In this document: piece after piece, positions 1-64,000 of the stretch | How the letters are laid out: every line of letters begins with the position of its first letter | Numbering within the stretch: position 1 is the stretch's first letter | Source of the DNA: Flectobacillus sp. BAB-3569 | GTDB taxonomy: Bacteria > Bacteroidota > Bacteroidia > Cytophagales > Spirosomataceae | Reading direction: 5' to 3' | Assembly: GCF_002270355.1 (NCBI RefSeq) | Contig: NZ_NJFZ01000032.1 | Coordinates: 1-64,000, forward strand | Length of the DNA stretch: 64,000 bases | Translations under genes and position numbers: made by a program | The notes under the pieces: generated by a model | The model's database searches: none | What the model saw: the letters and a program-made list of their open reading frames with translations, nothing else | What the model was told of the DNA's origin: nothing

Positions 1-252
1 CCCAGCGGGAGCATGTGAAAAACCGCAAATATAGCCACCTAACTCACTAAGCAATAAGCCCATAGAGTTGTGTCGATGCAATAAAATGGCAACTATTAAA
101 TCGTAAAAAGTACGAACTAAACGCTTATCCAGAACAGAATCTAACGATAACTGGACGTCAGCAAGATAAAGATCAAGTTTATGAAGAAGTAAATGAGAGA
201 GTCTTGACTTACTCGATTTTATGTCATTATTTTGTAGAAATGCTTTATGCAT
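1..252 (-). CDS. IS transposase, N-terminal part (cut by window edge)
   Basis: An open frame runs on the minus strand from an ATG at 252 to the window edge: 84 codons without a stop. The translation begins MHKAFLQNNDIKSSKSRLSH and continues with KRLVRTFYDL and MGLLLSELGGYICGFSHAPAG. This resembles the N-terminus of DDE transposases found in Bacteroidota, from memory only; the catalytic DDE region would lie outside the window. A strong AGGAGG ribosome site sits about 7 nt before the ATG, unlike most genes here, and it is buried in a hairpin (254-309). The neighbour purL ends at 368, so the element lies directly behind it. The IS family cannot be named from this fragment. Confidence 0.6.
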   Translation of the reverse strand, partial: MHKAFLQNNDIKSSKSRLSHLLLHKLDLYLADVQLSLDSVLDKRLVRTFYDLIVAILLHRHNSMGLLLSELGGYICGFSHAPAG

Positions 253-253
253 A

Positions 254-309
254 GAAACCTCCTGTTTGTTTGTGTTTGTCGTAATTCACAAAGTAAACAA
301 GGAGGTTTC
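254..309 (-). promoter_or_regulatory. Hairpin that can sequester the transposase ribosome binding site
   Basis: GAAACCTCCT at 254-263 is perfectly complementary to AGGAGGTTTC at 300-309. The stem extends by four pairs (264-267 with 295-298) past a one-base bulge at 299. On the transposase strand the AGGAGG ribosome site lies inside one arm. An mRNA starting outside the element would contain both arms and hide the site, while one starting inside the loop would not. That matches the known translational protection of IS10 and IS200 against read-through. Read on the plus strand, the stem is followed by a T-rich run (TTTCTTTTTT), so it could also act as a terminator. Confidence 0.5.
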
Positions 310-367
310 TTTTTTAAAAGTCTTCACGAAAAATTCGGGATGACTCATGTTTTTCAATTTAGTATCT

Positions 368-3300
368 CTACTTATTCTTCTCCTCAATCCAAAGTCTCGC
401 ATTAATAAATGCTTCTAACCAAGGACTTACTTCGTCGTTTTTGCGGTTGGCTGGGTAGTTTGCCCAGTTCCAAGGGAAGGTCGAACGTTCGATGTGTGGC
501 ATAGTTACCAAGTGACGACCTGTTGAGTCGCACATCATGGCGGTGTTGTAATCCGAATCGTTTGGATTAGCAGGATATTCTGCATAACCATATTTACCAA
601 CAATGTGATAACGTTCTTCGCCATAAGGCAATACAAACTTACCTTCTCCGTGTGATACCCAAACACCTAAAGTAGTTCCTTCTAAGGTAGAAAGCATTAC
701 TGAGTTGTTTTGCTGGATAGTTACTGACGTAAAGATACTTTCGTGCTTATGCGATTTGTTATGGTGCATTTTACCGTGGATATCATGGTCTGGATTGATT
801 AATTCCAATTCCATAAACAACTGACAACCATTACAAATACCTACCGAAAGCGTGTCTTCACGTTCGAAGAATTTCTTGATGGCAGCATTGGCTTTTTCGT
901 TGTACAAAAATGCTCCAGCCCAACCTTTTGCCGAACCTAAAACATCTGAGTTTGAGAAACCACCAACTGCACCAATAAACTGAATATCTTCCAATGTCTC
1001 ACGACCAGAAATAAGGTCAGTCATGTGAACATCTTTTACATCAAAACCTGCCAAATACATCGCATTTGCCATTTCACGCTCTGAGTTCGAGCCTTTTTCA
1101 CGGATAATTGCTGCTTTCGGACGAGTTGAAATCGCACGGTGGTCAGTTAATTTTCCTGTGAACTGTGAAGGGAATGTGTAAGTTAAAGGTTGGTTTTTGT
1201 AGTTGGTATAGCGGTCTAAAGCCGTTCCGTTTTTCGATTGTTTTGAATCTAAAAGGAATGAAGTTTTGTACCAAACATCTCTTAAATCAGCTACTGAAAA
1301 ATCAAATGAAGTAGCATTGTTTTTCACTGAAACGGTATCTCCTTCTGCTACTTCTCCAATTTTAACGATTGTAATATTGTTCGCTGCAAAAACTGCCTCA
1401 ACTGAAGCATCTGCTTGGAATACCAAGGCAATATTTTCGTTGAACAAAGCTTTTACGGTATCGCTTTCGCCTAAACCTGACAAATCGAAGTTGGCGCCAA
1501 GGTTTACATCTGCAAAACACATTTCTAATAAAGTCGTAATCAAACCACCGCTACCGATATCGTGACCTGCCTCGATTTTTCCTGCTTTGATTAAATCTTG
1601 GAAAGTATCGAACGCCGTTTTGAAGTATGCTGCATCTTGAATCGTTGGAACTTCGTTACCTACTTTGTTCAAAATTTGTGCAAATGAGCTACCGCCTAAT
1701 TTGAAATGATCTTTTGATAAATTCAAATAGTAAATAGAACCGCCATTGCGTTGTAGCACTGGCTCAACTACTTTATTGATGTCCGAACAATGAGCCCCTG
1801 CCGAGATAATTACAGTTCCCGGAGCAATTACTTCATCGTTTGGATATTTTTGTTTCATCGAAAGGGAATCTTTTCCTGTTGGAATATTGATTCCTAATTC
1901 AATGGCAAAGTCTGAACAAGCTTTTACGGCTTCGTATAAACGTGCATCTTCGCCTGCGTTTTTACAAGCCCACATCCAGTTAGCTGACAATGAAACCGAT
2001 TTTAAACCGTCTTTCAATGGTGCAAAAACGATGTTTGACAATGCCTCTGCAATAGCAGTACGTGAGCCCGCTGCTGGGTCTACGATAGCGGCTACTGGCG
2101 AATGTCCTACAGAAGTGGCGATACCATCTTTTCCTTTGAAATCTAAGGCCATCACACCTACGTTGTTCAAAGGCAATTGCAATGGACCAGCACATTGTTG
2201 TTTGGCAACTCGTCCACCTACGCAACGATCCACTTTGTTGGTCAACCAATCTTTACAAGCTACAGCTTCTAACTGCAATACTTGATTCAAATACGTTGGA
2301 ATTTCTGTTTCTGAATAGGACAAACCTGCGTAATTACGTGCAATAGTTTTGTCTTCCATCACAATTTTAGGCGAGCTTCCGAACATTTCCGAAATGGCAA
2401 AATCCATTGGTTTAGCACCTGTAGATTTTGATTCGAATGTAAAACGGTTGTTACCTGTAATATCTCCCACAGTGTACATTGGCGAGCGTTCGCGCTCTGC
2501 TACACGCTGAAGCGTTGCTATATCTTTTTCACCAATCACCAAGCCCATACGTTCTTGTGATTCGTTACCGATGATTTCTTTGGCTGAAAGCGTTGGGTCA
2601 CCAACTGGTAATTTGTCTAAATCAATCAAACCGCCTGTTTCTTCTACCAATTCCGACAAACAGTTAAGGTGTCCACCTGCACCGTGGTCGTGGATAGAAA
2701 CGATTGGGTTTTCGTCTGACTCAACTAAGCCTCTAATTGCATTGGCGGCACGTTTTTGCATTTCTGGGTTTGAACGCTGAATCGCATTCAATTCGATACC
2801 TGAACCAAATGCACCTGTATCTGCCGAAGAAACGGCTGCTCCACCCATACCAATACGGTAGTTTTCGCCACCTAATACTACTACTTTATCTCCAACCGAT
2901 GGCTTTTGTTTTTTGGCTTGACTTTCTTTGCCATAACCAATACCACCAGCCAACATGATTACTTTATCGAAACCTAATTTGCGAGCTTCTTCTTCATGTT
3001 CAAACGTCAAAACAGAACCTGTAATCAGCGGCTGACCGAATTTGTTACCAAAATCAGAAGCACCATTCGAAGCCTTTATCAAGATATCCATTGGTGTTTG
3101 ATATAACCAAGCACGCTCGTCCATTCCTTTTTCCCAAGGACGAGATTCTTCCAAGCGAGAATATGAAGTCATATAAACCGCCGTTCCAGCCAAAGGCAAA
3201 GAACCTTGTCCACCAGCCAAACGGTCACGAATTTCACCACCTGAACCCGTCGCTGCACCGTTAAATGGCTCAACAGTTGTTGGGAAGTTGTGTGTTTCAG

Positions 3301-4057
3301 CTTTTACCGAAATAACAGAATCGAATTCTTTTTCGTCGTAGAAGTCTGGTTTGTCAGCAGATTTTGGAGCAAATTGAGTAACGCGAGGACCTTTGATGAA
3401 AGCAACGTTGTCTTTATAAGCAGAAACGATATCGTTTGGATTCGTTTCAGAAGTTTTCTTGATGAGCTTGAAAAGAGAGCTTGGTTTTTCTTCTCCGTCG
3501 ATGATAAACGTACCGTTGAAGATTTTGTGACGACAGTGTTCAGAGTTTACCTGAGAGAAACCAAATACTTCAGAATCTGTCAATTTGCGACCTAATTTTT
3601 CTGAAAGACCATTCAAATAGTCGATCTCTTCCTGACTTAGCGCAAGCCCTTCTTGTTTGTTGTAGGCTGCAATATCATCAATTTCGAGAATAGGTTCAGG
3701 CTGAATTTTTATCGTGTAAATAGCTTGGTGTAAGCTTGTGTACTTTTGCGATAACATTGGGTCGAAGTCCGTAAAATCTTCGGCTACCTGAGCAAACTCT
3801 TCAATACGGATAATTCCCTGAATACCCATGTTTTGGGTAATTTCCACAGCATTGGTACTCCATGGAGTAATCATAGCGGCACGTGGACCTACAAAAACCG
3901 CCTCTAACGAAGCATCCTCTTGATTGATGACAGTGAAACGATGGTCTCTTGAACTGTTGAAAAGCCACACTAGTTTTTGAATATCTTCCTCTGCGATGGC
4001 AGATTGAGCTTGGACAGCAAAAACATTACCAGAGTGACTTCCGAAGAAATGAATCAT
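368..4057 (-). CDS. purL: Phosphoribosylformylglycinamidine synthase, single-chain PurL
   Basis: ATP-dependent conversion of FGAR plus glutamine to FGAM, step four of de novo purine synthesis, in the cytoplasm. At 1229 residues it is the long one-chain type, with an N-terminal PurS-like domain, two AIRS-type synthetase halves and a C-terminal glutamine amidotransferase. Visible motifs include GFSQVNSEHCRHKIFNG, ETHNFPTTVEPFNGAATGSG, GKDSLSMKQKY, and in the amidotransferase GICNGCQLFMEL (nucleophile Cys) and PHIERSTFPW (catalytic His). It starts at the ATG at 4057. It is transcribed alone and convergent with nothing; the IS fragment lies immediately downstream. A TAAATTTG promoter candidate lies about 91 nt before the start. 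Confidence 0.95.
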   Translation of the reverse strand: MIHFFGSHSGNVFAVQAQSAIAEEDIQKLVWLFNSSRDHRFTVINQEDASLEAVFVGPRAAMITPWSTNAVEITQNMGIQGIIRIEEFAQVAEDFTDFDPMLSQKYTSLHQAIYTIKIQPEPILEIDDIAAYNKQEGLALSQEEIDYLNGLSEKLGRKLTDSEVFGFSQVNSEHCRHKIFNGTFIIDGEEKPSSLFKLIKKTSETNPNDIVSAYKDNVAFIKGPRVTQFAPKSADKPDFYDEKEFDSVISVKAETHNFPTTVEPFNGAATGSGGEIRDRLAGGQGSLPLAGTAVYMTSYSRLEESRPWEKGMDERAWLYQTPMDILIKASNGASDFGNKFGQPLITGSVLTFEHEEEARKLGFDKVIMLAGGIGYGKESQAKKQKPSVGDKVVVLGGENYRIGMGGAAVSSADTGAFGSGIELNAIQRSNPEMQKRAANAIRGLVESDENPIVSIHDHGAGGHLNCLSELVEETGGLIDLDKLPVGDPTLSAKEIIGNESQERMGLVIGEKDIATLQRVAERERSPMYTVGDITGNNRFTFESKSTGAKPMDFAISEMFGSSPKIVMEDKTIARNYAGLSYSETEIPTYLNQVLQLEAVACKDWLTNKVDRCVGGRVAKQQCAGPLQLPLNNVGVMALDFKGKDGIATSVGHSPVAAIVDPAAGSRTAIAEALSNIVFAPLKDGLKSVSLSANWMWACKNAGEDARLYEAVKACSDFAIELGINIPTGKDSLSMKQKYPNDEVIAPGTVIISAGAHCSDINKVVEPVLQRNGGSIYYLNLSKDHFKLGGSSFAQILNKVGNEVPTIQDAAYFKTAFDTFQDLIKAGKIEAGHDIGSGGLITTLLEMCFADVNLGANFDLSGLGESDTVKALFNENIALVFQADASVEAVFAANNITIVKIGEVAEGDTVSVKNNATSFDFSVADLRDVWYKTSFLLDSKQSKNGTALDRYTNYKNQPLTYTFPSQFTGKLTDHRAISTRPKAAIIREKGSNSEREMANAMYLAGFDVKDVHMTDLISGRETLEDIQFIGAVGGFSNSDVLGSAKGWAGAFLYNEKANAAIKKFFEREDTLSVGICNGCQLFMELELINPDHDIHGKMHHNKSHKHESIFTSVTIQQNNSVMLSTLEGTTLGVWVSHGEGKFVLPYGEERYHIVGKYGYAEYPANPNDSDYNTAMMCDSTGRHLVTMPHIERSTFPWNWANYPANRKNDEVSPWLEAFINARLWIEEKNK

Positions 4058-4147
4058 GATGATAGCAAATTGATAGTTGATTGTGCCTAATTCGGTAATT
4101 TTGAGTCAGAAAAATTACATAAAACAGCCGAATTACTTAAGAAAGTG

Positions 4148-4155
4148 CAAATTTA
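4148..4155 (-). promoter_or_regulatory. Candidate -7 element of the purL promoter
   Basis: TAAATTTG on the minus strand fits the Bacteroidota -7 consensus TAnnTTTG and is followed by C, as is common. It lies about 91 nt upstream of the purL ATG. No clear TTG is seen at the expected -33 spacing, so support is moderate. Confidence 0.3.
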
Positions 4156-4194
4156 GGGTTTTTAAAACTGAATCCCTAAGAAAATCTATAGATT

Positions 4195-4217
4195 AGGCAA
4201 TACCGAACGTATTGCCT
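4195..4217. terminator. Short hairpin between the GH51 gene and purL
   Basis: AGGCAATAC (4195-4203) pairs with GTATTGCCT (4209-4217) around a 5-nt loop. It lies downstream of the GH51 stop on the minus strand. There is no clear U-run on that strand, so a role as terminator is only possible. Confidence 0.3.
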
Positions 4218-4245
4218 TTCTGGGTAAAAACAAATACTACATTAT

Positions 4246-5811
4246 TTACCTAAATCTCAAGAGTGTAATAGAAGCAGGAGCTAGGGTGATACTTGAAATA
4301 CTGTTATCGATCTTTTGATGTTGATAATTTACCACATTCTGAGAAGGTTTTTCAAGCGTATTGGCTGCCGTATATGAGGTAGCTGTAAGCTCATGTTTCT
4401 CAAATATTTTCAAGCTTTTGGCTACAGGGAAATCAATTTCCGTCTCTACAGCCACCGTTGGATGACGGTTTACAACAGCGAGCGTTAGAGTTTTGGTGTC
4501 TTCATCATAACTGGCAGCAGTATCTAAAATGCCAAGATTTTCTGCGCCCAATTGTTCCAAGGCTGGACTTTCGACTTCGGTGACAATACTTGTTCCTTTA
4601 CAATATTTACGATAAAGTTCGAGTGGATAGAAAACTGTTTGACAGATAGACTCCTTATCATTGGTCATTATTGGCGCTAGCACATTGACGGTCTGAGCCC
4701 AAGTTGCCATGCCCACAATGTCTGCTTGACGTTGGAATATATTCAGAAAGCCTGCAACCCCTAAGGCATGAAACCACTGATACGTTACTTCAAGATTGTA
4801 AGCACCTTTTCCTTCATTTTCCCAGATTCCCCATTCGTCCAAGGCAATTTTTAAGGGTTTTTTACGGGCCGGAAAACGATACCAACGATTAAAATTCTCT
4901 ACTTTTTCAGGTGCTAGTTCATGAATTTGCTTTTTTGTAGCTACGATTTCTTTTTCGAATGTATCAATATGCGCAAAGAGTGAAGCAGGTTGACCTTTCT
5001 TGGAATTGGCATAATAATGCAAGGAGATATAATCGGCAATAGGATGGAGTTCTTTGATAAGCGTTTCGTTCCATTTGGTATCACCGCCCGCCAAAACTAG
5101 CGAAATGTTAGGGTCTTGTAACTTCATAAGTTTGGCGTATTGCCAAGCTATTTCTACATATTTATTAGGGTCTTGTAAACGACCCGTATCAGGAACGGCG
5201 CTTTCTTCATTGCCTAATCCCCAATATTTTACCTTGTGAGCTTGAGGATAACCATGTTTTTTGCGTAGGCTAGCAAAGGAGGTATTTCCCGCACCATTAC
5301 AGTATTCGACCCAGTTGGAGGCTTCTTCTGGTGTACCTGTATTCATATTGACCACCAAAAATGGGTCGGTTTTGAGCAAACGACAATAATCGATAAACTC
5401 ATTGGTACCAAATTGATTGCTTTCTTCACCACCCCAAATGAGGTTTGGTCGAACGGGACGTAAGTTTTTGGGACCGATACCGTCTTGCCAGTGGTATATT
5501 TTGGTAACAGTACCTCCTGGAAATCTCAACAAAGGCGTTTGAAGTCTTTTGATTTTTTCCAACACATCTTTTCTGACTTGATTAGTTTTGGCATCAACCA
5601 CTCCACCAGTAATGGCTCGACCGAGATATTCGATGAATTGTCCGTAGATTTCAGGTTCTATTTTACCGATTGGCTTTTCAAAATTGACATGAACTTTGGC
5701 TTTAACGGTTTTAGCAAAAGACACTCTTTGATACAAAGAGGACGGAAGCAAGCTTGCCAAGGCTAAACTGCTGGATTGACGCAAAAAGGTACGACGGTTG
5801 GGAGATTGCAT
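4246..5811 (-). CDS. Alpha-L-arabinofuranosidase, GH51, Tat-exported
   Basis: Predicted to remove terminal alpha-L-arabinofuranosyl groups from arabinan or arabinoxylan, in the periplasm or outside. The N-terminus carries a twin-arginine signal (NRRTFLRQSS followed by an Ala/Leu/Ser segment). Family motifs are in order: EIYGQFIEYLGR near residue 55, LRFPGGT near 95, YWGLGNEES with the acid/base at Glu202, and IALDEWGIW with the nucleophile at Glu326. The C-terminal part looks like the usual beta domain. At 521 residues the length fits the family. It diverges from an AraC regulator whose start lies 185 nt away, so arabinose-type control is a reasonable inference. GH51 members with endoglucanase activity exist, so the substrate is not certain. 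Confidence 0.9.
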   Translation of the reverse strand: MQSPNRRTFLRQSSSLALASLLPSSLYQRVSFAKTVKAKVHVNFEKPIGKIEPEIYGQFIEYLGRAITGGVVDAKTNQVRKDVLEKIKRLQTPLLRFPGGTVTKIYHWQDGIGPKNLRPVRPNLIWGGEESNQFGTNEFIDYCRLLKTDPFLVVNMNTGTPEEASNWVEYCNGAGNTSFASLRKKHGYPQAHKVKYWGLGNEESAVPDTGRLQDPNKYVEIAWQYAKLMKLQDPNISLVLAGGDTKWNETLIKELHPIADYISLHYYANSKKGQPASLFAHIDTFEKEIVATKKQIHELAPEKVENFNRWYRFPARKKPLKIALDEWGIWENEGKGAYNLEVTYQWFHALGVAGFLNIFQRQADIVGMATWAQTVNVLAPIMTNDKESICQTVFYPLELYRKYCKGTSIVTEVESPALEQLGAENLGILDTAASYDEDTKTLTLAVVNRHPTVAVETEIDFPVAKSLKIFEKHELTATSYTAANTLEKPSQNVVNYQHQKIDNSISSITLAPASITLLRFR

Positions 5812-5996
5812 AAATGTTTAAATAGAAAATGAGTGAATACCATAAAATAGTGTATTCCTGTTACTAGAAACAAACTATATAAAATTAAAGATTAAATTTT
5901 AAAGAACTGTTAGTAATAGGGAACTTGTTCTTGAAAAAATACATTTTGTGAAAATAAGTATTCTAAAAGATGGTTTGAATTTTATAATTTAGTGAT

Positions 5997-6893
5997 ATGA
6001 AAGTAACAGAGAATTTACAAGAGTTTTATCAGAGACTAGAGATTCAACCAAGAGAATCTATTAGTCAAAATGCGCCTCATATCAATGTTTTTGAAAGAGG
6101 AGATTGTAAAAATCTTTTACCTTATTCACGTCGAGATTATTATAAAGTAACACTTGTAATAGGAGAGGGTCGTGTAGAATATGCAGACAAAACGATCTAT
6201 ATCGACAAGCCTGCTTTGCTTTTTAGTAACCCAACTTTACCCTATTATTGGCAATCTGTTTCGGATTTGCAGAAAGGTTGGTTCTGTATTTTTAATGAAG
6301 CCTTTATTCATCAACGAGATAATTTGTTGACAGAGCTACCTATGTTTCAAATGAATACCGATAAAGTTTATTTTTTAGATGAAAAAAGTGTTGACGAAAT
6401 ATCGGATTTGTTTCAAAAAATGAAATGCGAAAGTTTGGGTAACTATGCTTATAAACAGGATATTATGCGAAATTATTTGCATTTGATAGTGCATTATGCC
6501 TTAAAGTCCTTTAACCAATCGCAACAGGAAGTTCCTGTCAATGCTAATGCTCGTATTACTCAGCAATTTTTTGATGTATTGGAAAGCCAATTTCCAATTG
6601 ATTCCATGCAAAATCAATTGCAGTTGACCACCGCCAAAGACTTTGCTGATAAATTGAATTTGCATGTCAACCATTTGAATCGTGCGGTCAAAACAATTAC
6701 GGGAAAAACTACCACCGAGCATATTGCTCACAGAATTGTGCTTGAGGCAAATCAATTATTAACTTATACCGATTGGGCTATTGCCGAAATTGCCTATTGC
6801 TTAGGATTTGAATATCCTGCTTACTTTAATAATTTTTACAGAAAAGCTACAGGGAACAAACCAAAAGAGTTAAGAAAACTAGAACTTGTTTGA
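5997..6893 (+). CDS. AraC-family transcriptional regulator
   Basis: 298 residues with a cupin-like N-terminal sensing half (YADKTIYIDKPALLFSNPTLPYYW) and a C-terminal pair of helix-turn-helix motifs (TAKDFADKLNLHVNHLNRAV, then AIAEIAYCLGFEYPAYFNNF), the normal AraC/XylS layout. It binds DNA and probably responds to a sugar or another small molecule. It is transcribed away from the GH51 arabinofuranosidase gene, with 185 nt between the starts, which makes that gene the likeliest target. The MFS exporter gene lies downstream on the same strand after a 192-nt gap, so they may or may not be cotranscribed. Confidence 0.9.
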   Translation: MKVTENLQEFYQRLEIQPRESISQNAPHINVFERGDCKNLLPYSRRDYYKVTLVIGEGRVEYADKTIYIDKPALLFSNPTLPYYWQSVSDLQKGWFCIFNEAFIHQRDNLLTELPMFQMNTDKVYFLDEKSVDEISDLFQKMKCESLGNYAYKQDIMRNYLHLIVHYALKSFNQSQQEVPVNANARITQQFFDVLESQFPIDSMQNQLQLTTAKDFADKLNLHVNHLNRAVKTITGKTTTEHIAHRIVLEANQLLTYTDWAIAEIAYCLGFEYPAYFNNFYRKATGNKPKELRKLELV

Positions 6894-7040
6894 ATTTTAT
6901 AATTTCTTGTTTGAATCTTCTTTTGTAGCCTTCTTTTTGTCCTATAATTTTGAATTAAAATTAGTAGTGAACAGTGATAAGGCACTTAGGCACAAAGTGA
7001 AAAGTTCTGTTTATTGGAAAAGCGCTTAGTAAATAATCAC

Positions 7041-7085
7041 TTCATACACTTTGTGCCTGTTTACTTTGTCCCTTAAAATAAGATC
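7041..7085 (-). repeat. Decayed fragment of the 180-bp MITE-like family (reverse orientation)
   Basis: The stretch CACTTTGTGCCT...ACTTTGTCCCTTAAAATAAGAT matches, with gaps, the reverse complement of the interior and left end of the 36.0-kb repeat (CACTCTGTGCCT...CTTGTCCCTAAA). GGCACAAAGTG near 6990 is also the inverse of CACTTTGTGCC here, so the spacer can fold. Confidence 0.35.
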
Positions 7086-8285
7086 ATGAAAGCAGTTCAG
7101 GAAAAAAATAGATTTATTGCTACTTTGTTAGCATTTGCGGTAATACCAATGTCGGGTTTGGCAACGGATATTTACTTGCCTTCGATGCCATATATGGCAA
7201 AATATTTTGGTCAAGCAGAAAACAGCATACAGCTCACTTTATCCCTCTATTTGGGGAGCTATGCCATTGCCCAGTTTTTTGTAGGAAGTATTCTCGATGC
7301 CTTCGGACGATATAAACTGTCGACTATCTCTCTTTTTTTATTTATGGTTTCTTTTTGGATAACTGCCATAAGTACAGATATATACATGATTTATGCGATG
7401 CGTGTGATACAGGGAATTCTCTCAGCTTTTGCGATTGTGGCCAAGCGAGCTTTTTTTGTGGATGTGTATGAGGGCGAAGAAAGAAGACAATACTTGAGCC
7501 TCATGACCATTGTTTGGTCGGCTGGTCCGATTGTGGCACCGTTTATTGGGGGGTATTTGCAAGAACATTTTGGCTGGCAGTCTAATTTTTACTTATTGGC
7601 GGTATATAGTGGTGTGGTATGTGTATTAGAGTTTTTGTTTTCGGGCGAAACTATTCGTAAAAAGACTGCCTTTAATGCGGGTAATCTGTTGCGTAATTTT
7701 AAGGAAATGATTACAACTCCTGATTTCTTTTTGGGCTTATTGATTGTAGGACTTAGCTATGGAATGATATTTTTGTTCAATCTGAGTGCGCCGTTTATCA
7801 TTGAGCATCAGATGGGATATACGCCTGTGACCGTTGGATATGCTTCCTTAATTATGGGGATAGCATGGATGTTGGGTGGATTTTTGGGACGCACTTTAAT
7901 GAATAAACCCTTTTTACCCAAAATACAATTGGCAAGTTTGGTGCAAACCACCTTGATTTTGGCCATGTATATTTCTTCTCAGTGGCTTCAAAACCTTTAC
8001 ACTCTGCTTGGATTTGCCTTTTTTATTCATTTGGCGGCTGGTTTTACTTTTAACAACTACTTTACGTATTGTCTGAGTCGTTTCCCTAAAATTGCAGGTG
8101 TTTCAGGTGGATTTACGGGAGGTGTTGCCTTTATTCTTACTTCAGGATTGAGTTATACTGTGGTAAATATGTTACATCCTGCCACTCAGCCAGATTTGGC
8201 TTTAGGATATTTTTCAATGGGTGCTTTTGTGATGTTATTGCTCACGACAGTGAGAATCGGGAAATTGCATCCATCGGTTTCATAA
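7086..8285 (+). CDS. MFS drug-resistance transporter, Bcr/CflA type
   Basis: A 399-residue inner-membrane protein with about 12 hydrophobic segments. The first segment contains the Bcr/CflA signature ATDIYLPSMPYMAKYF, followed by SLYLGSYAIAQFFVGSILDAFGRYK, which covers the conserved loop 2-3 region. This family exports drugs such as bicyclomycin, and sometimes sugars or small peptides, in exchange for protons. The gene starts at an ATG at 7086. It follows the AraC regulator on the same strand. The substrate cannot be read from the sequence, and its place between two glycosidase/AraC blocks does not settle it. Confidence 0.85.
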   Translation: MKAVQEKNRFIATLLAFAVIPMSGLATDIYLPSMPYMAKYFGQAENSIQLTLSLYLGSYAIAQFFVGSILDAFGRYKLSTISLFLFMVSFWITAISTDIYMIYAMRVIQGILSAFAIVAKRAFFVDVYEGEERRQYLSLMTIVWSAGPIVAPFIGGYLQEHFGWQSNFYLLAVYSGVVCVLEFLFSGETIRKKTAFNAGNLLRNFKEMITTPDFFLGLLIVGLSYGMIFLFNLSAPFIIEHQMGYTPVTVGYASLIMGIAWMLGGFLGRTLMNKPFLPKIQLASLVQTTLILAMYISSQWLQNLYTLLGFAFFIHLAAGFTFNNYFTYCLSRFPKIAGVSGGFTGGVAFILTSGLSYTVVNMLHPATQPDLALGYFSMGAFVMLLLTTVRIGKLHPSVS

Positions 8286-8625
8286 CTTCACTTAATCGAA
8301 AAAAGAGTCATTTACAACTTAGTGATTGAGTAATGACTCATTTTTAGGTGAAATTTTTAATACATAAGTAGGAAGATATTATTAGTTATTATTCTGATTA
8401 CTGGGCAAAATGTGAAAGTGTGATTCAGGTGTTTGGACTTTTTCACTGAATTTTGTAAAAACAGTTTCAAACTGTTAAAAAATGAGTCCAAGACTAAGTC
8501 TTGAACTAGTATTTTCAATTTTGTCCGGTAACCAGACCTCAGATAAACCATTAACTAAAACTTCCTTTTACTTTCATTAACAAAGAGGATTATAATTCGT
8601 TGTCTTAAGATTGAATTTCTATTTA
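8286..8625. other. Convergent intergenic region between MFS and GH29 genes
   Basis: 340 nt between the ends of two converging genes. It holds one copy of the palindromic AAGACTNAGTCTT repeat family at 8461-8510. A 64-codon frame on the minus strand spans that repeat and does not look like a gene. Confidence 0.6.
8461..8510 (-). repeat. Palindromic intergenic repeat family, copy 1
   Basis: Read on the minus strand: ACTAGTTCAAGACTTAGTCT then TGGACTCATTTTTTAACAGTTT. The same text with few changes occurs at 44766-44815, and more loosely at 47211-47265. The core CAAGACTTAGTCTTG is itself a palindrome. Confidence 0.65.
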
Positions 8626-10284
8626 CTAAGAAATTTTCAAAACATTGGCGTAACTATCAACTAGCTTGTTTTCAGGGAATTGGATGTGTAATCCATCTGA
8701 ATGTCTTTCGAAATTCAAAGGTTGATTTTGATTCCCCAAAAACTCCACCTTATTGATAGTTTGGGAATGTAAAGGGCTATTTTGAGCCAAACTCTTGATA
8801 AGCACTTTGCCATTCGAAGGCCAATCCATTACTGTGGCAAAAAGCGTATTTCCCAAAGTATTAAAGCGAATATCTTCTGAAGTATATTTTGTTTTACCTT
8901 CGTTGAAACCTTGTGCATTTAGCTTGGCTTCGTTCTGAGTAGAAGGACCTTCTCCATAGATTTTCCATGGTCTTGTGCCATAGATGCTTCCACTATTTAC
9001 GGCCATCCAACGACCGATTTCTTCTACAATTTTACGTTCTTTTTCATCAATACTTCCATCGCCACGAACGGGTACATTGAGCAAATAATTCCCATTTTTA
9101 CTAACAATATCTACCAGCGCATGAATGACAGATTTGGCTGATTTGTAGCCATCTCTATTATAAACACCACGGTCATAATGCCAACTTCCGATACAAGTAT
9201 CCGTCTGCCAAACAAAAGGTTGAATATCGCTAGCTTGTCCACGTTCGATGTCCCAGACCATGGCTTTTCGTTCGTTTTCATCCAAAATTTTGCCATTAAT
9301 GACGGCTCTTAACTCTCCGTGACGCTTGATACTCATGTTGTAATGATGGGCTGCAATTCGCAATCCTGCATCGCTGATTGGCCAAAATGGAAGTTTGGTA
9401 TCATCAAAATACAGCAAATCGGGTTCGTATTTGTTGATAAGGTCGATAGTTCGATTTACGAATTTCTCAATGTATTCTTTGGATGGTCTGCTTGCCCCAT
9501 TTTCCCATTCCCACTGTTTGTGAATAGCGCCATTCTGAAGACTATTCTCGCTTAGCTCATGGTTTTGGGCATAGAGTTCTTGAGGATCTAGACCTTCCCA
9601 CCATTTTCCTTTTCCGTCAGATTTACGCAGTTTGCCGTCGTAAGGAACTCCCGCCAATGCCCCATTTTTATCGCTTCGTTGAGCAGACTCATACCATCGC
9701 CAAGCATGACTTGCGTGGATACTTACCCCAAAAGGAAGATTGTTGGCTTTGGCAGCTTTTGCCCAGCCTGCGATAATATCTTTTTTAGGGCCAATTTTCG
9801 TTGAGTTCCAGTTTTTCTGATATTTACTATCGTACATATCAAAGTTGTCATGGTGGTTTGCCATACCGATAAAGTATTTTGCTCCAGTATTTTTATAAAG
9901 CGTGACCAACTCATCTGGATTCCATTTTTCGGCTTTCCATTCATGAATAATATCTTTGAACCCAAACTTAGACGGGTGCCCAAATTTTTCTACATGGTAT
10001 TTATATTGCCAATCTCCTTCTTGATACATCCCTCTAGCATACCAGTCGCCTGCTTCTGCCTGACATTGAGGTCCCCAATGCGCCCACATACCAAACTTCG
10101 CATCCTGAAACCACTTCGGTACTTGATATTGCTCTAAAGAAGCCCAATCGGGCGTAAATTTTCCCTTAGCGATTGCCTCTTCAAGTATGGTGTGCTCAGA
10201 CTGCTTTTTCGCAAGTAATTGTTGTGCCAAGCCCAAACTTGGAATACCTAAGCCAATTTGTTTAAGGAGCGTTCTTCTTTTCAT
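8626..10284 (-). CDS. Alpha-L-fucosidase, GH29, Tat-exported
   Basis: 552 residues with a twin-arginine signal (MKRRTLLKQIGLGIPSLGLA). Family signatures are AKFGMWAHWGPQ near residue 62, GMANHHDNFDMYDSKY near 140, GVSIHASHAW near 186, and PDLLYFDDTKLPF, where Asp294 is the likely catalytic nucleophile. The C-terminal 120 residues look like the usual beta-sandwich. It would hydrolyse terminal alpha-L-fucose outside the cytoplasm. It differs clearly from the two other GH29 proteins in this window. It diverges from an AraC regulator (starts 272 nt apart). The length is within family range. Activity on fucose rather than a related sugar such as L-galactose is inferred. Confidence 0.88.
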   Translation of the reverse strand: MKRRTLLKQIGLGIPSLGLAQQLLAKKQSEHTILEEAIAKGKFTPDWASLEQYQVPKWFQDAKFGMWAHWGPQCQAEAGDWYARGMYQEGDWQYKYHVEKFGHPSKFGFKDIIHEWKAEKWNPDELVTLYKNTGAKYFIGMANHHDNFDMYDSKYQKNWNSTKIGPKKDIIAGWAKAAKANNLPFGVSIHASHAWRWYESAQRSDKNGALAGVPYDGKLRKSDGKGKWWEGLDPQELYAQNHELSENSLQNGAIHKQWEWENGASRPSKEYIEKFVNRTIDLINKYEPDLLYFDDTKLPFWPISDAGLRIAAHHYNMSIKRHGELRAVINGKILDENERKAMVWDIERGQASDIQPFVWQTDTCIGSWHYDRGVYNRDGYKSAKSVIHALVDIVSKNGNYLLNVPVRGDGSIDEKERKIVEEIGRWMAVNSGSIYGTRPWKIYGEGPSTQNEAKLNAQGFNEGKTKYTSEDIRFNTLGNTLFATVMDWPSNGKVLIKSLAQNSPLHSQTINKVEFLGNQNQPLNFERHSDGLHIQFPENKLVDSYANVLKIS

Positions 10285-10315
10285 AATTCTCAGAATTAGA
10301 GTGAAATGGAATTAA

Positions 10316-10323
10316 CAAAATTA
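10316..10323 (-). promoter_or_regulatory. Candidate -7 element of the GH29 promoter
   Basis: TAATTTTG on the minus strand fits TAnnTTTG and lies about 32 nt before the fucosidase ATG. No TTG is apparent 17-23 nt further upstream. Confidence 0.3.
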
Positions 10324-10556
10324 GACTTTACCCTTGTGTTGTTTTTATAGAAATCAGCAATTTTATTATACAAATCAGATATTTTGTGTATTCAGGATAT
10401 TCTTTATCTGTCTTTTCATCATAGAAAAGGTTATGAAAAATCTTTATTTAGTATAGTTTAATGACCTATATTACCTTTTTTATTGGGTGTTATACTATTT
10501 TTTATGTATGGTAGTTTTCTTGCTAAATTATACTAATCAGACTTTGGGCTTTTGAG

Positions 10557-11432
10557 ATGAGAAATATTGCTAGAAATCAGTTGTTTTCTCTTTTACACGT
10601 CGACTACGTAAAGTTGGGGTCGAAATGGAATTATAAAACCGTGGTGAGTCCCTATTATCGCTTGTACTATATAGATGATGGCCATGGAAAAATTACAAGT
10701 ACACAAGGGTCTATAGATTTAGAGGCAGGTTTCTTGTACCTGATTCCGAGTTTTACGGTTTGTGATTTGATTTGTGAGCAGTATTTGAGTCAATATTTTG
10801 TCCAATTTTTCGAAGAATTAGGGAGTGGATTATCACTTTTTTTTAATCAACGAAAAGTATTGAAGGTAAAAGCTCATGAGATAGATATTGTCAATTTTAA
10901 ACGTCTCATTGCCATTAATCCCGGAAGAGGAATCAATCGATCAGACAATCCTGAGGTTTATGAGAAAGATATTTATTATAAAGAATACCAAGAGCTTAAT
11001 CTTCAACAATCTCTCTCTTGTCAGTTCGAGACTCAAGGAATATTGTTTCAGCTTATGGCGAGATTTTTGGCAGAGGAAAATTTTTCTCCACAGGTCGAAT
11101 CCTTAATTCCTTCCAAAATCATGGATTCTATCAATTATATTCAATTGAATATGTCCGAAAAACTTTCTGTGAAGATGCTGGCATTACGTGCCAACATGCA
11201 TGTAGATTATTTTTCAAGACTTTTTCTTCAAACCATGGGTGTGCGACCAATGGCTTATATTTTGGACAAACGGATAGAGAGAGCGCAGTATTTGATGATT
11301 ACTCGAGATATGACTCTCGAAGAAATTGCTACACAAACAGGTTTTGAAAATGTGCCATATTTTTCTAAAGTTTTTAAATCTATCACAGGCATCACGCCAG
11401 GAAAGTACAAAAACCGTCAAAGGAATGTTTGA
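10557..11432 (+). CDS. AraC-family transcriptional regulator
   Basis: 291 residues. The N-terminal half is a cupin-type sensing domain (YYIDDGHGKITSTQGSIDLEAG). The C-terminal 100 residues carry two helix-turn-helix motifs (KLSVKMLALRANMHVDYFSR and TLEEIATQTGFENVPYFSKV, followed by FKSITGITPGKYKN), the typical AraC ending. It diverges from the GH29 gene at 8626-10284 across 272 nt, repeating the AraC/GH51 arrangement 5 kb to the left, so it probably controls that fucosidase. The dipeptidase gene 311 nt downstream is too far away to assume cotranscription. Confidence 0.9.
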   Translation: MRNIARNQLFSLLHVDYVKLGSKWNYKTVVSPYYRLYYIDDGHGKITSTQGSIDLEAGFLYLIPSFTVCDLICEQYLSQYFVQFFEELGSGLSLFFNQRKVLKVKAHEIDIVNFKRLIAINPGRGINRSDNPEVYEKDIYYKEYQELNLQQSLSCQFETQGILFQLMARFLAEENFSPQVESLIPSKIMDSINYIQLNMSEKLSVKMLALRANMHVDYFSRLFLQTMGVRPMAYILDKRIERAQYLMITRDMTLEEIATQTGFENVPYFSKVFKSITGITPGKYKNRQRNV

Positions 11433-11743
11433 TTAAATTCATGCTTGGAGCTTTCAGCTATTGGCTTTCGGTAAAATATTTCCTATGAATTCAATGAGGC
11501 TTTTTTACTAAATGCTAGGGTTTCTAGCCTAAAGGATATCAATTAAATTGAATGTGCTCATTTTTTATCTCGATTTATAACGCGTTGATGGAGTAAGAGG
11601 TTATATACGTCGAAAAAAGTTATAATCACACCAAAGCATCTTTACAATCGCACAACATTCTGGTCTAATGGTCTGTCAATATTAATGAGTTCGGTCAATA
11701 ATAACGCGAGCTATTTTACCAACAATCAATTCATAAACTGATC
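11433..11743. other. Intergenic region with a MITE fragment
   Basis: 311 nt between AraC and dipeptidase genes. At about 11437-11472 it contains GGAGCTTTCAGCTATTGGCT then TTCGGT, which in reverse resembles the CCGAAAGCC-GATACCTGAA segment of the 180-bp repeat. No terminator or promoter stands out. Confidence 0.4.
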
Positions 11744-12910
11744 ATGAAAGAAACCCGAAACGATTTTACAAGAAGACATTTTTTGACTGCTATCTCTGGT
11801 ATGGGAGGTATCATGTTACTCAAATCTTTTCATTCATTTGCCCTAGATGAAACCGACCCTCGTATAGTCGCTATCATAAAGAAAACCATTGCGATAGATA
11901 CACACAATCACATTGATGTTCCGCTCAAAAAAGAGGAGTTGCCAGGTCCTGCGGTAGAGCTAAAAGCAGAAATGAAAAAATCGGGACTTTCTGCCATTTG
12001 TATGACTTTTGCGGTTGATTACCAAAAGCTCACTTATGAAGGAGAAGCTTATGAGCGTTTTATGAATGGCTTGGATGCCATGGATAAAATACTGGAAAAC
12101 AATCAAATCAAGCGATCATACAATCTGGTAGACCTAAAAAAGGCTCATAAATCGGGTACTCCAACGGTAATTCAATCGGTAGAGGGAGGGCACTTTTTAG
12201 AAGGAAAAATAGAGCGTTTAGAAATTGCTTATCAACGTGGCTTGAGACAATTAGGGCTTTTACACGACAATGATGCCTCGGTGCCTTTGGGAGATATCTA
12301 TACTAATCCTCCCAAATTTAATGGATTATCAGATTTTGGAAAAGGAGTGGTCAAAGAATGTAATAGACTCGGAATTTTGATTGATTTAACGCATTGCAGC
12401 GACGCCGCTATCAACGATGCTCTCAAAATTTCGAGCAAACCTGTGGTAGTTTCCCATACAAGTTTGAATACACAATTGGGGCAGAATCCAAATATGGCTA
12501 AAATGATGATGCCTCGTTTGATAAGCAAGGAACAAGCCAAAATCGTAGCGGATGCAGGTGGCTTAATCGGAGTTTGGCGACATTTGACCGACTCTCCATC
12601 AATGTATGCACAAAATATTAAAGCAATGGTGGAGGTTGTTGGGGTAGATCATGTGTGTTTGGGAACAGACACCAAATTGACGCCAGCTTACCGTTCTCCA
12701 AATGCAAACCAGAATCGTCCGAACAATGCCAATCAGCCAAAACGATTTGGCGAACGCACCAATGAAATATGGGAATCTCAGCATTCGGGGTATTTCTATA
12801 CCGTTGTGGAAGAATTACTAAAACTAGGTTTAACCGAACCCGAAATTATCAAAATCGGTGGAGCAAATTTTTGTAAAGTTTTTGATTTAGCAACCAAAGG
12901 ACATAACTAG
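11744..12910 (+). CDS. Membrane-dipeptidase-like metallopeptidase, M19 family
   Basis: 388 residues. It begins with a twin-arginine signal (TRRHFLTAISGMGGIMLL), so the mature enzyme acts outside the cytoplasm. M19 (renal dipeptidase) motifs are seen in order: IDTHNHID (zinc ligands), QSVEGGHFLEG (bridging Glu), LIDLTHCSD, PVVSHTS and VCLGTDTKL. The family hydrolyses dipeptides, including those with a C-terminal D-amino acid, with a binuclear zinc centre. The genes on either side give no hint about substrate; a role in peptidoglycan or peptide scavenging is possible. The ATG at 11744 gives a complete signal sequence. Confidence 0.88.
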   Translation: MKETRNDFTRRHFLTAISGMGGIMLLKSFHSFALDETDPRIVAIIKKTIAIDTHNHIDVPLKKEELPGPAVELKAEMKKSGLSAICMTFAVDYQKLTYEGEAYERFMNGLDAMDKILENNQIKRSYNLVDLKKAHKSGTPTVIQSVEGGHFLEGKIERLEIAYQRGLRQLGLLHDNDASVPLGDIYTNPPKFNGLSDFGKGVVKECNRLGILIDLTHCSDAAINDALKISSKPVVVSHTSLNTQLGQNPNMAKMMMPRLISKEQAKIVADAGGLIGVWRHLTDSPSMYAQNIKAMVEVVGVDHVCLGTDTKLTPAYRSPNANQNRPNNANQPKRFGERTNEIWESQHSGYFYTVVEELLKLGLTEPEIIKIGGANFCKVFDLATKGHN

Positions 12911-13003
12911 TATCAAAGCTCAAAGAATAGCGATAAAGTAATATATTACTTTGGTATTCGTCAAATTTCGGCTATTTTTAGCTACGATAATGCTAAACCC
13001 TTT

Positions 13004-13468
13004 ATGAAAATGAATACTACTAGTATCAAAGAGCTTCGAACTATAACTACCTTCGATGCTCCGATTGAATTACTTTGGAAAGTCTGGACTGAGCCGAAAC
13101 ATATAGTCAACTGGTGGGGACCTGCTGGTTTTACCTCTACCATTCAGGTGATGGATGTTCAAGAGGAGGGCGAATGGAGACTGACCATGCATGGGCCAGA
13201 TGGGAAAAATTATCCCAATCGAAGTATCTATTTAGAAATCATTCCTTATCATAAAATCGTTTTTGAACATTTTAATCCTCATTTTACAACAACCGTGTTT
13301 TTTGAGGAAAAAGGAGACGAAACCCAAGTAGATTGGTCAATGTTGTTTGATACTTCTGAAATGTACGATATTGTGGTAAAAGCACACAAGGCAGATGAAG
13401 GTCAAAAACAAAATATCGAGCGTCTGGCGCGTTATTTGAAAGTGCTCTTAGGAAGTTCCTTGAATTGA
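13004..13468 (+). CDS. SRPBCC/AHSA1-domain protein
   Basis: 154 residues that are almost entirely one START-like SRPBCC domain of the AHSA1 (activator of Hsp90 ATPase C-terminal) type. The N-terminal signature FDAPIELLWKVWTEPKHIVN followed by WWGPAGF is characteristic, and WRLTMHGPDGKNYPN and a C-terminal amphipathic helix (GQKQNIERLARYL) follow. These proteins bind hydrophobic ligands in a deep cavity; a specific role is rarely known. No partner regulator of the ArsR type is next to it. The start could also be the in-frame ATG two codons further in. Confidence 0.85.
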   Translation: MKMNTTSIKELRTITTFDAPIELLWKVWTEPKHIVNWWGPAGFTSTIQVMDVQEEGEWRLTMHGPDGKNYPNRSIYLEIIPYHKIVFEHFNPHFTTTVFFEEKGDETQVDWSMLFDTSEMYDIVVKAHKADEGQKQNIERLARYLKVLLGSSLN

Positions 13469-13481
13469 GAAGATATTATTG

Positions 13482-13523
13482 ATTCGAAAAAGGCTGCAAT
13501 GTTCATCGCAGCCTTTTTCGAAT
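13482..13523. terminator. Bidirectional Rho-independent terminator
   Basis: A perfect 16-bp stem (13482-13497 with 13508-13523) around a 10-nt loop, with GC-rich AGGCTGC/GCAGCCT and flanking A-run and T-run. It sits between the convergent AHSA1-like gene and mgsA and can serve both. Confidence 0.85.
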
Positions 13524-13529
13524 AAGGTA

Positions 13530-13979
13530 CTAAACTTTTCTATTCAAATATCCCGAATAATCAGTTTGTACTGACTCGTAGGTTTCAGCTATAAGGTTGG
13601 AAGTCAAGATAAAATCGGCGGTAGCACGATTACATGCCATTGGAATATTCCAAACTACACCCAAGCGTAAAAGTGCTTTAATATCTGGATCGTGAGGTTG
13701 TGAAGCCATTGGATCCCAAAAGAAAATTAGCACATCCACTTTGCCTTCAGCCACCAATGCACCAATTTGCTGGTCGCCGCCGAGTGGACCACTCAAAAAT
13801 TTCTTGACAGGTCGATCTATAGCTTCTTCAATTAATTTCCCTGTTGTACCTGTCGCAAAGAGCTCATGACGCGACAAAACTCCTCTATTGTAATATACCC
13901 AATCGATTAGTTCAGCTTTCTTGTTGTCGTGTGCAATCAGCGCAATACGTTTGCGTGTGGCAATGGTTCTTTCAGACAT
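13530..13979 (-). CDS. mgsA: Methylglyoxal synthase
   Basis: 149 residues, the normal family length. It converts dihydroxyacetone phosphate to methylglyoxal and phosphate, a glycolytic bypass when phosphate is short. The start RKRIALIAHDNKKAELIDW, the phosphate-binding ATGTTG segment, the catalytic FLSGPLGGDQQIGA (Asp of GD) and DVLIFFWDPMASQPHDPDI followed by CNRATADFI are all intact. It stands alone and converges on the AHSA1-like gene with a shared terminator. Confidence 0.95.
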   Translation of the reverse strand: MSERTIATRKRIALIAHDNKKAELIDWVYYNRGVLSRHELFATGTTGKLIEEAIDRPVKKFLSGPLGGDQQIGALVAEGKVDVLIFFWDPMASQPHDPDIKALLRLGVVWNIPMACNRATADFILTSNLIAETYESVQTDYSGYLNRKV

Positions 13980-14277
13980 AATTGTAAAAAAGGATTGTTT
14001 TAAGGTCAGAATTTTATGCCTTAAATATAGATGAAATTGCTTGAAGTTTCGTGAAAAATAATGGCGTAAGCCGAATATTTAAAAGGGCATAAATTATTCC
14101 AAAGACTTAAAAACTCCATTTACTCAAAAATTACTGCAAAAACATGAACAAGCTTTGGAAGTGTTCTCAAAAATCGAATTCTTTGTTTAAAATTGATTAT
14201 TCGGATAACAAACTGTAAATCAGAATAATTATTACCACAACGCCATTTGTTTAGATTTGATAAAGACCTTACACAAC

Positions 14278-17214
14278 ATGCTCAGAAAATTATACTTTAC
14301 TTTTTTGCTATTAATTCTCATTTCCACTCCACAACTGTTATCTCAAAACTCTGGGATTAGTTTTGAGCGCCTCGGAATTAAGGAAGGGTTATTGTCCAAA
14401 GAGGTTCAGTTTATTACCAAAGATGCCCAAGGATTTTTGTGGTTGGGTTTCAAACAAAGTATTAGTCGCTACGATGGCTATCATTTTACCCATTTCCCAC
14501 AAGCTGAAATGCTCTTCGGTTTGTCTTCAGACCACAAAGGGAAAATCTGGTTTGCCAACATTAATGGACTTTTCAGCCTTGATGAAAAAAGCTTAAAAAT
14601 CCAGAAAGAAATCTCTTCCAACCTCCACGATGCTTTTCCCGAAAATGACCATTACGAAAATATTTATGCTGATAGTCAAGGACGAGTTTGGTCCAATGAT
14701 TTTAACAATATTAAGTGTTATGAACCACAAACTAAGCATTTAAAAGTCTTTCGTATTACGCCAAGTTATCAGTTTAATATCTTCAAAAGCCGTTTTGTGG
14801 AGGATATCCAAGGGCGTGTTTGGGTTACCAATCAGTGGGGAATACAGTGCTATGACCCACTGAGAAAACGTTTATGGAAGGTTTTGAAAAATCAATCTGT
14901 AAGTGATATTGCATTTTTGAGCAAGGATTCTGTCTTGTTTGCGACGCCGAATGAAGGTATTTTTTTACTAGAAATCTCCCTAAAACGGATTAGTCCTTTC
15001 GTCAAGCTTCCTTCTAAGTCTGACGTTCCTGTGTTTTTGAAACCCGCTCATTTACCATCGCATTTTTGGCTTGGCACTGACCGTTCTTTGTATCTTTTTA
15101 ATGCTCAGGAGCAGTCATTTATAGATTTTTCTAATCTTAGAGAAGAAGGGATTACCATGAAGGATTGTTATTTGGATACCCAAAATCAAATCACATGGTT
15201 AGCCTCTTCGGTAGGACTTCTCAAGCATGATTTTGCCATAGATGCAACGCTTCTACAGGTAGATTTGCCCAAAAAACTGGTGGCATTTCCAGTAAAAGTC
15301 ACCTGCTTTTTTCATGAAAATTCAGAACGCAATTGGCTAGGACTTTCGCATACGGGGGTGTTATCATGGAATGAGAAAAATAACGATTTTCAAATGTTTG
15401 CTATTCCTAATGGCGCGCCAGTCAATCAGCTTCTGAAAGATGATACAGGAAATCTTTTGGCTTGTACTCAGAGAGCCATTTTTAGATTAAACCTTGAGAA
15501 AAAGTCTTGGGAAAAGCTTATTTCTTTTTCCACCAATATCAAAAAGGTATGTCTGACTAGGCAGCATCAACTGTGGTGCTTACCTGAATGGGGAGCGATT
15601 CAGGTATATGATTGGCAGACACATCAGTTAGTTCAGCCTTGGAAAGAGCTCCCTTATCAAAACTTTTTTCAGCAAAATGTTTTTACGGATATTCTCGAAA
15701 CGGAGGATGGAAATCTATGGTTTTCGGCGTGGTTTCCTAAAGGTTTTGGGATTGCTCATTTTGACATCAAAAAGAAACAATTTGTTTTAGCCGAAAATCA
15801 AAATAAGCATACCGATTTTGTTACCGATTATTATTTAAGCTTGGCTTACCACGCTCCTAATACTATTGCTATATCTGGATATGGTGGGTTTAATGTGCTG
15901 AATACTGTGACTGGGAAAATAATTCGGACAGGAGCATCAGGAAATCTTAAACTAAAAGGAGGAAATTGTAACTCGATTGTGTTGGATAAAAAAGGTACTA
16001 TTTGGATGGGTACTACCGAAGGGGTATGTTCGGTAGGGAAACAGAACCAAGTGTCTTATTTTTCCGAAAAAGATGGCTTGACCGAAAATGATGTGGTACA
16101 TGGCTATAGCCTAAATTCGGCCAACCAATTATGGCTTGGTTTTACGAATCAGTTTAATATTTTGCAGTTGGAAAGGCTTCAACAGAAGCATATTAAATCA
16201 AATTTAAAAATCTCTACCATCGAAATTTTGGGCGATACTACATTGGTCAATACCCATGAATCGCTAGTGTTTGAGCCCCAGCAGAATAATTTAACGATTA
16301 GACTAAGTCCTTTGAACTTTAAATCAGCTTCGCAAAATCACATTCGTTTTAAACTAGCCGATATTCATGAAAATTGGATAGATAATGGAAATGCTGAAAT
16401 GATAAGCTTTTCGAATTTATCGCCAAAACAATATGAATTATTAGTACAACAAGGCGATAGTCAAGGGAATTGGGCAAGTGTGCCTTTGGCGATTAATTTT
16501 GAAATTAAACCTCATTTTTATCAAACTTGGTGGTTTCAGACATTATTAGGATTTCTAGTGCTGGTGGCTGTTTATAGCTTTTATTTGTACCGTATTAGGC
16601 AAATTAAAGAGATATATACCGTGAGAAATAAGATTTCGGCTGATTTGCATGATGAAGTAGGTTCAACCATCAGCGGGATCAATATTATCAGTAATATCCT
16701 CAAACAAAGACTCATAGAACAGCCTGAAAATAAGGGCTTTGTCGAACGGATCTCAGAAGATGCCAAAAAGATAGCAGAGGCATTAGACGATATTGTGTGG
16801 AGTATCAAACCTCAAAATGATAGTTTAGAAAATGTACTTTCTCGTATGACACGCTATGCCAGCGAGCTGTTTGAGGCAAAGAATATCAACTATCAATTAC
16901 AACTTCCTGAGGACTTGAGCGGTATTGCTTTGCCCATGGAAAAACGACATGACATCTATTTGATTTTCAAAGAAACCGTCAATAATATCGCCAAGCATAG
17001 TCAATGTACCGAAGCGAGTATAAAGATTATGATTCAAAAAAAATCAATCCTTCTTTCGATTCAAGACAATGGCGTTGGATTCGATACCAACCAAAAAACG
17101 GATAGAAATGGTATCCAAAATATCAGAGAAAGAGTCAATAAATACCAAGGAAAGCTTGATATTCAGAGTAACCCAAAGACGGGAAGTTTATTCTTGATTG
17201 ATTTGCCAATTTGA
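14278..17214 (+). CDS. Sensor histidine kinase with two-component-regulator propeller
   Basis: An inner-membrane sensor of about 978 residues. The ATG at 14278 gives a clean signal peptide (LRKLYFTFLLLILISTPQLL); a TTG seven codons upstream is less likely. The periplasmic part is made of reg_prop blades (QGFLWLGFKQSISRYDGYHF, GTIWMGTTEGVCSV) forming a large propeller, followed by a Y_Y_Y-like domain and one membrane span (residues about 752-774). The cytoplasmic kinase is of the HisKA_3 class with ISADLHDEVGS (phospho-His about 791), then an HATPase with TVNNIAKHSQ, DNGVGFD and NGIQNIRERV. It ends after the kinase, with no receiver or AraC domain, so it needs a separate response regulator. 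No regulator gene is adjacent. Confidence 0.88.
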   Translation: MLRKLYFTFLLLILISTPQLLSQNSGISFERLGIKEGLLSKEVQFITKDAQGFLWLGFKQSISRYDGYHFTHFPQAEMLFGLSSDHKGKIWFANINGLFSLDEKSLKIQKEISSNLHDAFPENDHYENIYADSQGRVWSNDFNNIKCYEPQTKHLKVFRITPSYQFNIFKSRFVEDIQGRVWVTNQWGIQCYDPLRKRLWKVLKNQSVSDIAFLSKDSVLFATPNEGIFLLEISLKRISPFVKLPSKSDVPVFLKPAHLPSHFWLGTDRSLYLFNAQEQSFIDFSNLREEGITMKDCYLDTQNQITWLASSVGLLKHDFAIDATLLQVDLPKKLVAFPVKVTCFFHENSERNWLGLSHTGVLSWNEKNNDFQMFAIPNGAPVNQLLKDDTGNLLACTQRAIFRLNLEKKSWEKLISFSTNIKKVCLTRQHQLWCLPEWGAIQVYDWQTHQLVQPWKELPYQNFFQQNVFTDILETEDGNLWFSAWFPKGFGIAHFDIKKKQFVLAENQNKHTDFVTDYYLSLAYHAPNTIAISGYGGFNVLNTVTGKIIRTGASGNLKLKGGNCNSIVLDKKGTIWMGTTEGVCSVGKQNQVSYFSEKDGLTENDVVHGYSLNSANQLWLGFTNQFNILQLERLQQKHIKSNLKISTIEILGDTTLVNTHESLVFEPQQNNLTIRLSPLNFKSASQNHIRFKLADIHENWIDNGNAEMISFSNLSPKQYELLVQQGDSQGNWASVPLAINFEIKPHFYQTWWFQTLLGFLVLVAVYSFYLYRIRQIKEIYTVRNKISADLHDEVGSTISGINIISNILKQRLIEQPENKGFVERISEDAKKIAEALDDIVWSIKPQNDSLENVLSRMTRYASELFEAKNINYQLQLPEDLSGIALPMEKRHDIYLIFKETVNNIAKHSQCTEASIKIMIQKKSILLSIQDNGVGFDTNQKTDRNGIQNIRERVNKYQGKLDIQSNPKTGSLFLIDLPI

Positions 17215-17240
17215 AAAAATAGAGAGATTTCGCGTGATAT

Positions 17241-17275
17241 CTTCCTAATTAAAGACTAAGTCTTTAATTAGGAAG
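17241..17275. terminator. 35-bp perfect palindrome between convergent genes
   Basis: Arms of 17 nt (17241-17257 and 17259-17275) pair perfectly around one central base. It lies between the stops of the histidine kinase and the membrane SRPBCC protein and may terminate both. Its centre, AAAGACTAAGTCTTT, shares the core of the palindromic repeat family at 8461 and 44766. Confidence 0.5.
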
Positions 17276-17283
17276 AATGAATA

Positions 17284-18255
17284 TTATTTAGTCAGTGAGT
17301 AGGCTTCAGCTCGTTGTTTTTCAATCTGAAGAATATTATTTTGAATATCTTTCATGATGTTTTTTGTCCACCAACTGGCATAGAAATTAAAAGTGGTCGT
17401 TAGTTTGAAATTACTGAATAAGTGAAGTCGGTAAGAATTATTACCTAACTTTTCGAGTTCGTAAGTGCCATTGAGCACATCAAAATATTTTCCTCCAACC
17501 ACCAAATGTTCATCCATAGTTGTAAGCGGAATTTCGTGAGGAAGTGCTTTGATGGTAAATGACATTTTTTTGAGAGGAATATATTCTGTTACAGTTTCAT
17601 GGAAAACGAGTCCATTGGTAAATATAGCAGCACGATATGCACCAACACCTTCATAATTGAGCTCGGCTTTTACAGGACGAGGAAAATTGAGCAAATGCGT
17701 AAGATAACCTTGGTCTTCTTTTTCTGAAATTTCTCTAACTCTAGTTACATTACTCCAAATCTTCTCCGCTGGCGCTTTTATGTCGATATAGGTATATGCT
17801 TTGTATTCAGAGGTATGTGCGCCAATCATTTGCTCGACTGGAGATATAAGAAAGGGAAGGACAGTCAACGCTGATAGTTGTAGCCGATTATTCTTATCTC
17901 TTTTTTTCAAATTTACTCCATATCGCCCTCCAATTGATGCTGCGATTAAAAAAATAGGGGCTATCATCAGTAGGCAAGGCCAGCCCTCAATGGCAAATAA
18001 AAATGTGACAAAGAAGAAAATCAATATTGGTATCCAAGGAAGAAAGGCTGCTTTTGCTTTGGTATTTGTATAGTTTTCGGAGGCTAAATAGGTAGTCAAT
18101 GTCCCCACGATAAAGGGAACAAAAAACAAAAAACTGATAGACATTAACGAAAAAATTCCTTCAAGACGAGGTATTTTGTAGAGCAACCTTAGTGCAAGTG
18201 CATACGCAACAGGAATGCCAATGAGATAAAGCAGTGTTTTTTGTTTGATGTTCAT
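17284..18255 (-). CDS. Membrane protein with C-terminal SRPBCC-like domain, function unknown
   Basis: 323 residues. The first about 150 contain four or five hydrophobic segments (LLYLIGIPVAYALALRLLY, SISFLFFVPFIVGTL, WIPILIFFFVTFLFAIEGW, LLMIAPIFLIAASIGG). The remainder, from about residue 170 (YTYIDIKAPAEKIWSNVTRV), looks like a polyketide-cyclase/SRPBCC ligand-binding fold and includes FHETVTEYIPLKKMSFTIKA and LVVGGKYFDVLNGTYELE. This is a recognisable but unassigned architecture. It stands alone, convergent with the histidine kinase. No enzymatic motif is seen. Confidence 0.7.
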   Translation of the reverse strand: MNIKQKTLLYLIGIPVAYALALRLLYKIPRLEGIFSLMSISFLFFVPFIVGTLTTYLASENYTNTKAKAAFLPWIPILIFFFVTFLFAIEGWPCLLMIAPIFLIAASIGGRYGVNLKKRDKNNRLQLSALTVLPFLISPVEQMIGAHTSEYKAYTYIDIKAPAEKIWSNVTRVREISEKEDQGYLTHLLNFPRPVKAELNYEGVGAYRAAIFTNGLVFHETVTEYIPLKKMSFTIKALPHEIPLTTMDEHLVVGGKYFDVLNGTYELEKLGNNSYRLHLFSNFKLTTTFNFYASWWTKNIMKDIQNNILQIEKQRAEAYSLTK

Positions 18256-18355
18256 GAATGTGGTATGTTAAATATTTATCTCTTAAAGATAGCGAATTAG
18301 CCGATTAAACAATCATGAAAACATCTAGGGTCAGACCTTTATTTTTAGAACAAAA

Positions 18356-18391
18356 AAAACACTTCAGCACCATGAATCGCTGAAGTGTTTT
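18356..18391 (-). terminator. Rho-independent terminator of murA
   Basis: A 13-bp stem (AAAACACTTCAGC at 18356-18368 with 18379-18391) closes a 10-nt loop, and on the minus strand it is followed by a run of T (complement of the A-run 18352-18359). It lies about 25 nt behind the murA stop. Confidence 0.85.
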
Positions 18392-18413
18392 AACACTGGG
18401 CCTTTGTACTATT

Positions 18414-19721
18414 CTATAAACGAACAATCTCGGCACCAATTGCATTAAGACGGGTATCAATATTTTGATAACCACGGTCAATCTGCTCAATATTTTCAAT
18501 AATTGATGTTCCTTTAGCTGAAAGTGCTGCAATCAACAACGAAACCCCTGCACGAATATCGGGTGATGTCATACGGATTCCACGTAATTGTTGTTGACGG
18601 TTCAAACCAACAACCGTAGCACGGTGTGGGTCACAAAGAATAATTTGAGCGCCCATTTCAATCAATTTATCCACGAAGAATAAACGGCTTTCAAACATTT
18701 TTTGGTGAATCAATACTGTTCCTTTTGCTTGAATCGCTGTTACCAATACAATACTCAACAAGTCTGGAGTAAAGCCAGGCCAAGGGTGGTCAGAAACAGT
18801 TAGCATTGAACCATCGATGAATGTTTCTAATTCATAATGGTCTTGTGCTGGAACAAAAATATCATCTCCTCTGAATTCCAATTTGATACCTAATTTTTGG
18901 AATACCTGTGGCATAATCCCCAAATCAGGAATTGAACAATTTTTGATGGTAATTTCTGATTGAGTCATAGCCGCCAAACCAATGAATGAACCAATTTCAA
19001 TCATATCTGGAAGCATAGTATGCTCTGTTCCATGCAATTCTGATACACCTTCGATAGTCAATAAGTTTGAACCTACCCCTGAGATTTTAGCCCCCATGCG
19101 GTTCAACATTTTACACAACTGTTGCAAATAAGGCTCACAAGCAGCGTTGTAAATAGTGGTTGTACCTTCTGCCAATACAGCAGCCATTACGATGTTGGCT
19201 GTACCTGTTACCGATGCTTCGTCGAGCAACATATAGGCACCTTGCAAATGCGAAGCATCAACTTCATAGATACCGCCATCTTCTTGACTGTAGTTAAACT
19301 TAGCACCCAATTTCATGAAGCCATGAAAGTGAGTATCCAAACGACGACGACCGATTTTGTCACCACCTGGAGAAGGAATTCTACCTTTTTTAAAGCGAGC
19401 CAAAGTTGGTCCCAATAACATTACTGAGCCTCTCAAAGCCGCTGCTTTACGCTTATATGTTTCTGAATTTAGATAATCAAGGTTTACTTCTGAGGCATCA
19501 AACTTGATAGAAGAATCACTCAAACGTGTGCAACGAACACCCATATCGCCCAATAACTCAATCAATTGATTTACGTCACGGATGTTAGGAATGTTGTGAA
19601 TGGTAACGGGTTCTTTGGTCAAAACCACCGCACACAAGATTTGCAAAGCTTCGTTTTTGGCTCCCTGAGGGATAATCTCGCCTTTTAGGTGGCGACCGCC
19701 TGTTACTTTAAATGATGCCAT
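18414..19721 (-). CDS. murA: UDP-N-acetylglucosamine 1-carboxyvinyltransferase with Asp in place of the catalytic Cys
   Basis: 435 residues, first committed step of peptidoglycan synthesis: transfer of enolpyruvyl from PEP to UDP-GlcNAc in the cytoplasm. It shows PQGAKNEALQIL with the conserved Lys22, ALRGSVMLLGPTLARF and the EPSP-synthase-like repeats. The loop that carries the catalytic Cys in E. coli reads SPGGDKIGRRRLDTHF, with Asp121 at the Cys position. The Cys-to-Asp form is active and not alkylated by fosfomycin in other bacteria, so intrinsic resistance at this target is expected. The upstream neighbour is the DUF4290 gene, 84 nt away on the same strand, probably cotranscribed. Confidence 0.95.
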   Translation of the reverse strand: MASFKVTGGRHLKGEIIPQGAKNEALQILCAVVLTKEPVTIHNIPNIRDVNQLIELLGDMGVRCTRLSDSSIKFDASEVNLDYLNSETYKRKAAALRGSVMLLGPTLARFKKGRIPSPGGDKIGRRRLDTHFHGFMKLGAKFNYSQEDGGIYEVDASHLQGAYMLLDEASVTGTANIVMAAVLAEGTTTIYNAACEPYLQQLCKMLNRMGAKISGVGSNLLTIEGVSELHGTEHTMLPDMIEIGSFIGLAAMTQSEITIKNCSIPDLGIMPQVFQKLGIKLEFRGDDIFVPAQDHYELETFIDGSMLTVSDHPWPGFTPDLLSIVLVTAIQAKGTVLIHQKMFESRLFFVDKLIEMGAQIILCDPHRATVVGLNRQQQLRGIRMTSPDIRAGVSLLIAALSAKGTSIIENIEQIDRGYQNIDTRLNAIGAEIVRL

Positions 19722-19805
19722 ATACTATTTTATAATTAAGGGATAATGCGCCCGTTAAGCCTAATGGTCTATTATTTTGTTGATTTGTGTTTGAGGCCAA
19801 CAGCA

Positions 19806-20531
19806 CTATCGTTTTCCGTTGTTACGATTATTGTGATTGTTTCTATTGTCGTTGTTGCGTGGACCGTTCGAATTACGATTATTATTACGATCGTTTCTTT
19901 CGTTTTGGTGATTGTTATTACGACCACCGAAATTACGATTGCTGTTATTGTTATTATTGTTGTTGCGGCCGTTACTAGAATTGTTATTGCTGGTAGCAGG
20001 GCGTGCATTGCGCAAATTGCCTAAAGCAGATTTTCCAGAGATACCTTCTACCACAGGAGCCAATAAATTATTTGACATTTCTAACAAATGACCCCAAATA
20101 ACTTCATCGTCGACTACTTCCTTGTTCCAGTTTTGGTAAAAAGTTTTCATTAATCGAGCGATGTGTGCTACCAAAATACGCTTTTCTTCTTCATTACTTT
20201 CAGCGATAGCACGCTTAATCAACAACTCAACATTGCGACCATAGTAGCGAAAACGTAGTTCGTTTACGTTGTATGGTACTTGTTTTGGTAGCTTTCCTAC
20301 GGCATCTGGCGATGGAGGAGGAAAGGGGCTGTCGACATCCAATTTGAAGTTTGACATAATATACAAGTCATCCCACAGTTTGTTGGAATAATCCTGATTA
20401 TCACGCATATTCGGATGTACTTGACGCATCAGTTCGACAAGCAAGTAAGCATATTTGGTACGCTTTTCTTTGTCTTGAACCGATAATATATAATCAACTA
20501 ATTTCTGGACGTTTGTGCCGTATTCTTTCAT
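19806..20531 (-). CDS. DUF4290 protein with Asn/Arg-rich tail
   Basis: 241 residues. Residues 1-165 match what I recall of DUF4290, a Bacteroidota-specific family (MKEYGTNVQKLVDYI, REQ-type helix LLVELMRQVHPNMRDNQDYS, WDDLYIMSNFKLDVDSPFP, LMKTFYQNWNKEVVDDEVIW). From about residue 178 the chain becomes almost only Asn, Arg, Gly and Ser in runs such as GRNNNNNNNSNRNFGGRNNN, plainly disordered and basic, which resembles RNA-binding tails. No function is established. It precedes murA on the same strand; the two being neighbours appears to be common in this phylum. Confidence 0.8.
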   Translation of the reverse strand: MKEYGTNVQKLVDYILSVQDKEKRTKYAYLLVELMRQVHPNMRDNQDYSNKLWDDLYIMSNFKLDVDSPFPPPSPDAVGKLPKQVPYNVNELRFRYYGRNVELLIKRAIAESNEEEKRILVAHIARLMKTFYQNWNKEVVDDEVIWGHLLEMSNNLLAPVVEGISGKSALGNLRNARPATSNNNSSNGRNNNNNNNSNRNFGGRNNNHQNERNDRNNNRNSNGPRNNDNRNNHNNRNNGKR

Positions 20532-20617
20532 TGTGCTATTGAGTGAATGAATGAAGAAGCGTTATGCCTACAACAGGCAAAGAAAACGCCTACGCTTTCT
20601 TCTTTTCTGACTCATGG

Positions 20618-20625
20618 CAAAAATA
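20618..20625 (-). promoter_or_regulatory. Candidate -7 element for the DUF4290-murA operon
   Basis: TATTTTTG followed by CC on the minus strand fits TAnnTTTG and lies about 87 nt before the DUF4290 ATG. A T-rich block, but no clear TTG, is found at the -33 position. Confidence 0.35.
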
Positions 20626-20847
20626 GGAATAATTCGCTGCTATAAAAAATATTTAATTCGAATGAAAGACGAAAATATCTTTACTTGGAATTGCTATTGA
20701 CAGAGAAGTAATAATTTTGAATTATGTCCTTTAATCTTCGGTATCTATGTTATTTCGAAAGATGACCGCTCTTAGACGTTTCTTTTACTTTGAAAAGAGA
20801 AATTCCAAAGCAACATTTTATTGTATCCATAAAACACAAGCATATAA

Positions 20848-22233
20848 ATGAATGATATTGTAGAAAAACTCCAAGCGTTGTTTGGTTCAGACTGTATTCT
20901 TTCTCAAGCAGACGCCTCTCATCGCCCTGCAAGTGTTTGGATGGCAGGCGAGGCACTTTACTGCAAAGCTTTGGCTCGTCCAAAAAGTGCTGAAGAACTA
21001 GCCGAAATCATGCGTATTTGTCATGAATACGCCCAACCTGTTGTGCCACATGGAGGCTTGACAGGCGTTGCTGGGGGAACTAAGGTTTCGGGTGATGAGA
21101 TTGCCATTACATTGGAACGAATGAACAAAATAGAAGAAATAGATGTCATAAATAAAACGGTGACGGTGCAAGCTGGGGTTATTTTGCAAGATTTACAACA
21201 AAGGGTGGCTAAACAAGGTTTTTTATTTCCTTTGGATTTGGGCGCAAAAGGCAGTTGTATGATTGGAGGCAATATAGCAACCAACGCTGGCGGACTTCAG
21301 GCATTGCGTTATGGTGTTATGCGACAATTAGTGTTGGGCTTAGAAGTAGTTTTGGCCGATGGTACTATCATTTCATCAATGAATAAAATGATGAAAAATA
21401 ATGCAGGCTACGACCTTAAACAACTATTCATTGGGTCGGAAGGAACTTTAGGTATTATCACCAAAGCCGTATTAAGAATAGAAGATGCTCCTCAATCCCG
21501 TAATACGGCTTTAGTATGCCTTGAAAGTTTTCAGGATGCGGTTCAGTTTTTACATGAAGCTAAAAAGTGTCTCAATAGTTTGCTGACCACCTACGAGATT
21601 ATTTGGCAGGATTATTACCAATTGATGACTTCGGCGCCATCGCCGTATTCAGCTCCATTGCCACAGAATGCACCTTTTTATGTGCTAATCGAAGCATTGG
21701 GTCAAAACCCACAAACCGATAAAGACCTTTTTGAAGAATTATTAGAAAATTGTTTTGAAAAAGAGATTATTACCGATGCTGCCTTGGCAAAGTCTCAACA
21801 AGAACTAGACTGGTTTTGGGGAATAAGAGAGCAGGTAGAACTCATTTTTCAGGTTCATAATCCTGTGTTTTTATTTGATATAAGTTTGCCTATCAATACC
21901 ATGGAATCCTATGTTGAAGAAATAAAAGGCAAACTTCAGAACAGATTTGAGCAGGTGGAATGTTATGCTTTTGGACACATGGGTGATGGTAATTTACACC
22001 TTTTTGTAAGTACTGACGAAAACGCTATAAGTACAAGACACCAAGTAGAGGAAATTGTTTTGACACCACTTAGAGCTATTGGCGGCTCTATTACTGCCGA
22101 ACATGGTGTTGGTTTAGAGAAAAAGAGGTGGTTACATTTAAGTCGAAGTCAAGAGGAAATAACATTGATGAAAACCTTGAAAGCTGCTCTAGACCCCAAA
22201 GGAATATTGAACAGAGGAAAAATATTTGAATAA
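20848..22233 (+). CDS. FAD-linked oxidoreductase, GlcD/D-lactate dehydrogenase-like
   Basis: 461 residues. The N-terminal FAD-binding type 4 (PCMH) domain is clear: VVPHGGLTGVAGGTKVSGDE, SCMIGGNIATNAGGLQALRY, GYDLKQLFIGSEGTLGIIT. The C-terminal FAD-oxidase domain has YAFGHMGDGNLHLFVS and GSITAEHGVGLEKKRW. Such flavoenzymes oxidise 2-hydroxy acids (glycolate, D-lactate, D-2-hydroxyglutarate) to the 2-oxo acids. The Fe-S partner subunit (GlcF type) is absent here, and there is no fused Fe-S domain. The stop overlaps the start of the cyclase gene by one base (TAATG), so the two are translationally coupled and probably act on connected metabolites. Confidence 0.9.
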   Translation: MNDIVEKLQALFGSDCILSQADASHRPASVWMAGEALYCKALARPKSAEELAEIMRICHEYAQPVVPHGGLTGVAGGTKVSGDEIAITLERMNKIEEIDVINKTVTVQAGVILQDLQQRVAKQGFLFPLDLGAKGSCMIGGNIATNAGGLQALRYGVMRQLVLGLEVVLADGTIISSMNKMMKNNAGYDLKQLFIGSEGTLGIITKAVLRIEDAPQSRNTALVCLESFQDAVQFLHEAKKCLNSLLTTYEIIWQDYYQLMTSAPSPYSAPLPQNAPFYVLIEALGQNPQTDKDLFEELLENCFEKEIITDAALAKSQQELDWFWGIREQVELIFQVHNPVFLFDISLPINTMESYVEEIKGKLQNRFEQVECYAFGHMGDGNLHLFVSTDENAISTRHQVEEIVLTPLRAIGGSITAEHGVGLEKKRWLHLSRSQEEITLMKTLKAALDPKGILNRGKIFE

Positions 22234-22922
22234 TGGAAATAATTGATTTGAGCCAAGAAATATTCGATGGAATGTCGGTTTTTCATAGCTTACCAGCCGT
22301 AAAAATGGAAATTCATGCTACCCATGAGCAGTGGGATGGATTGGTTGATGCTGAAACTCAAACTCCGAGTGTTTATAAATTAGCCATAAGTGAGCACACA
22401 GGTACACATGTCGATGCACTTAATCACATGGGTAGAGAATTTGCAGGACAGTCGATAGACACGATGCCTTTATCTATGTTTTATACTGAAGGTATTTGCT
22501 TGGATTTGAGTCACAAAGGGCTGCAAGAATTCATTACGTCAGAAGATTTACATAAAGCTTGCGAAAAAGCCAGTCTTGATATCAAAAAAGGAGATACTGT
22601 ATTGCTATATACCGATCATTATCGAAAGTATTTTGCCACAGAAAATTGGAACAAAGGACCGGGATTGACTGCGGAGGCAACTCAATGGTTAGGGGAGAAG
22701 CAAATATCTGCCTTTGGCGTAGAAACTCTTTCACCAGGGATACCCAAAATAAGCAATAAAGAGGTACATTATATCTGCGGAAAAATGGGCTTTACGCATT
22801 ATGAAAATATGGTTAATCTTCATCAGCTAATCGGGCGTGGACGCTTTCAGTTTATTGCTTTGCCACTTAAAATCAGAGGAGGAACGGGGTCGCCTGTACG
22901 AGCGGTGGCAGTGTTTGAGTAA
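22233..22922 (+). CDS. Cyclase-family metal-dependent hydrolase (kynurenine-formamidase-like)
   Basis: 229 residues with the family signature ISEHTGTHVDALNHMG (HxGTHxDxxxH, metal ligands) near residue 50 and the second conserved segment VLLYTDHYRKYF followed by FGVETLSPGIPKI. Members cleave amides or lactones, for example N-formylkynurenine, or isatin to isatinate. The ATG overlaps the stop of the FAD oxidoreductase by one base. A tryptophan 2,3-dioxygenase or kynureninase gene is not nearby, so the kynurenine role is unsupported. A lactonase-like role following hydroxyacid oxidation is only a guess. Confidence 0.85.
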   Translation: MEIIDLSQEIFDGMSVFHSLPAVKMEIHATHEQWDGLVDAETQTPSVYKLAISEHTGTHVDALNHMGREFAGQSIDTMPLSMFYTEGICLDLSHKGLQEFITSEDLHKACEKASLDIKKGDTVLLYTDHYRKYFATENWNKGPGLTAEATQWLGEKQISAFGVETLSPGIPKISNKEVHYICGKMGFTHYENMVNLHQLIGRGRFQFIALPLKIRGGTGSPVRAVAVFE

Positions 22923-22934
22923 TTTAATTAAAAA

Positions 22935-22975
22935 GATGTCACCGAAATTACTACTACATTTATTTCGGTGACATC
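22935..22975 (+). terminator. Strong hairpin behind the cyclase gene
   Basis: GATGTCACCGAAA (22935-22947) pairs perfectly with TTTCGGTGACATC (22963-22975). It lies 12 nt behind the cyclase stop and before the convergent gene at 22989. The T-run is weak, so it may be a 3' stability hairpin or a bidirectional terminator. Confidence 0.6.
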
Positions 22976-22988
22976 AATGTAGATCGTT

Positions 22989-24119
22989 TTACTCAATTTT
23001 AAATCTTGTGCTTGGTTTAGTGCTTTCTGTGATAGTGGCTATCACTCTTCCAGATTTTGTAACAATTGATGCTCCAACTTTCACATATATACCCTCAATC
23101 ATTTTGTTTCCAATTCGTTTCAGCGTATTGCTCATACCATTGACCGTGTAGTACACATCTTCACCTGTTAAATTTTGTAATTCAACTTTGAAAGTTTTAT
23201 CGCTCGAGCTACTACTTTTCGACGAGCTTGAACTACTATTTCTCGAACCATTAAAAAGCGATGCATTAGCCTCATCAATAGCTTTGTAGGCCTCTTTTTG
23301 ACCGTCAATTTTTAAATCATCTCTTTGTTGATAAGCCTTTTGGTGGGTAATTAGCATATCATAAAGTTGTTCGTCGGTTAATGAAAGAGCTTTTGATTCT
23401 TTATTTTTTGCATAAAGAACCATAACTGGATCCATTTTTTCACTTTTTACATCACTTGCATCACGACCACCTTTGGGAATGTAGTAAAGTCCACTGCCTG
23501 GCGTTATTAAAATCAAACCGGGTTCGATTAATACCAAATGCAGATTGGAAGCATCTTTCAAGGTTTCTTTTGATTCCTTTACATACTCTCCGTCTTTGAC
23601 CACTTTCTGTTTTGCATAAAAACCATAAAATGCTGAATTGCCAATAGTAGCGTCAAATCGTGGCTGTTTGATAGCCGAACTAATTTTAAGTACAAGGTCT
23701 GCAGGAAAATCATTGCGACCAATAATTAGAGAAGGTACATTTTCTTCGATACCATAACTTGGCGTTAGTTTTACTTTTACAGCATTTGCTTCCTTCTCAA
23801 AACTCACTAAAAACTTTCCAATGGCTTTGTCTGGTTTTCCTTCTTCTTTGCCACACACAAATAGCTCACGCGTGTAGTAAATACCAGCAAGTCCGTAAGG
23901 ATCTTTGGTAATACCTTTTGCCTCAAGGACATTTTTAGAGGCATCTTCCTTTTGTTTTTCATAGAGTGCTTTGCTAGGCTTGGCACCAGTACCACTTCCT
24001 CCTGCTACGGATTCAGCTTTTTCCTTAAGTTTTTGTAAAAAACCTTGGGCATTGATCTGACTGCTTGAAAGTCCTATAGTAATGCCTAGGCAGAAAAGAG
24101 AGACAAATGGTTTTTTCAT
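22989..24119 (-). CDS. Secreted protein of unknown function
   Basis: 376 residues. A signal peptide is clear (MKKPFVSLFCLGITIGLSSS, cleavage after INA near residue 24). It is followed by a short charged helix (GFLQKLKEKAESVAGGSGTG) of the kind seen at the start of several Bacteroidota secreted proteins, then a central domain (GLAGIYYTRELFVCGKE, KVKLTPSYGIEENVPSLIIG), a Ser-only linker near residue 300, and a small C-terminal domain (KVELQNLTGEDVYYTVNGMS). I do not recognise the family. It is alone, downstream of and convergent with the cyclase gene. Confidence 0.7.
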   Translation of the reverse strand: MKKPFVSLFCLGITIGLSSSQINAQGFLQKLKEKAESVAGGSGTGAKPSKALYEKQKEDASKNVLEAKGITKDPYGLAGIYYTRELFVCGKEEGKPDKAIGKFLVSFEKEANAVKVKLTPSYGIEENVPSLIIGRNDFPADLVLKISSAIKQPRFDATIGNSAFYGFYAKQKVVKDGEYVKESKETLKDASNLHLVLIEPGLILITPGSGLYYIPKGGRDASDVKSEKMDPVMVLYAKNKESKALSLTDEQLYDMLITHQKAYQQRDDLKIDGQKEAYKAIDEANASLFNGSRNSSSSSSKSSSSSDKTFKVELQNLTGEDVYYTVNGMSNTLKRIGNKMIEGIYVKVGASIVTKSGRVIATITESTKPSTRFKIE

Positions 24120-24252
24120 AGCGGATTGTTTGAATTATTGTTTTTGTTCCGCTAAACTATGGCAAATAAATCTTTGAGGTTATCCAAATTGTATGTAGGT
24201 AGATTTAGAGAAAATGTAAGGAGTGTTTGATTTTACCAAAATGATTTTGACC

Positions 24253-24301
24253 AAATAAAAAACTCTCATCAAAAGTCGTTTGTGACTGTCAGATGAGAGT
24301 T
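24253..24301 (-). terminator. Rho-independent terminator of the ROK gene
   Basis: AACTCTCATC (24261-24270) pairs with GATGAGAGTT (24292-24301). On the minus strand the stem runs directly into TTTTTTATTT, a good U-tract. It is about 27 nt behind the ROK stop. Confidence 0.75.
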
Positions 24302-24327
24302 CGTAATATCAAATAATTTGTCAATGA

Positions 24328-25563
24328 TTAATCTTCTGCCAGTACCTTATTGAGCGCATAAGCTTGTAGACCTAACACTTTGGCAGATTCGCCGAGCTCA
24401 GAAATGACAATACTCAAATTTTCTTTGTAATCAGCCAAGCAGTATTTGTAAATCGCTTGTTCGATTGGATTACTGATAAATTTGCCAGCTTTGGCTAAAG
24501 CACCATTGATAATAATGGTTTTGGGATTGAGCAAGTGTACTGCAATAGCCAGACCTTTCCCCATTTCTTTACCAATATCATGGAGTAAGTCAATCGCAAG
24601 TCCATCACCACGATTGGCAACTTCAATTACCATTTCGATATCGATTTGGTCAATATTTTTATTCGCTAATTGCGAAACACGTCCTTCTTTCAATAATTCC
24701 TTGATACGTTTGATAAGGTATGATGCCTTTGTAACGGTATCTAAGCAACCTACTTTGCCGCAATGACAAAGTTCTCCGTCTGGTCGCACCTGAATATGCC
24801 CTAATTCACCAGCAAAGCCAGATTCTCCTTGTAGAACCTGTCCATTGACAAGCACCCCAAAACCTACGCCACCCCAGTCCATATTTACGGTAATGGCATG
24901 TTGCATGTCTTTAGCGAGTCCAAAATGGTGTTCGCCCAAAGTAATAGCTTGTGTATCGTTGATGATGAATACTGGTAAATGCAGCGCACTTTTCATGAGA
25001 TAGACTAAACTTCCTCCATCAGCTACTACATGTGGGTACGTGTAGTTGAGGCCTGTACGAGGGTTAATCAAGCCCGGCATAGACACACTGATACCCACAA
25101 AATGTTCAACTCTGTAGGCAGCAATGGCTAGAAATTTCTCAACGGCTCTAATTAATTGGTCGGCGATAGGACTATCGCCATCAATGCAAACAGGAATGTC
25201 ATCGCTGTACATTACCTTGTTTTGAAGATTAAGGATATAAGCTTTCGATTGATAGGTGTTAATATCCAGTGCTAAAACAAAACGTTCGTAGGGGTTTAGG
25301 CTATACAGAGTAGGTTTACGTCCTAGTTGAACCTCTGCAATACCAACTTCAATTACCCACTTTTCATTGATAAGCTCTTCGACCAATGCTGTGACAGAAG
25401 GCACACTGGTGTGTAGCTGTTTGGTCAACTGGGCAATGGTAAAATTACCACCATTGTAAAGGTGTTGTAAAAGTTTCTTTTTTAGTTTGTTTTTCTTTAA
25501 ATCAACAATTGACTCTCTCTCGACGATTTCGCTATCCGGAGCAGATTTGTACAAATCAGACAT
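24328..25563 (-). CDS. ROK-family transcriptional regulator (NagC/XylR/Mlc-like)
   Basis: 411 residues. An N-terminal winged helix (YNGGNFTIAQLTKQLHTSVP then SVTALVEELINEKWVIEVG) is followed by a two-lobed ROK sugar-kinase-like domain. The ROK zinc motif is complete: GELGHIQVRPDGELCHCGKV plus GCLDTV (His plus three Cys). ATP/sugar site remnants include VNMDWGGVGFGVLVNG and TIIINGALAKAGKF. Proteins of this type repress sugar genes until a sugar or sugar phosphate binds. It diverges from the SusC-SusD genes across 838 nt, making those the natural candidates for control. Because of the HTH it is not a plain glucokinase. Confidence 0.9.
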   Translation of the reverse strand: MSDLYKSAPDSEIVERESIVDLKKNKLKKKLLQHLYNGGNFTIAQLTKQLHTSVPSVTALVEELINEKWVIEVGIAEVQLGRKPTLYSLNPYERFVLALDINTYQSKAYILNLQNKVMYSDDIPVCIDGDSPIADQLIRAVEKFLAIAAYRVEHFVGISVSMPGLINPRTGLNYTYPHVVADGGSLVYLMKSALHLPVFIINDTQAITLGEHHFGLAKDMQHAITVNMDWGGVGFGVLVNGQVLQGESGFAGELGHIQVRPDGELCHCGKVGCLDTVTKASYLIKRIKELLKEGRVSQLANKNIDQIDIEMVIEVANRGDGLAIDLLHDIGKEMGKGLAIAVHLLNPKTIIINGALAKAGKFISNPIEQAIYKYCLADYKENLSIVISELGESAKVLGLQAYALNKVLAED

Positions 25564-26401
25564 ATATTCAGGGATAAGAATTCAAGTATGTGGTTATGAG
25601 TAGACTGACTATTACTCGACCAACATAGACTTCGTTAAACAGTTCTAAAAGGTTTACATTTTTTATAAATAGTTTGATAGGCTTTCTGATAAGTGGAGCT
25701 TAGTATATAAGTTAATCAAGATGTAGTATCTGAGAAGACACTTGAAAAATTACCTACCGTGCTGTTATTCAAAAATGAAGAAAGTCAATCCTGAATAAAT
25801 ATTACTAAATGAGCTGATATTTTCTACTGGTTCAGTCTACAATACCACAAAAAAAAGAAAAATTAATATTTTCAGCAACAAGTATATGATTTAATCTTAA
25901 AAAAACTTGTGGGGTCTGTCGGCTTTTGTAGAAAATACTTACTATATTAATATATTTTAAAAAAATGTTAAGTACTTTTACTCGAATTATATAGGGTTTT
26001 GTTTTAATATTTTAAAATTATATGTAATATTACAATAAAATTTGCAAATTATATTTTGTTTTCGTTATTTTTAATTCATGAATATTTTGAATATGAATTG
26101 AGTGAGTAAAATTCCTATTTGGTATACAAACGTTTTTTTTTGTACTAATTATTAAAATAATTTACTAATATCGCATACTTATTGAGATATTAAATGAAAT
26201 ACCTGTATTATTTTGAGTTTAAGTGAAATTGATTCAGCATTTTTTTAATAATTACATAATCCCAATTTTCCACGTTATACTATTCTTAACCATCCATGAA
26301 AAAAGCATTATTTGCCACCAATCCCCCTTAGGGAAAAGTATCCCTTTTTATCATTCATATTAACATCCAATTCAATTTTTTCACTGAAACAGTTCATAAA
26401 A
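25564..26401. other. 838-nt divergent AT-rich regulatory region before susC
   Basis: There is no gene between the ROK start and the SusC ATG at 26402. The sequence is very A/T rich with many long A or T runs. An imperfect AT inverted repeat (TAATATT 26005-26011, AATATTA 26026-26032) and the motif GTATACAAACGTTTTTTTTT near 26120 are visible, but no promoter matching TAnnTTTG at proper spacing could be fixed with confidence. A long leader upstream of SusC is plausible. Confidence 0.5.
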
Positions 26402-29400
26402 ATGAAAGCATGCAAAAGTAAATTTACTCTCTTATTTACTGCATTACTGTTCCTTTCTTGGCAAACTATCTTTGCTCAAGGCCCAATAAAAGGTAAAGTA
26501 ACTGATAGTAATAATACACCTTTAGCAGGAGTTAACATTCTGATTAAAGGTACTTCAAAAGGTACAGTGTCTGATGCAGTTGGTAGTTATTCTATTAACG
26601 TACCTAAAGGCGGAGTATTGATTTTTAGATCTTTGGGTTTTGCAACGCAAGAAGTTGCTGTTGGCGACCGTGCTGTGGTAGATGTAGCACTAGAGGCTAC
26701 AGTTGAAAACCTACAAGAAGTGGTTGTAACAGCCTTGGGTGTTCAAAAAGACAAAAAAGCACTCGGCTATGCAGTAACAGAGTTAAAAGGAGGAGAGTTT
26801 ACGCAAGCTCGTGAACTTAACCTAGGTAATGCACTTTCGGGTAAAATTGCCGGTGTAAACGCTACAAGTACAGCAACGGGCCCTGGTGGTTCTAGCCGTG
26901 TAATTATCCGTGGTAACGGTTCTTTGGGTGGTAATAACCAACCATTGTATGTTATCAACGGTGTTCCAATGGATAATACTAACGTTAACTCGGCAGGTAT
27001 GTGGGGTGGTTTCGATACAGGGGATGGTTTGAACTCTATCAACCCTGATGATATCGAGTCTGTAACAGTATTGAAAGGTGGTGCTTCTGCGGCACTTTAT
27101 GGTTTCCGTGCTGGTAGTGGTGTAATTTTGATTACAACAAAAAGTGGTAAAGGACAAAAAGGTTTAGGTGTTGATTTCAACTCTACATTTACAGCAGAAA
27201 CTCCTTTGAACCTTACTGATTATCAGTATTTGTATGGTTCAGGTACTAGAGGTGCTAAACCTACGACTAAAGACGAGGCGATTGCAGCTGGTAGATTTTC
27301 GTGGGGTGCTAAATTGGACGGTTCTTCAGTAATTCAACCAGATGGTGTATCTCGCGCTTATGTTGCTCAAAAAGATAACATTAAGAATTTCTACAACGTA
27401 GGTAGTACTTTCTCTAATACATTAGCGATTTCGGGTGGTAACCAAGATTTGAACTTCCGTTTTTCAATGTCAAATGCTGACTCGAAAAGCGTTGTTCCTA
27501 ACTCGACATTTAGCCGTAAGTCATTCAACTTGGCTACAAATGGTACACTGGCGAAAAAATTAACTTTCCAAAGTGTTGTTCAGTATAACGTAGAAAATGG
27601 TGAAAACCGTTCTTTCTTGTCTGATACTCCTAAAAACCCTAACGTTGCAGCTCAGTTGTTGGCTACAAGTATTGACATTCGTACTTTAGCTCCGGGCGTA
27701 GATAGCCGTGGCTATGAATCTCTTTGGAATGATAACGTTTATGCTCAAAACCCGTATTTTGCTACTAACTACGTAAAGAACACAGATGATCGTAATCGTT
27801 TTATGGGTTCATTCAACTTACGTTATAATTTGACTGATAACTTGTATGCAAAAGCTCGTTTGGGTACAGACTACAACCAATTGAAATTCTGGCAGATTGA
27901 ACCAACAGGTATCGCTTACAACACTCGTGGTAGTTTGAGTCAAAGTGAGCGTAAAATCACTGAAACTAACGCTGAGTTAATCATCGGATATACGAAAGAA
28001 ATTGGTGATTATTCAGTAAATGCGTTCGTTGGTGGTAACCAAATGTCAAAAGTGAGTGAGGGTACAGGTATTAGTGGTGGTCAATTTAACGTTCCTTTCA
28101 ACTATTTTCCTAGTAACTTGATTCAGAGTAACTGGAACTACGACTATCAAAAGTTTGCAGTAAACTCAGTCTATGGTTCGGCTGACTTATCTTACAAAAA
28201 CATGTTGTTTTTGACATTGACAGGTCGTCAAGACTGGTTCTCTACATTAGACCCTAAGAATAATAACATTTTCTATCCAGCAGTAAGTACTGGTTTTGTA
28301 TTCTCAGATGCCTTGGCTTCTCGTCCAAATTGGTTGACTTATGGTAAAGTACGTGCATCTTATGCTACAGTAGGTGGTGGTTATCCAGGTGCTTATGCCT
28401 TGAACTTACCATATACATTACAGTCAAACTCGTATATGGGATACCCATTGATGAACATTGGTACAAGTACAATTCCTAACTCTCAATTGAAGCCAAATAC
28501 TACAACAACAACGGAATTAGGTTTTGACTTAAAAACGCTTGATAATCGTTTAGGTTTAGATTTGACATTGTACAATCGTGTAACTGAGAACGATGCAGTT
28601 AGAGCTTCAGTATCATCATCTAGTGGTTATTCGGATGTATTATTGAACGTAGGTCGTGTTGAAAACAAAGGTATCGAGGTTTTATTAACTGGTACTCCAG
28701 TAAAAACTTCTAACTTGAAATGGGATGTTAGCTATAATTTCGCTTATAATGACAACAAGGTTATCAAGATTGCAGACGGTTTGACAAATCTTTCAATGGA
28801 TGAATCAAGAACTCGTAATGCTTATATCTATCACTTTGAAGGACAGGCATTTGGTATGATTGCAGGTTACCGTGCTAAAAAAGATGCAAATGGTAATACT
28901 GTGTACAACAAAGATACAGGTTTGCCAATACAAGGCGAATTTACTTCATTGGGTAGAGGTGTTCCTCCAGTAACAATGGGTTTAACTAACACATTTAGCT
29001 ACAAAAACTTCAACCTTAGCTTCTTGATTGATGCTAAATTCGGAGCTTCTTTGTACTCTGCAACAAATGCTTTTGCAACTCGTTTTGGTTTGACACAACG
29101 TACAGTTGCTAACAACGTTCGCGAAAGTGGTGTTACTGTAACTGGTGTTGATCAAAATGGTGCTCCATTTACTAAGACGATTTCTGCTCAAGACTACTTC
29201 ACTGGTATTTCAACTACTATTACTGATGAGTTTGTGTACAACGCCAACTTTGCTAAGTTGAGACAATTGACATTTGGTTATAATGTTCCAAAATCATTCT
29301 TGGCTAAGACTCCAATCCAATCATTATCAATCAACTTTGTTGCTCGTAACTTGTTGATGATTTTCAACAATGTTCCTAACATTGACCCTGAATCAACTTA

Positions 29401-29485
29401 CAACAACGGCAATGCTCAAGGTTTGGAAATGTTTGGTGTACCAACTACTCGTAGCTTTGGTTTGAACTTGTCAGCTAAATTCTAG
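26402..29485 (+). CDS. SusC/RagA-family TonB-dependent outer-membrane transporter
   Basis: 1027 residues from the ATG at 26402, which gives a proper signal peptide (KFTLLFTALLFLSWQTIFAQ); an upstream in-frame TTG at 26312 adds a non-signal extension and is unlikely. After the signal come a carboxypeptidase-regulatory-like domain (IKGKVTDSNNTPLAGVNILI), the SusC signature ENLQEVVVTALGVQKDKK, a plug domain (GKIAGVNATSTATGPGGSSR, ISINPDDIESVTVLKGGASA-like segment), then a 22-strand barrel ending in Phe. It imports an oligomer bound by its SusD partner, driven by TonB. The SusD gene follows after 27 nt. It diverges from the ROK regulator. Confidence 0.93.
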   Translation: MKACKSKFTLLFTALLFLSWQTIFAQGPIKGKVTDSNNTPLAGVNILIKGTSKGTVSDAVGSYSINVPKGGVLIFRSLGFATQEVAVGDRAVVDVALEATVENLQEVVVTALGVQKDKKALGYAVTELKGGEFTQARELNLGNALSGKIAGVNATSTATGPGGSSRVIIRGNGSLGGNNQPLYVINGVPMDNTNVNSAGMWGGFDTGDGLNSINPDDIESVTVLKGGASAALYGFRAGSGVILITTKSGKGQKGLGVDFNSTFTAETPLNLTDYQYLYGSGTRGAKPTTKDEAIAAGRFSWGAKLDGSSVIQPDGVSRAYVAQKDNIKNFYNVGSTFSNTLAISGGNQDLNFRFSMSNADSKSVVPNSTFSRKSFNLATNGTLAKKLTFQSVVQYNVENGENRSFLSDTPKNPNVAAQLLATSIDIRTLAPGVDSRGYESLWNDNVYAQNPYFATNYVKNTDDRNRFMGSFNLRYNLTDNLYAKARLGTDYNQLKFWQIEPTGIAYNTRGSLSQSERKITETNAELIIGYTKEIGDYSVNAFVGGNQMSKVSEGTGISGGQFNVPFNYFPSNLIQSNWNYDYQKFAVNSVYGSADLSYKNMLFLTLTGRQDWFSTLDPKNNNIFYPAVSTGFVFSDALASRPNWLTYGKVRASYATVGGGYPGAYALNLPYTLQSNSYMGYPLMNIGTSTIPNSQLKPNTTTTTELGFDLKTLDNRLGLDLTLYNRVTENDAVRASVSSSSGYSDVLLNVGRVENKGIEVLLTGTPVKTSNLKWDVSYNFAYNDNKVIKIADGLTNLSMDESRTRNAYIYHFEGQAFGMIAGYRAKKDANGNTVYNKDTGLPIQGEFTSLGRGVPPVTMGLTNTFSYKNFNLSFLIDAKFGASLYSATNAFATRFGLTQRTVANNVRESGVTVTGVDQNGAPFTKTISAQDYFTGISTTITDEFVYNANFAKLRQLTFGYNVPKSFLAKTPIQSLSINFVARNLLMIFNNVPNIDPESTYNNGNAQGLEMFGVPTTRSFGLNLSAKF

Positions 29486-29512
29486 TCTTTTTACTAAAAT
29501 CTTTTGAAAATA

Positions 29513-31096
29513 ATGATCAGATATATCAAACAAAAAAGAGGATTAATGCTAACAGGAATGCTCACTGCAGCGACAATGTTAGCTACATCATGTGATAAGG
29601 GTTTTGAGGAAATGAACAAAAACCCTAATGCTCTTACTGACCCTGTTTTAGAAAACCTTTTCACATACAATCTTGTAAAAACGGCTGGTACTGGATATGA
29701 AAACCACCGTGCCAACTTGATTTATTGTGGTGCAATGGTTCAGCATTTTGCTTCATTGAATACCTATTGGTCAGGTGATAAATACCTTTCAAACGTGGAG
29801 TATTACAGTGCTTACTTTGATACAGGTTACCAAAACCAAGTAAAGGAAATTGAGCAAATTATTTCATTGACGAAAGACAATACAGCATTGTCAAACAAAT
29901 ACAATGTAGCTCGTATCTGGCGTGCTTATATCTATAGCCGCATGACTGACCTTTATGGTGATATTCCATACTCGGAAGCAGGAAAAGGTTATTTGTCGAA
30001 CTTGTATGCTCCAAAATATGACAAACAAGCAGATATTTATGCTGATTTGTTGAAAGAGTTAGAGCAAGCTGGTGGTGCTTTAGATGCAACAAAAGCTACT
30101 TATGGAACTGCTGATGCTGTTTATGGTGGAGATGTTGCAAAATGGAAACGCTTTGCAAACTCATTGATGTTACGTTTAGGTATGCGTTTGACTAAAGTAG
30201 ATGCTAGCGCTGCTCAAACTTGGGTGAGAAAAGCAATTTCTGGTGGAGTAATGCAAAGTAATGATGACATTGCAAAAATTAATCACCAAGATACCAATGA
30301 TAATAATCGTAACTTAGATGGTAATACGTTGAGAACTCAAGAATACGATGCTGCTAACTTGAAAGGTAAAGCAAACAGTAAATTGAGTAAAACATTTGTT
30401 GATTTCTTGAAAAACAACAATGACCCTCGTTTACCATATTTTGCTACTTTATGGCAAGGAAACGCTGATGCTACTCAATTAGCAACAGCTTCTGCTCCAG
30501 CAGTACAAAAAGGTCTTCCAAATGGTTATGATAATACAACCATCAAAAACCTTATTACAACTTGGAACGATAATTCATTGGCTGAATATTCAGAGGCTAA
30601 TTTGAACTATGTAGCTAGTAATGCTGCTCCAACGTTATTCCAAACTTATGCTGAGGTAGAATTATTGTTGGCAGAAGCTGCTTTGCGTGGATGGGGTGAC
30701 GGTCAAGCTGCTACTCACTATAACAAAGGTGTGACTGCTGCTATGAAAATGTTTAGCTTGTATGGTGCAACAATCTCTGATGCGGCGATCACAGCTTATT
30801 TGACTGCGCATCCATATAATGCTACAACAACTAATACTCAGATGGAACAGATTCATACTCAGTATTGGGCAGTTAACTTCCTAAACTCTTATGAGGCTTA
30901 TGCTAACTGGAGACGTACTGGATACCCTGCTTTGACGCCAACAAACTACCCTGGTAACGAAACAGGTGGTGTTATTCCACGTCGTTTGAAATACCCTCAG
31001 TCAGAGTCATCTAAAAATGCTGCTAACTACAATGCAGCTGTGGCTCAACAAGGCGCTGATTTATTTACTACTCGTATGTGGTGGGATAAACAATAA
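29513..31096 (+). CDS. SusD/RagB-like nutrient-binding outer-membrane lipoprotein (SusD_2 type)
   Basis: 527 residues from the ATG at 29513; a TTG three codons earlier is less likely. The lipobox is LATSC with the acylated Cys27, followed by DKGFEEMNKNPNAL, typical of the SusD-like_2 (PF12771) branch. TPR-type helices carry DLYGDIPYSEAGKG, KWKRFANSLMLRLGMRLTKV, YAEVELLLAEAALRGWGDGQ and EAYANWRRTGYPALTPTNYP, and the C-terminal PRRLKYPQSE is present. It caps the SusC barrel and binds the substrate at the cell surface. It is spaced 27 nt from SusC, one operon. The ligand is not predictable from sequence. Confidence 0.92.
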   Translation: MIRYIKQKRGLMLTGMLTAATMLATSCDKGFEEMNKNPNALTDPVLENLFTYNLVKTAGTGYENHRANLIYCGAMVQHFASLNTYWSGDKYLSNVEYYSAYFDTGYQNQVKEIEQIISLTKDNTALSNKYNVARIWRAYIYSRMTDLYGDIPYSEAGKGYLSNLYAPKYDKQADIYADLLKELEQAGGALDATKATYGTADAVYGGDVAKWKRFANSLMLRLGMRLTKVDASAAQTWVRKAISGGVMQSNDDIAKINHQDTNDNNRNLDGNTLRTQEYDAANLKGKANSKLSKTFVDFLKNNNDPRLPYFATLWQGNADATQLATASAPAVQKGLPNGYDNTTIKNLITTWNDNSLAEYSEANLNYVASNAAPTLFQTYAEVELLLAEAALRGWGDGQAATHYNKGVTAAMKMFSLYGATISDAAITAYLTAHPYNATTTNTQMEQIHTQYWAVNFLNSYEAYANWRRTGYPALTPTNYPGNETGGVIPRRLKYPQSESSKNAANYNAAVAQQGADLFTTRMWWDKQ

Positions 31097-31106
31097 TCTA
31101 TTACCC

Positions 31107-31135
31107 AAACAGGCACATATTTTCTGTGCCTGTTT
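31107..31135 (+). terminator. Rho-independent terminator after the SusD gene
   Basis: AAACAGGCACA (31107-31117) pairs with TGTGCCTGTTT (31125-31135) around a 7-nt loop and is followed by TCTTTTAACTT. It is 10 nt behind the SusD stop and should end or attenuate the SusCD transcript. Confidence 0.75.
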
Positions 31136-31215
31136 TCTTTTAACTTATAGTTTAAAGAATAGTAATAACGTGTAAAATACTTTTAGTGTACAGCTTAGTT
31201 TTTCTTGAAATTATA

Positions 31216-31248
31216 TTCAAAATGCCTCCCTCAAAGAGGCATTTTGAA
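31216..31248. terminator. Second hairpin between SusD and FG-GAP genes
   Basis: TTCAAAATGCCTC (31216-31228) pairs perfectly with GAGGCATTTTGAA (31236-31248) around a 7-nt loop. It could be a second terminator or a processed leader stem of the next gene. Confidence 0.5.
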
Positions 31249-31317
31249 TAATTTGAGGTTTTGATTAATTTACCTCTTTAACTAATTGCGGACATCAACG
31301 CTCAATTCTTTTGCCTC

Positions 31318-34300
31318 ATGAGACTCCTGCTAGCATTTTGTGTATCATTTCTTTTCTTCCCAACAATTGGTCAATTTAGATTGCTTTCGCCAACTGAAAC
31401 GGGAATCTCTTTTAAAAATCAGCTTACTGAAAATGAAAAGCATAATGTTTTGGCTTATGAATATTTTTATAATGGAGGAGGAGTAGCGGCAGGTGATTTT
31501 AATAATGATGGACTAATAGATTTGTATTTTACTGGTAATATGGTTTCTGATCGTATTTACCAGAATATGGGAAAAATGAAATTTAAAGACCAGACTGCTA
31601 GTGCTGGTATTAGTAAAGGAAATGGTTGGAAAACAGGTGTAACCTTGGTGGACATAAATCAAGATGGTTGGTTAGATATTTATGTTTGTTATTCGGGAGA
31701 TGGTGATGAAGCTTCAAGAAGAAATAGACTATATATAAATCAAAAGAACTTTCAATTTGTTGAAAAAGCCTCGCAGTTTGGACTAGACCTACCAACAAAC
31801 TCAACTCAAGCTTCATTTTTTGATTACGATAAAGATGGCGACCTCGACTGTTTTTTACTCAACCATAGCATTAAAGATTATAAACGCTTTGATGCCTCGG
31901 TTCTAAAAAGTCAGCGAGACCCTCAAGCAGGTGATAGGCTCTTGCGTAATGATCATGGAAAGTTTATTGATGTGAGCGAACAGGCGCATATCAAAGGAAA
32001 TCCCCTTGGGTTTGGATTGGGTATTGCCATTGCTGATATTAATCAAGATAGCTGGCCTGATATCTATGTGTCAAATGATTATATCGAACAAGATTATCTC
32101 TATATCAATCAAAAAGATGGCACTTTTTCGGATCAATTGGAGACTTCTGTTGGGCATTTAAGTCAGTTTTCAATGGGAAATGAGGTGGTGGATATCAACA
32201 ATGATGGTTTGCCTGATATTTTGACCTTAGACATGTTACCAGAGGATAATCGTCGCCAAAAACTACTTTATGGCCCCGAAAACTATGAGAATTATAAATC
32301 TATGGTTCGTAATGGGTTTTATCATCAAATTATGCGTAACATGTTGCAGTTAAATAATGGTGATGGGACATTTAGTGAAATAGGACAGTTGGCTGGAGTA
32401 TCTAATACAGATTGGAGCTGGGCACCGCTTGTGGCAGATTTTAACAATGATGGTCAAAAAGATATATATATTACAAATGGCTATTTGAGAGATTACACCA
32501 ACATGGACTTTATGAAGTTTTATGCTGATAAAGAGCTAAAAGCAGCTCAAGGGAGTCCTACTGCCTTAATGGATATTATCAAAGAAATGCCTTCTACACT
32601 TACTAAAAACTATTTCTTCTTGAATAAGGGTAATCTCCAATTTGAAGATAAAACTACTGCATGGGCGTGCGATCAACTTCGCCTTTCCAATGGGGCTATA
32701 TATGCCGATTTGGACAATGATGGCGATTTAGAAATAGTCACAAATAATGTTAACCTTGAGGCCAGTATTTACCTGAATGAACAAACTCAAGGAAACTATA
32801 TTGCATTTGACATAGATGGGTTATTAGATGCCAAAACTTATGGAACCAAAGTTTTGGTGTATCAAAGTGGACAAAAGCAATTAAGAGAGCATTTCCCAAC
32901 AAGAGGCTTTCAATCTTGTATGATGATTCCACTACATTTTGGGCTAGGGAAAACCAAAGTAGATAGTGTACAAATTATTTTTCCTAACAATAAGAAGCAA
33001 ACACTTCTAAATCCGGCAATAAACCAAGTTCATAAAGTTAAAGTTCAAGAACCTTTTGGCCAATGGGCTGTAAATCTCCAAGCTCCATATTTTAAACAAA
33101 TTGATACTGACACCTTACCCTACGGCAATGTAGAGGATGATTATAACGACTTCAAGCGCCAATTGCTTTTACCAAATATGTTATCATACATTGGTCCTAA
33201 GACTGCACATGGCGATGTAAATGGAGATGGGTTAGTAGATATATATGTCGGTGGCTCGAAGGGCCAATCAGGTGCTATTTTACTTCAACAACCCAATGGT
33301 TCGTGGATAGGAACCGAACAAGCTAGTATCGATAGTGATATCATGTGTACCGATACAGATGCTATTTTTTTTGATGCAGACAAAGATGGCGATTTGGACT
33401 TGTATGTCGTAAGTGGAGGATACTCCTACCTTCCTGATGATTTATTGTTACAAGATAGACTTTACCTAAACGATGGTAAAGGTAATTTTAGGAAGGCAGA
33501 AGATAATCTGGTGACAGGTGATTTGAATAGTGACTCTTGTGTAATGACCATTGATTTTGATAAGGATGGCGACCTAGACCTAGTAATCGGAGGAAGAATA
33601 ATTCCTGGGAAGTACCCTTTTTCTCCTGGAAGTCGATTGCTACAAAATGATGGCAAAGGTTTTTTTACAGATGTTACGAAAGAATTAGCACCCGCTCTTG
33701 AAACTTTAGGGAGAATAACTGCTGGCAAAAACATTGACATTGATGGTGATGGATGGGAGGACTTAGTTTTAGTGGGAGAATGGCAGCCTATCCTTTGGAT
33801 TAAAAATACAAATGGTAAATTTTTGTCTTCTGAATTATTACTATCAAATTACCCTAGCATTGGCTGGTGGTCATCTTTAGAATCTGCCGATTTGGATAAC
33901 GATGGTGATTTGGACTTGGTGGTTGGAAATTATGGTAAAAACAATCAATTGAAGCCTAGTTTACAGACGCCTGTGTCCCTAACATACGCGGATTTTGACC
34001 AAAATGAGGCTATCGATCCATTTGTGAATTACTATGTGCAAGGGAAAACTTATCCATTGGTAAGCCGTGATGAAGCTTTAAATCAAGTATTTTCATTAAG
34101 AAAAAAGTTTCCTAATTATACTAGTTACGCTGATGCAAGTATGGAGCAACTTTTTACCCCAGAACAGTTATCCAAAGCCAGTAAATTAGAAGCAAATCAG
34201 TTTGAGTCGATTGTATTGCTCAATCAAGGAAAAGGAATATTCAACCCCATCCCTCTTCCAGTCGAAGCGCAAATGTCACCAGTATATGCCATTAGTTTAT

Positions 34301-34575
34301 TAGATGTTAATTTAGATGGTTTTAAGGATCTAGTTTTAGCTGGAAATCTCTTTCATTCTAGAATTAAAATAGGCAGAATGGATGCTAACTATGGTCAGTT
34401 ATTTTTGAACAAAGGAAATGGTACATTTACCTATATACCTCAAAATCAATCTGGTTTCCAAGTAAAAGGTGAGGTAAGAGATATGGTAATTATCCCTCAA
34501 ACAAAAGGTAGCCAAATACATTTTTTTAGAAATAATGACAGTGTAAAAAGCTATCGTTTGAATAGCAAAAAATAG
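31318..34575 (+). CDS. FG-GAP/VCBS repeat protein with ASPIC-UnbV domain (CRTAC1-like)
   Basis: 1085 residues, secreted (MRLLLAFCVSFLFFPTIGQ). At least 13 calcium-binding FG-GAP loops of the form DxNxDGxxD can be read, for example DFNNDGLIDLYF, DINQDGWLDIYV, DYDKDGDLDCFL, DADKDGDLDLYV, DIDGDGWEDLVL and DVNLDGFKDLVL. They imply a large calcium-stabilised beta-propeller in two halves. Between the halves lies an ASPIC/UnbV-like segment (SGQKQLREHFPTRGFQSCMM, HFGLGKTKVDSVQIIFPN). Such proteins often sit behind SusCD pairs in Bacteroidota; a role in surface glycan or protein binding is inferred. It is followed 59 nt later by the haloperoxidase-like gene. No C-terminal secretion tag is obvious. Confidence 0.88.
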   Translation: MRLLLAFCVSFLFFPTIGQFRLLSPTETGISFKNQLTENEKHNVLAYEYFYNGGGVAAGDFNNDGLIDLYFTGNMVSDRIYQNMGKMKFKDQTASAGISKGNGWKTGVTLVDINQDGWLDIYVCYSGDGDEASRRNRLYINQKNFQFVEKASQFGLDLPTNSTQASFFDYDKDGDLDCFLLNHSIKDYKRFDASVLKSQRDPQAGDRLLRNDHGKFIDVSEQAHIKGNPLGFGLGIAIADINQDSWPDIYVSNDYIEQDYLYINQKDGTFSDQLETSVGHLSQFSMGNEVVDINNDGLPDILTLDMLPEDNRRQKLLYGPENYENYKSMVRNGFYHQIMRNMLQLNNGDGTFSEIGQLAGVSNTDWSWAPLVADFNNDGQKDIYITNGYLRDYTNMDFMKFYADKELKAAQGSPTALMDIIKEMPSTLTKNYFFLNKGNLQFEDKTTAWACDQLRLSNGAIYADLDNDGDLEIVTNNVNLEASIYLNEQTQGNYIAFDIDGLLDAKTYGTKVLVYQSGQKQLREHFPTRGFQSCMMIPLHFGLGKTKVDSVQIIFPNNKKQTLLNPAINQVHKVKVQEPFGQWAVNLQAPYFKQIDTDTLPYGNVEDDYNDFKRQLLLPNMLSYIGPKTAHGDVNGDGLVDIYVGGSKGQSGAILLQQPNGSWIGTEQASIDSDIMCTDTDAIFFDADKDGDLDLYVVSGGYSYLPDDLLLQDRLYLNDGKGNFRKAEDNLVTGDLNSDSCVMTIDFDKDGDLDLVIGGRIIPGKYPFSPGSRLLQNDGKGFFTDVTKELAPALETLGRITAGKNIDIDGDGWEDLVLVGEWQPILWIKNTNGKFLSSELLLSNYPSIGWWSSLESADLDNDGDLDLVVGNYGKNNQLKPSLQTPVSLTYADFDQNEAIDPFVNYYVQGKTYPLVSRDEALNQVFSLRKKFPNYTSYADASMEQLFTPEQLSKASKLEANQFESIVLLNQGKGIFNPIPLPVEAQMSPVYAISLLDVNLDGFKDLVLAGNLFHSRIKIGRMDANYGQLFLNKGNGTFTYIPQNQSGFQVKGEVRDMVIIPQTKGSQIHFFRNNDSVKSYRLNSKK

Positions 34576-34634
34576 AACTCAAACATCTCCACTTTCACAT
34601 ACTCGTGTAAGGATGATTGTAAATACTTTCCATT

Positions 34635-35963
34635 ATGAATATTTCTCGCATTTTTCCATTTTTTGTGATGACACTCTTGGCTTTACAATCTATAGCGCAA
34701 CCAAAGCCTAAAGCCAATTCAACGTTATCCACCACAGACTATGTTAAATCCCTAAAGAAAATAACTGATGTCATGGTCGAAGATGTTACGGGTCCCTGTG
34801 CCGCAGCCAGATACTATGCGTACACTACTTTGGCAGCGTGGCAGGTAAATGCATTATGTGAACACAATACCTCAGCCAATCAAGTTCTCTCTCAATTGAG
34901 ACAGTATCCTCAGCTTGGAGATTTGAAGATAGGAGAATCTGTTGTAGCAGATTTTGCATCAATATATACTTTATTAAGAATGGGGGAAGAGCTATTACCC
35001 TCTGGATATTTGTTGGAGAAACCTAAGTTAGAGTTAATTCAAAAGGCTCAGCTTCAATTGACTCCAAAAGCGTTTGCTGAATCAAAAATATTGGCTGATA
35101 GCGTAGTAAAAAGATTTGTGAAATATGCTTTAAAAGATGGTTACGTAAAAACGAGTGGTTATTTAAGATATACACCAATCAATAAACCTGGATACTGGCA
35201 ACCGACCCCACCAGCATATACAGAAGCGTATGAGCCTCATTGGCGAACTCTTCGCCCTTTTGTACTAGATAGTGCTGCTCAATTTAAACCCAATCCTCCT
35301 GTAGTTTACAGTGCAGACCCAAAGAGTGAGTTTTATGCTCTTACCAAAGAAGTATACGAGGCATCTCGAAACCTGACAAAGGACCAATTACATATTGCAA
35401 ATTTCTGGGATTGTAATCCTTTTTTCTTAAACCAAAAAGGACATATCAGTTTTGGGACAAAGAAGATTTCTCCTGGGGGGCATTGGATGGGAATTACTGG
35501 TATCGCATGTACTCAAAAGAAATTAGACCTAAATAAAACGATTCGAACGCATGCACTTGTTGCCATGACGATGGCGGACGCTTTTATTTCTTGTTGGGAT
35601 GAGAAATATCGAAGTAACCGAATAAGACCCGAAACGGTGATCAATCAGTGGATAGATCCAGCATGGAGAGCTGTCCTACAAACTCCTCCTTTTCCAGAAT
35701 ATACGAGTGGACATAGCGTTGTATCTGCTTCTGTAGCAACAGTTTTAACTGCGCTAGTAGGTGATAATTTTGCCTATACAGATGTGGTAGAAGTAGAGTT
35801 TGGAGTTCCTGCTCGAAAATTCAAATCTTTTAAACATGCTGCCCAAGAAGCAGCCATCTCTAGACTCTATGGGGGAATCCATTTTCGAGATTCAATTGAA
35901 GATGGTGGTAAACAAGGAGAAAATATAGGTGAGTATATTTTGAAGAAATTAGCATTAAAATAA
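34635..35963 (+). CDS. Vanadium-dependent haloperoxidase / PAP2-type phosphatase
   Basis: 442 residues with a signal peptide (MNISRIFPFFVMTLLALQSI then AQ). The PAP2/haloperoxidase active site is complete: KYRSNRIRPETVINQW (Lys and Arg), PEYTSGHSVVSASVA (Ser-Gly-His) and AAISRLYGGIHFRDSIEDG (Arg and His). These residues bind vanadate in haloperoxidases and phosphate in acid phosphatases, so both activities are possible; the N-terminal helices resemble bacterial vanadium-haloperoxidase-like proteins. It is the last gene of a run SusC-SusD-FG-GAP-haloperoxidase and lies 59 nt behind the FG-GAP gene. The linkage suggests a shared process at the cell surface. Confidence 0.85.
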   Translation: MNISRIFPFFVMTLLALQSIAQPKPKANSTLSTTDYVKSLKKITDVMVEDVTGPCAAARYYAYTTLAAWQVNALCEHNTSANQVLSQLRQYPQLGDLKIGESVVADFASIYTLLRMGEELLPSGYLLEKPKLELIQKAQLQLTPKAFAESKILADSVVKRFVKYALKDGYVKTSGYLRYTPINKPGYWQPTPPAYTEAYEPHWRTLRPFVLDSAAQFKPNPPVVYSADPKSEFYALTKEVYEASRNLTKDQLHIANFWDCNPFFLNQKGHISFGTKKISPGGHWMGITGIACTQKKLDLNKTIRTHALVAMTMADAFISCWDEKYRSNRIRPETVINQWIDPAWRAVLQTPPFPEYTSGHSVVSASVATVLTALVGDNFAYTDVVEVEFGVPARKFKSFKHAAQEAAISRLYGGIHFRDSIEDGGKQGENIGEYILKKLALK

Positions 35964-35979
35964 TAGTATCTAAGTTTTG

Positions 35980-36165
35980 ATAAGTAATAGTGCAAAATAA
36001 GATTTGATTTATGTGCTTTAGGGACAAGTCAACGGGCACAAGGCACAGAGTGTTAAAATGCTTTTATTGACCTCATCCATGCTTTTTTACAAAGCCCACC
36101 GCCGAAAGCCGATACCTGAAGGCCCAAAGCACAATCTTAAATTTTATTTTGCCCACTAACTTAAG
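35980..36165 (+). repeat. MITE-like element, tandem copy 1
   Basis: The first of two direct copies with a period of 180 bp (one-base indel). The left end (35980-36007) is ATAAGTAATAGTGCAAAATA..., and the right end is 36136-36165. Interior keys are GGGACAAGTCAACGGGCACA and ACCGCCGAAAGCCGATACC. The two ends are inverted repeats of each other. No reading frame spans the element. Confidence 0.75.
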
Positions 36166-36345
36166 TAATCGAGCAAAATAAGATTTAAGTTATGTGTTTA
36201 GGGACAAGGCAACGGGCACAAGGCACAGAGTGTTAAAATGCTTTTATTGACCTCAGCCATGCTTTTTTACAAAGCCCACCGCCGAAAGCCGATACCTGAA
36301 GGCCCAAAGCACAATCTTAAATTTTATTTTGCCCACTAACTTAAG
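36160..36345 (+). repeat. MITE-like element, tandem copy 2
   Basis: Nearly identical to copy 1 and joined to it by a shared CTTAAG. The left terminal inverted repeat is 36160-36189 and the right is 36316-36345; they match at about 25 of 30 positions, with the core GCAAAATAAGATTTAAG against CTTAAATTTTATTTTGC. The ends CTTAAG...CTTAAG would be consistent with a TTAA-type target, but that is inferred. Confidence 0.75.
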
Positions 36346-36369
36346 TAGTCATGCAAAATAAAATTTAAG
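36340..36369 (+). repeat. Solo left end of the MITE-like element
   Basis: CTTAAGTAGTCATGCAAAAT then AAAATTTAAG repeats the left terminal inverted repeat once more directly behind copy 2, without interior. Confidence 0.65.
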
Positions 36370-36513
36370 TGATGGTGAGAACAAAGTATTGATAATTAAA
36401 ATTTTACATTCACAATTCACCACTCATAATTCAGCACTATTACTTACATTCACCCAATTTCAATTTTAATAGCCGGAACTCAAGTAGAATTTTCTGGCAA
36501 ATCAAAACACCCA

Positions 36514-37959
36514 ATGAAAAAATCATTTTTAATCGCAGGTTTGGCCGCTAGCTTATTTGGCTTCAATGCTAACGCCCAACAACACTCAGAACAAGACCAT
36601 AGCAAGTATGTATGGCCGAAGGACGAGTTGGTAAAAAAGAAATTAGACAACTGGCAAGACATCAAATTTGGTTTGTTGATGCACTGGGGTACCTACAGCG
36701 AATGGGGTATCGTTGAGTCTTGGTCATTATGTCCTGAAGATGAGGGTTGGTGCGAGCGTAAAGGGGCGTCTTCTACCAATTATTTTGAATACAAAAAAGC
36801 TTACGAAAACCTTCAAACTACCTTTAATCCTGTAAAATTTGCGCCAGAAAAATGGGCAGATGCTGCTCAAAAAGCAGGGATGAAGTATGTGGTTTTTACC
36901 ACAAAGCACCATGACGGTTTTTGTATGTTTGATTCAAAATATACCAATTACAAAGTGACGGATGCAAAAACGCCTTTCTCTAGTAATCCACGTAGCAATA
37001 TTGCCAAGGAAGTATTTGATGCTTTTCGTAAAAAAGATTTCATGGTTGGGGCTTATTTCTCGAAACCTGACTGGAATACGCCTTCATATTGGTGGTCATA
37101 TTTTCCACCAAAAGACCGCAATGTCAACTATGATCCAAAGAAATATCCTCAAAAATGGCAAGAGTTCAAAGACTTTACCTACAACCAAATTGAGGAGTTG
37201 ATGACCCAATATGGCAAAATGGATATTCTTTGGTTAGATGGCGGTTGGGTACGTCCATTCTCGACGATTGATCCAAATATCAGTTGGCAAAAAACGATTC
37301 CTTATGACCAAGATATTGACATGGCAAAAATTGCTGCTATGGGTCGTAAGAATCAACCTGGGCTTTTGGTGGTTGACCGTACTGTAACGGGTGAATTCGA
37401 AAACTATGTAACACCAGAACAGTCTATTCCTGACCATTACATGCCGATTCCTTGGGAGACTTGTACTACTATGGGGACCAGCTGGTCGTATGTACCTAAT
37501 GACAAGTACAAATCGCTTCGTGAAATCATTCACATGTTGGTCGACATCGTGGCTAAAAATGGTAACTTATTGTTGAATGTAGCCCCAGGACCAGACGGTG
37601 AATGGCACAACGAAGCCTACCAACGTATGGAAGAAATGGGTAAATGGGTATCTGTAAACGGAGAATCTATTTACGGTACCAAACCTGTGGCGCCATACCG
37701 TGAAGGACAATGGGCATTTACTGGAAAAGAAAAATCAACGTATTTGACTTACTTGGCCAAAGAAGGAGAAACTGTTCCAGCGACGGTGGTTTTACCTTGG
37801 AAAAAGGCTGAAAAGTCTACAATTGTAACATTGATTGGAGAAATCAAACCTTTAAAATACAAAATTACTCCTAACGGAATTGAAGTAACTATTCCTGAAA
37901 AAGTTCGTGCAGCTTTTGCTTCGCAACCAGCTTGGGTATTTAAAGTGACAAATAAATAA
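36514..37959 (+). CDS. Alpha-L-fucosidase, GH29, secreted (second copy)
   Basis: 481 residues with an Sec signal (MKKSFLIAGLAASLFGFNAN, cleavage after AQ). GH29 motifs are classical: IKFGLLMHWGTYSEWGIVES near 50, YVVFTTKHHDGFCMFDSKYT near 125, and MDILWLDGGWVRP with nucleophile Asp242. Then come GTSWSYVPNDKYKS, MLVDIVAKNGNLLLNVAPGP and GESIYGTKP, followed by the usual C-terminal sheet. It removes terminal alpha-L-fucose from glycans in the periplasm or outside. It is more canonical than the GH29 at 8626 and different from that at 60044. It stands alone, ended by a strong terminator. Confidence 0.92.
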   Translation: MKKSFLIAGLAASLFGFNANAQQHSEQDHSKYVWPKDELVKKKLDNWQDIKFGLLMHWGTYSEWGIVESWSLCPEDEGWCERKGASSTNYFEYKKAYENLQTTFNPVKFAPEKWADAAQKAGMKYVVFTTKHHDGFCMFDSKYTNYKVTDAKTPFSSNPRSNIAKEVFDAFRKKDFMVGAYFSKPDWNTPSYWWSYFPPKDRNVNYDPKKYPQKWQEFKDFTYNQIEELMTQYGKMDILWLDGGWVRPFSTIDPNISWQKTIPYDQDIDMAKIAAMGRKNQPGLLVVDRTVTGEFENYVTPEQSIPDHYMPIPWETCTTMGTSWSYVPNDKYKSLREIIHMLVDIVAKNGNLLLNVAPGPDGEWHNEAYQRMEEMGKWVSVNGESIYGTKPVAPYREGQWAFTGKEKSTYLTYLAKEGETVPATVVLPWKKAEKSTIVTLIGEIKPLKYKITPNGIEVTIPEKVRAAFASQPAWVFKVTNK

Positions 37960-38111
37960 GATGCAGATTGAGTTCTCCTGAATTTATTGATTTAGGGTTA
38001 TGCTGTATCTGTGTCAGGAAAAGAGGGAGCATCTCTAATTGAGCGATTATGTGATACATCAGTAAAGATGCAATGATGGCATCTTAAGCCGTTCATATCT
38101 AGCATAGTAGC

Positions 38112-38156
38112 ATCAAAAAAGCGGTCAAAAATTTATTTTTCGACCGCTTTTTTGAT
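38112..38156. terminator. Bidirectional Rho-independent terminator
   Basis: ATCAAAAAAGCGGTC (38112-38126) pairs perfectly with GACCGCTTTTTTGAT (38142-38156). The GCGGTC/GACCGC core is flanked by A and T runs, so it works in both directions. It lies behind the GH29 gene. Confidence 0.85.
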
Positions 38157-38226
38157 AAAAACTTGTAGAATAATCCCAACCCTAGAAATTGGGGTTTATT
38201 CATGTTTTTGATGCTATTAGGTTAGT

Positions 38227-38352
38227 TAAGTATTAGTCCAAAAGAAGATTTAAAATGCTTAGACAGCAGGCTCTAGGCAAAGAGTTTAATAACCAAAGAC
38301 CTGCTTTTTCCAAAGCCCATCGCTGAAAGCTGATATCTCAAAGCCTAAATAC
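38227..38352 (+). repeat. Decayed copy of the MITE-like family
   Basis: TAAGTATTAGTCCAAAAGAA then GATTT, and CAAAGCCCATCGCTGAAAGC then TGATATCTCAAAGCC, align with the left end and interior of the 35.98-36.35 kb element, with many substitutions and a shortened middle. Confidence 0.55.
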
Positions 38353-38392
38353 TTCTACAAATGGAATCACTCACTCGCTCAATATTCTACCA

Positions 38393-39385
38393 TTAAATTC
38401 TGTACCTAATTATGCGTTTGATGGTATTTTTTACGAAGTATTTGAGCGTAATCTGATTTTGATGCATTAAAAAGCTTTGCCAAGCATGTTTGTGAGCTGC
38501 TTGAGGACTACGATAATCATGATAAATTTTATCGGAAATTTTGGCAAAGTATTGTGAGAAATTTTTTAAAGCCTCTTGCTTAAGCTCCTTTCTTTTGTCT
38601 GTTGGCCAATAGTGCTGAATAATGTCTATAACCTTCAGGATGCTTTTGATATCATCGTTTGATAAAAAGGAACGACTTGTGATATTATTCTGATGGAGTC
38701 GATATAGGGCAAGGTATTTTGGGGTATAGGCAAAATCGTATTTGGAGGCAATTCTTACCCACATTTCCCAATCTTCGCCATAGTGTACGGCAAAAAAACT
38801 ACCCAAATCTTCATATACCGAGCGTTTTACAACAATTGCGGGGGGCTGTACTCGCTGCCCTTTTGAGATTCTTTCAAACCAATTATGCAGAATTCCTGAT
38901 TCATGATGCAAGGGAGGTAAGGCATATAGTTCTTCATTTTTTTCATTCATATAGATATAATCAGTGAACACTGCACCGACCTTCGGATAAGACCGAATCA
39001 ACTCAAAAATCTCATGATAAAATCCCTCTTTCACCATATCATCACCATGTAAGATATGAATCCAGTGACCTTTAGCACGATTGATACAGGTCTCAAAGTT
39101 TCTGAGGCTACCCACATTTTTTTCCTGACGAAAGTAACCGATATTCAAATGACTGTATTTCTCTACAATAGCACCAAGGTCGCCATCTGTGCTGTGGTCA
39201 TCGATAATTTCTATTTGAAAATCAGAGAAGTCCTGAACTTGATGTATGACGCTTTTTAGGGTCTGCTCGACATACGCATAACAATTATAGGCAGGGATCA
39301 TAACAGATATCAACGGCCTTTTATCAATACTAATTGCCTCAATTTTGGGAGGCGAATCAGGAGTTCTAACGTTGTAAAGAGACAT
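38393..39385 (-). CDS. Glycosyltransferase family 2
   Basis: 330 residues, cytoplasmic. It has a GT-A fold start ISVMIPAYNCYAYVEQTLKS, then EIIDDHSTDG, and the metal-binding stretch HILHGDDMVKEGFYHEIF. GEDWEMWVRIASKYDF and LYRLHQNNIT near residue 230 are typical of GT2 enzymes of polysaccharide loci. It probably adds one sugar to a surface polysaccharide. It is the last gene in a minus-strand block with another GT2 and an ABC exporter, though a 416-nt repeat-rich gap separates it from the next gene upstream. Confidence 0.88.
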   Translation of the reverse strand: MSLYNVRTPDSPPKIEAISIDKRPLISVMIPAYNCYAYVEQTLKSVIHQVQDFSDFQIEIIDDHSTDGDLGAIVEKYSHLNIGYFRQEKNVGSLRNFETCINRAKGHWIHILHGDDMVKEGFYHEIFELIRSYPKVGAVFTDYIYMNEKNEELYALPPLHHESGILHNWFERISKGQRVQPPAIVVKRSVYEDLGSFFAVHYGEDWEMWVRIASKYDFAYTPKYLALYRLHQNNITSRSFLSNDDIKSILKVIDIIQHYWPTDKRKELKQEALKNFSQYFAKISDKIYHDYRSPQAAHKHAWQSFLMHQNQITLKYFVKNTIKRIIRYRI

Positions 39386-39801
39386 AATATTAAACTAGAT
39401 GATATATTAAACAATAAGGAAATATGGCAATTCAGAAATGCCGAAATTTATAAGAATGTATAGCAAGAAGAGTTGAATCAAGGAATAATGCACAATATTC
39501 ATGCATTATTGGGCTTTTGGCGTTCAGCCGTTGGTAGCAGACAAAATGTAATTATGACTTCTTAAGCAACACCATAAACTATTTCACTAACGACTTGTAG
39601 CCGAATACCTAGGTAATCGTGCAAAATAAGAATTAAGTTTTTTGTTGAAGGCATAAGGCAACAGGCACAAGGCAAAGAGTCTTAAATTGTTTTTAGTAAC
39701 GATAGATATATTTTTGCCGAAAGCTCAAAGCCGTAAGCTCAAAAATTCAATTATATTTTGCGTACCCACTAGTTTTTTGAAAATCTGTGTAGCATTACAG
39801 T
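39386..39801. other. Repeat-rich intergenic region between two glycosyltransferase genes
   Basis: 416 nt. It contains a hairpin (AATAATGCA 39484-39492 with TGCATTATT 39502-39510), a possible inverse MITE fragment after it (GGGCTTTTGGCGTTCAGCCG), and a decayed full-length MITE copy at 39609-39775. A frame of about 66 codons crossing the repeat is not a gene. Confidence 0.55.
39609..39775 (+). repeat. Decayed full-length copy of the MITE-like family
   Basis: The left end CTAGGTAATCGTGCAAAATA, the interior GGCATAAGGCAACAGGCACA, then AAGGCAAAGAGT and GCCGAAAGCTCAAAGCC, and the right end ATTATATTTTGCGTACCCAC match the 36-kb element in the same order and spacing. Confidence 0.65.
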
Positions 39802-41082
39802 TCAAATTTCTGGATAAAAAGGAGAATCTTTATGTTTTAGGAAAAATTTCCAACCAGAAAAACATCCTTTTATTTCTTCTAAAATGAACTTGTTATGTCT
39901 TGATTTTGGATGTAAAATAGCAAATTTAATTCGTTTAAGATAGTAGAGTGGTAAGCTTTTTCTAAGTCTGTACAATTCTCCTTGATGATGATATTTCTGG
40001 TATTGCACCAATACAGAACTTACATTCCCTCTCATGTAGGCAAATATCTGCTTTTTTAAATCATTCCACGACTCACGATGTTGATGATAAACATAAATAT
40101 GAGGAAAATATCTACAGGTAAAACCTTCTGCCATAATCCGATACCAGTATTCTGAGTCACCACTACAACCAGAGGCACCTACATCCAATCTTTCATCAAA
40201 ATATCCTACTTTTTCAAATACTGTTTTCCTAAATGCCATATTCGCCCCAGCTCCAACATCCCAAGCAGGTACTCCCACAGGTAGATGTTTAGCAAAATAG
40301 GCCTTATCAAAAATAAGTGGTTGATGACCTTTGTTGAATCCCCAAAATCTCTCAAAAAAACATTGAGCCTCGGTGTCTAATCTATACGGTATAACCAGTC
40401 CTGTGACCGACATCGTAAGTGGATCTTCAAAGCTTTGTCTGATTTGAGAAACCCATTCTGGGGTAACAATTACATCATCGTCGGTGTAGGCTAGAATCTC
40501 AGCTTTTGCTGTAAGTGCTCCCGTATTTCTGGCAATATCTAACCCTTTACGGGGTTCTAATACATAAGTTACTGAGGGAAACTCCTTTTTAATTAACTCC
40601 GCCGTTCCACTATCTGATGGCGCATTATCTACTACTACTATTTCGAAGTTTTTTTCCGTGGAAAGAAAAAGTCTGGTAAGACATTCTCTGAGCGCGGAGG
40701 TTCTATTCCTCGTACAAATCACAACAGATATACTTGGTAATGAAGTAGTAGGAGTAGGACGTTGAAATATTTTTTTATAATTACTAGAAAATTGCTCGTT
40801 TAGATAGGTTGGGTTGTCCTTAAATGCACGTAAAAGTTGATGTTTTTCGGACACATTGAGCGGCTTAAAATAGAAAGACCATGCTTGTTTCAACGAGTTT
40901 ATAATAAAACTCTCCCATTCTGTTAGATCTTTTGGGTAAATGCTATCTAGCCAAAGATGCCCCATTGGAATATTATTGTACCAAAAAAGATAGTAGGCCG
41001 CTTCTCCGTTTGGGAGAGCTGGAATACCTTCCTCTAGGTGACAATGATGTATTTTACGTGAAGAATAAGCGGTTTTACTCAT
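39802..41082 (-). CDS. Glycosyltransferase family 2 with N-terminal extension
   Basis: 426 residues. The GT2 domain starts near residue 120 (SISVVICTRNRTSALRECLT), with VVVDNAPSD, LDIARNTGALTAKAEILAYT and the metal-binding DDDVIVTPEWV; GASGCSGDSEYWYRIMAEG follows. The first about 115 residues (with AYYLFWYNNIPMGHLWLD) form a small conserved extension of unknown role, seen in other GT2 proteins of this phylum as far as I recall. It lies 26 nt behind the Wzt-like gene on the same strand, which ties it to assembly of the exported polysaccharide. Confidence 0.88.
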   Translation of the reverse strand: MSKTAYSSRKIHHCHLEEGIPALPNGEAAYYLFWYNNIPMGHLWLDSIYPKDLTEWESFIINSLKQAWSFYFKPLNVSEKHQLLRAFKDNPTYLNEQFSSNYKKIFQRPTPTTSLPSISVVICTRNRTSALRECLTRLFLSTEKNFEIVVVDNAPSDSGTAELIKKEFPSVTYVLEPRKGLDIARNTGALTAKAEILAYTDDDVIVTPEWVSQIRQSFEDPLTMSVTGLVIPYRLDTEAQCFFERFWGFNKGHQPLIFDKAYFAKHLPVGVPAWDVGAGANMAFRKTVFEKVGYFDERLDVGASGCSGDSEYWYRIMAEGFTCRYFPHIYVYHQHRESWNDLKKQIFAYMRGNVSSVLVQYQKYHHQGELYRLRKSLPLYYLKRIKFAILHPKSRHNKFILEEIKGCFSGWKFFLKHKDSPFYPEI

Positions 41083-41108
41083 AACACCTTCGAGATATTA
41101 AATGGGGT

Positions 41109-42332
41109 TTAAATATATTGAAGTTTTAAAATAGAGGATACATGAGCTTGAGGTATGTCTCCTAGAATAATAGACTCCTTGCCAGCCAAATCAATGGAAA
41201 GACAGGTATCAAAACCTAAAACTTTGTGTTCGTCAGCATCGAGAAAATAGACGGAGAAATAATACGAGCCTGCCCCTAAATAATTACTTGGAATTGTTCC
41301 TGTGACGCAGTGAAGGGTATTTACTCCCAAGTTTTTAAGAGGCGTGTCAATTTGTATCAAACATTCGCCTGAGAAACTGAACACAAATAATCTGACCATT
41401 ATTGAAATATCAGGAATAAGGTTCCAATATTCAAGTTCAAAACTTAAAGTTGCGTTTCGATAAATAATTTGGTTGACCCGCTCCGAGGGAGTAATAGATA
41501 CTTTCTTCACTCTTAAATATTGATTTCCTGGGGCTTCATCTGGTGAAATATAAACTTGACCCAAGAACTCGATTTTTTCCTGATATAAATATTTGGCAAT
41601 CGTTGGAGTAGGTGCTCCAAACTCTTTGAGTTTACCTTTTTCCAGATAGGCAATTTGGTTACAAAGTTGCCTCAACGCTTGCATATCATGACTGATTATT
41701 AACGCTGTTTTACCTTCATTAGAGGCTAATTCCCGCATTTTTACAAGGCATTTTTTCTGGAAATCTGCGTCACCTACTGCTAATACCTCATCTAAAATCA
41801 AAATATCGGCATCGAGATGTGCCGCTACCGAAAAGGCTAATCTCACATACATTCCACTCGAATAACGCTTCACAGGTGTATTGATAAACTCTTCGATTCC
41901 AGAAAATGCAATGATTTTATCAAGCTTTTGAGTTACTTCATGCTTTTTCATTCCCAAAATCTGAGCATTGAGAAATATATTTTCAAGTCCAGTGAGCTCT
42001 CCATGAAATCCAGTTCCGACTTCTAAAATACTTGATATCTTTCCTTTACCACGAATAAGTCCTGTAGTCGGGAGTAAAACCCTCGAAAGGATTTTCATGA
42101 GAGTTGATTTCCCTGAACCGTTTCTACCAATAATACCAATAACCTCGCCTTCATTTACGCTAAAGGAGATATCCTGTAATGCCCAAAAAGTATCATTGGA
42201 TGGATTTAGACTAGCTTTTTGAGTTAGTTGTTTCCAATATTTAATCAGGTCTTGACGTAACGTTTCGCTTCCGAGTTTACCAATTTCAAATGATTTTGAA
42301 ATATGGTCAAATTCAATCACAGGTTTGGCCAT
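41109..42332 (-). CDS. Polysaccharide ABC exporter, ATPase subunit with C-terminal glycan-binding domain (Wzt-like)
   Basis: 407 residues. The nucleotide-binding domain has Walker A GIIGRNGSGKSTLMK, signature RYSSGMYVRLAFSVA, Walker B DILILDEVLAVGDADF and a switch His (LIISHDMQAL). Residues about 265-407 form an extra beta-rich domain (ISPDEAPGNQYLRVKKVSIT) as in Wzt proteins that recognise the chain end of the O-polysaccharide. It energises export of a lipid-linked polysaccharide across the inner membrane. Its ATG overlaps the permease stop by one base (TAATG). Confidence 0.9.
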   Translation of the reverse strand: MAKPVIEFDHISKSFEIGKLGSETLRQDLIKYWKQLTQKASLNPSNDTFWALQDISFSVNEGEVIGIIGRNGSGKSTLMKILSRVLLPTTGLIRGKGKISSILEVGTGFHGELTGLENIFLNAQILGMKKHEVTQKLDKIIAFSGIEEFINTPVKRYSSGMYVRLAFSVAAHLDADILILDEVLAVGDADFQKKCLVKMRELASNEGKTALIISHDMQALRQLCNQIAYLEKGKLKEFGAPTPTIAKYLYQEKIEFLGQVYISPDEAPGNQYLRVKKVSITPSERVNQIIYRNATLSFELEYWNLIPDISIMVRLFVFSFSGECLIQIDTPLKNLGVNTLHCVTGTIPSNYLGAGSYYFSVYFLDADEHKVLGFDTCLSIDLAGKESIILGDIPQAHVSSILKLQYI

Positions 42333-43192
42333 TAGAGTACTTCTATGAATTTACTTTCAAACTTTCTGAAGATGAGCAAGGCAATCATACTAAATACCGT
42401 TATTGAACCTAGCGAAATATAGAGTTCCATAGTCCAAAACTCACTTAACGAATAACATGCTCTGAAACTTTCGAAAATAGCCGTTAAGGGGTTAAACCAA
42501 AACGCCCAAGATAACTCTTTCGAAACTAATGAAACAGGGTAAAACACTGGCGTAACAAACATATATAGTCTCATTACCAACTGGATAATATTTTCTAAAT
42601 CCTTGTATTTGGTGGTAAGAATAAAAGAAAATGAACCCAGCGCCAATGCATATAATGCTACAAATGCAAGAAGAAAAGGAATTGCTATTAGGTTCAAATT
42701 AAAGGATACTTCCCAATTCGTAAAAAACTGATAAAATAAAACGGCAACGATAAAGAATAGAAGGTTTACACCGAGTTTGTAAGCTTGGACTAATACGCTA
42801 CTCAAGGGTAGAATGATTCTTGGAAAGTATACTTTTGATAAAATATGAGCATTGGTCCTGAAAGTGTACAGTGAACCAAACATACTATCCGCAAAAAAGC
42901 TCCAAAGCATATTACCTGTCAGGTAAAACAACAACGGGGGCATTCCATCTGTAGAAACTTTAATGATATTGGCAAAAACGAGCGTATATACAATCGTTGT
43001 GATAAGTGGCTGGAAAATTAGCCAAAAGTTACCCAAAACGGTTTGTTTATGACTACTTTGTAAGTCCCTTTTGGTAAGACTCCAAATCAAATCAGTATGA
43101 TTCAATATTTTTTTGAAACTAAAATCGAACCATCCAACCGACGGTTTGATTTCCCATTCCCAATCATCAATCTGATTTGCGTCTAATTTCAT
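42332..43192 (-). CDS. Polysaccharide ABC exporter, permease subunit (Wzm/TagG-like)
   Basis: 286 residues with six predicted membrane segments and the ABC-2 start LIWSLTKRDLQSSHKQTVLG then NFWLIFQPL, typical for Wzm, TagG and KpsM proteins. PVFYPVSLVSKELSWAFWFN then PLTAIFESFR is the conserved C-terminal part. It forms the channel with the Wzt-like ATPase, whose gene overlaps by one base. It starts at the ATG at 43192. Confidence 0.9.
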   Translation of the reverse strand: MKLDANQIDDWEWEIKPSVGWFDFSFKKILNHTDLIWSLTKRDLQSSHKQTVLGNFWLIFQPLITTIVYTLVFANIIKVSTDGMPPLLFYLTGNMLWSFFADSMFGSLYTFRTNAHILSKVYFPRIILPLSSVLVQAYKLGVNLLFFIVAVLFYQFFTNWEVSFNLNLIAIPFLLAFVALYALALGSFSFILTTKYKDLENIIQLVMRLYMFVTPVFYPVSLVSKELSWAFWFNPLTAIFESFRACYSLSEFWTMELYISLGSITVFSMIALLIFRKFESKFIEVL

Positions 43193-43248
43193 AAGCGTAT
43201 CAAAAGCTTGGATGTTATTAGATTAAGCGTTTAAAAATCAGGTTTACT

Positions 43249-43284
43249 GAAAGAAAAAAGGTGACAACGCGTACTTTTTCTTTC
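43249..43284. terminator. A/T hairpin between the HAD and permease genes
   Basis: GAAAGAAAAA (43249-43258) pairs with TTTTTCTTTC (43275-43284). The stem is weak in GC but perfect and may separate the two transcripts. Confidence 0.3.
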
Positions 43285-43332
43285 GCAAATACTTTGCCAA
43301 ATAACAATTTTCACAAAGGAATGATTAAGTGA

Positions 43333-43974
43333 TTAGGCTTTTTTACAAATAAATCTCTGTAGTTCCTCATGAGTTTTGAAGTGCCCTTTTGGATAATATT
43401 GTAGCTGTGGTTGCAACTCATCTTCATATCCCCAGTTAACCCATGCGCAATCCATACTAATTTTCATACAAGCTTCAATATCTCTGTTCTCGTCGCCTAT
43501 GTACAAACACTCACGCAAGGGGTATTCAGTAGCTTTGAGTAGCTTTTTCAAAACCTTATCTTTGCCCATAAAATTTTCTGAGCAATAGATGTTTTTGAAG
43601 TGGGTAAAGTTTTGATTGTCAAGAAATTGAAGGATATTTTCTTTGCTATTAGAAGACACAATGTCTAGTGTGAAACCCTGCTGTTGAAGCGTTGTTAAAA
43701 AATCAAAAATTCCGTCATAGGCTTGAAGAAACTGAATGTTTTGCTTGTATTTTTTGTATAGTACAGGAATAATAAAAGGGATTTGATAGAGCGGAATTCC
43801 CAGATATTCGGCTCGCTTTAGATAAGATAAATGTCTAATTTGAGGAATAGTTTCTGCTGAAATAAGCTTAAAGTTTTTTTCTGTAGCCAATTCATTGTAG
43901 ATTTTCAGAAAAATTGGGACAGAATTGGCAATAGTGCCATCAAAATCAAAAATGATGTGTTTATACGTTTGCAT
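43333..43974 (-). CDS. HAD-family hydrolase, phosphoglycolate-phosphatase-like
   Basis: 213 residues. Motif I is HIIFDFDGTIANS (nucleophile Asp and general acid Asp), motif II is LDIVSSNSKEN, motif III a Lys in GKDKVLKKLL, and motif IV YIGDENRDIEAC. A C1-type helical cap lies between motifs I and II. It dephosphorylates a small cytoplasmic substrate. It is 140 nt upstream of the Wzm-like gene on the same strand, so a link to sugar-nucleotide supply is possible but not shown. Confidence 0.85.
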   Translation of the reverse strand: MQTYKHIIFDFDGTIANSVPIFLKIYNELATEKNFKLISAETIPQIRHLSYLKRAEYLGIPLYQIPFIIPVLYKKYKQNIQFLQAYDGIFDFLTTLQQQGFTLDIVSSNSKENILQFLDNQNFTHFKNIYCSENFMGKDKVLKKLLKATEYPLRECLYIGDENRDIEACMKISMDCAWVNWGYEDELQPQLQYYPKGHFKTHEELQRFICKKA

Positions 43975-44107
43975 AGTATTAATAAGGCAACTGACCCAAA
44001 AAGGTTATTTACAACGATCTATTTATTCTGTTGTTTTGCAGTATCAAAATTGATTGACAGGTCTTCACTAAATTTTACATATCATATCCTACAGCCAATC
44101 CAAATTA

Positions 44108-44743
44108 ATGAACCGAATAGCAATATATGAAGATAACCCTAAACTTCGAGAATTACTCGAATTACTGATAAATTCTGCGGAGGAGTTTCTGGTGGTAGGG
44201 AAGCATCACAACTGTGAAGATATTTTACGGCATATCCAGTCTGAGTCACCAGATATGCTCATAATGGATATAGATATGCCTGTAATAGATGGAATTACTG
44301 GAGTGAAGTTGGTGAAAGAGAAATACCCTAATATGAAAGTAATCATGCATACCGTTTTTGAAGATGATGATCGACTATTTGCTTGTTTGAGCTACGGTGC
44401 AGATGGTTATATCCTGAAAAAAGATTCACCAAGTATGCTATTTGGCGCTATAAAACAGCTTTTTGAAGGTGGTGCTCCGATGTCGCCAGGTATTGCCAAA
44501 CGTATTTTGCAGACTTTTAGAAAACCTGCACCTACCCAAAATTCGTATCATTTGACTGAGCGCGAGAAAGAGGTGCTAGAGTATTTGACCAAAGGCTATT
44601 CCTATAAAATGATTGCTCACGAATGTTCTATTTCGATAGAAACCGTACGTCGTCATCTCAAAAATATCTATTTCAAACTTCAAGTTCAATGTGGCACCGA
44701 AGCCGTGGCAAAGGCAATTCGTGAGAAGATTGTCAATGAGTGA
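44108..44743 (+). CDS. NarL/FixJ-type response regulator
   Basis: 211 residues. The receiver domain has the acidic pair (YEDN, residues 8-9), phospho-acceptor Asp54 in LIMDIDMPVIDG, and Lys in YILKKDSP. The C-terminal LuxR-type helix-turn-helix is LTEREKEVLEYLTKGYSYKM then IAHECSISIETVRRHLKNIY. It is activated by a histidine kinase and binds DNA as a dimer. No kinase gene is adjacent. The only HisKA_3 kinase in the window (14278-17214), which belongs to the class that uses such regulators, is 27 kb away. Confidence 0.92.
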   Translation: MNRIAIYEDNPKLRELLELLINSAEEFLVVGKHHNCEDILRHIQSESPDMLIMDIDMPVIDGITGVKLVKEKYPNMKVIMHTVFEDDDRLFACLSYGADGYILKKDSPSMLFGAIKQLFEGGAPMSPGIAKRILQTFRKPAPTQNSYHLTEREKEVLEYLTKGYSYKMIAHECSISIETVRRHLKNIYFKLQVQCGTEAVAKAIREKIVNE

Positions 44744-44765
44744 TTACCTTACATAGAGGCTAAAC

Positions 44766-44815
44766 TAGTTCATGACTTAGTCTTGGACTTATTTTGTTAA
44801 CAGTTTATAAACTGA
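44766..44815 (+). repeat. Palindromic intergenic repeat family, copy 2
   Basis: ACTAGTTCATGACTTAGTCT then TGGACTTATTTTGTTAACAGTTTATAAACTG is nearly the reverse complement of 8461-8510, 36 kb away. Confidence 0.65.
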
Positions 44816-45007
44816 AATCTTACCTAATCCGAGTCTAAGCCCCAGACTAGGTAAGAATCAAAATTGTTGCTGACGCAAGTTTGTCGGAGAAAACTCCGAC
44901 AAGGGCGAAAAACTGAAATCTTACCTAATCCGAGTCTAAGCCCCAGACTAGGTAAGAATCAAAATTGTTGCTGACGCAAGTTTGTCGGAGAAAACTCCGA
45001 CAAGGGC
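44811..45007 (+). repeat. 101-bp tandem duplication with two hairpins per unit
   Basis: Two units (start 44811 and 44912) are identical over 96 nt, separated by GAAAA. Each contains an imperfect hairpin (44819-44855: CTTACCTA...TAGGTAAG with AGTCT/AGACT inside) and a perfect 9-bp stem (44881-44889 with 44894-44902, TTGTCGGAG/CTCCGACAA, loop AAAA). The identity of the units implies recent duplication. Confidence 0.85.
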
Positions 45008-45018
45008 ACAAATCCAAC

Positions 45019-45045
45019 ATCCGAAATCCGAAATCCGAAATCGAA
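45019..45045 (+). repeat. 7-bp microsatellite ATCCGAA
   Basis: Three perfect units and one unit lacking a C, directly behind the GH97 stop at 45052 on the opposite strand. It is non-coding. Confidence 0.7.
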
Positions 45046-45051
45046 TCCCCT

Positions 45052-46989
45052 TTATTTTACCCAAATAATACCACCTTCTGGTTGAATTACAAGGGTCGCT
45101 TCTCCAGAGTTTGCCACTTTCGTAGATTTAAAAGTTGGATTTCTTTTCTCGTCATCACTATATTCTGCAACGGTTTTTCCTGCAAACATGGGTAATTTTA
45201 CATTGATTTTTAGCGCAGTTTTTTCAGCATTGACACCCACCAAATACCACTCATTGCCATGACGACGCGCCAATACGCAATATTTTCCTGGGTAACCATC
45301 CACAAAAACGGTTTCGTCCCAAGTAGTTGGCACTTTTTTCATAAAATCAATTTCAAAACTTGGAACATCCGTCAAATTGTTTGGCGTGAGTGCAAAGTTC
45401 TGTACGGTTGTTTGGAATAAAACCGCGGTCGCTAATTGAAAAATATCCGTTGTTTTACGAGTTCTTCCTCCATTATTATTTCTGTTGAGACGTTTGTTGA
45501 GTAAAGTCCCTCCAAAATCCATACTTCCGACAGTATTTCTGATAAACGGATGCAGAGACGCATTAAATGCTTCATTATCATCAAAATGCTGATTGAAAAT
45601 CAAGTTTTCAGATGCCAAAACTGCCTCACTGCTCACATAGTTAGGGTACATTCTTTCCCAACCGCGAGGAAGCGTACAACCATGGAAAATAATCATCAAA
45701 CCATATTCGTTGGCATCGCTTAAGATTTCTTCATAAAGCTGGATAGTTTCCTGTTTGTCACCTCCAAAGAAATCCACTTTCAAGCCTTTTACGCCTTGAG
45801 CTTTTAGCCACTTCATTTCTTTTTTACGAGCAATAGCATTATTCATGCAGTTTTTCGGACCTTGAGGGGCGTTGTTCCAAGCACCGTTGGAATTATACCA
45901 CAAAAACACATCTACCTTTTTAGAATGAGCATATTTAATCAATGCTTCCATGCGTTCATATCCGACATTTTTGTCCCAAAGTGCATCCATCAAAATATAT
46001 TCATATCCTAATTTTTGAGCCAAATCAATAAACGTAATTTGGTCATCGTAGACCATACTGTCATCTTGCCACATAATCCAGCTCCAAGTGGCACGTCCTG
46101 CTTTATATTCCTGTGAAGGTGCATATAGTGGATCAACTACATCAAAAGGAATGGTTGTCTCCACAATCGGTTTCAAACTTGTTCCCACAGTGATGGTACG
46201 CCAAGGTGTTGTAGCTGGCAAAGCCATTGCTGGTTCGGCACTTCCATGACCGTTATTTTCGTCTTTTTCTGGAAATGAAATAGTAAACGTGCCATTATTG
46301 GATTCACTCAATTTTGAACCACAATAGGCACCTGTTACACCTGTTTCCGAAACCAAAGCCCAAGCTTCTTTACCCACATGGAACAAGGCAGGGAAGGTAT
46401 ATCCCAAACGATATTTGGAGTTTTGATTGAGTGCTGCATCTGCTTCGTACTCTTCTTCATAACTTGGTTTGGTACGCATCCAGCCACTTCCTGCAGGTGC
46501 TTGTGGGGTTAAAAAAGTAGTAGTGTTTGAAGGAAAACTAAAACCTGTTAGTTCTTTTTCGACAATACAGTTGGCAGTTTCTTTATATGGAAAAAGTCCA
46601 TAGCGAAAGGCAATATCGTTGTTGCTTACCTGAAAAGTAATTTCTAAAAGTTTTTTATCAGCATTTGAAAAAGTACAAACCACTTGGTTGGCAACATAGT
46701 GAATATTGGATTTTTTGATTCTACTTTGTTGGTAAGTCTTGTCGATTTGTTTTTCTTCTTTTTTGACAAAAGTCAAAGATTTGCTGAAGTCTCCGATACT
46801 CGTGGCAAGTCCCAATGGAGAGTTTTCCAACACCTTAATACCTTGATAAGTAACAGAATAATTCGCTTTGCCTTCTGTAACTGCCAAACTAACCTTCAGT
46901 TGTTTGTCGGGACTAAGAATGCTTACATTTTCCTGAGCGAAGCTTGAAATTTGCAGAAGCATCGCAACGATAAATAGTACTTTTTTCAT
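45052..46989 (-). CDS. GH97 glycoside hydrolase, retaining alpha-galactosidase type
   Basis: 645 residues from the ATG at 46989, which begins a good signal peptide (MKKVLFIVAMLLQISSFAQ); a TTG four codons upstream is rejected. The layout is the GH97 one: N-terminal beta-sandwich (SILSPDKQLKVSLAVTEGKA), (beta/alpha)8 barrel (WSWIMWQDDSMVYDDQ, YILMDALWDKNVGYE, VFLWYNSNGAWNN) and a C-terminal sheet. KGLKVDFFGGD puts Asp406 where the retaining branch has its nucleophile, and SSEAVLASEN gives Glu461 at a spacing of 55 as in the characterised Bacteroides alpha-galactosidase. The inverting SusB type lacks that Asp. It cleaves alpha-linked galactose or similar, outside the cytoplasm. Confidence 0.9.
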   Translation of the reverse strand: MKKVLFIVAMLLQISSFAQENVSILSPDKQLKVSLAVTEGKANYSVTYQGIKVLENSPLGLATSIGDFSKSLTFVKKEEKQIDKTYQQSRIKKSNIHYVANQVVCTFSNADKKLLEITFQVSNNDIAFRYGLFPYKETANCIVEKELTGFSFPSNTTTFLTPQAPAGSGWMRTKPSYEEEYEADAALNQNSKYRLGYTFPALFHVGKEAWALVSETGVTGAYCGSKLSESNNGTFTISFPEKDENNGHGSAEPAMALPATTPWRTITVGTSLKPIVETTIPFDVVDPLYAPSQEYKAGRATWSWIMWQDDSMVYDDQITFIDLAQKLGYEYILMDALWDKNVGYERMEALIKYAHSKKVDVFLWYNSNGAWNNAPQGPKNCMNNAIARKKEMKWLKAQGVKGLKVDFFGGDKQETIQLYEEILSDANEYGLMIIFHGCTLPRGWERMYPNYVSSEAVLASENLIFNQHFDDNEAFNASLHPFIRNTVGSMDFGGTLLNKRLNRNNNGGRTRKTTDIFQLATAVLFQTTVQNFALTPNNLTDVPSFEIDFMKKVPTTWDETVFVDGYPGKYCVLARRHGNEWYLVGVNAEKTALKINVKLPMFAGKTVAEYSDDEKRNPTFKSTKVANSGEATLVIQPEGGIIWVK

Positions 46990-47063
46990 AATTGAGTTCA
47001 AAAAGCATGACGCTTTATTAATTGGGGCTTAATAGATTAATTTGAATTTTGTAAATATTGTGT

Positions 47064-47071
47064 CAAATCTA
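47064..47071 (-). promoter_or_regulatory. Candidate -7 element of the GH97 promoter
   Basis: TAGATTTG on the minus strand fits TAnnTTTG and lies about 75 nt before the GH97 ATG. No TTG is seen at the -33 distance. Confidence 0.35.
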
Positions 47072-47128
47072 CACATTCTTATCTGTTTTAATGCTGATAT
47101 TAACATAAAAACTAAAAATAAGCCTAGT

Positions 47129-47265
47129 TTACTACTTAGGTTCGGACTTATTTTTCCCAAGTCATCAACTTCAAAAAAGTACTAAAATAACAAAACAGTG
47201 TGTAATTCGCCTAGTTCAAGACTTCGTCTTGGACTCCCTTTTTTCTTAAGTTTTCAACTTCAAAA
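47129..47265 (+). repeat. Palindromic repeat family, two degenerate copies in tandem
   Basis: CCTAGTTCAAGACTTCGTCT then TGGACTCCCTTTTTT (47211-47245) matches the 8.46 and 44.77 kb copies. CTAGTTTACTACTTAGGTTC then GGACTTATTTTT (47129-47162) is a more diverged unit upstream. Both are followed by TCAACTTCAAAAA. Confidence 0.5.
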
Positions 47266-47454
47266 ATCGAAATCATCACCTAACAATGTGTAAAAAGGGT
47301 TACGTCCTATTTAAAACAAAGGAATAATCATTTTTAAAATTACTTAATTGTTTGAAATACAGGCAATTGTCCGCTTGTTCAATGACTAAAAAAGGGCATA
47401 GATAAAGGCAAATAAACCCTCTTATTTTGGGTAAACATTTTCCTTGCCCTACTC

Positions 47455-49112
47455 ATGAATAAACTTTTCATACTACTATGCTTTTGGCAGATTCCGCTAT
47501 TAGCGCAAGATTTGGGTGGTCTAAAGGGACAAAAGCCTGTCACTGTTTCAGGAGGTTTGAATTTAGGTTTTAATACTTATTCAAATCTTGAAGGCAGGCA
47601 ACGTCTCGACCCTTTTTCTTGGACTATTTCTGCCAGTCCTGTTATTTCGCTTTATGGTATTCAAATGCCATTCTTTTTCTTGATTAACCAACAAAGTCAG
47701 TCCTTTTCGGGGCCGTTCCAACAGTTTGGAATGAGTCCATCTTACAAATGGGCGAGACTACACTTGGGGTATCGTAACCTTAGCTATTCCAATTACACAT
47801 TGGCTGGGCGAATGTTTTTTGGAGCAGGTATCGACCTGAATCCTGGCAAATTTCGCTTTTCTGCCATGTATGGACGCTTTCAACAAGCAAGTTTGCGAGA
47901 TACAACTCGTAATACCTTTTCGTCTTTACCCTCTAGCTTCAGACGCATGGGGTATGCCGTAAAAGTAGGAGTGGGGTCTTCACAAAACTTCATCGACTTG
48001 ATTTATACCAAAGCATGGGACGAAGAAAATTCTATCAAAATCCCAATAGCCGAGGGTATCACTCCCGCCGAAAACACTACACTCGGCATTGTTTCTCAAT
48101 TGACTTTTTTAAAAAAATAACTTGGTCGTCCGATGTTGGGGTAAGTGGTTATACCTCCGATGTAAATGCCAAAGATTTGACTGGAACCATATCGCTTGAT
48201 AGTGATTTTTTGAAAAAACTATTTTTACTAAAACGAAGCACTCAGGTGGGTTATGCCGCCAATAGTAGTTTGAGGTTTAGTTCACGCTTTGCATCCTTAC
48301 AAGTACAATACCGTTTGATTTCGACAGATTATAAGTCGATGGGTGCGTATTTTTTCAACAATGATGTACAAGAAATTCTCTTTTCTCCTTCTTTTTCTTT
48401 TTGGCAAGGTCGAGTAAATCTGAGTGGTAGTTATGGTATACAGCAAGATAACGTTAGTAAAACCAAGGCTACTCAAACCACCCGCAACATCGGATCGCTC
48501 AATTTGTCAGTGCAACCCTCCACCAAATTTGGGATGTTGATGACCTATTCGAATTATGGTACTTTCCAGAATAATCCTGATAGAATTATTGATACCCTCA
48601 AAATCCAGCAGGTCAATCAAAGCTTGGTGGTAGCACCTCGTTTTTCTTGGGGCGACAGGGTGGTAAGTCATTCGATAAACCTAATGTCGAGTTACCAAAA
48701 CTCCAGCGATTACAATACTGTTTCCAAACAGTTATTAGAGTTTAATAACCTCTTTTTGTCTTTCAACTATCTGAGAAACAATATGAAACAGAAAATTACG
48801 ATAAGTCCAGGCGGGATTTTTATCAAAAACTTTTTGTCATACGGAAACACACAGTCGATGGGGGCAAGTTTGAATATTTCCAAAAACTTGAAGTCATTCT
48901 CTAATAGCTTGAATGTCAATTACAACCAAAACTATTATAAAGAAAATGCCAACGGTTATACATTCAATGCCCGATGGAACGGACGTATCAGACTATCGAG
49001 CAAACAACAACTTTCGTTGAGTGCAGCATTGCTCTACAACAAGGATCTCAAATTTGAAGCAAGAAATTTTACAGAAGTTTATACCCAAGCAGGTTACTCT
49101 CTCAACTTTTAA
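47455..49112 (+). CDS. Outer-membrane beta-barrel-like protein split by a -1 frame change at T6A7
   Basis: Two frames join into one about 552-residue protein. The first (47455-48120, 221 residues) has a signal peptide (MNKLFILLCFWQIPLLAQ) and beta-strand-rich text. It ends LTFLKK-stop at ACT TTT TTA AAA AAA TAA. The frame that carries on (-1) is sensible from the same point (FFKKITWSSDVGVSGYTS) and runs to 49112, finishing QAGYSLNF like a barrel. The overlapping N-terminal part of the second frame from 48015 is basic nonsense. The site contains U UUU UUA and A AAA AAA in phase, so programmed frameshifting, a true mutation or a missing base in the run are all possible. I do not recognise the family. 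The next gene starts 13 nt downstream. Confidence 0.65.
48105..48120 (+). promoter_or_regulatory. Candidate -1 slippery sequence
   Basis: TTTTTTAAAAAAA followed at once by TAA in the first frame. In phase it reads T TTT TTA and A AAA AAA, both known -1 slippery heptamers. Slipping continues into the downstream open frame. No clear stimulating stem was found directly after it. Confidence 0.45.
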
Positions 49113-49125
49113 ATCATTCAACGCC

Positions 49126-52100
49126 ATGAAAAAACTTTTTCTTTTTCTGAGCTTATTGATGGGAGTAGGGTTTGACTCTTTTTGTCAAACCCTTAGTGGA
49201 ATCAACGTTCAAACGATTTTTCCCCCACCCTATAGCCCAAGACTCAAGGATTATGCACCCGACGGTGCAAACAATTCCTTGAGAGTGATTTTGACGAATA
49301 CAACCCCCAATCCAGTAGACGTAAAGCTTTTGGGAGAAATAAAAGGACAAAACAACGGCGTGCGTGCCGTAACCAAAGATTCTTATCAGCCTTCCTCGCC
49401 GATAACACTCCCTGGCAATGGAGTGCCTGTGGAGGTGGAGATTTTTGGTTCGAGTCAAAACTTTTTTACTGAAAGTAACATCGACATTACGGGCATCGAC
49501 CCCAAATCCTTGATTAGTGGTTTAATTCCTCAGGGCTTTTACGAATTCTGTATTAAGGTGGCGCCCTACAATCAGCGACCTGCGATATTGAACGGCAATG
49601 AACCCCGTGGATGTATTATGATACCCATCACGTATATCGAGCCACCGCGCCTGACTATGCCTGTATGTGACCCCGTTACACCAATTCAATCGACCAATCC
49701 ACAAAATATCGTTTTTAACTGGACTCCTTGCGTAGGCAATATTGCTGGCGCACAGATTAACTATGATTTTTATCTTGTTAGAGTGCCAGAGGGACAAAAT
49801 CCCAACGACGCCATTAATAATGCTATCAATAGAAATGTAGGAAATCCATATTCAGAGAAGGATTTGGTCGCTCCCAATCTCATTTTTGGTGCCAATTACC
49901 CCGAGCTCGCCAATGGACTATATGCTTGGATGGTGGTCGCGAAAGACGCTAACGAAAAAATCTTTTTACAAAATGATGGAAAAAGTGAAGTTTGCACGTT
50001 TAGAGTTGGTGCACAAGGCGAAATGTTAGCGGCAAACAGCAGTATTGTAAAGTGTAAAAATGCCAAATTTCCAGCCGATTTGATAGCTGTAAAACAGACT
50101 GACTTGACAGGCAAAACTATCAAAATAGGCAATTTTGACATGACGATTGACCAAGCAATAGATTCGCCAGATGGCTGGTCGGGGAACGGGCGAATTACTT
50201 GGAATTATGTTCCATTGAAAGTCAAGTTTTCCAAACTGAAAATTAATGCAGCCAATCAAGCTATTTCTGGTTTGGCAAATGGAAGCGATGAAGGTTTTCA
50301 AATGCCTGGCATTACTCCTCCCGATTTATCGACCTACAAAAATATAAGTGTAGACTACCTCAAAACCTACACCAATTTGCTAACCAGTAAACTTTGGAAT
50401 GACCTTAAAGGACAAATGGCTGTTTCCCTGCCTATTGGCTATAGTACTGGCGCTGGTTTGATAGGTATTAATTATTTCACGATTGCACCAGACGGTGCTG
50501 AAATGGGAGCATTGTTAAATGTCAAAATGCCAGAGGATAATTCCTTTTTGTCGATGGCCGCCACCGAAATGTGTATGTTGCCCGACAAGCTTTTTCCCAA
50601 AAATGCAGTCCTTTATTTAGTCAAAGATTTTAAAGCTCCCTACACGCCAATCACGTTTAAGCAAAGCCACTATCCACAAAACGATGGTACGTATGCCATT
50701 CTCGACGAAGATTCGGTTCGTCATGTACACGTAGAGGCAGATTTGAATCTAGGGAAAAATGTGTTGGAATTGAATGACGACAATGGCAATACGCTACCCG
50801 GAGATGTGATTACGCAACTCAAATTTGATTTTAATAAATGGAATGACTGGGTTGCTACTGTCACTGTTCCAACATTTGGATTAAAAGATGCCGGAGGTAT
50901 CTCGGTAAAAGGTTTAGATGCGTTTTATGACCATTCTGATTTTCGTAATCCTCCTAATTTTAACCCACCAGCCGAATACGATGGAGAAAGAGGGAATACC
51001 TTCAAAGGTTTGTACTTGCAACGAGTTGATGTACTATTGCCAAAATCACTAGGCGGCGGAGGCAATAATCGACTCAGCTTTGCGGCATCCAATATGGTTT
51101 TTGATAGCGACGGACTTACGGCACGTTTTACGCCTTCACGTTATCCATTGTTGGATTATACCACTGGCAAAATGGGAAAATTAGCCTTTTCGGTTGATTC
51201 TTTTGAGGTATTGATTGTCAAAAATGCCTTGATACGTGGCAATATGGTGGGTAAAATACAATTGCCTATTAGTTCGGATGTGCTAGATTATACTTGTAAT
51301 CTTCGCAATGGTTTGGATTCGCTCAAAATCTTGGTGAAACCCAAACCACAAGGATACAACGTGCCAGTGTTTATGGCTAATATGAAAATAGCCCCCAACT
51401 CAGTTTTTGTGATAGGCTTGATAAAGGATAAAGACCCTGAGTTTTTATTTTCTCTCAATGGTACTTTAACCTTAGATTCAAAACCACCTCTGAATATGGT
51501 CGTGCCTGACCTGACTTTTGAGAATTTCTCTCTTTCAACTTTTAAAGCCTTGGGTGGCGACGAAATTGCTGGAAGTGGGATATATCTTCAAACAGGTGAA
51601 TGGTATCTGGAAGGAGGACTCGCAGGGGAGCATGAAAAAGACCCAGCCAATAAGGATGTAAAAGGCGGTCCTCACGAGGATATAATCATGACTTCAGCTG
51701 TGGCTAATGGAGGTAAAGAATCAAAAATGGGAGGCTTTCCTATTCAATTGATTCCGCCAAAATTTGTGAAAAATAATATCGGCTTAGGCTTTGAATTTGG
51801 GGTAAAAGTCATGGTAGGTGGCGACGACGCCAGCTTGGCAAATGCCTCAGGTACTGTACAAGTATTGGGTAGATTAGATTTTATAAATGGAAAATTAACC
51901 CCTTCTTTCAAAGGAGTCTATCCTTCTCGATTTACGATTGATGGACAATTTGGGCCTGCTAATGTAAAAGGTGAACTGAAATTTTATTATGATGATGCAA
52001 AATATGGAACAGGCTTAAGTGGATGGGGAAAAGTGAAAATTCCGAATTTGGCAACGGTCGAATCTAATATCATTTTTGGAAATACCAATGACTACTATTA

Positions 52101-54096
52101 CGGTTATATGGATGCTTCAGTGGTGGCAAACCCTGGCTTTGTATTAGTGCCACCACTTACCTTGACAGGTTTTGGTGGAGGCTTGTATTTTAACATGAAA
52201 CAAGAAGGAACTGTAGATGCTAAAATTGCCAATAAGCCACTCTCAGATGCCGAAAAAATGGAGCTGAACAATGCCCCTGGAGTGACCAAGTCAGGGCTAG
52301 TGTATTCACCACAAAAAGGTGCTTGGGGACTCAAAGCTCGTGTGTATATGTCTGTGGCAGATGCCCGCTTATTGACCGCTTCGGTGGGGCTTGAAGCTGG
52401 TTTTGCTAATGGAGCATTGAACAATTTTAACGCTACGGGCTCTGTCAATATTATCAGTAAAGATGGCACTCCTGATGACCCAACAACTTTGGTGAAAGGC
52501 TCGGTCGCTTTCAATTATTTGGCGCCAGGTATTTATGATGTTAACGCAGATATTACGGCTGGCATCTTAGGAACCAATGTTCAAGTGCCTTTGCGTGTAC
52601 ATTTCGATCCACAAAATTGGCATATCAAATTGGGTGACCCTCTCGATACGCAAAAACGTATTGCTTTCAATATTTTGGACTTAAATCTTCCAGTGGTAAA
52701 AGCGCATTTGGGAGCCAAATTCTATATAGCAATGGGCAATGACTTAGGTGGTTTGCCAGAATTGCCTGCTGAGGTAAGTAACTTTATGGGTGGTGCCAAC
52801 GCCGCTGCCGATCAGTATCGTAATGCTCAATATAGTAAGGTAGCCTCCAAAACGAATGTGAGTACCGACGAAGACGGACGAGTTACCTCTGTGCCAAAAT
52901 TCTCTATTTTGGTAGGTGGACAACTACAAGGTAGCTTTGACGCTACGGTAGCTATTCTATCTGTAAATGCTTCTGCAATTTTAGGCTTTGATGCTGCCTT
53001 AGAATATGGAATCGAATGCGAACAAGGTGGACAAGCCTTGGGCTGGAATGGCTGGTATGCCAATGCTCAAATGTATGCTTACCTCAATGGAGGTGCCTAT
53101 ATTGATTTAGATTCTTGGTTTGCTGCAGGACGTTTCAAAATATGCGAAGTGACCGCTGGAGCAATACTCAAAGGAGGGATTCCTAATCCGATGTGGATGA
53201 GTGGAAGGGTAAAAGTTCAAGGAAATGTGTTGGGTTTAATCAAAATAAATACAGGTTTTGATTTGGCTTTTGGAGAACAATGTACGCCTACCAACAACAA
53301 GGATAATGGTTTGGATGGTATCGAAATCATTGGGGATATATCTCCTGCCAATGGAGAAAATGCGGTTGAAACCGATGCGCCAATTACTGTAACGTTCAAC
53401 ACAAGTATCGGACAAGATTATGAATTGGCCATGCCTGATAATACTGTTAAAACCTTCCGTTTTAAACTTAAGGAATACAAACTTACATATGAAGATAGCA
53501 AAAATGGCGGTCGTTTGACCACATTCGATGGCTTTCAAGCACCTGAATGGGTGAATGATAATCAACAATTGATTTTGTCGAAAAACAAACATTTTGCTTC
53601 AACTTCCAAACATAAGTTTAGTATTTCATTGGGTATCGAAGAAGTAGGAGGAAAGGGTGATAACGCTAATCGTTCAGAAGAAAAAACGGTAGAGTTTTCA
53701 ACCTCCAAACAACCTGATTATATCAAGTTTAGCAACGTAAACTATACTTGGCCATTAGAAGGACAAAATTACTTCCTGAAAAATCAATTGCCACAAGGAG
53801 TCATCGAAGGGCAAATTCCTGATGAGGCCTTTCGCAGTGCTGTAGATGGTAGCGATTCAAAATTTAGTGCTTTGTTGTCAGGAAAATATATCTACAAGGC
53901 GGTATATATTCCGAAGGATGGTGGCGATACACTCACTACAGCAGTGTATTACGACAAACAAAATCAGGTGAAATTTGATATTCCGAACAATTTGCAAAAT
54001 GATAAAACCTACCGTGTCGAAATCCGTAGAATTTATCAAAGTGCTGTAGGCTCAGCCATCAATCTTAATCAGCAACTTTTGGCTAGCGCATGGTAA
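49126..54096 (+). CDS. Very large secreted TANFOR-like surface protein
   Basis: 1656 residues from the ATG at 49126, which begins a signal peptide (MKKLFLFLSLLMGVGFDSFC); an earlier in-frame GTG is rejected. The N-terminal about 330 residues (IFPPPYSPRLKDYAPDGANN, GFYEFCIKVAPYNQRP, IVFNWTPCVGNIAGAQINYD, GLYAWMVVAKD) match what I remember as the start of TANFOR-domain proteins of Bacteroidota. The middle is a long run of beta-rich segments without known catalytic motifs, with repeated WSGNGRITW, ISVKGLDAFYDHSD and LTLTGFGGGLYFN. The stop overlaps the ATG of the next frame (ATGGTAA). That frame looks like its C-terminus. Probably displayed at the cell surface. Confidence 0.65.
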   Translation: MKKLFLFLSLLMGVGFDSFCQTLSGINVQTIFPPPYSPRLKDYAPDGANNSLRVILTNTTPNPVDVKLLGEIKGQNNGVRAVTKDSYQPSSPITLPGNGVPVEVEIFGSSQNFFTESNIDITGIDPKSLISGLIPQGFYEFCIKVAPYNQRPAILNGNEPRGCIMIPITYIEPPRLTMPVCDPVTPIQSTNPQNIVFNWTPCVGNIAGAQINYDFYLVRVPEGQNPNDAINNAINRNVGNPYSEKDLVAPNLIFGANYPELANGLYAWMVVAKDANEKIFLQNDGKSEVCTFRVGAQGEMLAANSSIVKCKNAKFPADLIAVKQTDLTGKTIKIGNFDMTIDQAIDSPDGWSGNGRITWNYVPLKVKFSKLKINAANQAISGLANGSDEGFQMPGITPPDLSTYKNISVDYLKTYTNLLTSKLWNDLKGQMAVSLPIGYSTGAGLIGINYFTIAPDGAEMGALLNVKMPEDNSFLSMAATEMCMLPDKLFPKNAVLYLVKDFKAPYTPITFKQSHYPQNDGTYAILDEDSVRHVHVEADLNLGKNVLELNDDNGNTLPGDVITQLKFDFNKWNDWVATVTVPTFGLKDAGGISVKGLDAFYDHSDFRNPPNFNPPAEYDGERGNTFKGLYLQRVDVLLPKSLGGGGNNRLSFAASNMVFDSDGLTARFTPSRYPLLDYTTGKMGKLAFSVDSFEVLIVKNALIRGNMVGKIQLPISSDVLDYTCNLRNGLDSLKILVKPKPQGYNVPVFMANMKIAPNSVFVIGLIKDKDPEFLFSLNGTLTLDSKPPLNMVVPDLTFENFSLSTFKALGGDEIAGSGIYLQTGEWYLEGGLAGEHEKDPANKDVKGGPHEDIIMTSAVANGGKESKMGGFPIQLIPPKFVKNNIGLGFEFGVKVMVGGDDASLANASGTVQVLGRLDFINGKLTPSFKGVYPSRFTIDGQFGPANVKGELKFYYDDAKYGTGLSGWGKVKIPNLATVESNIIFGNTNDYYYGYMDASVVANPGFVLVPPLTLTGFGGGLYFNMKQEGTVDAKIANKPLSDAEKMELNNAPGVTKSGLVYSPQKGAWGLKARVYMSVADARLLTASVGLEAGFANGALNNFNATGSVNIISKDGTPDDPTTLVKGSVAFNYLAPGIYDVNADITAGILGTNVQVPLRVHFDPQNWHIKLGDPLDTQKRIAFNILDLNLPVVKAHLGAKFYIAMGNDLGGLPELPAEVSNFMGGANAAADQYRNAQYSKVASKTNVSTDEDGRVTSVPKFSILVGGQLQGSFDATVAILSVNASAILGFDAALEYGIECEQGGQALGWNGWYANAQMYAYLNGGAYIDLDSWFAAGRFKICEVTAGAILKGGIPNPMWMSGRVKVQGNVLGLIKINTGFDLAFGEQCTPTNNKDNGLDGIEIIGDISPANGENAVETDAPITVTFNTSIGQDYELAMPDNTVKTFRFKLKEYKLTYEDSKNGGRLTTFDGFQAPEWVNDNQQLILSKNKHFASTSKHKFSISLGIEEVGGKGDNANRSEEKTVEFSTSKQPDYIKFSNVNYTWPLEGQNYFLKNQLPQGVIEGQIPDEAFRSAVDGSDSKFSALLSGKYIYKAVYIPKDGGDTLTTAVYYDKQNQVKFDIPNNLQNDKTYRVEIRRIYQSAVGSAINLNQQLLASAW

Positions 54097-55277
54097 AAGA
54101 AAAGGTTACGGTGGCTAAAGCCTCAGCATTTTTAAGAAGCCAAGAGGATTTTTTCTATATCAACAAAAATGCCTTGAATCGTTCAGCAACTTCGTCTTCT
54201 TCGATTCCGAAATCTAAGGTAATTTATGATATCGTTTTCAAAACTAGTAAGTACAGTACTATCAATGAAAAACTGTCAGCCGTAAATTTTGAAAGAGCCG
54301 AATATCGCAATACGAATAATGTCCAATCAGCGGATTATTTAGTCATGGATATAAAGCCAACTAATGGAACTGCCGAGAATTTTGACGATGCTGAGTTGTA
54401 TGGTTATACTCGTAATGGTAAAAATCAGCCTGCCCTATTAAATGTGTCAAGTCCGATGAAAGCTGGTGTGGTAAGTTTTGATACCTATATTCAAAACGAA
54501 GTGTACACGCCTTTGGTGAATTTTGGAGCTAAACAAGTAGGTATCTATTACGGTGTTCAAGAACTAAGAAAAATCGTCGGTGTAGGCACGCCAGATTTAG
54601 CGGTAACTACCCAACGTCAGTCAATTCTAGGGCAAGTTGGATCTATTGGGTCGGTTAATTTGAATACCTCATTGAATGGATTACAAACTACTGTCAATCA
54701 GCCAGCTTCAAATCAACCTACGACTTCGGGTGGTGTGAAAGCAACGCTGGGTAATATCAGTATGATTAGCTCAGCGCTAAGAATGGACGATATTATTGGA
54801 CCTTCATTGACTTTCTTCCCATTAGAAGACGAGCCTACCCGCATGTATTCTTTTGCCTTTAAAGTTGACCAAGTGGCGTATCATGACTTTTATGCAGTCA
54901 AGAATTTTGGAGAGAATATGGTTAAAACTCGTCAAGCACTGAATACAAGTTTAGGGAATTGGAAAAACGTTTCCTTAGGTTTTGGTTCTGTTTTCGCAAA
55001 TATCAACGTGCAAGGAACAAGTCGAAGTTTGACGTTAAATATCTCCGCCTCTTCGATGGCTCGTAATTTTAGTAATGCCGATTTGGATGCGTATAATGGC
55101 TATCAATCATCGAGTTATTATACCTTCAAACCACGAACAGGTGGCACAACTGCTTACATTACATTGGATTACAAACCTTATGTAGATGCGCCAACTAATC
55201 GAGTAGAGAAGGCTTTTACTTTTGGTACAGCGGCATTTATACCATCACCAATCGTAGGCGGGTATTTTAAATTCTAA
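54090..55277 (+). CDS. C-terminal continuation of the TANFOR-like protein, or translationally coupled separate protein
   Basis: 395 residues in the -1 frame relative to the previous gene, starting at an ATG within ATGGTAA. There is no signal peptide, although the protein ends in beta-rich, secreted-type sequence (TSKYSTINEKLSAVNFERAE, NNVQSADYLVMDIKP, YKPYVDAPTNRVEKAFTFGT). Joining it to the previous frame gives a smooth about 2050-residue chain (...ASAW then VKEKVTVAKASAFLRSQEDF). No slippery heptamer lies at the junction. The options are a coupled separate protein, a real frameshift or one missing base near TGG at 54091-54093. Confidence 0.55.
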   Translation: MVKEKVTVAKASAFLRSQEDFFYINKNALNRSATSSSSIPKSKVIYDIVFKTSKYSTINEKLSAVNFERAEYRNTNNVQSADYLVMDIKPTNGTAENFDDAELYGYTRNGKNQPALLNVSSPMKAGVVSFDTYIQNEVYTPLVNFGAKQVGIYYGVQELRKIVGVGTPDLAVTTQRQSILGQVGSIGSVNLNTSLNGLQTTVNQPASNQPTTSGGVKATLGNISMISSALRMDDIIGPSLTFFPLEDEPTRMYSFAFKVDQVAYHDFYAVKNFGENMVKTRQALNTSLGNWKNVSLGFGSVFANINVQGTSRSLTLNISASSMARNFSNADLDAYNGYQSSSYYTFKPRTGGTTAYITLDYKPYVDAPTNRVEKAFTFGTAAFIPSPIVGGYFKF

Positions 55278-55524
55278 GTAAACTGGGACAAAGAAAGTGC
55301 AAGCCTAATGTCAAATAAGTAGGAAAACGTTATTAGTTAACAGTATATTGGTTATTTGAAGATGTTCATAATCAAAAGGTTACAGTCAAATTTTGCCTCT
55401 GATATACTATTAATTTAATCTTTCCTGCTACTTACTAAAATTTGATTTGAATTAAAGGTTTCTAATAATTCTCGCTGAATGCGCTCTTTGTCCCTTTTTT
55501 CGATATCCTTAAAAATCGTGAGTC

Positions 55525-57648
55525 ATGAAAAAAAATCGTTATATACTCATGCTTTTGCTCCTTATTGGATTAAAAACACAGGCGCAAAAGTCTCTCAATC
55601 CCAAGCTACAGCTTCTTGTGCGCAATTACCAAGACTCGGTCGTATTGCGTTGGGCGCCTACCAGTGCTGCTCAGTGGCTTTTTGCTAGTCAAAAAGGCTT
55701 TCGTATTCAAAAAACAGTTATTTCAAAAGGCGCAAACCAAGGTGTAAGTACCCTTTTGACACCCAACAAAATTCTTCCTTTGACCTTTGAGGAGGTGAAA
55801 TTGCGTTATTCCAAACAAGATAGTTATGTGGGTGCAGCCGTGCAGTCACTCTATAATCCCAAAGCAAGTACTACTTTTCAGCAGAGTGTGGGAGGTATTA
55901 TCCAAAAAAGTAATGAGCAAAATAGTCGTTATGCCAGTGCGATGTTATCGGCCGACTATAGTGCCAATGCTGCTACCGTGCTTGGTTTGCGATGGGTCGA
56001 TAAAGCACCCAAAAATCCAGAGGATATCATTATGTACAAAGTTTGGGTTGATGCAGATACTAAATCTAATACCAAAGTTGATACTGCTACGGTGGTGCTA
56101 TTTGCGAATCAGTTTACCAAAGTTTACGCGCCTATCACAGCAGGCATTTTGCAAGGTGACTCACAAGTTACGCTTCGTTGGTATCGTATGAGCGTCGATG
56201 GTGAGTTTTCTGGTTATTTGATAGAAAGAAGTGAGGATGGAAAGAATTTTAAATCTATTACGAGCAATCCTTACATTCAAACTCCTGCAGATGAAAATAT
56301 GCTCAAACAAGATTCTTTAACCTACAAAGGGATTAGCAATCCTAGTGCTCTGATTACCTATATCGATTCCAACTTGGTCAACTATCGCAAATACTACTAT
56401 CGAATCGTTGGGATTGACCCATTTGGCGTATCTAGTCCAGTGTCGGATATTATGGTAGGTTCGCCAAAGGATTTTACACCACCTGCAAAACCTAAAAATG
56501 TTAAAATCAAAGTTGTAGATAACAAAGAAGTAAATATTACTTGGGAAAAAACTGGTAATACCAATGATCTCAAGGGTTATGTTGTTGCCAAAGGAGGTTC
56601 GGTGGCTGGACCATTTAATTTTGTCAAAAAAGAAGTTTTGTCTAGTCAAAGTCTCAGTTTTACCGACGCATCGCCTGAGCCGTATACAGGGCGATATTAC
56701 GTAGTAGGAGCTGTAGATACCGCTGGTAATGTAAACTATGCAATGCCAGTGGTGGCAAATATCGAAGATAGAACAGCTCCAAAAGCTCCTAATACTCTCA
56801 CAGCTTCGGCCACGCCTCAAGGGAAAGTAGTTGTTGACTGGCCTGCGAGTACCGAACCTGATGTGGCAATCTATAAGGTGTATCGGGCGTATCGTAAGGA
56901 TGCCAAAAATTACACATTGCTTACGCCTTATGGGGTTCCCAATTCTGAGTACACAGATTCTATCCCAGACAAAACATTATTGAATAGACAGTTGTTCTAT
57001 AAGATAGTTGCAGTTGATTTAAGTAATAATCACTCAGAATATTCGCCAGTAGTTATGGCAAAACTGCCAGATACAAATCCTCCTACGGCACCAGTTTTTG
57101 AACAAATTGTTGTTGAGAAAAACGGGATAAAACTATTGATTGTACCAAGTTCGAGCGAAGATGTTTCTTTTCATACATTATACAAAAAATCTTCGAAAGG
57201 AAGCTGGGAGGTGTTAAAACAATACAATGGTTTATTAACAACCTCTATTAGTTATGTAGACACAGACGTGAAAAATAACCAACGCTATGAGTATAAAGTG
57301 GAGGCAGAAGATTATAGTAAGCTCAAATCCAAATCAGAGTTTTCACAACCGATTTTGTATGTTGGTGAAAATGGCATTGCCAGCGTGGAAGGACTCAAAG
57401 TAAATTATGACCCCAATCAAAAAATTGTGACTTTAGATTGGACTTGCCGTTCAAACAACGTATCTCATTTTGTGATTTATCGTGCTGAAAATAAAGCAGC
57501 ACTGAGTACGTGGCAGACGGTTGAAGCAAATAGATTTTCAGAAAAACTGGATAAGACTCCCAATACCTTAGATTATGCGGTAAAAGTCTATTTCAAGGAT
57601 GGAACTAGCTACAAAATGAGTAATACAGTCAGTGTACAAGCAAAATAA
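55525..57648 (+). CDS. Secreted fibronectin type III repeat protein
   Basis: 707 residues with a signal peptide (KNRYILMLLLLIGLKTQAQ). From about residue 200 onward there are at least four fibronectin-III-like modules, each with the typical ending: SGYLIERSEDGKNFKSI, DFTPPAKPKNVKIKVVDNKE, TAPKAPNTLTASATPQGKVV and TNPPTAPVFEQIVVEKNGIK; YKVYRAYRKDAKNYTLL is a further strand pair. The first 200 residues carry a separate domain. It probably forms an extended binding rod at the surface. It follows the TANFOR-like gene by about 250 nt and appears to belong to the same surface cluster. Confidence 0.8.
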   Translation: MKKNRYILMLLLLIGLKTQAQKSLNPKLQLLVRNYQDSVVLRWAPTSAAQWLFASQKGFRIQKTVISKGANQGVSTLLTPNKILPLTFEEVKLRYSKQDSYVGAAVQSLYNPKASTTFQQSVGGIIQKSNEQNSRYASAMLSADYSANAATVLGLRWVDKAPKNPEDIIMYKVWVDADTKSNTKVDTATVVLFANQFTKVYAPITAGILQGDSQVTLRWYRMSVDGEFSGYLIERSEDGKNFKSITSNPYIQTPADENMLKQDSLTYKGISNPSALITYIDSNLVNYRKYYYRIVGIDPFGVSSPVSDIMVGSPKDFTPPAKPKNVKIKVVDNKEVNITWEKTGNTNDLKGYVVAKGGSVAGPFNFVKKEVLSSQSLSFTDASPEPYTGRYYVVGAVDTAGNVNYAMPVVANIEDRTAPKAPNTLTASATPQGKVVVDWPASTEPDVAIYKVYRAYRKDAKNYTLLTPYGVPNSEYTDSIPDKTLLNRQLFYKIVAVDLSNNHSEYSPVVMAKLPDTNPPTAPVFEQIVVEKNGIKLLIVPSSSEDVSFHTLYKKSSKGSWEVLKQYNGLLTTSISYVDTDVKNNQRYEYKVEAEDYSKLKSKSEFSQPILYVGENGIASVEGLKVNYDPNQKIVTLDWTCRSNNVSHFVIYRAENKAALSTWQTVEANRFSEKLDKTPNTLDYAVKVYFKDGTSYKMSNTVSVQAK

Positions 57649-57779
57649 GTATAAGAGGTTTTTCTGTGAATAATCTTCCTATTTGGCTTAACAGTACACC
57701 ATTATTTTAGAAGAATTTTTACATACATGAGAGAATAAATACCCCATTCTTGTGGCCATCCAAGTTTGGGGATATTTTT

Positions 57780-58292
57780 TTAATCATGTTTTCCCAGAAT
57801 ACGTCTAAATTCCTCCTTGCCTACGGGCAACTTTTTTAAATTCTCAATCATCATCAGTGCTCTTTCAATTCTCAATTGTGGCGATTTTACCCCATCTGCA
57901 TGATGAATGATATAGCGCTGCATACCTTTGGTCAGTCCCTGAAAACGTACATATCCTTCAGGATCAGTATCAAAAACAGCCTGAAGTTCTTCAGGAATCG
58001 TAGCGCCATATTCACTCTGGTCGGGTTCTAATTTTACCTCTACACTCGAACCTAGACTTAATCCTGCTTCTTTCATTCTTTTCGTGCTGAGGTTGATATA
58101 TGCCCAGCCCTCTCCCAAAGCAACCAGACCTGCCTGCCAAGTAATATTTTTAATCGTACACAAAAATCGTATACCCATCTTTCCTCCTAAAGCTTGAACC
58201 ACATCAGGCGGAACATTCAGATAGTATACTTTAAGTGGATTGTTACGTCCAACTTCACTCTGAAAATGAATGGTAGGGAATGTTGAATTCAT
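57780..58292 (-). CDS. DUF1905 plus YdeI/OmpD-associated (OmdA) domain protein
   Basis: 170 residues. The first about 95 residues fit DUF1905 (FQSEVGRNNPLKVYYLNVPP, AYINLSTKRMKEAGLSLGSS). The remainder fits the OmdA or bacteriocin-protection domain (EYGATIPEELQAVFDTDPEG, RYIIHHADGVKSPQLRIERA, MIENLKKLPVG). This two-domain protein is common in Bacteroidota; the biochemical role is unknown. It is a single gene, transcribed against the fibronectin protein. Confidence 0.75.
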   Translation of the reverse strand: MNSTFPTIHFQSEVGRNNPLKVYYLNVPPDVVQALGGKMGIRFLCTIKNITWQAGLVALGEGWAYINLSTKRMKEAGLSLGSSVEVKLEPDQSEYGATIPEELQAVFDTDPEGYVRFQGLTKGMQRYIIHHADGVKSPQLRIERALMMIENLKKLPVGKEEFRRILGKHD

Positions 58293-58635
58293 AAAAAATA
58301 AAAGAATTTAGAAGACCATAGCTTGCAGTTCAAGCGGTAAAATTGATTTTTGTTAACAAAAAAGATAATTTATAAGCCGTATAATAATTAGACAAAACTT
58401 TGTTGATAAGTCTTTAATATTCAGTTATTTTTGAGTGCCTTAAAGTGAATTTCTTAGAGCAACCGCACATTGTTTTAAGAATCATAAATCTTCTCTAACT
58501 CCACGAATAATTGATTTAGTTACAACCTAACTAAAACAAAATGTCATAGCAAAAATAACCATTAATACTTTTTAATACCTCTATTAAGTCTGCTTTCGCC
58601 TAAGAGAGGAGTCTGATAGCTTAAACCTTAAAATT
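58293..58635. other. Divergent gap between OmdA and cupin genes
   Basis: 343 nt of AT-rich sequence. I see no gene, terminator, repeat or convincing TAnnTTTG promoter in it. Confidence 0.5.
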
Positions 58636-59172
58636 ATGGTAAAAAAAGGCACAATTCTGGAAGATAGGAATGGGAATACCCTTGAGTTTATTGAGGTTAG
58701 TTCCGAAACTAATGGTAGCCATACTAAAATAAAAGTATGTTTACAACCCAATCAATTAGCACTAGCTTGTCATTGTCACGAGAAATCGGACGAAATCTAT
58801 GAAATTTTAGAGGGAGAACTCACATACGAGATTAACCACAAAAAAATGCTTGCAAAGGCTGGCGAAACCATTATTTTACCCAAAGCACAAGCACATCGAC
58901 ATTACAATGATTCAGCCAATCCCGTGGTGATGTATTATACCATAACACCTTCTTACGACATAGAGCCACTGATTGAAACGATGATAACGATGTGGCAAAA
59001 TGGCAAAATAAGAAACGGGAATGCTAACTTTTTGCAAAGTATGGTATGGGTAAACTACATGGAGAGTAAGATTTATTTTGAAGGTTTGTCTCAAAAAACA
59101 CAAAACTTTTTAGCCTATATTTTAGCACCAATTGCTTCTGTTTTTGGATACAAAAAGTTTTATCACAATTAG
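58636..59172 (+). CDS. Cupin-domain protein
   Basis: 178 residues. A single small cupin barrel holds motif 1 CHCHEKSDEIYEILEGELTY (His ligands and Glu) and motif 2 AHRHYNDSANPVVMYYTITP. After the barrel the chain has a C-terminal helical segment of about 70 residues (TMITMWQNGKIRNGNANFLQ then SMVWVNYMESKIYFEGLSQK) that may be membrane-associated, since it includes NFLAYILAPIASVFGY. Cupins of this form bind a metal and a small ligand; no reaction can be named. The gene stands alone. Confidence 0.75.
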   Translation: MVKKGTILEDRNGNTLEFIEVSSETNGSHTKIKVCLQPNQLALACHCHEKSDEIYEILEGELTYEINHKKMLAKAGETIILPKAQAHRHYNDSANPVVMYYTITPSYDIEPLIETMITMWQNGKIRNGNANFLQSMVWVNYMESKIYFEGLSQKTQNFLAYILAPIASVFGYKKFYHN

Positions 59173-59254
59173 ATACTGGCAAAGGAGCAAAGGTAAAATT
59201 GTGAGAGTGGAAAGGTAGTTTTAGGAGAAATCATCCCTAATTGAATGAATTTTG

Positions 59255-59316
59255 ATTGAGTGAATGAGTGATTATTTTAAAATTTGTGTTTAAACATAAT
59301 CACTCAATCACTCAAT
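59255..59316. terminator. Long hairpin between convergent genes
   Basis: ATTGAGTGAATGAGTGATTA then T (59255-59275) pairs with 59296-59316 over 21 nt with one mismatch. It lies between the stops of the cupin gene and the gene at 59343. The AT-rich loop and flanks fit a bidirectional terminator or a palindromic repeat. Confidence 0.5.
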
Positions 59317-59342
59317 GTTATTTAAACATAAATAACCTCCCT

Positions 59343-59975
59343 CTACTTATTCTCAATAACTACATTAAAAACGACGTCTCTTTCATCTTTAATGAGTCTT
59401 TTTACTCCTTTTATTTCCAAGCGTGCTCCACTAAACTCTTTTAATTCGAATAGGTCGGTGTGTGTGGCGCTATACGCATCTAAGTTTTCAATTGCCTTAC
59501 TTTCCGACCATGTTTTCCCTCCATTGTAGGAGTACACATATCTTAGCTGTTTGAAGTTAGTCACTGTATTTCCTTTTGGTTCGGCTCGTTTTTCTCTTGG
59601 CGCATTATCAGTATTATTTTTTGACGAAACATCATCACTCATCTTAAATGGATTCGGATTGGCATGAACCACAGGTTTCGTCAAAAAAACAACATATAAG
59701 GTACCATTGGAAGTCTCAAGTAATTTAACTGGAGTTTGCGTATCTATGTTATAATCGCTCGCGACAACACTCGTAGAGATTTTGGTTTTTTTATTCAAAA
59801 GGTATTTTTTGATTTTTATCGATACCAAATCTGATTTATCCTTCTCGACTGTGGCGACAAAAAGTCCCCCTTTTTTATCTAAAAAAGTACCAGCTGTATT
59901 CAAAGACTGGCTTTGAACTTTATTCGAAAGCGATAAAGTTAAGAATAAGCAAAAAGAGGCAAAATATGTTTTCAT
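59343..59975 (-). CDS. Secreted protein of unknown function
   Basis: 210 residues with a signal peptide (MKTYFASFCLFLTLSLSNKV, likely cleaved after QSQ). The mature part shows alternating strands (VATVEKDKSDLVSIKIKKYL, LLETSNGTLYVVFLTKPVVH) and a charged loop with RAEPKGN; YSYNGGKTWSESKAIENL resembles a BNR/sialidase Asp-box (S-x-D/N-G-x-T-W), but only one is present. I do not recognise the family. It lies 68 nt before the third GH29 on the same strand, so both may share a transcript. Confidence 0.65.
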   Translation of the reverse strand: MKTYFASFCLFLTLSLSNKVQSQSLNTAGTFLDKKGGLFVATVEKDKSDLVSIKIKKYLLNKKTKISTSVVASDYNIDTQTPVKLLETSNGTLYVVFLTKPVVHANPNPFKMSDDVSSKNNTDNAPREKRAEPKGNTVTNFKQLRYVYSYNGGKTWSESKAIENLDAYSATHTDLFELKEFSGARLEIKGVKRLIKDERDVVFNVVIENK

Positions 59976-60043
59976 GTCAGTACAAGTTAAAAAATAAGGT
60001 GTTTGAAATGGCTTTCAAACACCTTGATAACGAAGTCCTTATC

Positions 60044-61396
60044 TTATTCTTGTGCGGAGGCCTTATAAACCCCAAACTCTGCTAAGTATACCTTTGCCAA
60101 AGCATCTTTGATGGTCAATTTTACCTGTGTACTTTTAACAGTTGGAAATCTCAACAAGCGCTTATGACCGACTGTTGTACTTTCTGCTAGCTTTTGCCAA
60201 GTCTTACCATCCCAGAATTCTACCCAAAAAGACTTAATTCTTTGTCCTTCAGCAATATTTTCTTGAATAGAGATTCTATCAAACTCCTTTTCACCTTCCA
60301 GTTGTAAAATCAACGACTGATTGACATCTAAAACTTTACTGCTACTTAATTTTTTATCTATCAAAAACTTATGTTTTTTACTAACCAAATTATGGGAGAA
60401 AGTCTCATTCAAAATTTCTCTAAACTTTTTAATAGCATTCACATCAGTCGTTTCTAGTAAACCATCTCGGTTAGGAGGGATGTTTAACAGCAACAAACTA
60501 TTTCTTCCGACCGATTGGTAATAAAGATTAACCAAGTTCTGCGGCGTTCTGACTTTAGTATTTTCTTTTTCATGCCAAAACCAACCCGGACGAATCGAAA
60601 CGTCTGTTTCGGCAGGTATCCAGTCTGGCCCTTTTTCATCACCTGTATTCAAATAATGCTCATCGGCTTTTCCTGGGGCTTGTCCTGCATTATTTATAGT
60701 CGACCAGCAAGTTTCGCCAGCATTACCTTTTTCATTGCCAACCCAACGAACATCTGGGCCAGCATCCGAAAACATCACAGCCTTTGGCTGAAGCTCACGC
60801 ACCATTTTCCAATAACCTTGGAAATCATATTCCATATTTTTGGCGTTTTCGCCTTTAGCACCATCAAACCAAACTTCTGCTATTTCACCATAGTTCGTCA
60901 AGAGTTCTCTCAACTGGTTTTTGTAATACGTATTGTAGGCGTCAGTGCCATAGGTTTTTTCATGTCTGTCCCAAGGAGAAAGATACACGCCAAATTTGAT
61001 ACCAACAGCTTTACAAGCTTCCGAAAGCTCTTTTACGATATCACCCTTCCCGTTTTTATAAGGACTGTTTTTGACAGAATGCTCGGTATATTTTGAAGGC
61101 CAAAGACAAAAGCCATCGTGATGCTTGGCGGTAATGATAGCAATTTTGAAACCTCCAGCTTTCAATGCTTTTGCCCATTGCATCGCATCTAACTTAGTAG
61201 GGTTGAAAATCGAAGGAGATTCATCGCCTTCTCCCCATTCTTTATCAGTATAGGTATTCACAGTAAAGTGCAAAAAGGCAGTAGTCTCTAATTGTTGCCA
61301 AGCCAATTGTCTAGCGGAAGGTTTGGGCAGTGTACCCGACACTTGCCCTTGAGCGGTACAAGCAGCTAAAAGTAATGGTAATATGTATTTCTTCAT
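60044..61396 (-). CDS. Alpha-L-fucosidase-like GH29 (third, distinct)
   Basis: 450 residues from the ATG at 61396. The upstream part of the open frame is basic, without a signal, so the ATG with a hydrophobic signal (MKKYILPLLLAACTAQGQ) is chosen. LAAC could be a lipobox, but cleavage after AQG is also possible. GH29 marks are FLHFTVNTYTDKEWGEGDES, IAIITAKHHDGFCLWPSKYT, IVKELSEACKAVGIKFGVYL and IAEVWFDGAKGENA with nucleophile Asp178. The C-terminal about 130 residues look like an F5/8-type-C-like sandwich (LDVNQSLILQLEGEKEFDRI). It belongs to a different GH29 branch from the proteins at 8626 and 36514. The secreted hypothetical gene follows on the same strand. Confidence 0.88.
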   Translation of the reverse strand: MKKYILPLLLAACTAQGQVSGTLPKPSARQLAWQQLETTAFLHFTVNTYTDKEWGEGDESPSIFNPTKLDAMQWAKALKAGGFKIAIITAKHHDGFCLWPSKYTEHSVKNSPYKNGKGDIVKELSEACKAVGIKFGVYLSPWDRHEKTYGTDAYNTYYKNQLRELLTNYGEIAEVWFDGAKGENAKNMEYDFQGYWKMVRELQPKAVMFSDAGPDVRWVGNEKGNAGETCWSTINNAGQAPGKADEHYLNTGDEKGPDWIPAETDVSIRPGWFWHEKENTKVRTPQNLVNLYYQSVGRNSLLLLNIPPNRDGLLETTDVNAIKKFREILNETFSHNLVSKKHKFLIDKKLSSSKVLDVNQSLILQLEGEKEFDRISIQENIAEGQRIKSFWVEFWDGKTWQKLAESTTVGHKRLLRFPTVKSTQVKLTIKDALAKVYLAEFGVYKASAQE

Positions 61397-61550
61397 GGTT
61401 GAAAATTGAGGTAGGATAAAAGTATTTTTCTCGAAAGTCCTAATTCTTGTTAAAATACTCATGAATATTGGATAAAACACAAGAAGCTTGTCCTGATGGT
61501 GATTCATATCATTGTAAAAGGTACTAAAAAAGCATTAATTCGTAAACAAA

Positions 61551-61581
61551 TTGATAAAACGCGAAGTTCGCTATATATTTG
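61551..61581 (+). promoter_or_regulatory. Candidate promoter of the desaturase gene
   Basis: TTG at 61551-61553 and TATATTTG at 61574-61581 are 20 nt apart, the expected spacing of the Bacteroidota -33 and -7 elements (TTG, TAnnTTTG). It lies about 75 nt before the ATG at 61657. Confidence 0.5.
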
Positions 61582-61656
61582 AAAGATTTTCGTCAGAAAA
61601 TCCCCGAATCTTGAAATAGTCACATTAACAATAACAACTAAACAATTACCAAACTA

Positions 61657-62661
61657 ATGGCATATCAACAAGATTTTACCTATGTTACGGGCACAGAACC
61701 ACACCGTACTCGTACACGTGAAATTGTAAAAGCTCACCCAGAAGTAAAAAAACTTATTACCAAAAACCCCATGACTTTCGTTTGGATTCTAGGCTGTGTA
61801 TCAATGCAAATTGGTATGGCTTACCTAGTAAAAGATCAAGCATGGTGGGTTATTTTGGCAGCTGCTTGGCTAATCGGTGCGTTTCCAACGCATACACTTT
61901 TTGTATGTATTCATGAGGCTGCACACAACTTGATTTTCAAAAAACCATCTTGGAATGTTTATGCAGGTATCGTTGCAAACTTTCCATCTTTGGCACCAAC
62001 AGCTATTTCATTCAAAAATTATCACCTAAAACACCATGCATTTCAAGGTGTTCACGAGTTAGATGCAGACTTACCAGATCACTGGGAAGCAAAATTGATT
62101 AACAACTATTTCATAGGTAAAGCATTGTGGTTGTTATTATTTCCAATTTTCCAAGCTATTCGTACATTGCGTTGTTTGGAATTGGCGGTATTTGACCGTT
62201 GGGTAATCATGAATATCGTTTGCCAATTGGCATTTGATGCGATTATTGTGTATACAATGGGTTGGCCTGCATTAGGTTACATGGGTGCAAGTTTTATGTT
62301 CTCAGTAGGTTTACACCCACTAGGTGCTCGTTGGATTCAAGAACACTATTTAGTATTGGACAAAAACCAAGAAACATACAGCTACTACGGTGCATTGAAT
62401 GGAATCAACATGAACGTAGGTTATCACAACGAACACCACGATATGCCATCAGTACCTTGGAACAACCTTCCAAAATTGAAAGCTACTGCTCCAGAGTTTT
62501 ATGATAATTTGAAATATCATACTTCATTTACAAAGCTATTCTTTACTTTCTTGTTTAGTCAAGAAGTAGGTCTTTATTCACGTATTGTTCGTAAAGAAAG
62601 AGGTAAAGTTACTTTGGATGACAACTCAACACCAGATATTCAGTTGTTGCAAGGAAAGTAA
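61657..62661 (+). CDS. Membrane fatty-acid desaturase resembling eukaryotic sphingolipid delta-4 desaturase (DES1)
   Basis: 334 residues with four or more membrane segments and the three His boxes of di-iron desaturases: CIHEAAHN, NYHLKHHAF and GYHNEHHDMPSVPW. From memory the whole chain is collinear with human DEGS1: N-terminal DFTYVTGTEPHRTRTREI, HELDADLPDHWEAKL, LHPLGARWIQEHYLVLDKNQ, ETYSYYGALN, and a C-terminal LYSRIVRK. Such enzymes introduce the trans-delta-4 double bond of ceramides. Cytophagales do make sphingolipids, so a ceramide substrate is plausible; a fatty-acyl or other lipid substrate is possible. It is a single gene with its own promoter and terminator. Confidence 0.85.
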   Translation: MAYQQDFTYVTGTEPHRTRTREIVKAHPEVKKLITKNPMTFVWILGCVSMQIGMAYLVKDQAWWVILAAAWLIGAFPTHTLFVCIHEAAHNLIFKKPSWNVYAGIVANFPSLAPTAISFKNYHLKHHAFQGVHELDADLPDHWEAKLINNYFIGKALWLLLFPIFQAIRTLRCLELAVFDRWVIMNIVCQLAFDAIIVYTMGWPALGYMGASFMFSVGLHPLGARWIQEHYLVLDKNQETYSYYGALNGINMNVGYHNEHHDMPSVPWNNLPKLKATAPEFYDNLKYHTSFTKLFFTFLFSQEVGLYSRIVRKERGKVTLDDNSTPDIQLLQGK

Positions 62662-62680
62662 TAAATTGTATTATGTATCG

Positions 62681-62720
62681 AAAACCCTCGTTTAATCAAG
62701 TTAGACGAGGGTTTTTTGTT
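62681..62720 (+). terminator. Rho-independent terminator of the desaturase gene
   Basis: AAAACCCTCGT (62681-62691) pairs with ACGAGGGTTTT (62705-62715), followed by TTGTTTGTTT. It is 20 nt behind the stop. Confidence 0.85.
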
Positions 62721-62765
62721 TGTTTGGGATGATATTTTAAACGAACAATTAAAATATTTTTCGCT

Positions 62766-62789
62766 AGTGCTGGATTCCTATCCAGCACT
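62766..62789. terminator. Hairpin between desaturase and cysteine desulfurase genes
   Basis: AGTGCTGGAT (62766-62775) pairs perfectly with ATCCAGCACT (62780-62789) around TCCT. On the plus strand it is followed by CTCTTTTTC; on the minus strand no T-run is seen. It may be a second terminator or a palindromic repeat. Confidence 0.5.
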
Positions 62790-62819
62790 CTCTTTTTCTA
62801 AGGATTCTATCCTAAATCT

Positions 62820-63965
62820 TTACCTCATTTTTTCAATCACTTCCACTACATGATTGATCGCAAAATCAATTTCCTCTTCAGTGGTATATTTCCCTAAACT
62901 AAATCGAATAGAACTATACGCCAAGTCGTCGTTTATGCCCATAGCCTTGAGCACATGTGAGGGTAGGACAGAGGCTGAAGTACAGGCAGAACCAGAGGAA
63001 ACGGCGATATTTTTGAGGTTTCCTAATAGCATTTCGCCATCTACTCCACCAAAAGCAATATTCGTAACATGCGCCAATCTTGGTGCATTTCCTCCATTTA
63101 CAGAAGTATTTTCAAGTTTTGATAGGATGGATTGCTCTAATTTATATCTTAAAAAAGAAAGCTTTTCTTGATTGTTTTTCATCTCTAATCTAGCCAAATC
63201 GCAGGCTTTTCCTAGGCTAACTATGCCAGGTACATTAAGCGTTCCTGAGCGCATACCTCGTTCGTGTTTACCGCCATCCATTTGGGCGATGACCTGAAGT
63301 TTGGGATTATTTCGGTTGACATACAAGGCGCCAATTCCTTTGGCTCCATAGAGTTTGTGAGCCGATAAACTCAAAAGGTCGATAGGTGTATTTCGTAGAT
63401 TGATGGGGAGTTTGCCAACAGCCTGAGTAGCGTCGGTATGAAAAAATATATTTCTTTCTCTGCAGATTTTTGCTATCTCCTCAATCGGAAAAATAACGCC
63501 TGTTTCGTTGTTGGCATACATCGCCGAAACCAATAAAGTATCGGCTTCGATTGCGTCAGTAATTTGTTCAGTCGTGATTAGACCGTCTGAATCAGGTAAT
63601 AATACGGTGATCCTTGCTCCAAATTGCTCCAAATGCGTACACACATCGAGGATGGCTTTATGTTCGGTGGCAATAGTGATAATATGATTTTTCTCTTTGC
63701 CCAATGCTTCAAATACACCTTTAATCGCTAGATTATTTGACTCTGTTGCGCCGCTGGTAAAGACAATATCTTTTTCGCTTGCACCAAGTAGTTTAGCAAC
63801 TTGCATACGTGCTATCGAAACGGCTTCTTCAGCTTGCCAGCCATACAAATGACTTCTTGAAGCAGCATTACCGAAGTTCTGAGTAAACCATGGTAACATT
63901 TCTGCTAAAACCCTCTCGTCGACAGGCGTTGTGGCGTTGTAATCCAAATAAACAGGTAATTTCAC
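62820..63965 (-). CDS. Cysteine desulfurase (NifS/IscS-type)
   Basis: 381 residues from a GTG at 63965, which gives the usual start KLPVYLDYNATTPVDERV; a TTG ten codons upstream at 63995 would add residues not typical for the family. The PLP enzyme removes sulfur from cysteine for Fe-S and thiolated-tRNA synthesis. The PLP Lys is in SLSAHKLYGAKGIGALYV, the catalytic Cys in VSSGSACTSASVLPSHVL, with GTLNVPGIVSLG following the conserved RSG. It is group-I-like by its long loop after SSGSACTS, although IscS and NifS cannot be told apart here. The 35 nt upstream reach the window edge, so an upstream gene is not visible. Confidence 0.93.
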   Translation of the reverse strand: MKLPVYLDYNATTPVDERVLAEMLPWFTQNFGNAASRSHLYGWQAEEAVSIARMQVAKLLGASEKDIVFTSGATESNNLAIKGVFEALGKEKNHIITIATEHKAILDVCTHLEQFGARITVLLPDSDGLITTEQITDAIEADTLLVSAMYANNETGVIFPIEEIAKICRERNIFFHTDATQAVGKLPINLRNTPIDLLSLSAHKLYGAKGIGALYVNRNNPKLQVIAQMDGGKHERGMRSGTLNVPGIVSLGKACDLARLEMKNNQEKLSFLRYKLEQSILSKLENTSVNGGNAPRLAHVTNIAFGGVDGEMLLGNLKNIAVSSGSACTSASVLPSHVLKAMGINDDLAYSSIRFSLGKYTTEEEIDFAINHVVEVIEKMR

Positions 63966-64000
63966 GATATAAAGAATTTGATAAATCTGCTTCAAAGATA

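Follow-up and report, generated by a model that had tools for sequence, protein, structure and literature searches.

Desaturases of the DES family are best known from eukaryotes, and some members, known for the DES2 branch, are bifunctional desaturase/hydroxylases; bacterial sphingolipids are usually described as saturated. According to the available text of PMC5037126, delta-4 sphingolipid desaturases form one cluster, and many prokaryotic desaturases are uncharacterized. For the sulfonolipids of Bacteroidota, the available text of PMC9304779 reports that the active site of SulA has Lys281 where that of Spt has Ala, and that SulA, as determined for the Alistipes enzyme, does not accept serine. 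With regard to a base desaturase in the SulA/CapB-CapC pathway, the word “desaturase” occurs 0 times in the available text of PMC9304779 and twice in that of PMC11211663, both times in reference to eukaryotes. The titles and abstract openings surveyed here, from a literature in which subscription journals lay mostly outside the scope, mentioned no bacterial DES-type enzyme or sulfonolipid desaturase.

The DES1-type gene and its product

The window, that is, the whole stretch of 64,000 nucleotides of Flectobacillus sp. BAB-3569 that was analyzed (contig NZ_NJFZ01000032.1), harbors a DES1-type desaturase gene with the following features.

61574-61581, + strand: possible promoter -7 element, TATATTTG, approximately 75 bases 5' of the ATG, read by eye
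61657-62661, + strand: DES1-type (Lipid_DES + FA_desaturase) membrane desaturase ORF, 334 aa, ATG start, TAA stop
61666-61770, + strand: N-terminal Lipid_DES domain, residues 4-38 (Pfam PF08557, 46.7 bits, cut-off 23)
61912-61926, + strand: His box 1, HEAAH, residues 86-90, both His invariant in an alignment of 20
62023-62037, + strand: His box 2, HLKHH, residues 123-127, His 123, 126, and 127 invariant in the alignment of 20
62425-62439, + strand: His box 3, HNEHH, residues 257-261, His 257, 260, and 261 invariant in the alignment of 20
62680-62716, + strand: likely intrinsic terminator, 17-pair stem followed by a T run

An earlier, sequence-only reading had assigned the product to a DES1-like family on the strength of three His boxes and of LHP, ETYSYYG, and GYHNEHHD-type motifs in the order of human DEGS1, and this assignment is borne out. 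The boxes begin at residues 86, 123, and 257, with GLHP (residue 218), QEHY (228), and ETYSYYG (239) between the second and the third, and the 20 aligned DES relatives agree throughout not only in the box histidines but also in H220-P221, E229-H230, and most of QETxSYYG. Both Pfam domains score above their cut-offs, FA_desaturase (PF00487) reaching 80.8 bits (cut-off 29.7), and Lipid_DES has a single match in the genome itself and none in 14 control genomes. Alignment to human DEGS1, entered as a sequence not drawn from a database, gave 38% identity over 320 residues (E 1e-76), a result that itself speaks for the consistency of the sequence entered. It appears near certain from these comparisons that the ORF represents a genuine, full-length bacterial member of the DES1 (sphingolipid delta-4 desaturase) family.

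That the product is an ordinary acyl-lipid desaturase serving phospholipid fatty acids, and merely resembles DES1, is very unlikely. The many uncharacterized prokaryotic FA_desaturase proteins noted in the available text of PMC5037126 speak for such an assignment, against which stand the Lipid_DES N terminus, the gene context of its relatives, and the full-length identity to this DEGS1 sequence, against which none of the genome's four other FA_desaturase proteins exceeds 25 bits. An acyl-lipid (FADS) identity was rejected since the protein did not match the PF00487 paralogues of its own genome at 1e-5. Carotene ketolase CrtW (NF045690), the only NCBIfam match at 0.001, was likewise rejected, its score of 25.1 bits comparing with a cut-off of 350.

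The AlphaFold model of the protein (pLDDT 86.3, pTM 0.87) returned two Foldseek matches below 0.001, both being chains of Chlamydomonas FtsHi complexes, followed by AlkB (E 0.003 and 0.007) and human stearoyl-CoA desaturase (E 0.084, probability 0.93). Sequence searches of the PDB matched no chain at 0.001 with the single sequence or at 0.1 with a profile.

The gene had also been credited with its own promoter and terminator. The terminator is supported fairly well, as three terminator-like sites were found where 0.8 +/- 0.9 were expected. Support for the promoter is weak because a generic sigma-70 scan was close to background (9 found, 5.3 +/- 2.2 expected); the element at 61574-61581 is one which we take to be of the Bacteroidota -7 type. 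The claim that no sphingolipid gene lies adjacent stands: window ORFs of at least 90 aa had no match at 1e-4 to the seven proteins of the sphingolipid operons described below or to 13 alpha-oxoamine-synthase-type sequences. Elsewhere in the window, positions 49021-54096 hold a 1,691-aa frame, in the product of which a single Big_5 domain is the sole Pfam match at 0.001.

Distribution and phylogeny of the DES family

Relatives are encoded by 74 of the 79 pattern-matched stretches in the genome_contigs collection (48-99% identity), so that DES is a conserved gene rather than a chance occurrence. Their hosts belong to Bacteroidota, Ignavibacteriota, Verrucomicrobiota, and Bdellovibrionota, with single metagenome-assembled genomes (MAGs) carrying other labels. 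The nearest named relatives, both at 99%, come from Flectobacillus longus and from a strain whose deposited name is Cellulophaga sp. BC115SP, followed by Cytophagales MAGs, Pseudarcicella, Arcicella, and Aquirufa. Of 296 sampled genomes of the phylum, 30 carry Lipid_DES, and all five genomes of the genus possess it. One scan of viral_contigs gave no DES relative, and thus no viral carrier was seen.

From 105 rows (74 + 29 loci, the window, and DEGS1), trees were built with 73 and with 66 rows, the second omitting seven long or doubtful rows; even so, a long-branch warning for DEGS1 persisted. The window row falls in a clade of 13 rows (support 92/93), which groups, at 99/94, with a clade of eight rows (99/99) whose genes lie in apparent sphingolipid operons. 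In both trees it is nested among bacterial rows and apart from DEGS1, which is the only eukaryotic row and has a long branch; with support 100/99, whether or not the seven rows are omitted, it joins four other bacterial rows (L099-L102). These four, from another family of the phylum (genomes G191, G089, G262, and G187), are 43-49% identical to the human DEGS1 sequence used, the highest values among the bacterial rows compared (48.7% for L099, versus 38% for the window protein). Bacterial rows closer to human DEGS1 than that of the window bear on the source of the eukaryotic enzyme.

Recent acquisition of the window gene from a eukaryote seems improbable. A recent transfer of this kind, or contamination, would agree with the family being best known from eukaryotes; we consider it scarcely credible in view of the relatives in several bacterial phyla, the presence of Lipid_DES throughout the genus, the position of the window row among bacterial rows, and the attachment of DEGS1 to a different bacterial group. 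The question of ancestry versus acquisition, which the sequence-only reading had posed, holds up, the trees containing DEGS1 as their single eukaryotic row.

Base-forming enzymes of the Flectobacillus genome

The genome (6.62 Mb, 183 contigs, 99.81% complete) was searched for class I/II aminotransferases, yielding 23 matches, of which 20, all except the three weakest, were judged by eye together with their loci, and four loci were scanned with NCBIfam. The alpha-oxoamine synthases recognized among these 20 loci are Kbl (over its cut-off), a BioF-type protein, a divergent BioF-like protein (L088), and the protein of locus L086. The last matches two enzymes of solved structure, 7u7h at 6e-177 and 28eh, named cysteate-C-fatty acyltransferase, at 9.8e-160, compared with 1.8e-67 for serine palmitoyltransferase (SPT). 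Its residue equivalent to SulA-281, located 30 positions beyond the PLP lysine, is Lys, and SPT has Ala there. By these sequence measures L086 is assigned as SulA/CapB, the cysteate acyl-ACP transferase that would start the sulfonolipid (capnine) pathway. Its gene lies on contig C138 and the desaturase gene on C53, so chromosomal linkage of the two was not observed.

SPT itself had no match at E 1e-150 in this genome or in the four other genomes of the genus. What the SPT model picks up in those four at E <= 1e-60 can be assigned, from score and location, to the Kbl, SulA, and BioF types. In the DES-positive genome G324, SulA is the only protein that matches the model at this threshold. The sequence-only reading had favored a sphingosine-type base as the product, which is not well supported here, and its fallback, another lipid, fits better given the presence of SulA/CapB. 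It had further named an absence of sphingolipid genes as evidence against itself, and this is in part what was found: no SPT match was obtained at 1e-150, and only Kbl-, BioF-, and SulA-type enzymes are recognized. L088 may conceivably be a hidden SPT but was not counted as one, its score being higher to bioF (86.6 bits) than to SPT (54.4 bits), with no lipid gene seen beside it.

Several other genes of these genomes merit description. A diacylglycerol-kinase/YegS-type lipid kinase (L096:12109-13041) is encoded approximately 2 kb downstream of sulA/capB in the present Flectobacillus genome. A GNAT-like protein (L187:8726-9898), with no Pfam match at 0.001 and 26% identity to the GNAT of the operons, is a candidate N-acyltransferase for sulfonolipids, similar distant forms being present in most genomes of the host family. 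A second GNAT homologue (L186:8021-8986) has 374 aa in L185 and, in the present genome, an internal stop or a shorter frame. This additional GNAT, present in the genus at L185, L186, and L188, was not followed as a lead: the other six operon proteins found no match at 1e-4 among its neighbors.

Gene clusters containing SPT in the sister clade

The neighborhood survey comprised 104 loci, of which 103 retained a DES gene model (L046 being dropped); gene starts were set at the first start codon, so that some N termini are too long. An SPT-like gene lies near DES in at least 15 of the 103 loci, a lower bound because the loci differ in length and some end close to DES. All eight loci of the sister clade (L034, L036, L039, and L041-L045; the stretch L036:822-7936 is an example) look like bacterial sphingolipid operons, with genes for an FA_hydroxylase, SPT, and a GNAT beside DES on the same strand. 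An epimerase-type reductase is encoded in seven (it is absent from L045), PgpA in six, and myo-inositol phosphate synthase (MIPS) in four, the gene families having been assigned from one representative each. By analogy with known bacterial ceramide pathways, we take the GNAT to be the N-acyltransferase and the epimerase-type protein to be the ceramide reductase. The DES proteins of this clade are 68-75% identical to that of the window, with L036 at 75%. Two of the SPTs scored 633.9 and 639.6 bits against the NCBIfam SPT model, just below its cut-off of 640, and Ala occupies the SPT/SulA-discriminating position in the three that were checked. Judging from gene content, three of the eight loci (L034, L036, and L039) look like complete routes to unsaturated inositol ceramides, and close homologues of the window enzyme located beside SPT would be expected to contribute to sphingosine-type ceramides in these lineages. 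The prediction that bacteria make sphingosine-type bases finds support elsewhere, where the same DES family sits beside SPT, and is not well supported in the present organism.

Clusters with a related gene set, including a CDP-alcohol phosphatidyltransferase, occur in Verrucomicrobia (L059, L062-L064, and L066-L069). At L069:4989-10199 and similar loci, DES adjoins genes for an FA_hydroxylase, an alpha-oxoamine synthase, the CDP-alcohol phosphatidyltransferase, and mostly a GNAT. The two synthases checked (L059 and L069) have Cys at the SulA-281 position, and the best NCBIfam score of the L069 enzyme is to bioF, below the bioF cut-off. They are not clearly SPTs, which makes these clusters weaker evidence than those of Saprospiraceae, and the Cys-containing enzyme is possibly a third kind of base-forming enzyme.

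Co-occurrence of DES with SPT and SulA

SPT was searched in the family and phylum samples at E <= 1e-150, looser matches being read for 30 genomes only; the Lys/Ala check covered three of the eight operon SPTs, four of the 36 family SPTs, 18 of the 20 SPT-type enzymes of DES-positive genomes outside the host class, and five SulA proteins (that of the own genome and four others, with Lys at the SulA-281 position). Among 150 genomes of the host family, DES is present in 58 and SPT, over its cut-off, in 36, and no genome has both (Fisher P 1e-9 per genome). Because genomes of one genus are not independent, the genus-level value is used: DES and SPT occur in 13 and 7 of 36 genera, respectively, with none shared (P 0.03). 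Restricted to the 134 genomes at least 90% complete with at most 5% contamination, the counts are 53 and 33. SulA-like proteins at 1e-110 are present in 150/150. A GNAT 45-52% identical to that of the operons was found in 32 of the 36 SPT-positive genomes, adjoining SPT in all 32 by coordinates, and among the matches listed for SPT-less genomes of the family the GNATs are distant (approximately 25-32% identity).

Beyond the family the relationship is reversed. The 73 genomes of the host class in the phylum sample comprise six with DES and SPT, four with DES only, four with SPT only, and 59 with neither, a positive association (6/10 DES-positive versus 4/63 DES-negative genomes; Fisher P 2e-4), and SulA is present in 70. 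Outside the class, all 20 DES-positive genomes have an SPT-type enzyme, scoring 477-526 bits, below the curated cut-off of 640; SPT is the best NCBIfam model for the four that were scanned, and Ala occupies the diagnostic position in the 18 that were checked. Across the phylum sample an SPT-type enzyme thus accompanies DES in 26 of 30 genomes, 20 of the 26 being below the curated cut-off, and SulA is present in all four DES-positive genomes that have no SPT (G000, G249, G146, and G150). These data point to SPT as the general partner of DES, and the near universality of SulA in the host class and family means that its co-presence with DES is not specific.

Proposed function of the window enzyme

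We propose, with a probability of roughly 55%, that the window enzyme is a DES1-type 4-desaturase acting on sulfonolipids built on capnine, which are sulfonate counterparts of ceramide. The family, the conserved histidine ligands, the predicted fold type, and the genome content are observed, and from them the chemistry, its regiochemistry, and the identity of the base are inferred. As a membrane di-iron enzyme, it would remove two hydrogens, at carbons 4 and 5, from an N-acylated 2-amino-3-hydroxy long-chain base. The likeliest such base in Flectobacillus is capnine, a sphinganine analogue with a sulfonate at carbon 1, presumably formed from cysteate and acyl-ACP via SulA/CapB, because the genome has SulA/CapB and no recognizable SPT. 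Desaturation would then yield a 4-ene sulfonolipid, which corresponds within its lipid class to ceramide. As DES persists in a family in which SulA is present everywhere and DES never occurs together with SPT, a SulA-derived sulfonolipid is the simplest substrate. The broader proposal is that, across a whole bacterial family, a DES1-type desaturase, homologous to the enzyme that forms human ceramide, has lost its tie to ceramide and introduces the 4-double bond of sulfonolipids. In our estimation this proposal has an even chance of being correct. Thirteen positions separate the presumed SPT-less DES rows from the operon rows, and none introduces a new basic residue for the sulfonate, making an enzyme indifferent to the head group as likely as a specialized one.

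Alternatively, the enzyme could be a true dihydroceramide delta-4 desaturase, as in animals. Flectobacillus would then make ceramide through an SPT activity that escaped recognition, such as a SulA/CapB broad enough to use serine as well, or the divergent L088, and the product would be a sphingosine-type base. Long-chain bases of F. major reportedly carry a 4(E) double bond, which favors this alternative; if this is so, the product was known chemically before the gene, and a non-canonical route to sphinganine may exist. F. major is also described as a sphingolipid producer, with large quantities of glycosphingolipid in the available text of PMC5155239 (citing Batrakov 1999 and 2000) and sphingophospholipids in a table of PMC10626005, as far as its text was available. 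A reported glycosphingolipid predicts some route to sphinganine. In the accessible part of PMC9304779, Batrakov 2000 is cited among references 2-6 for sulfonolipids of environmental Bacteroidetes, and that of PMC9246714 presents F. major as an exception to the agreement between genes and inositol-lipid bands. The close homologues beside SPT and the SPT-type enzyme in 26 of the 30 DES-positive genomes point in the same direction as the sphingolipid reports, and these reports, with the pairing of DES and SPT outside the host family, count against the sulfonolipid assignment. Set against the dihydroceramide alternative are the lack of an SPT match at 1e-150 in all five genomes of the genus, the Kbl, SulA, and BioF type of the SPT-model matches in four of them, and the finding, in the available text of PMC9304779, that Alistipes SulA does not use serine, the enzyme of the present genome having the diagnostic Lys. 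We regard this alternative as possible though doubtful, and sphingosine is not the likeliest product in this organism.

The enzyme could also be a C4-hydroxylase or a bifunctional desaturase/hydroxylase, giving hydroxylated bases, as bifunctional members of the family would suggest. Bacterial sulfonolipids with extra hydroxyls do exist, RIF-1 having a 5-hydroxy capnine base (available text of PMC3463246). A separate FA_hydroxylase is already encoded in the operon loci, and FA_hydroxylase has seven matches in the Flectobacillus genome, which renders this activity unlikely.

The occurrence of DES without SPT in Flectobacillus and its family predicts unsaturated sulfonolipids. The widespread bacterial DES1 family, found in part beside SPT, predicts sphingosine-type ceramides in several phyla and names the gene. 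Sulfonolipids signal to choanoflagellates, and F. major was positive in the choanoflagellate rosette assay (available text of PMC3463246); it is also abundant on the gills and skin of trout (available text of PMC5155239). A single double bond could thus be linked to effects on other organisms.

Comparison with known systems

The window protein resembles DES1/DEGS1 (PF08557 + PF00487) in length, N-terminal domain, and the three His boxes, as well as in LHP, ETYSYYG, NVGYHNEHHD, and the YSR near the C terminus, and it differs in its bacterial host, in the absence of a recognized SPT from the genome, and in a substrate that is probably not ceramide. Its similarity to SCD1 and AlkB is one of predicted fold (Foldseek 4zyo, 8sbb, and 8f6t, E 0.003-0.084), with no match of sequence in the PDB. 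Whereas the bacterial DES genes beside SPT (L034, L036, L039, and L041-L045) are clustered, that of the window stands alone. With the SulA/CapB-CapC sulfonolipid (capnine) pathway of Bacteroidota, the genome shares a SulA/CapB that bears the diagnostic Lys.
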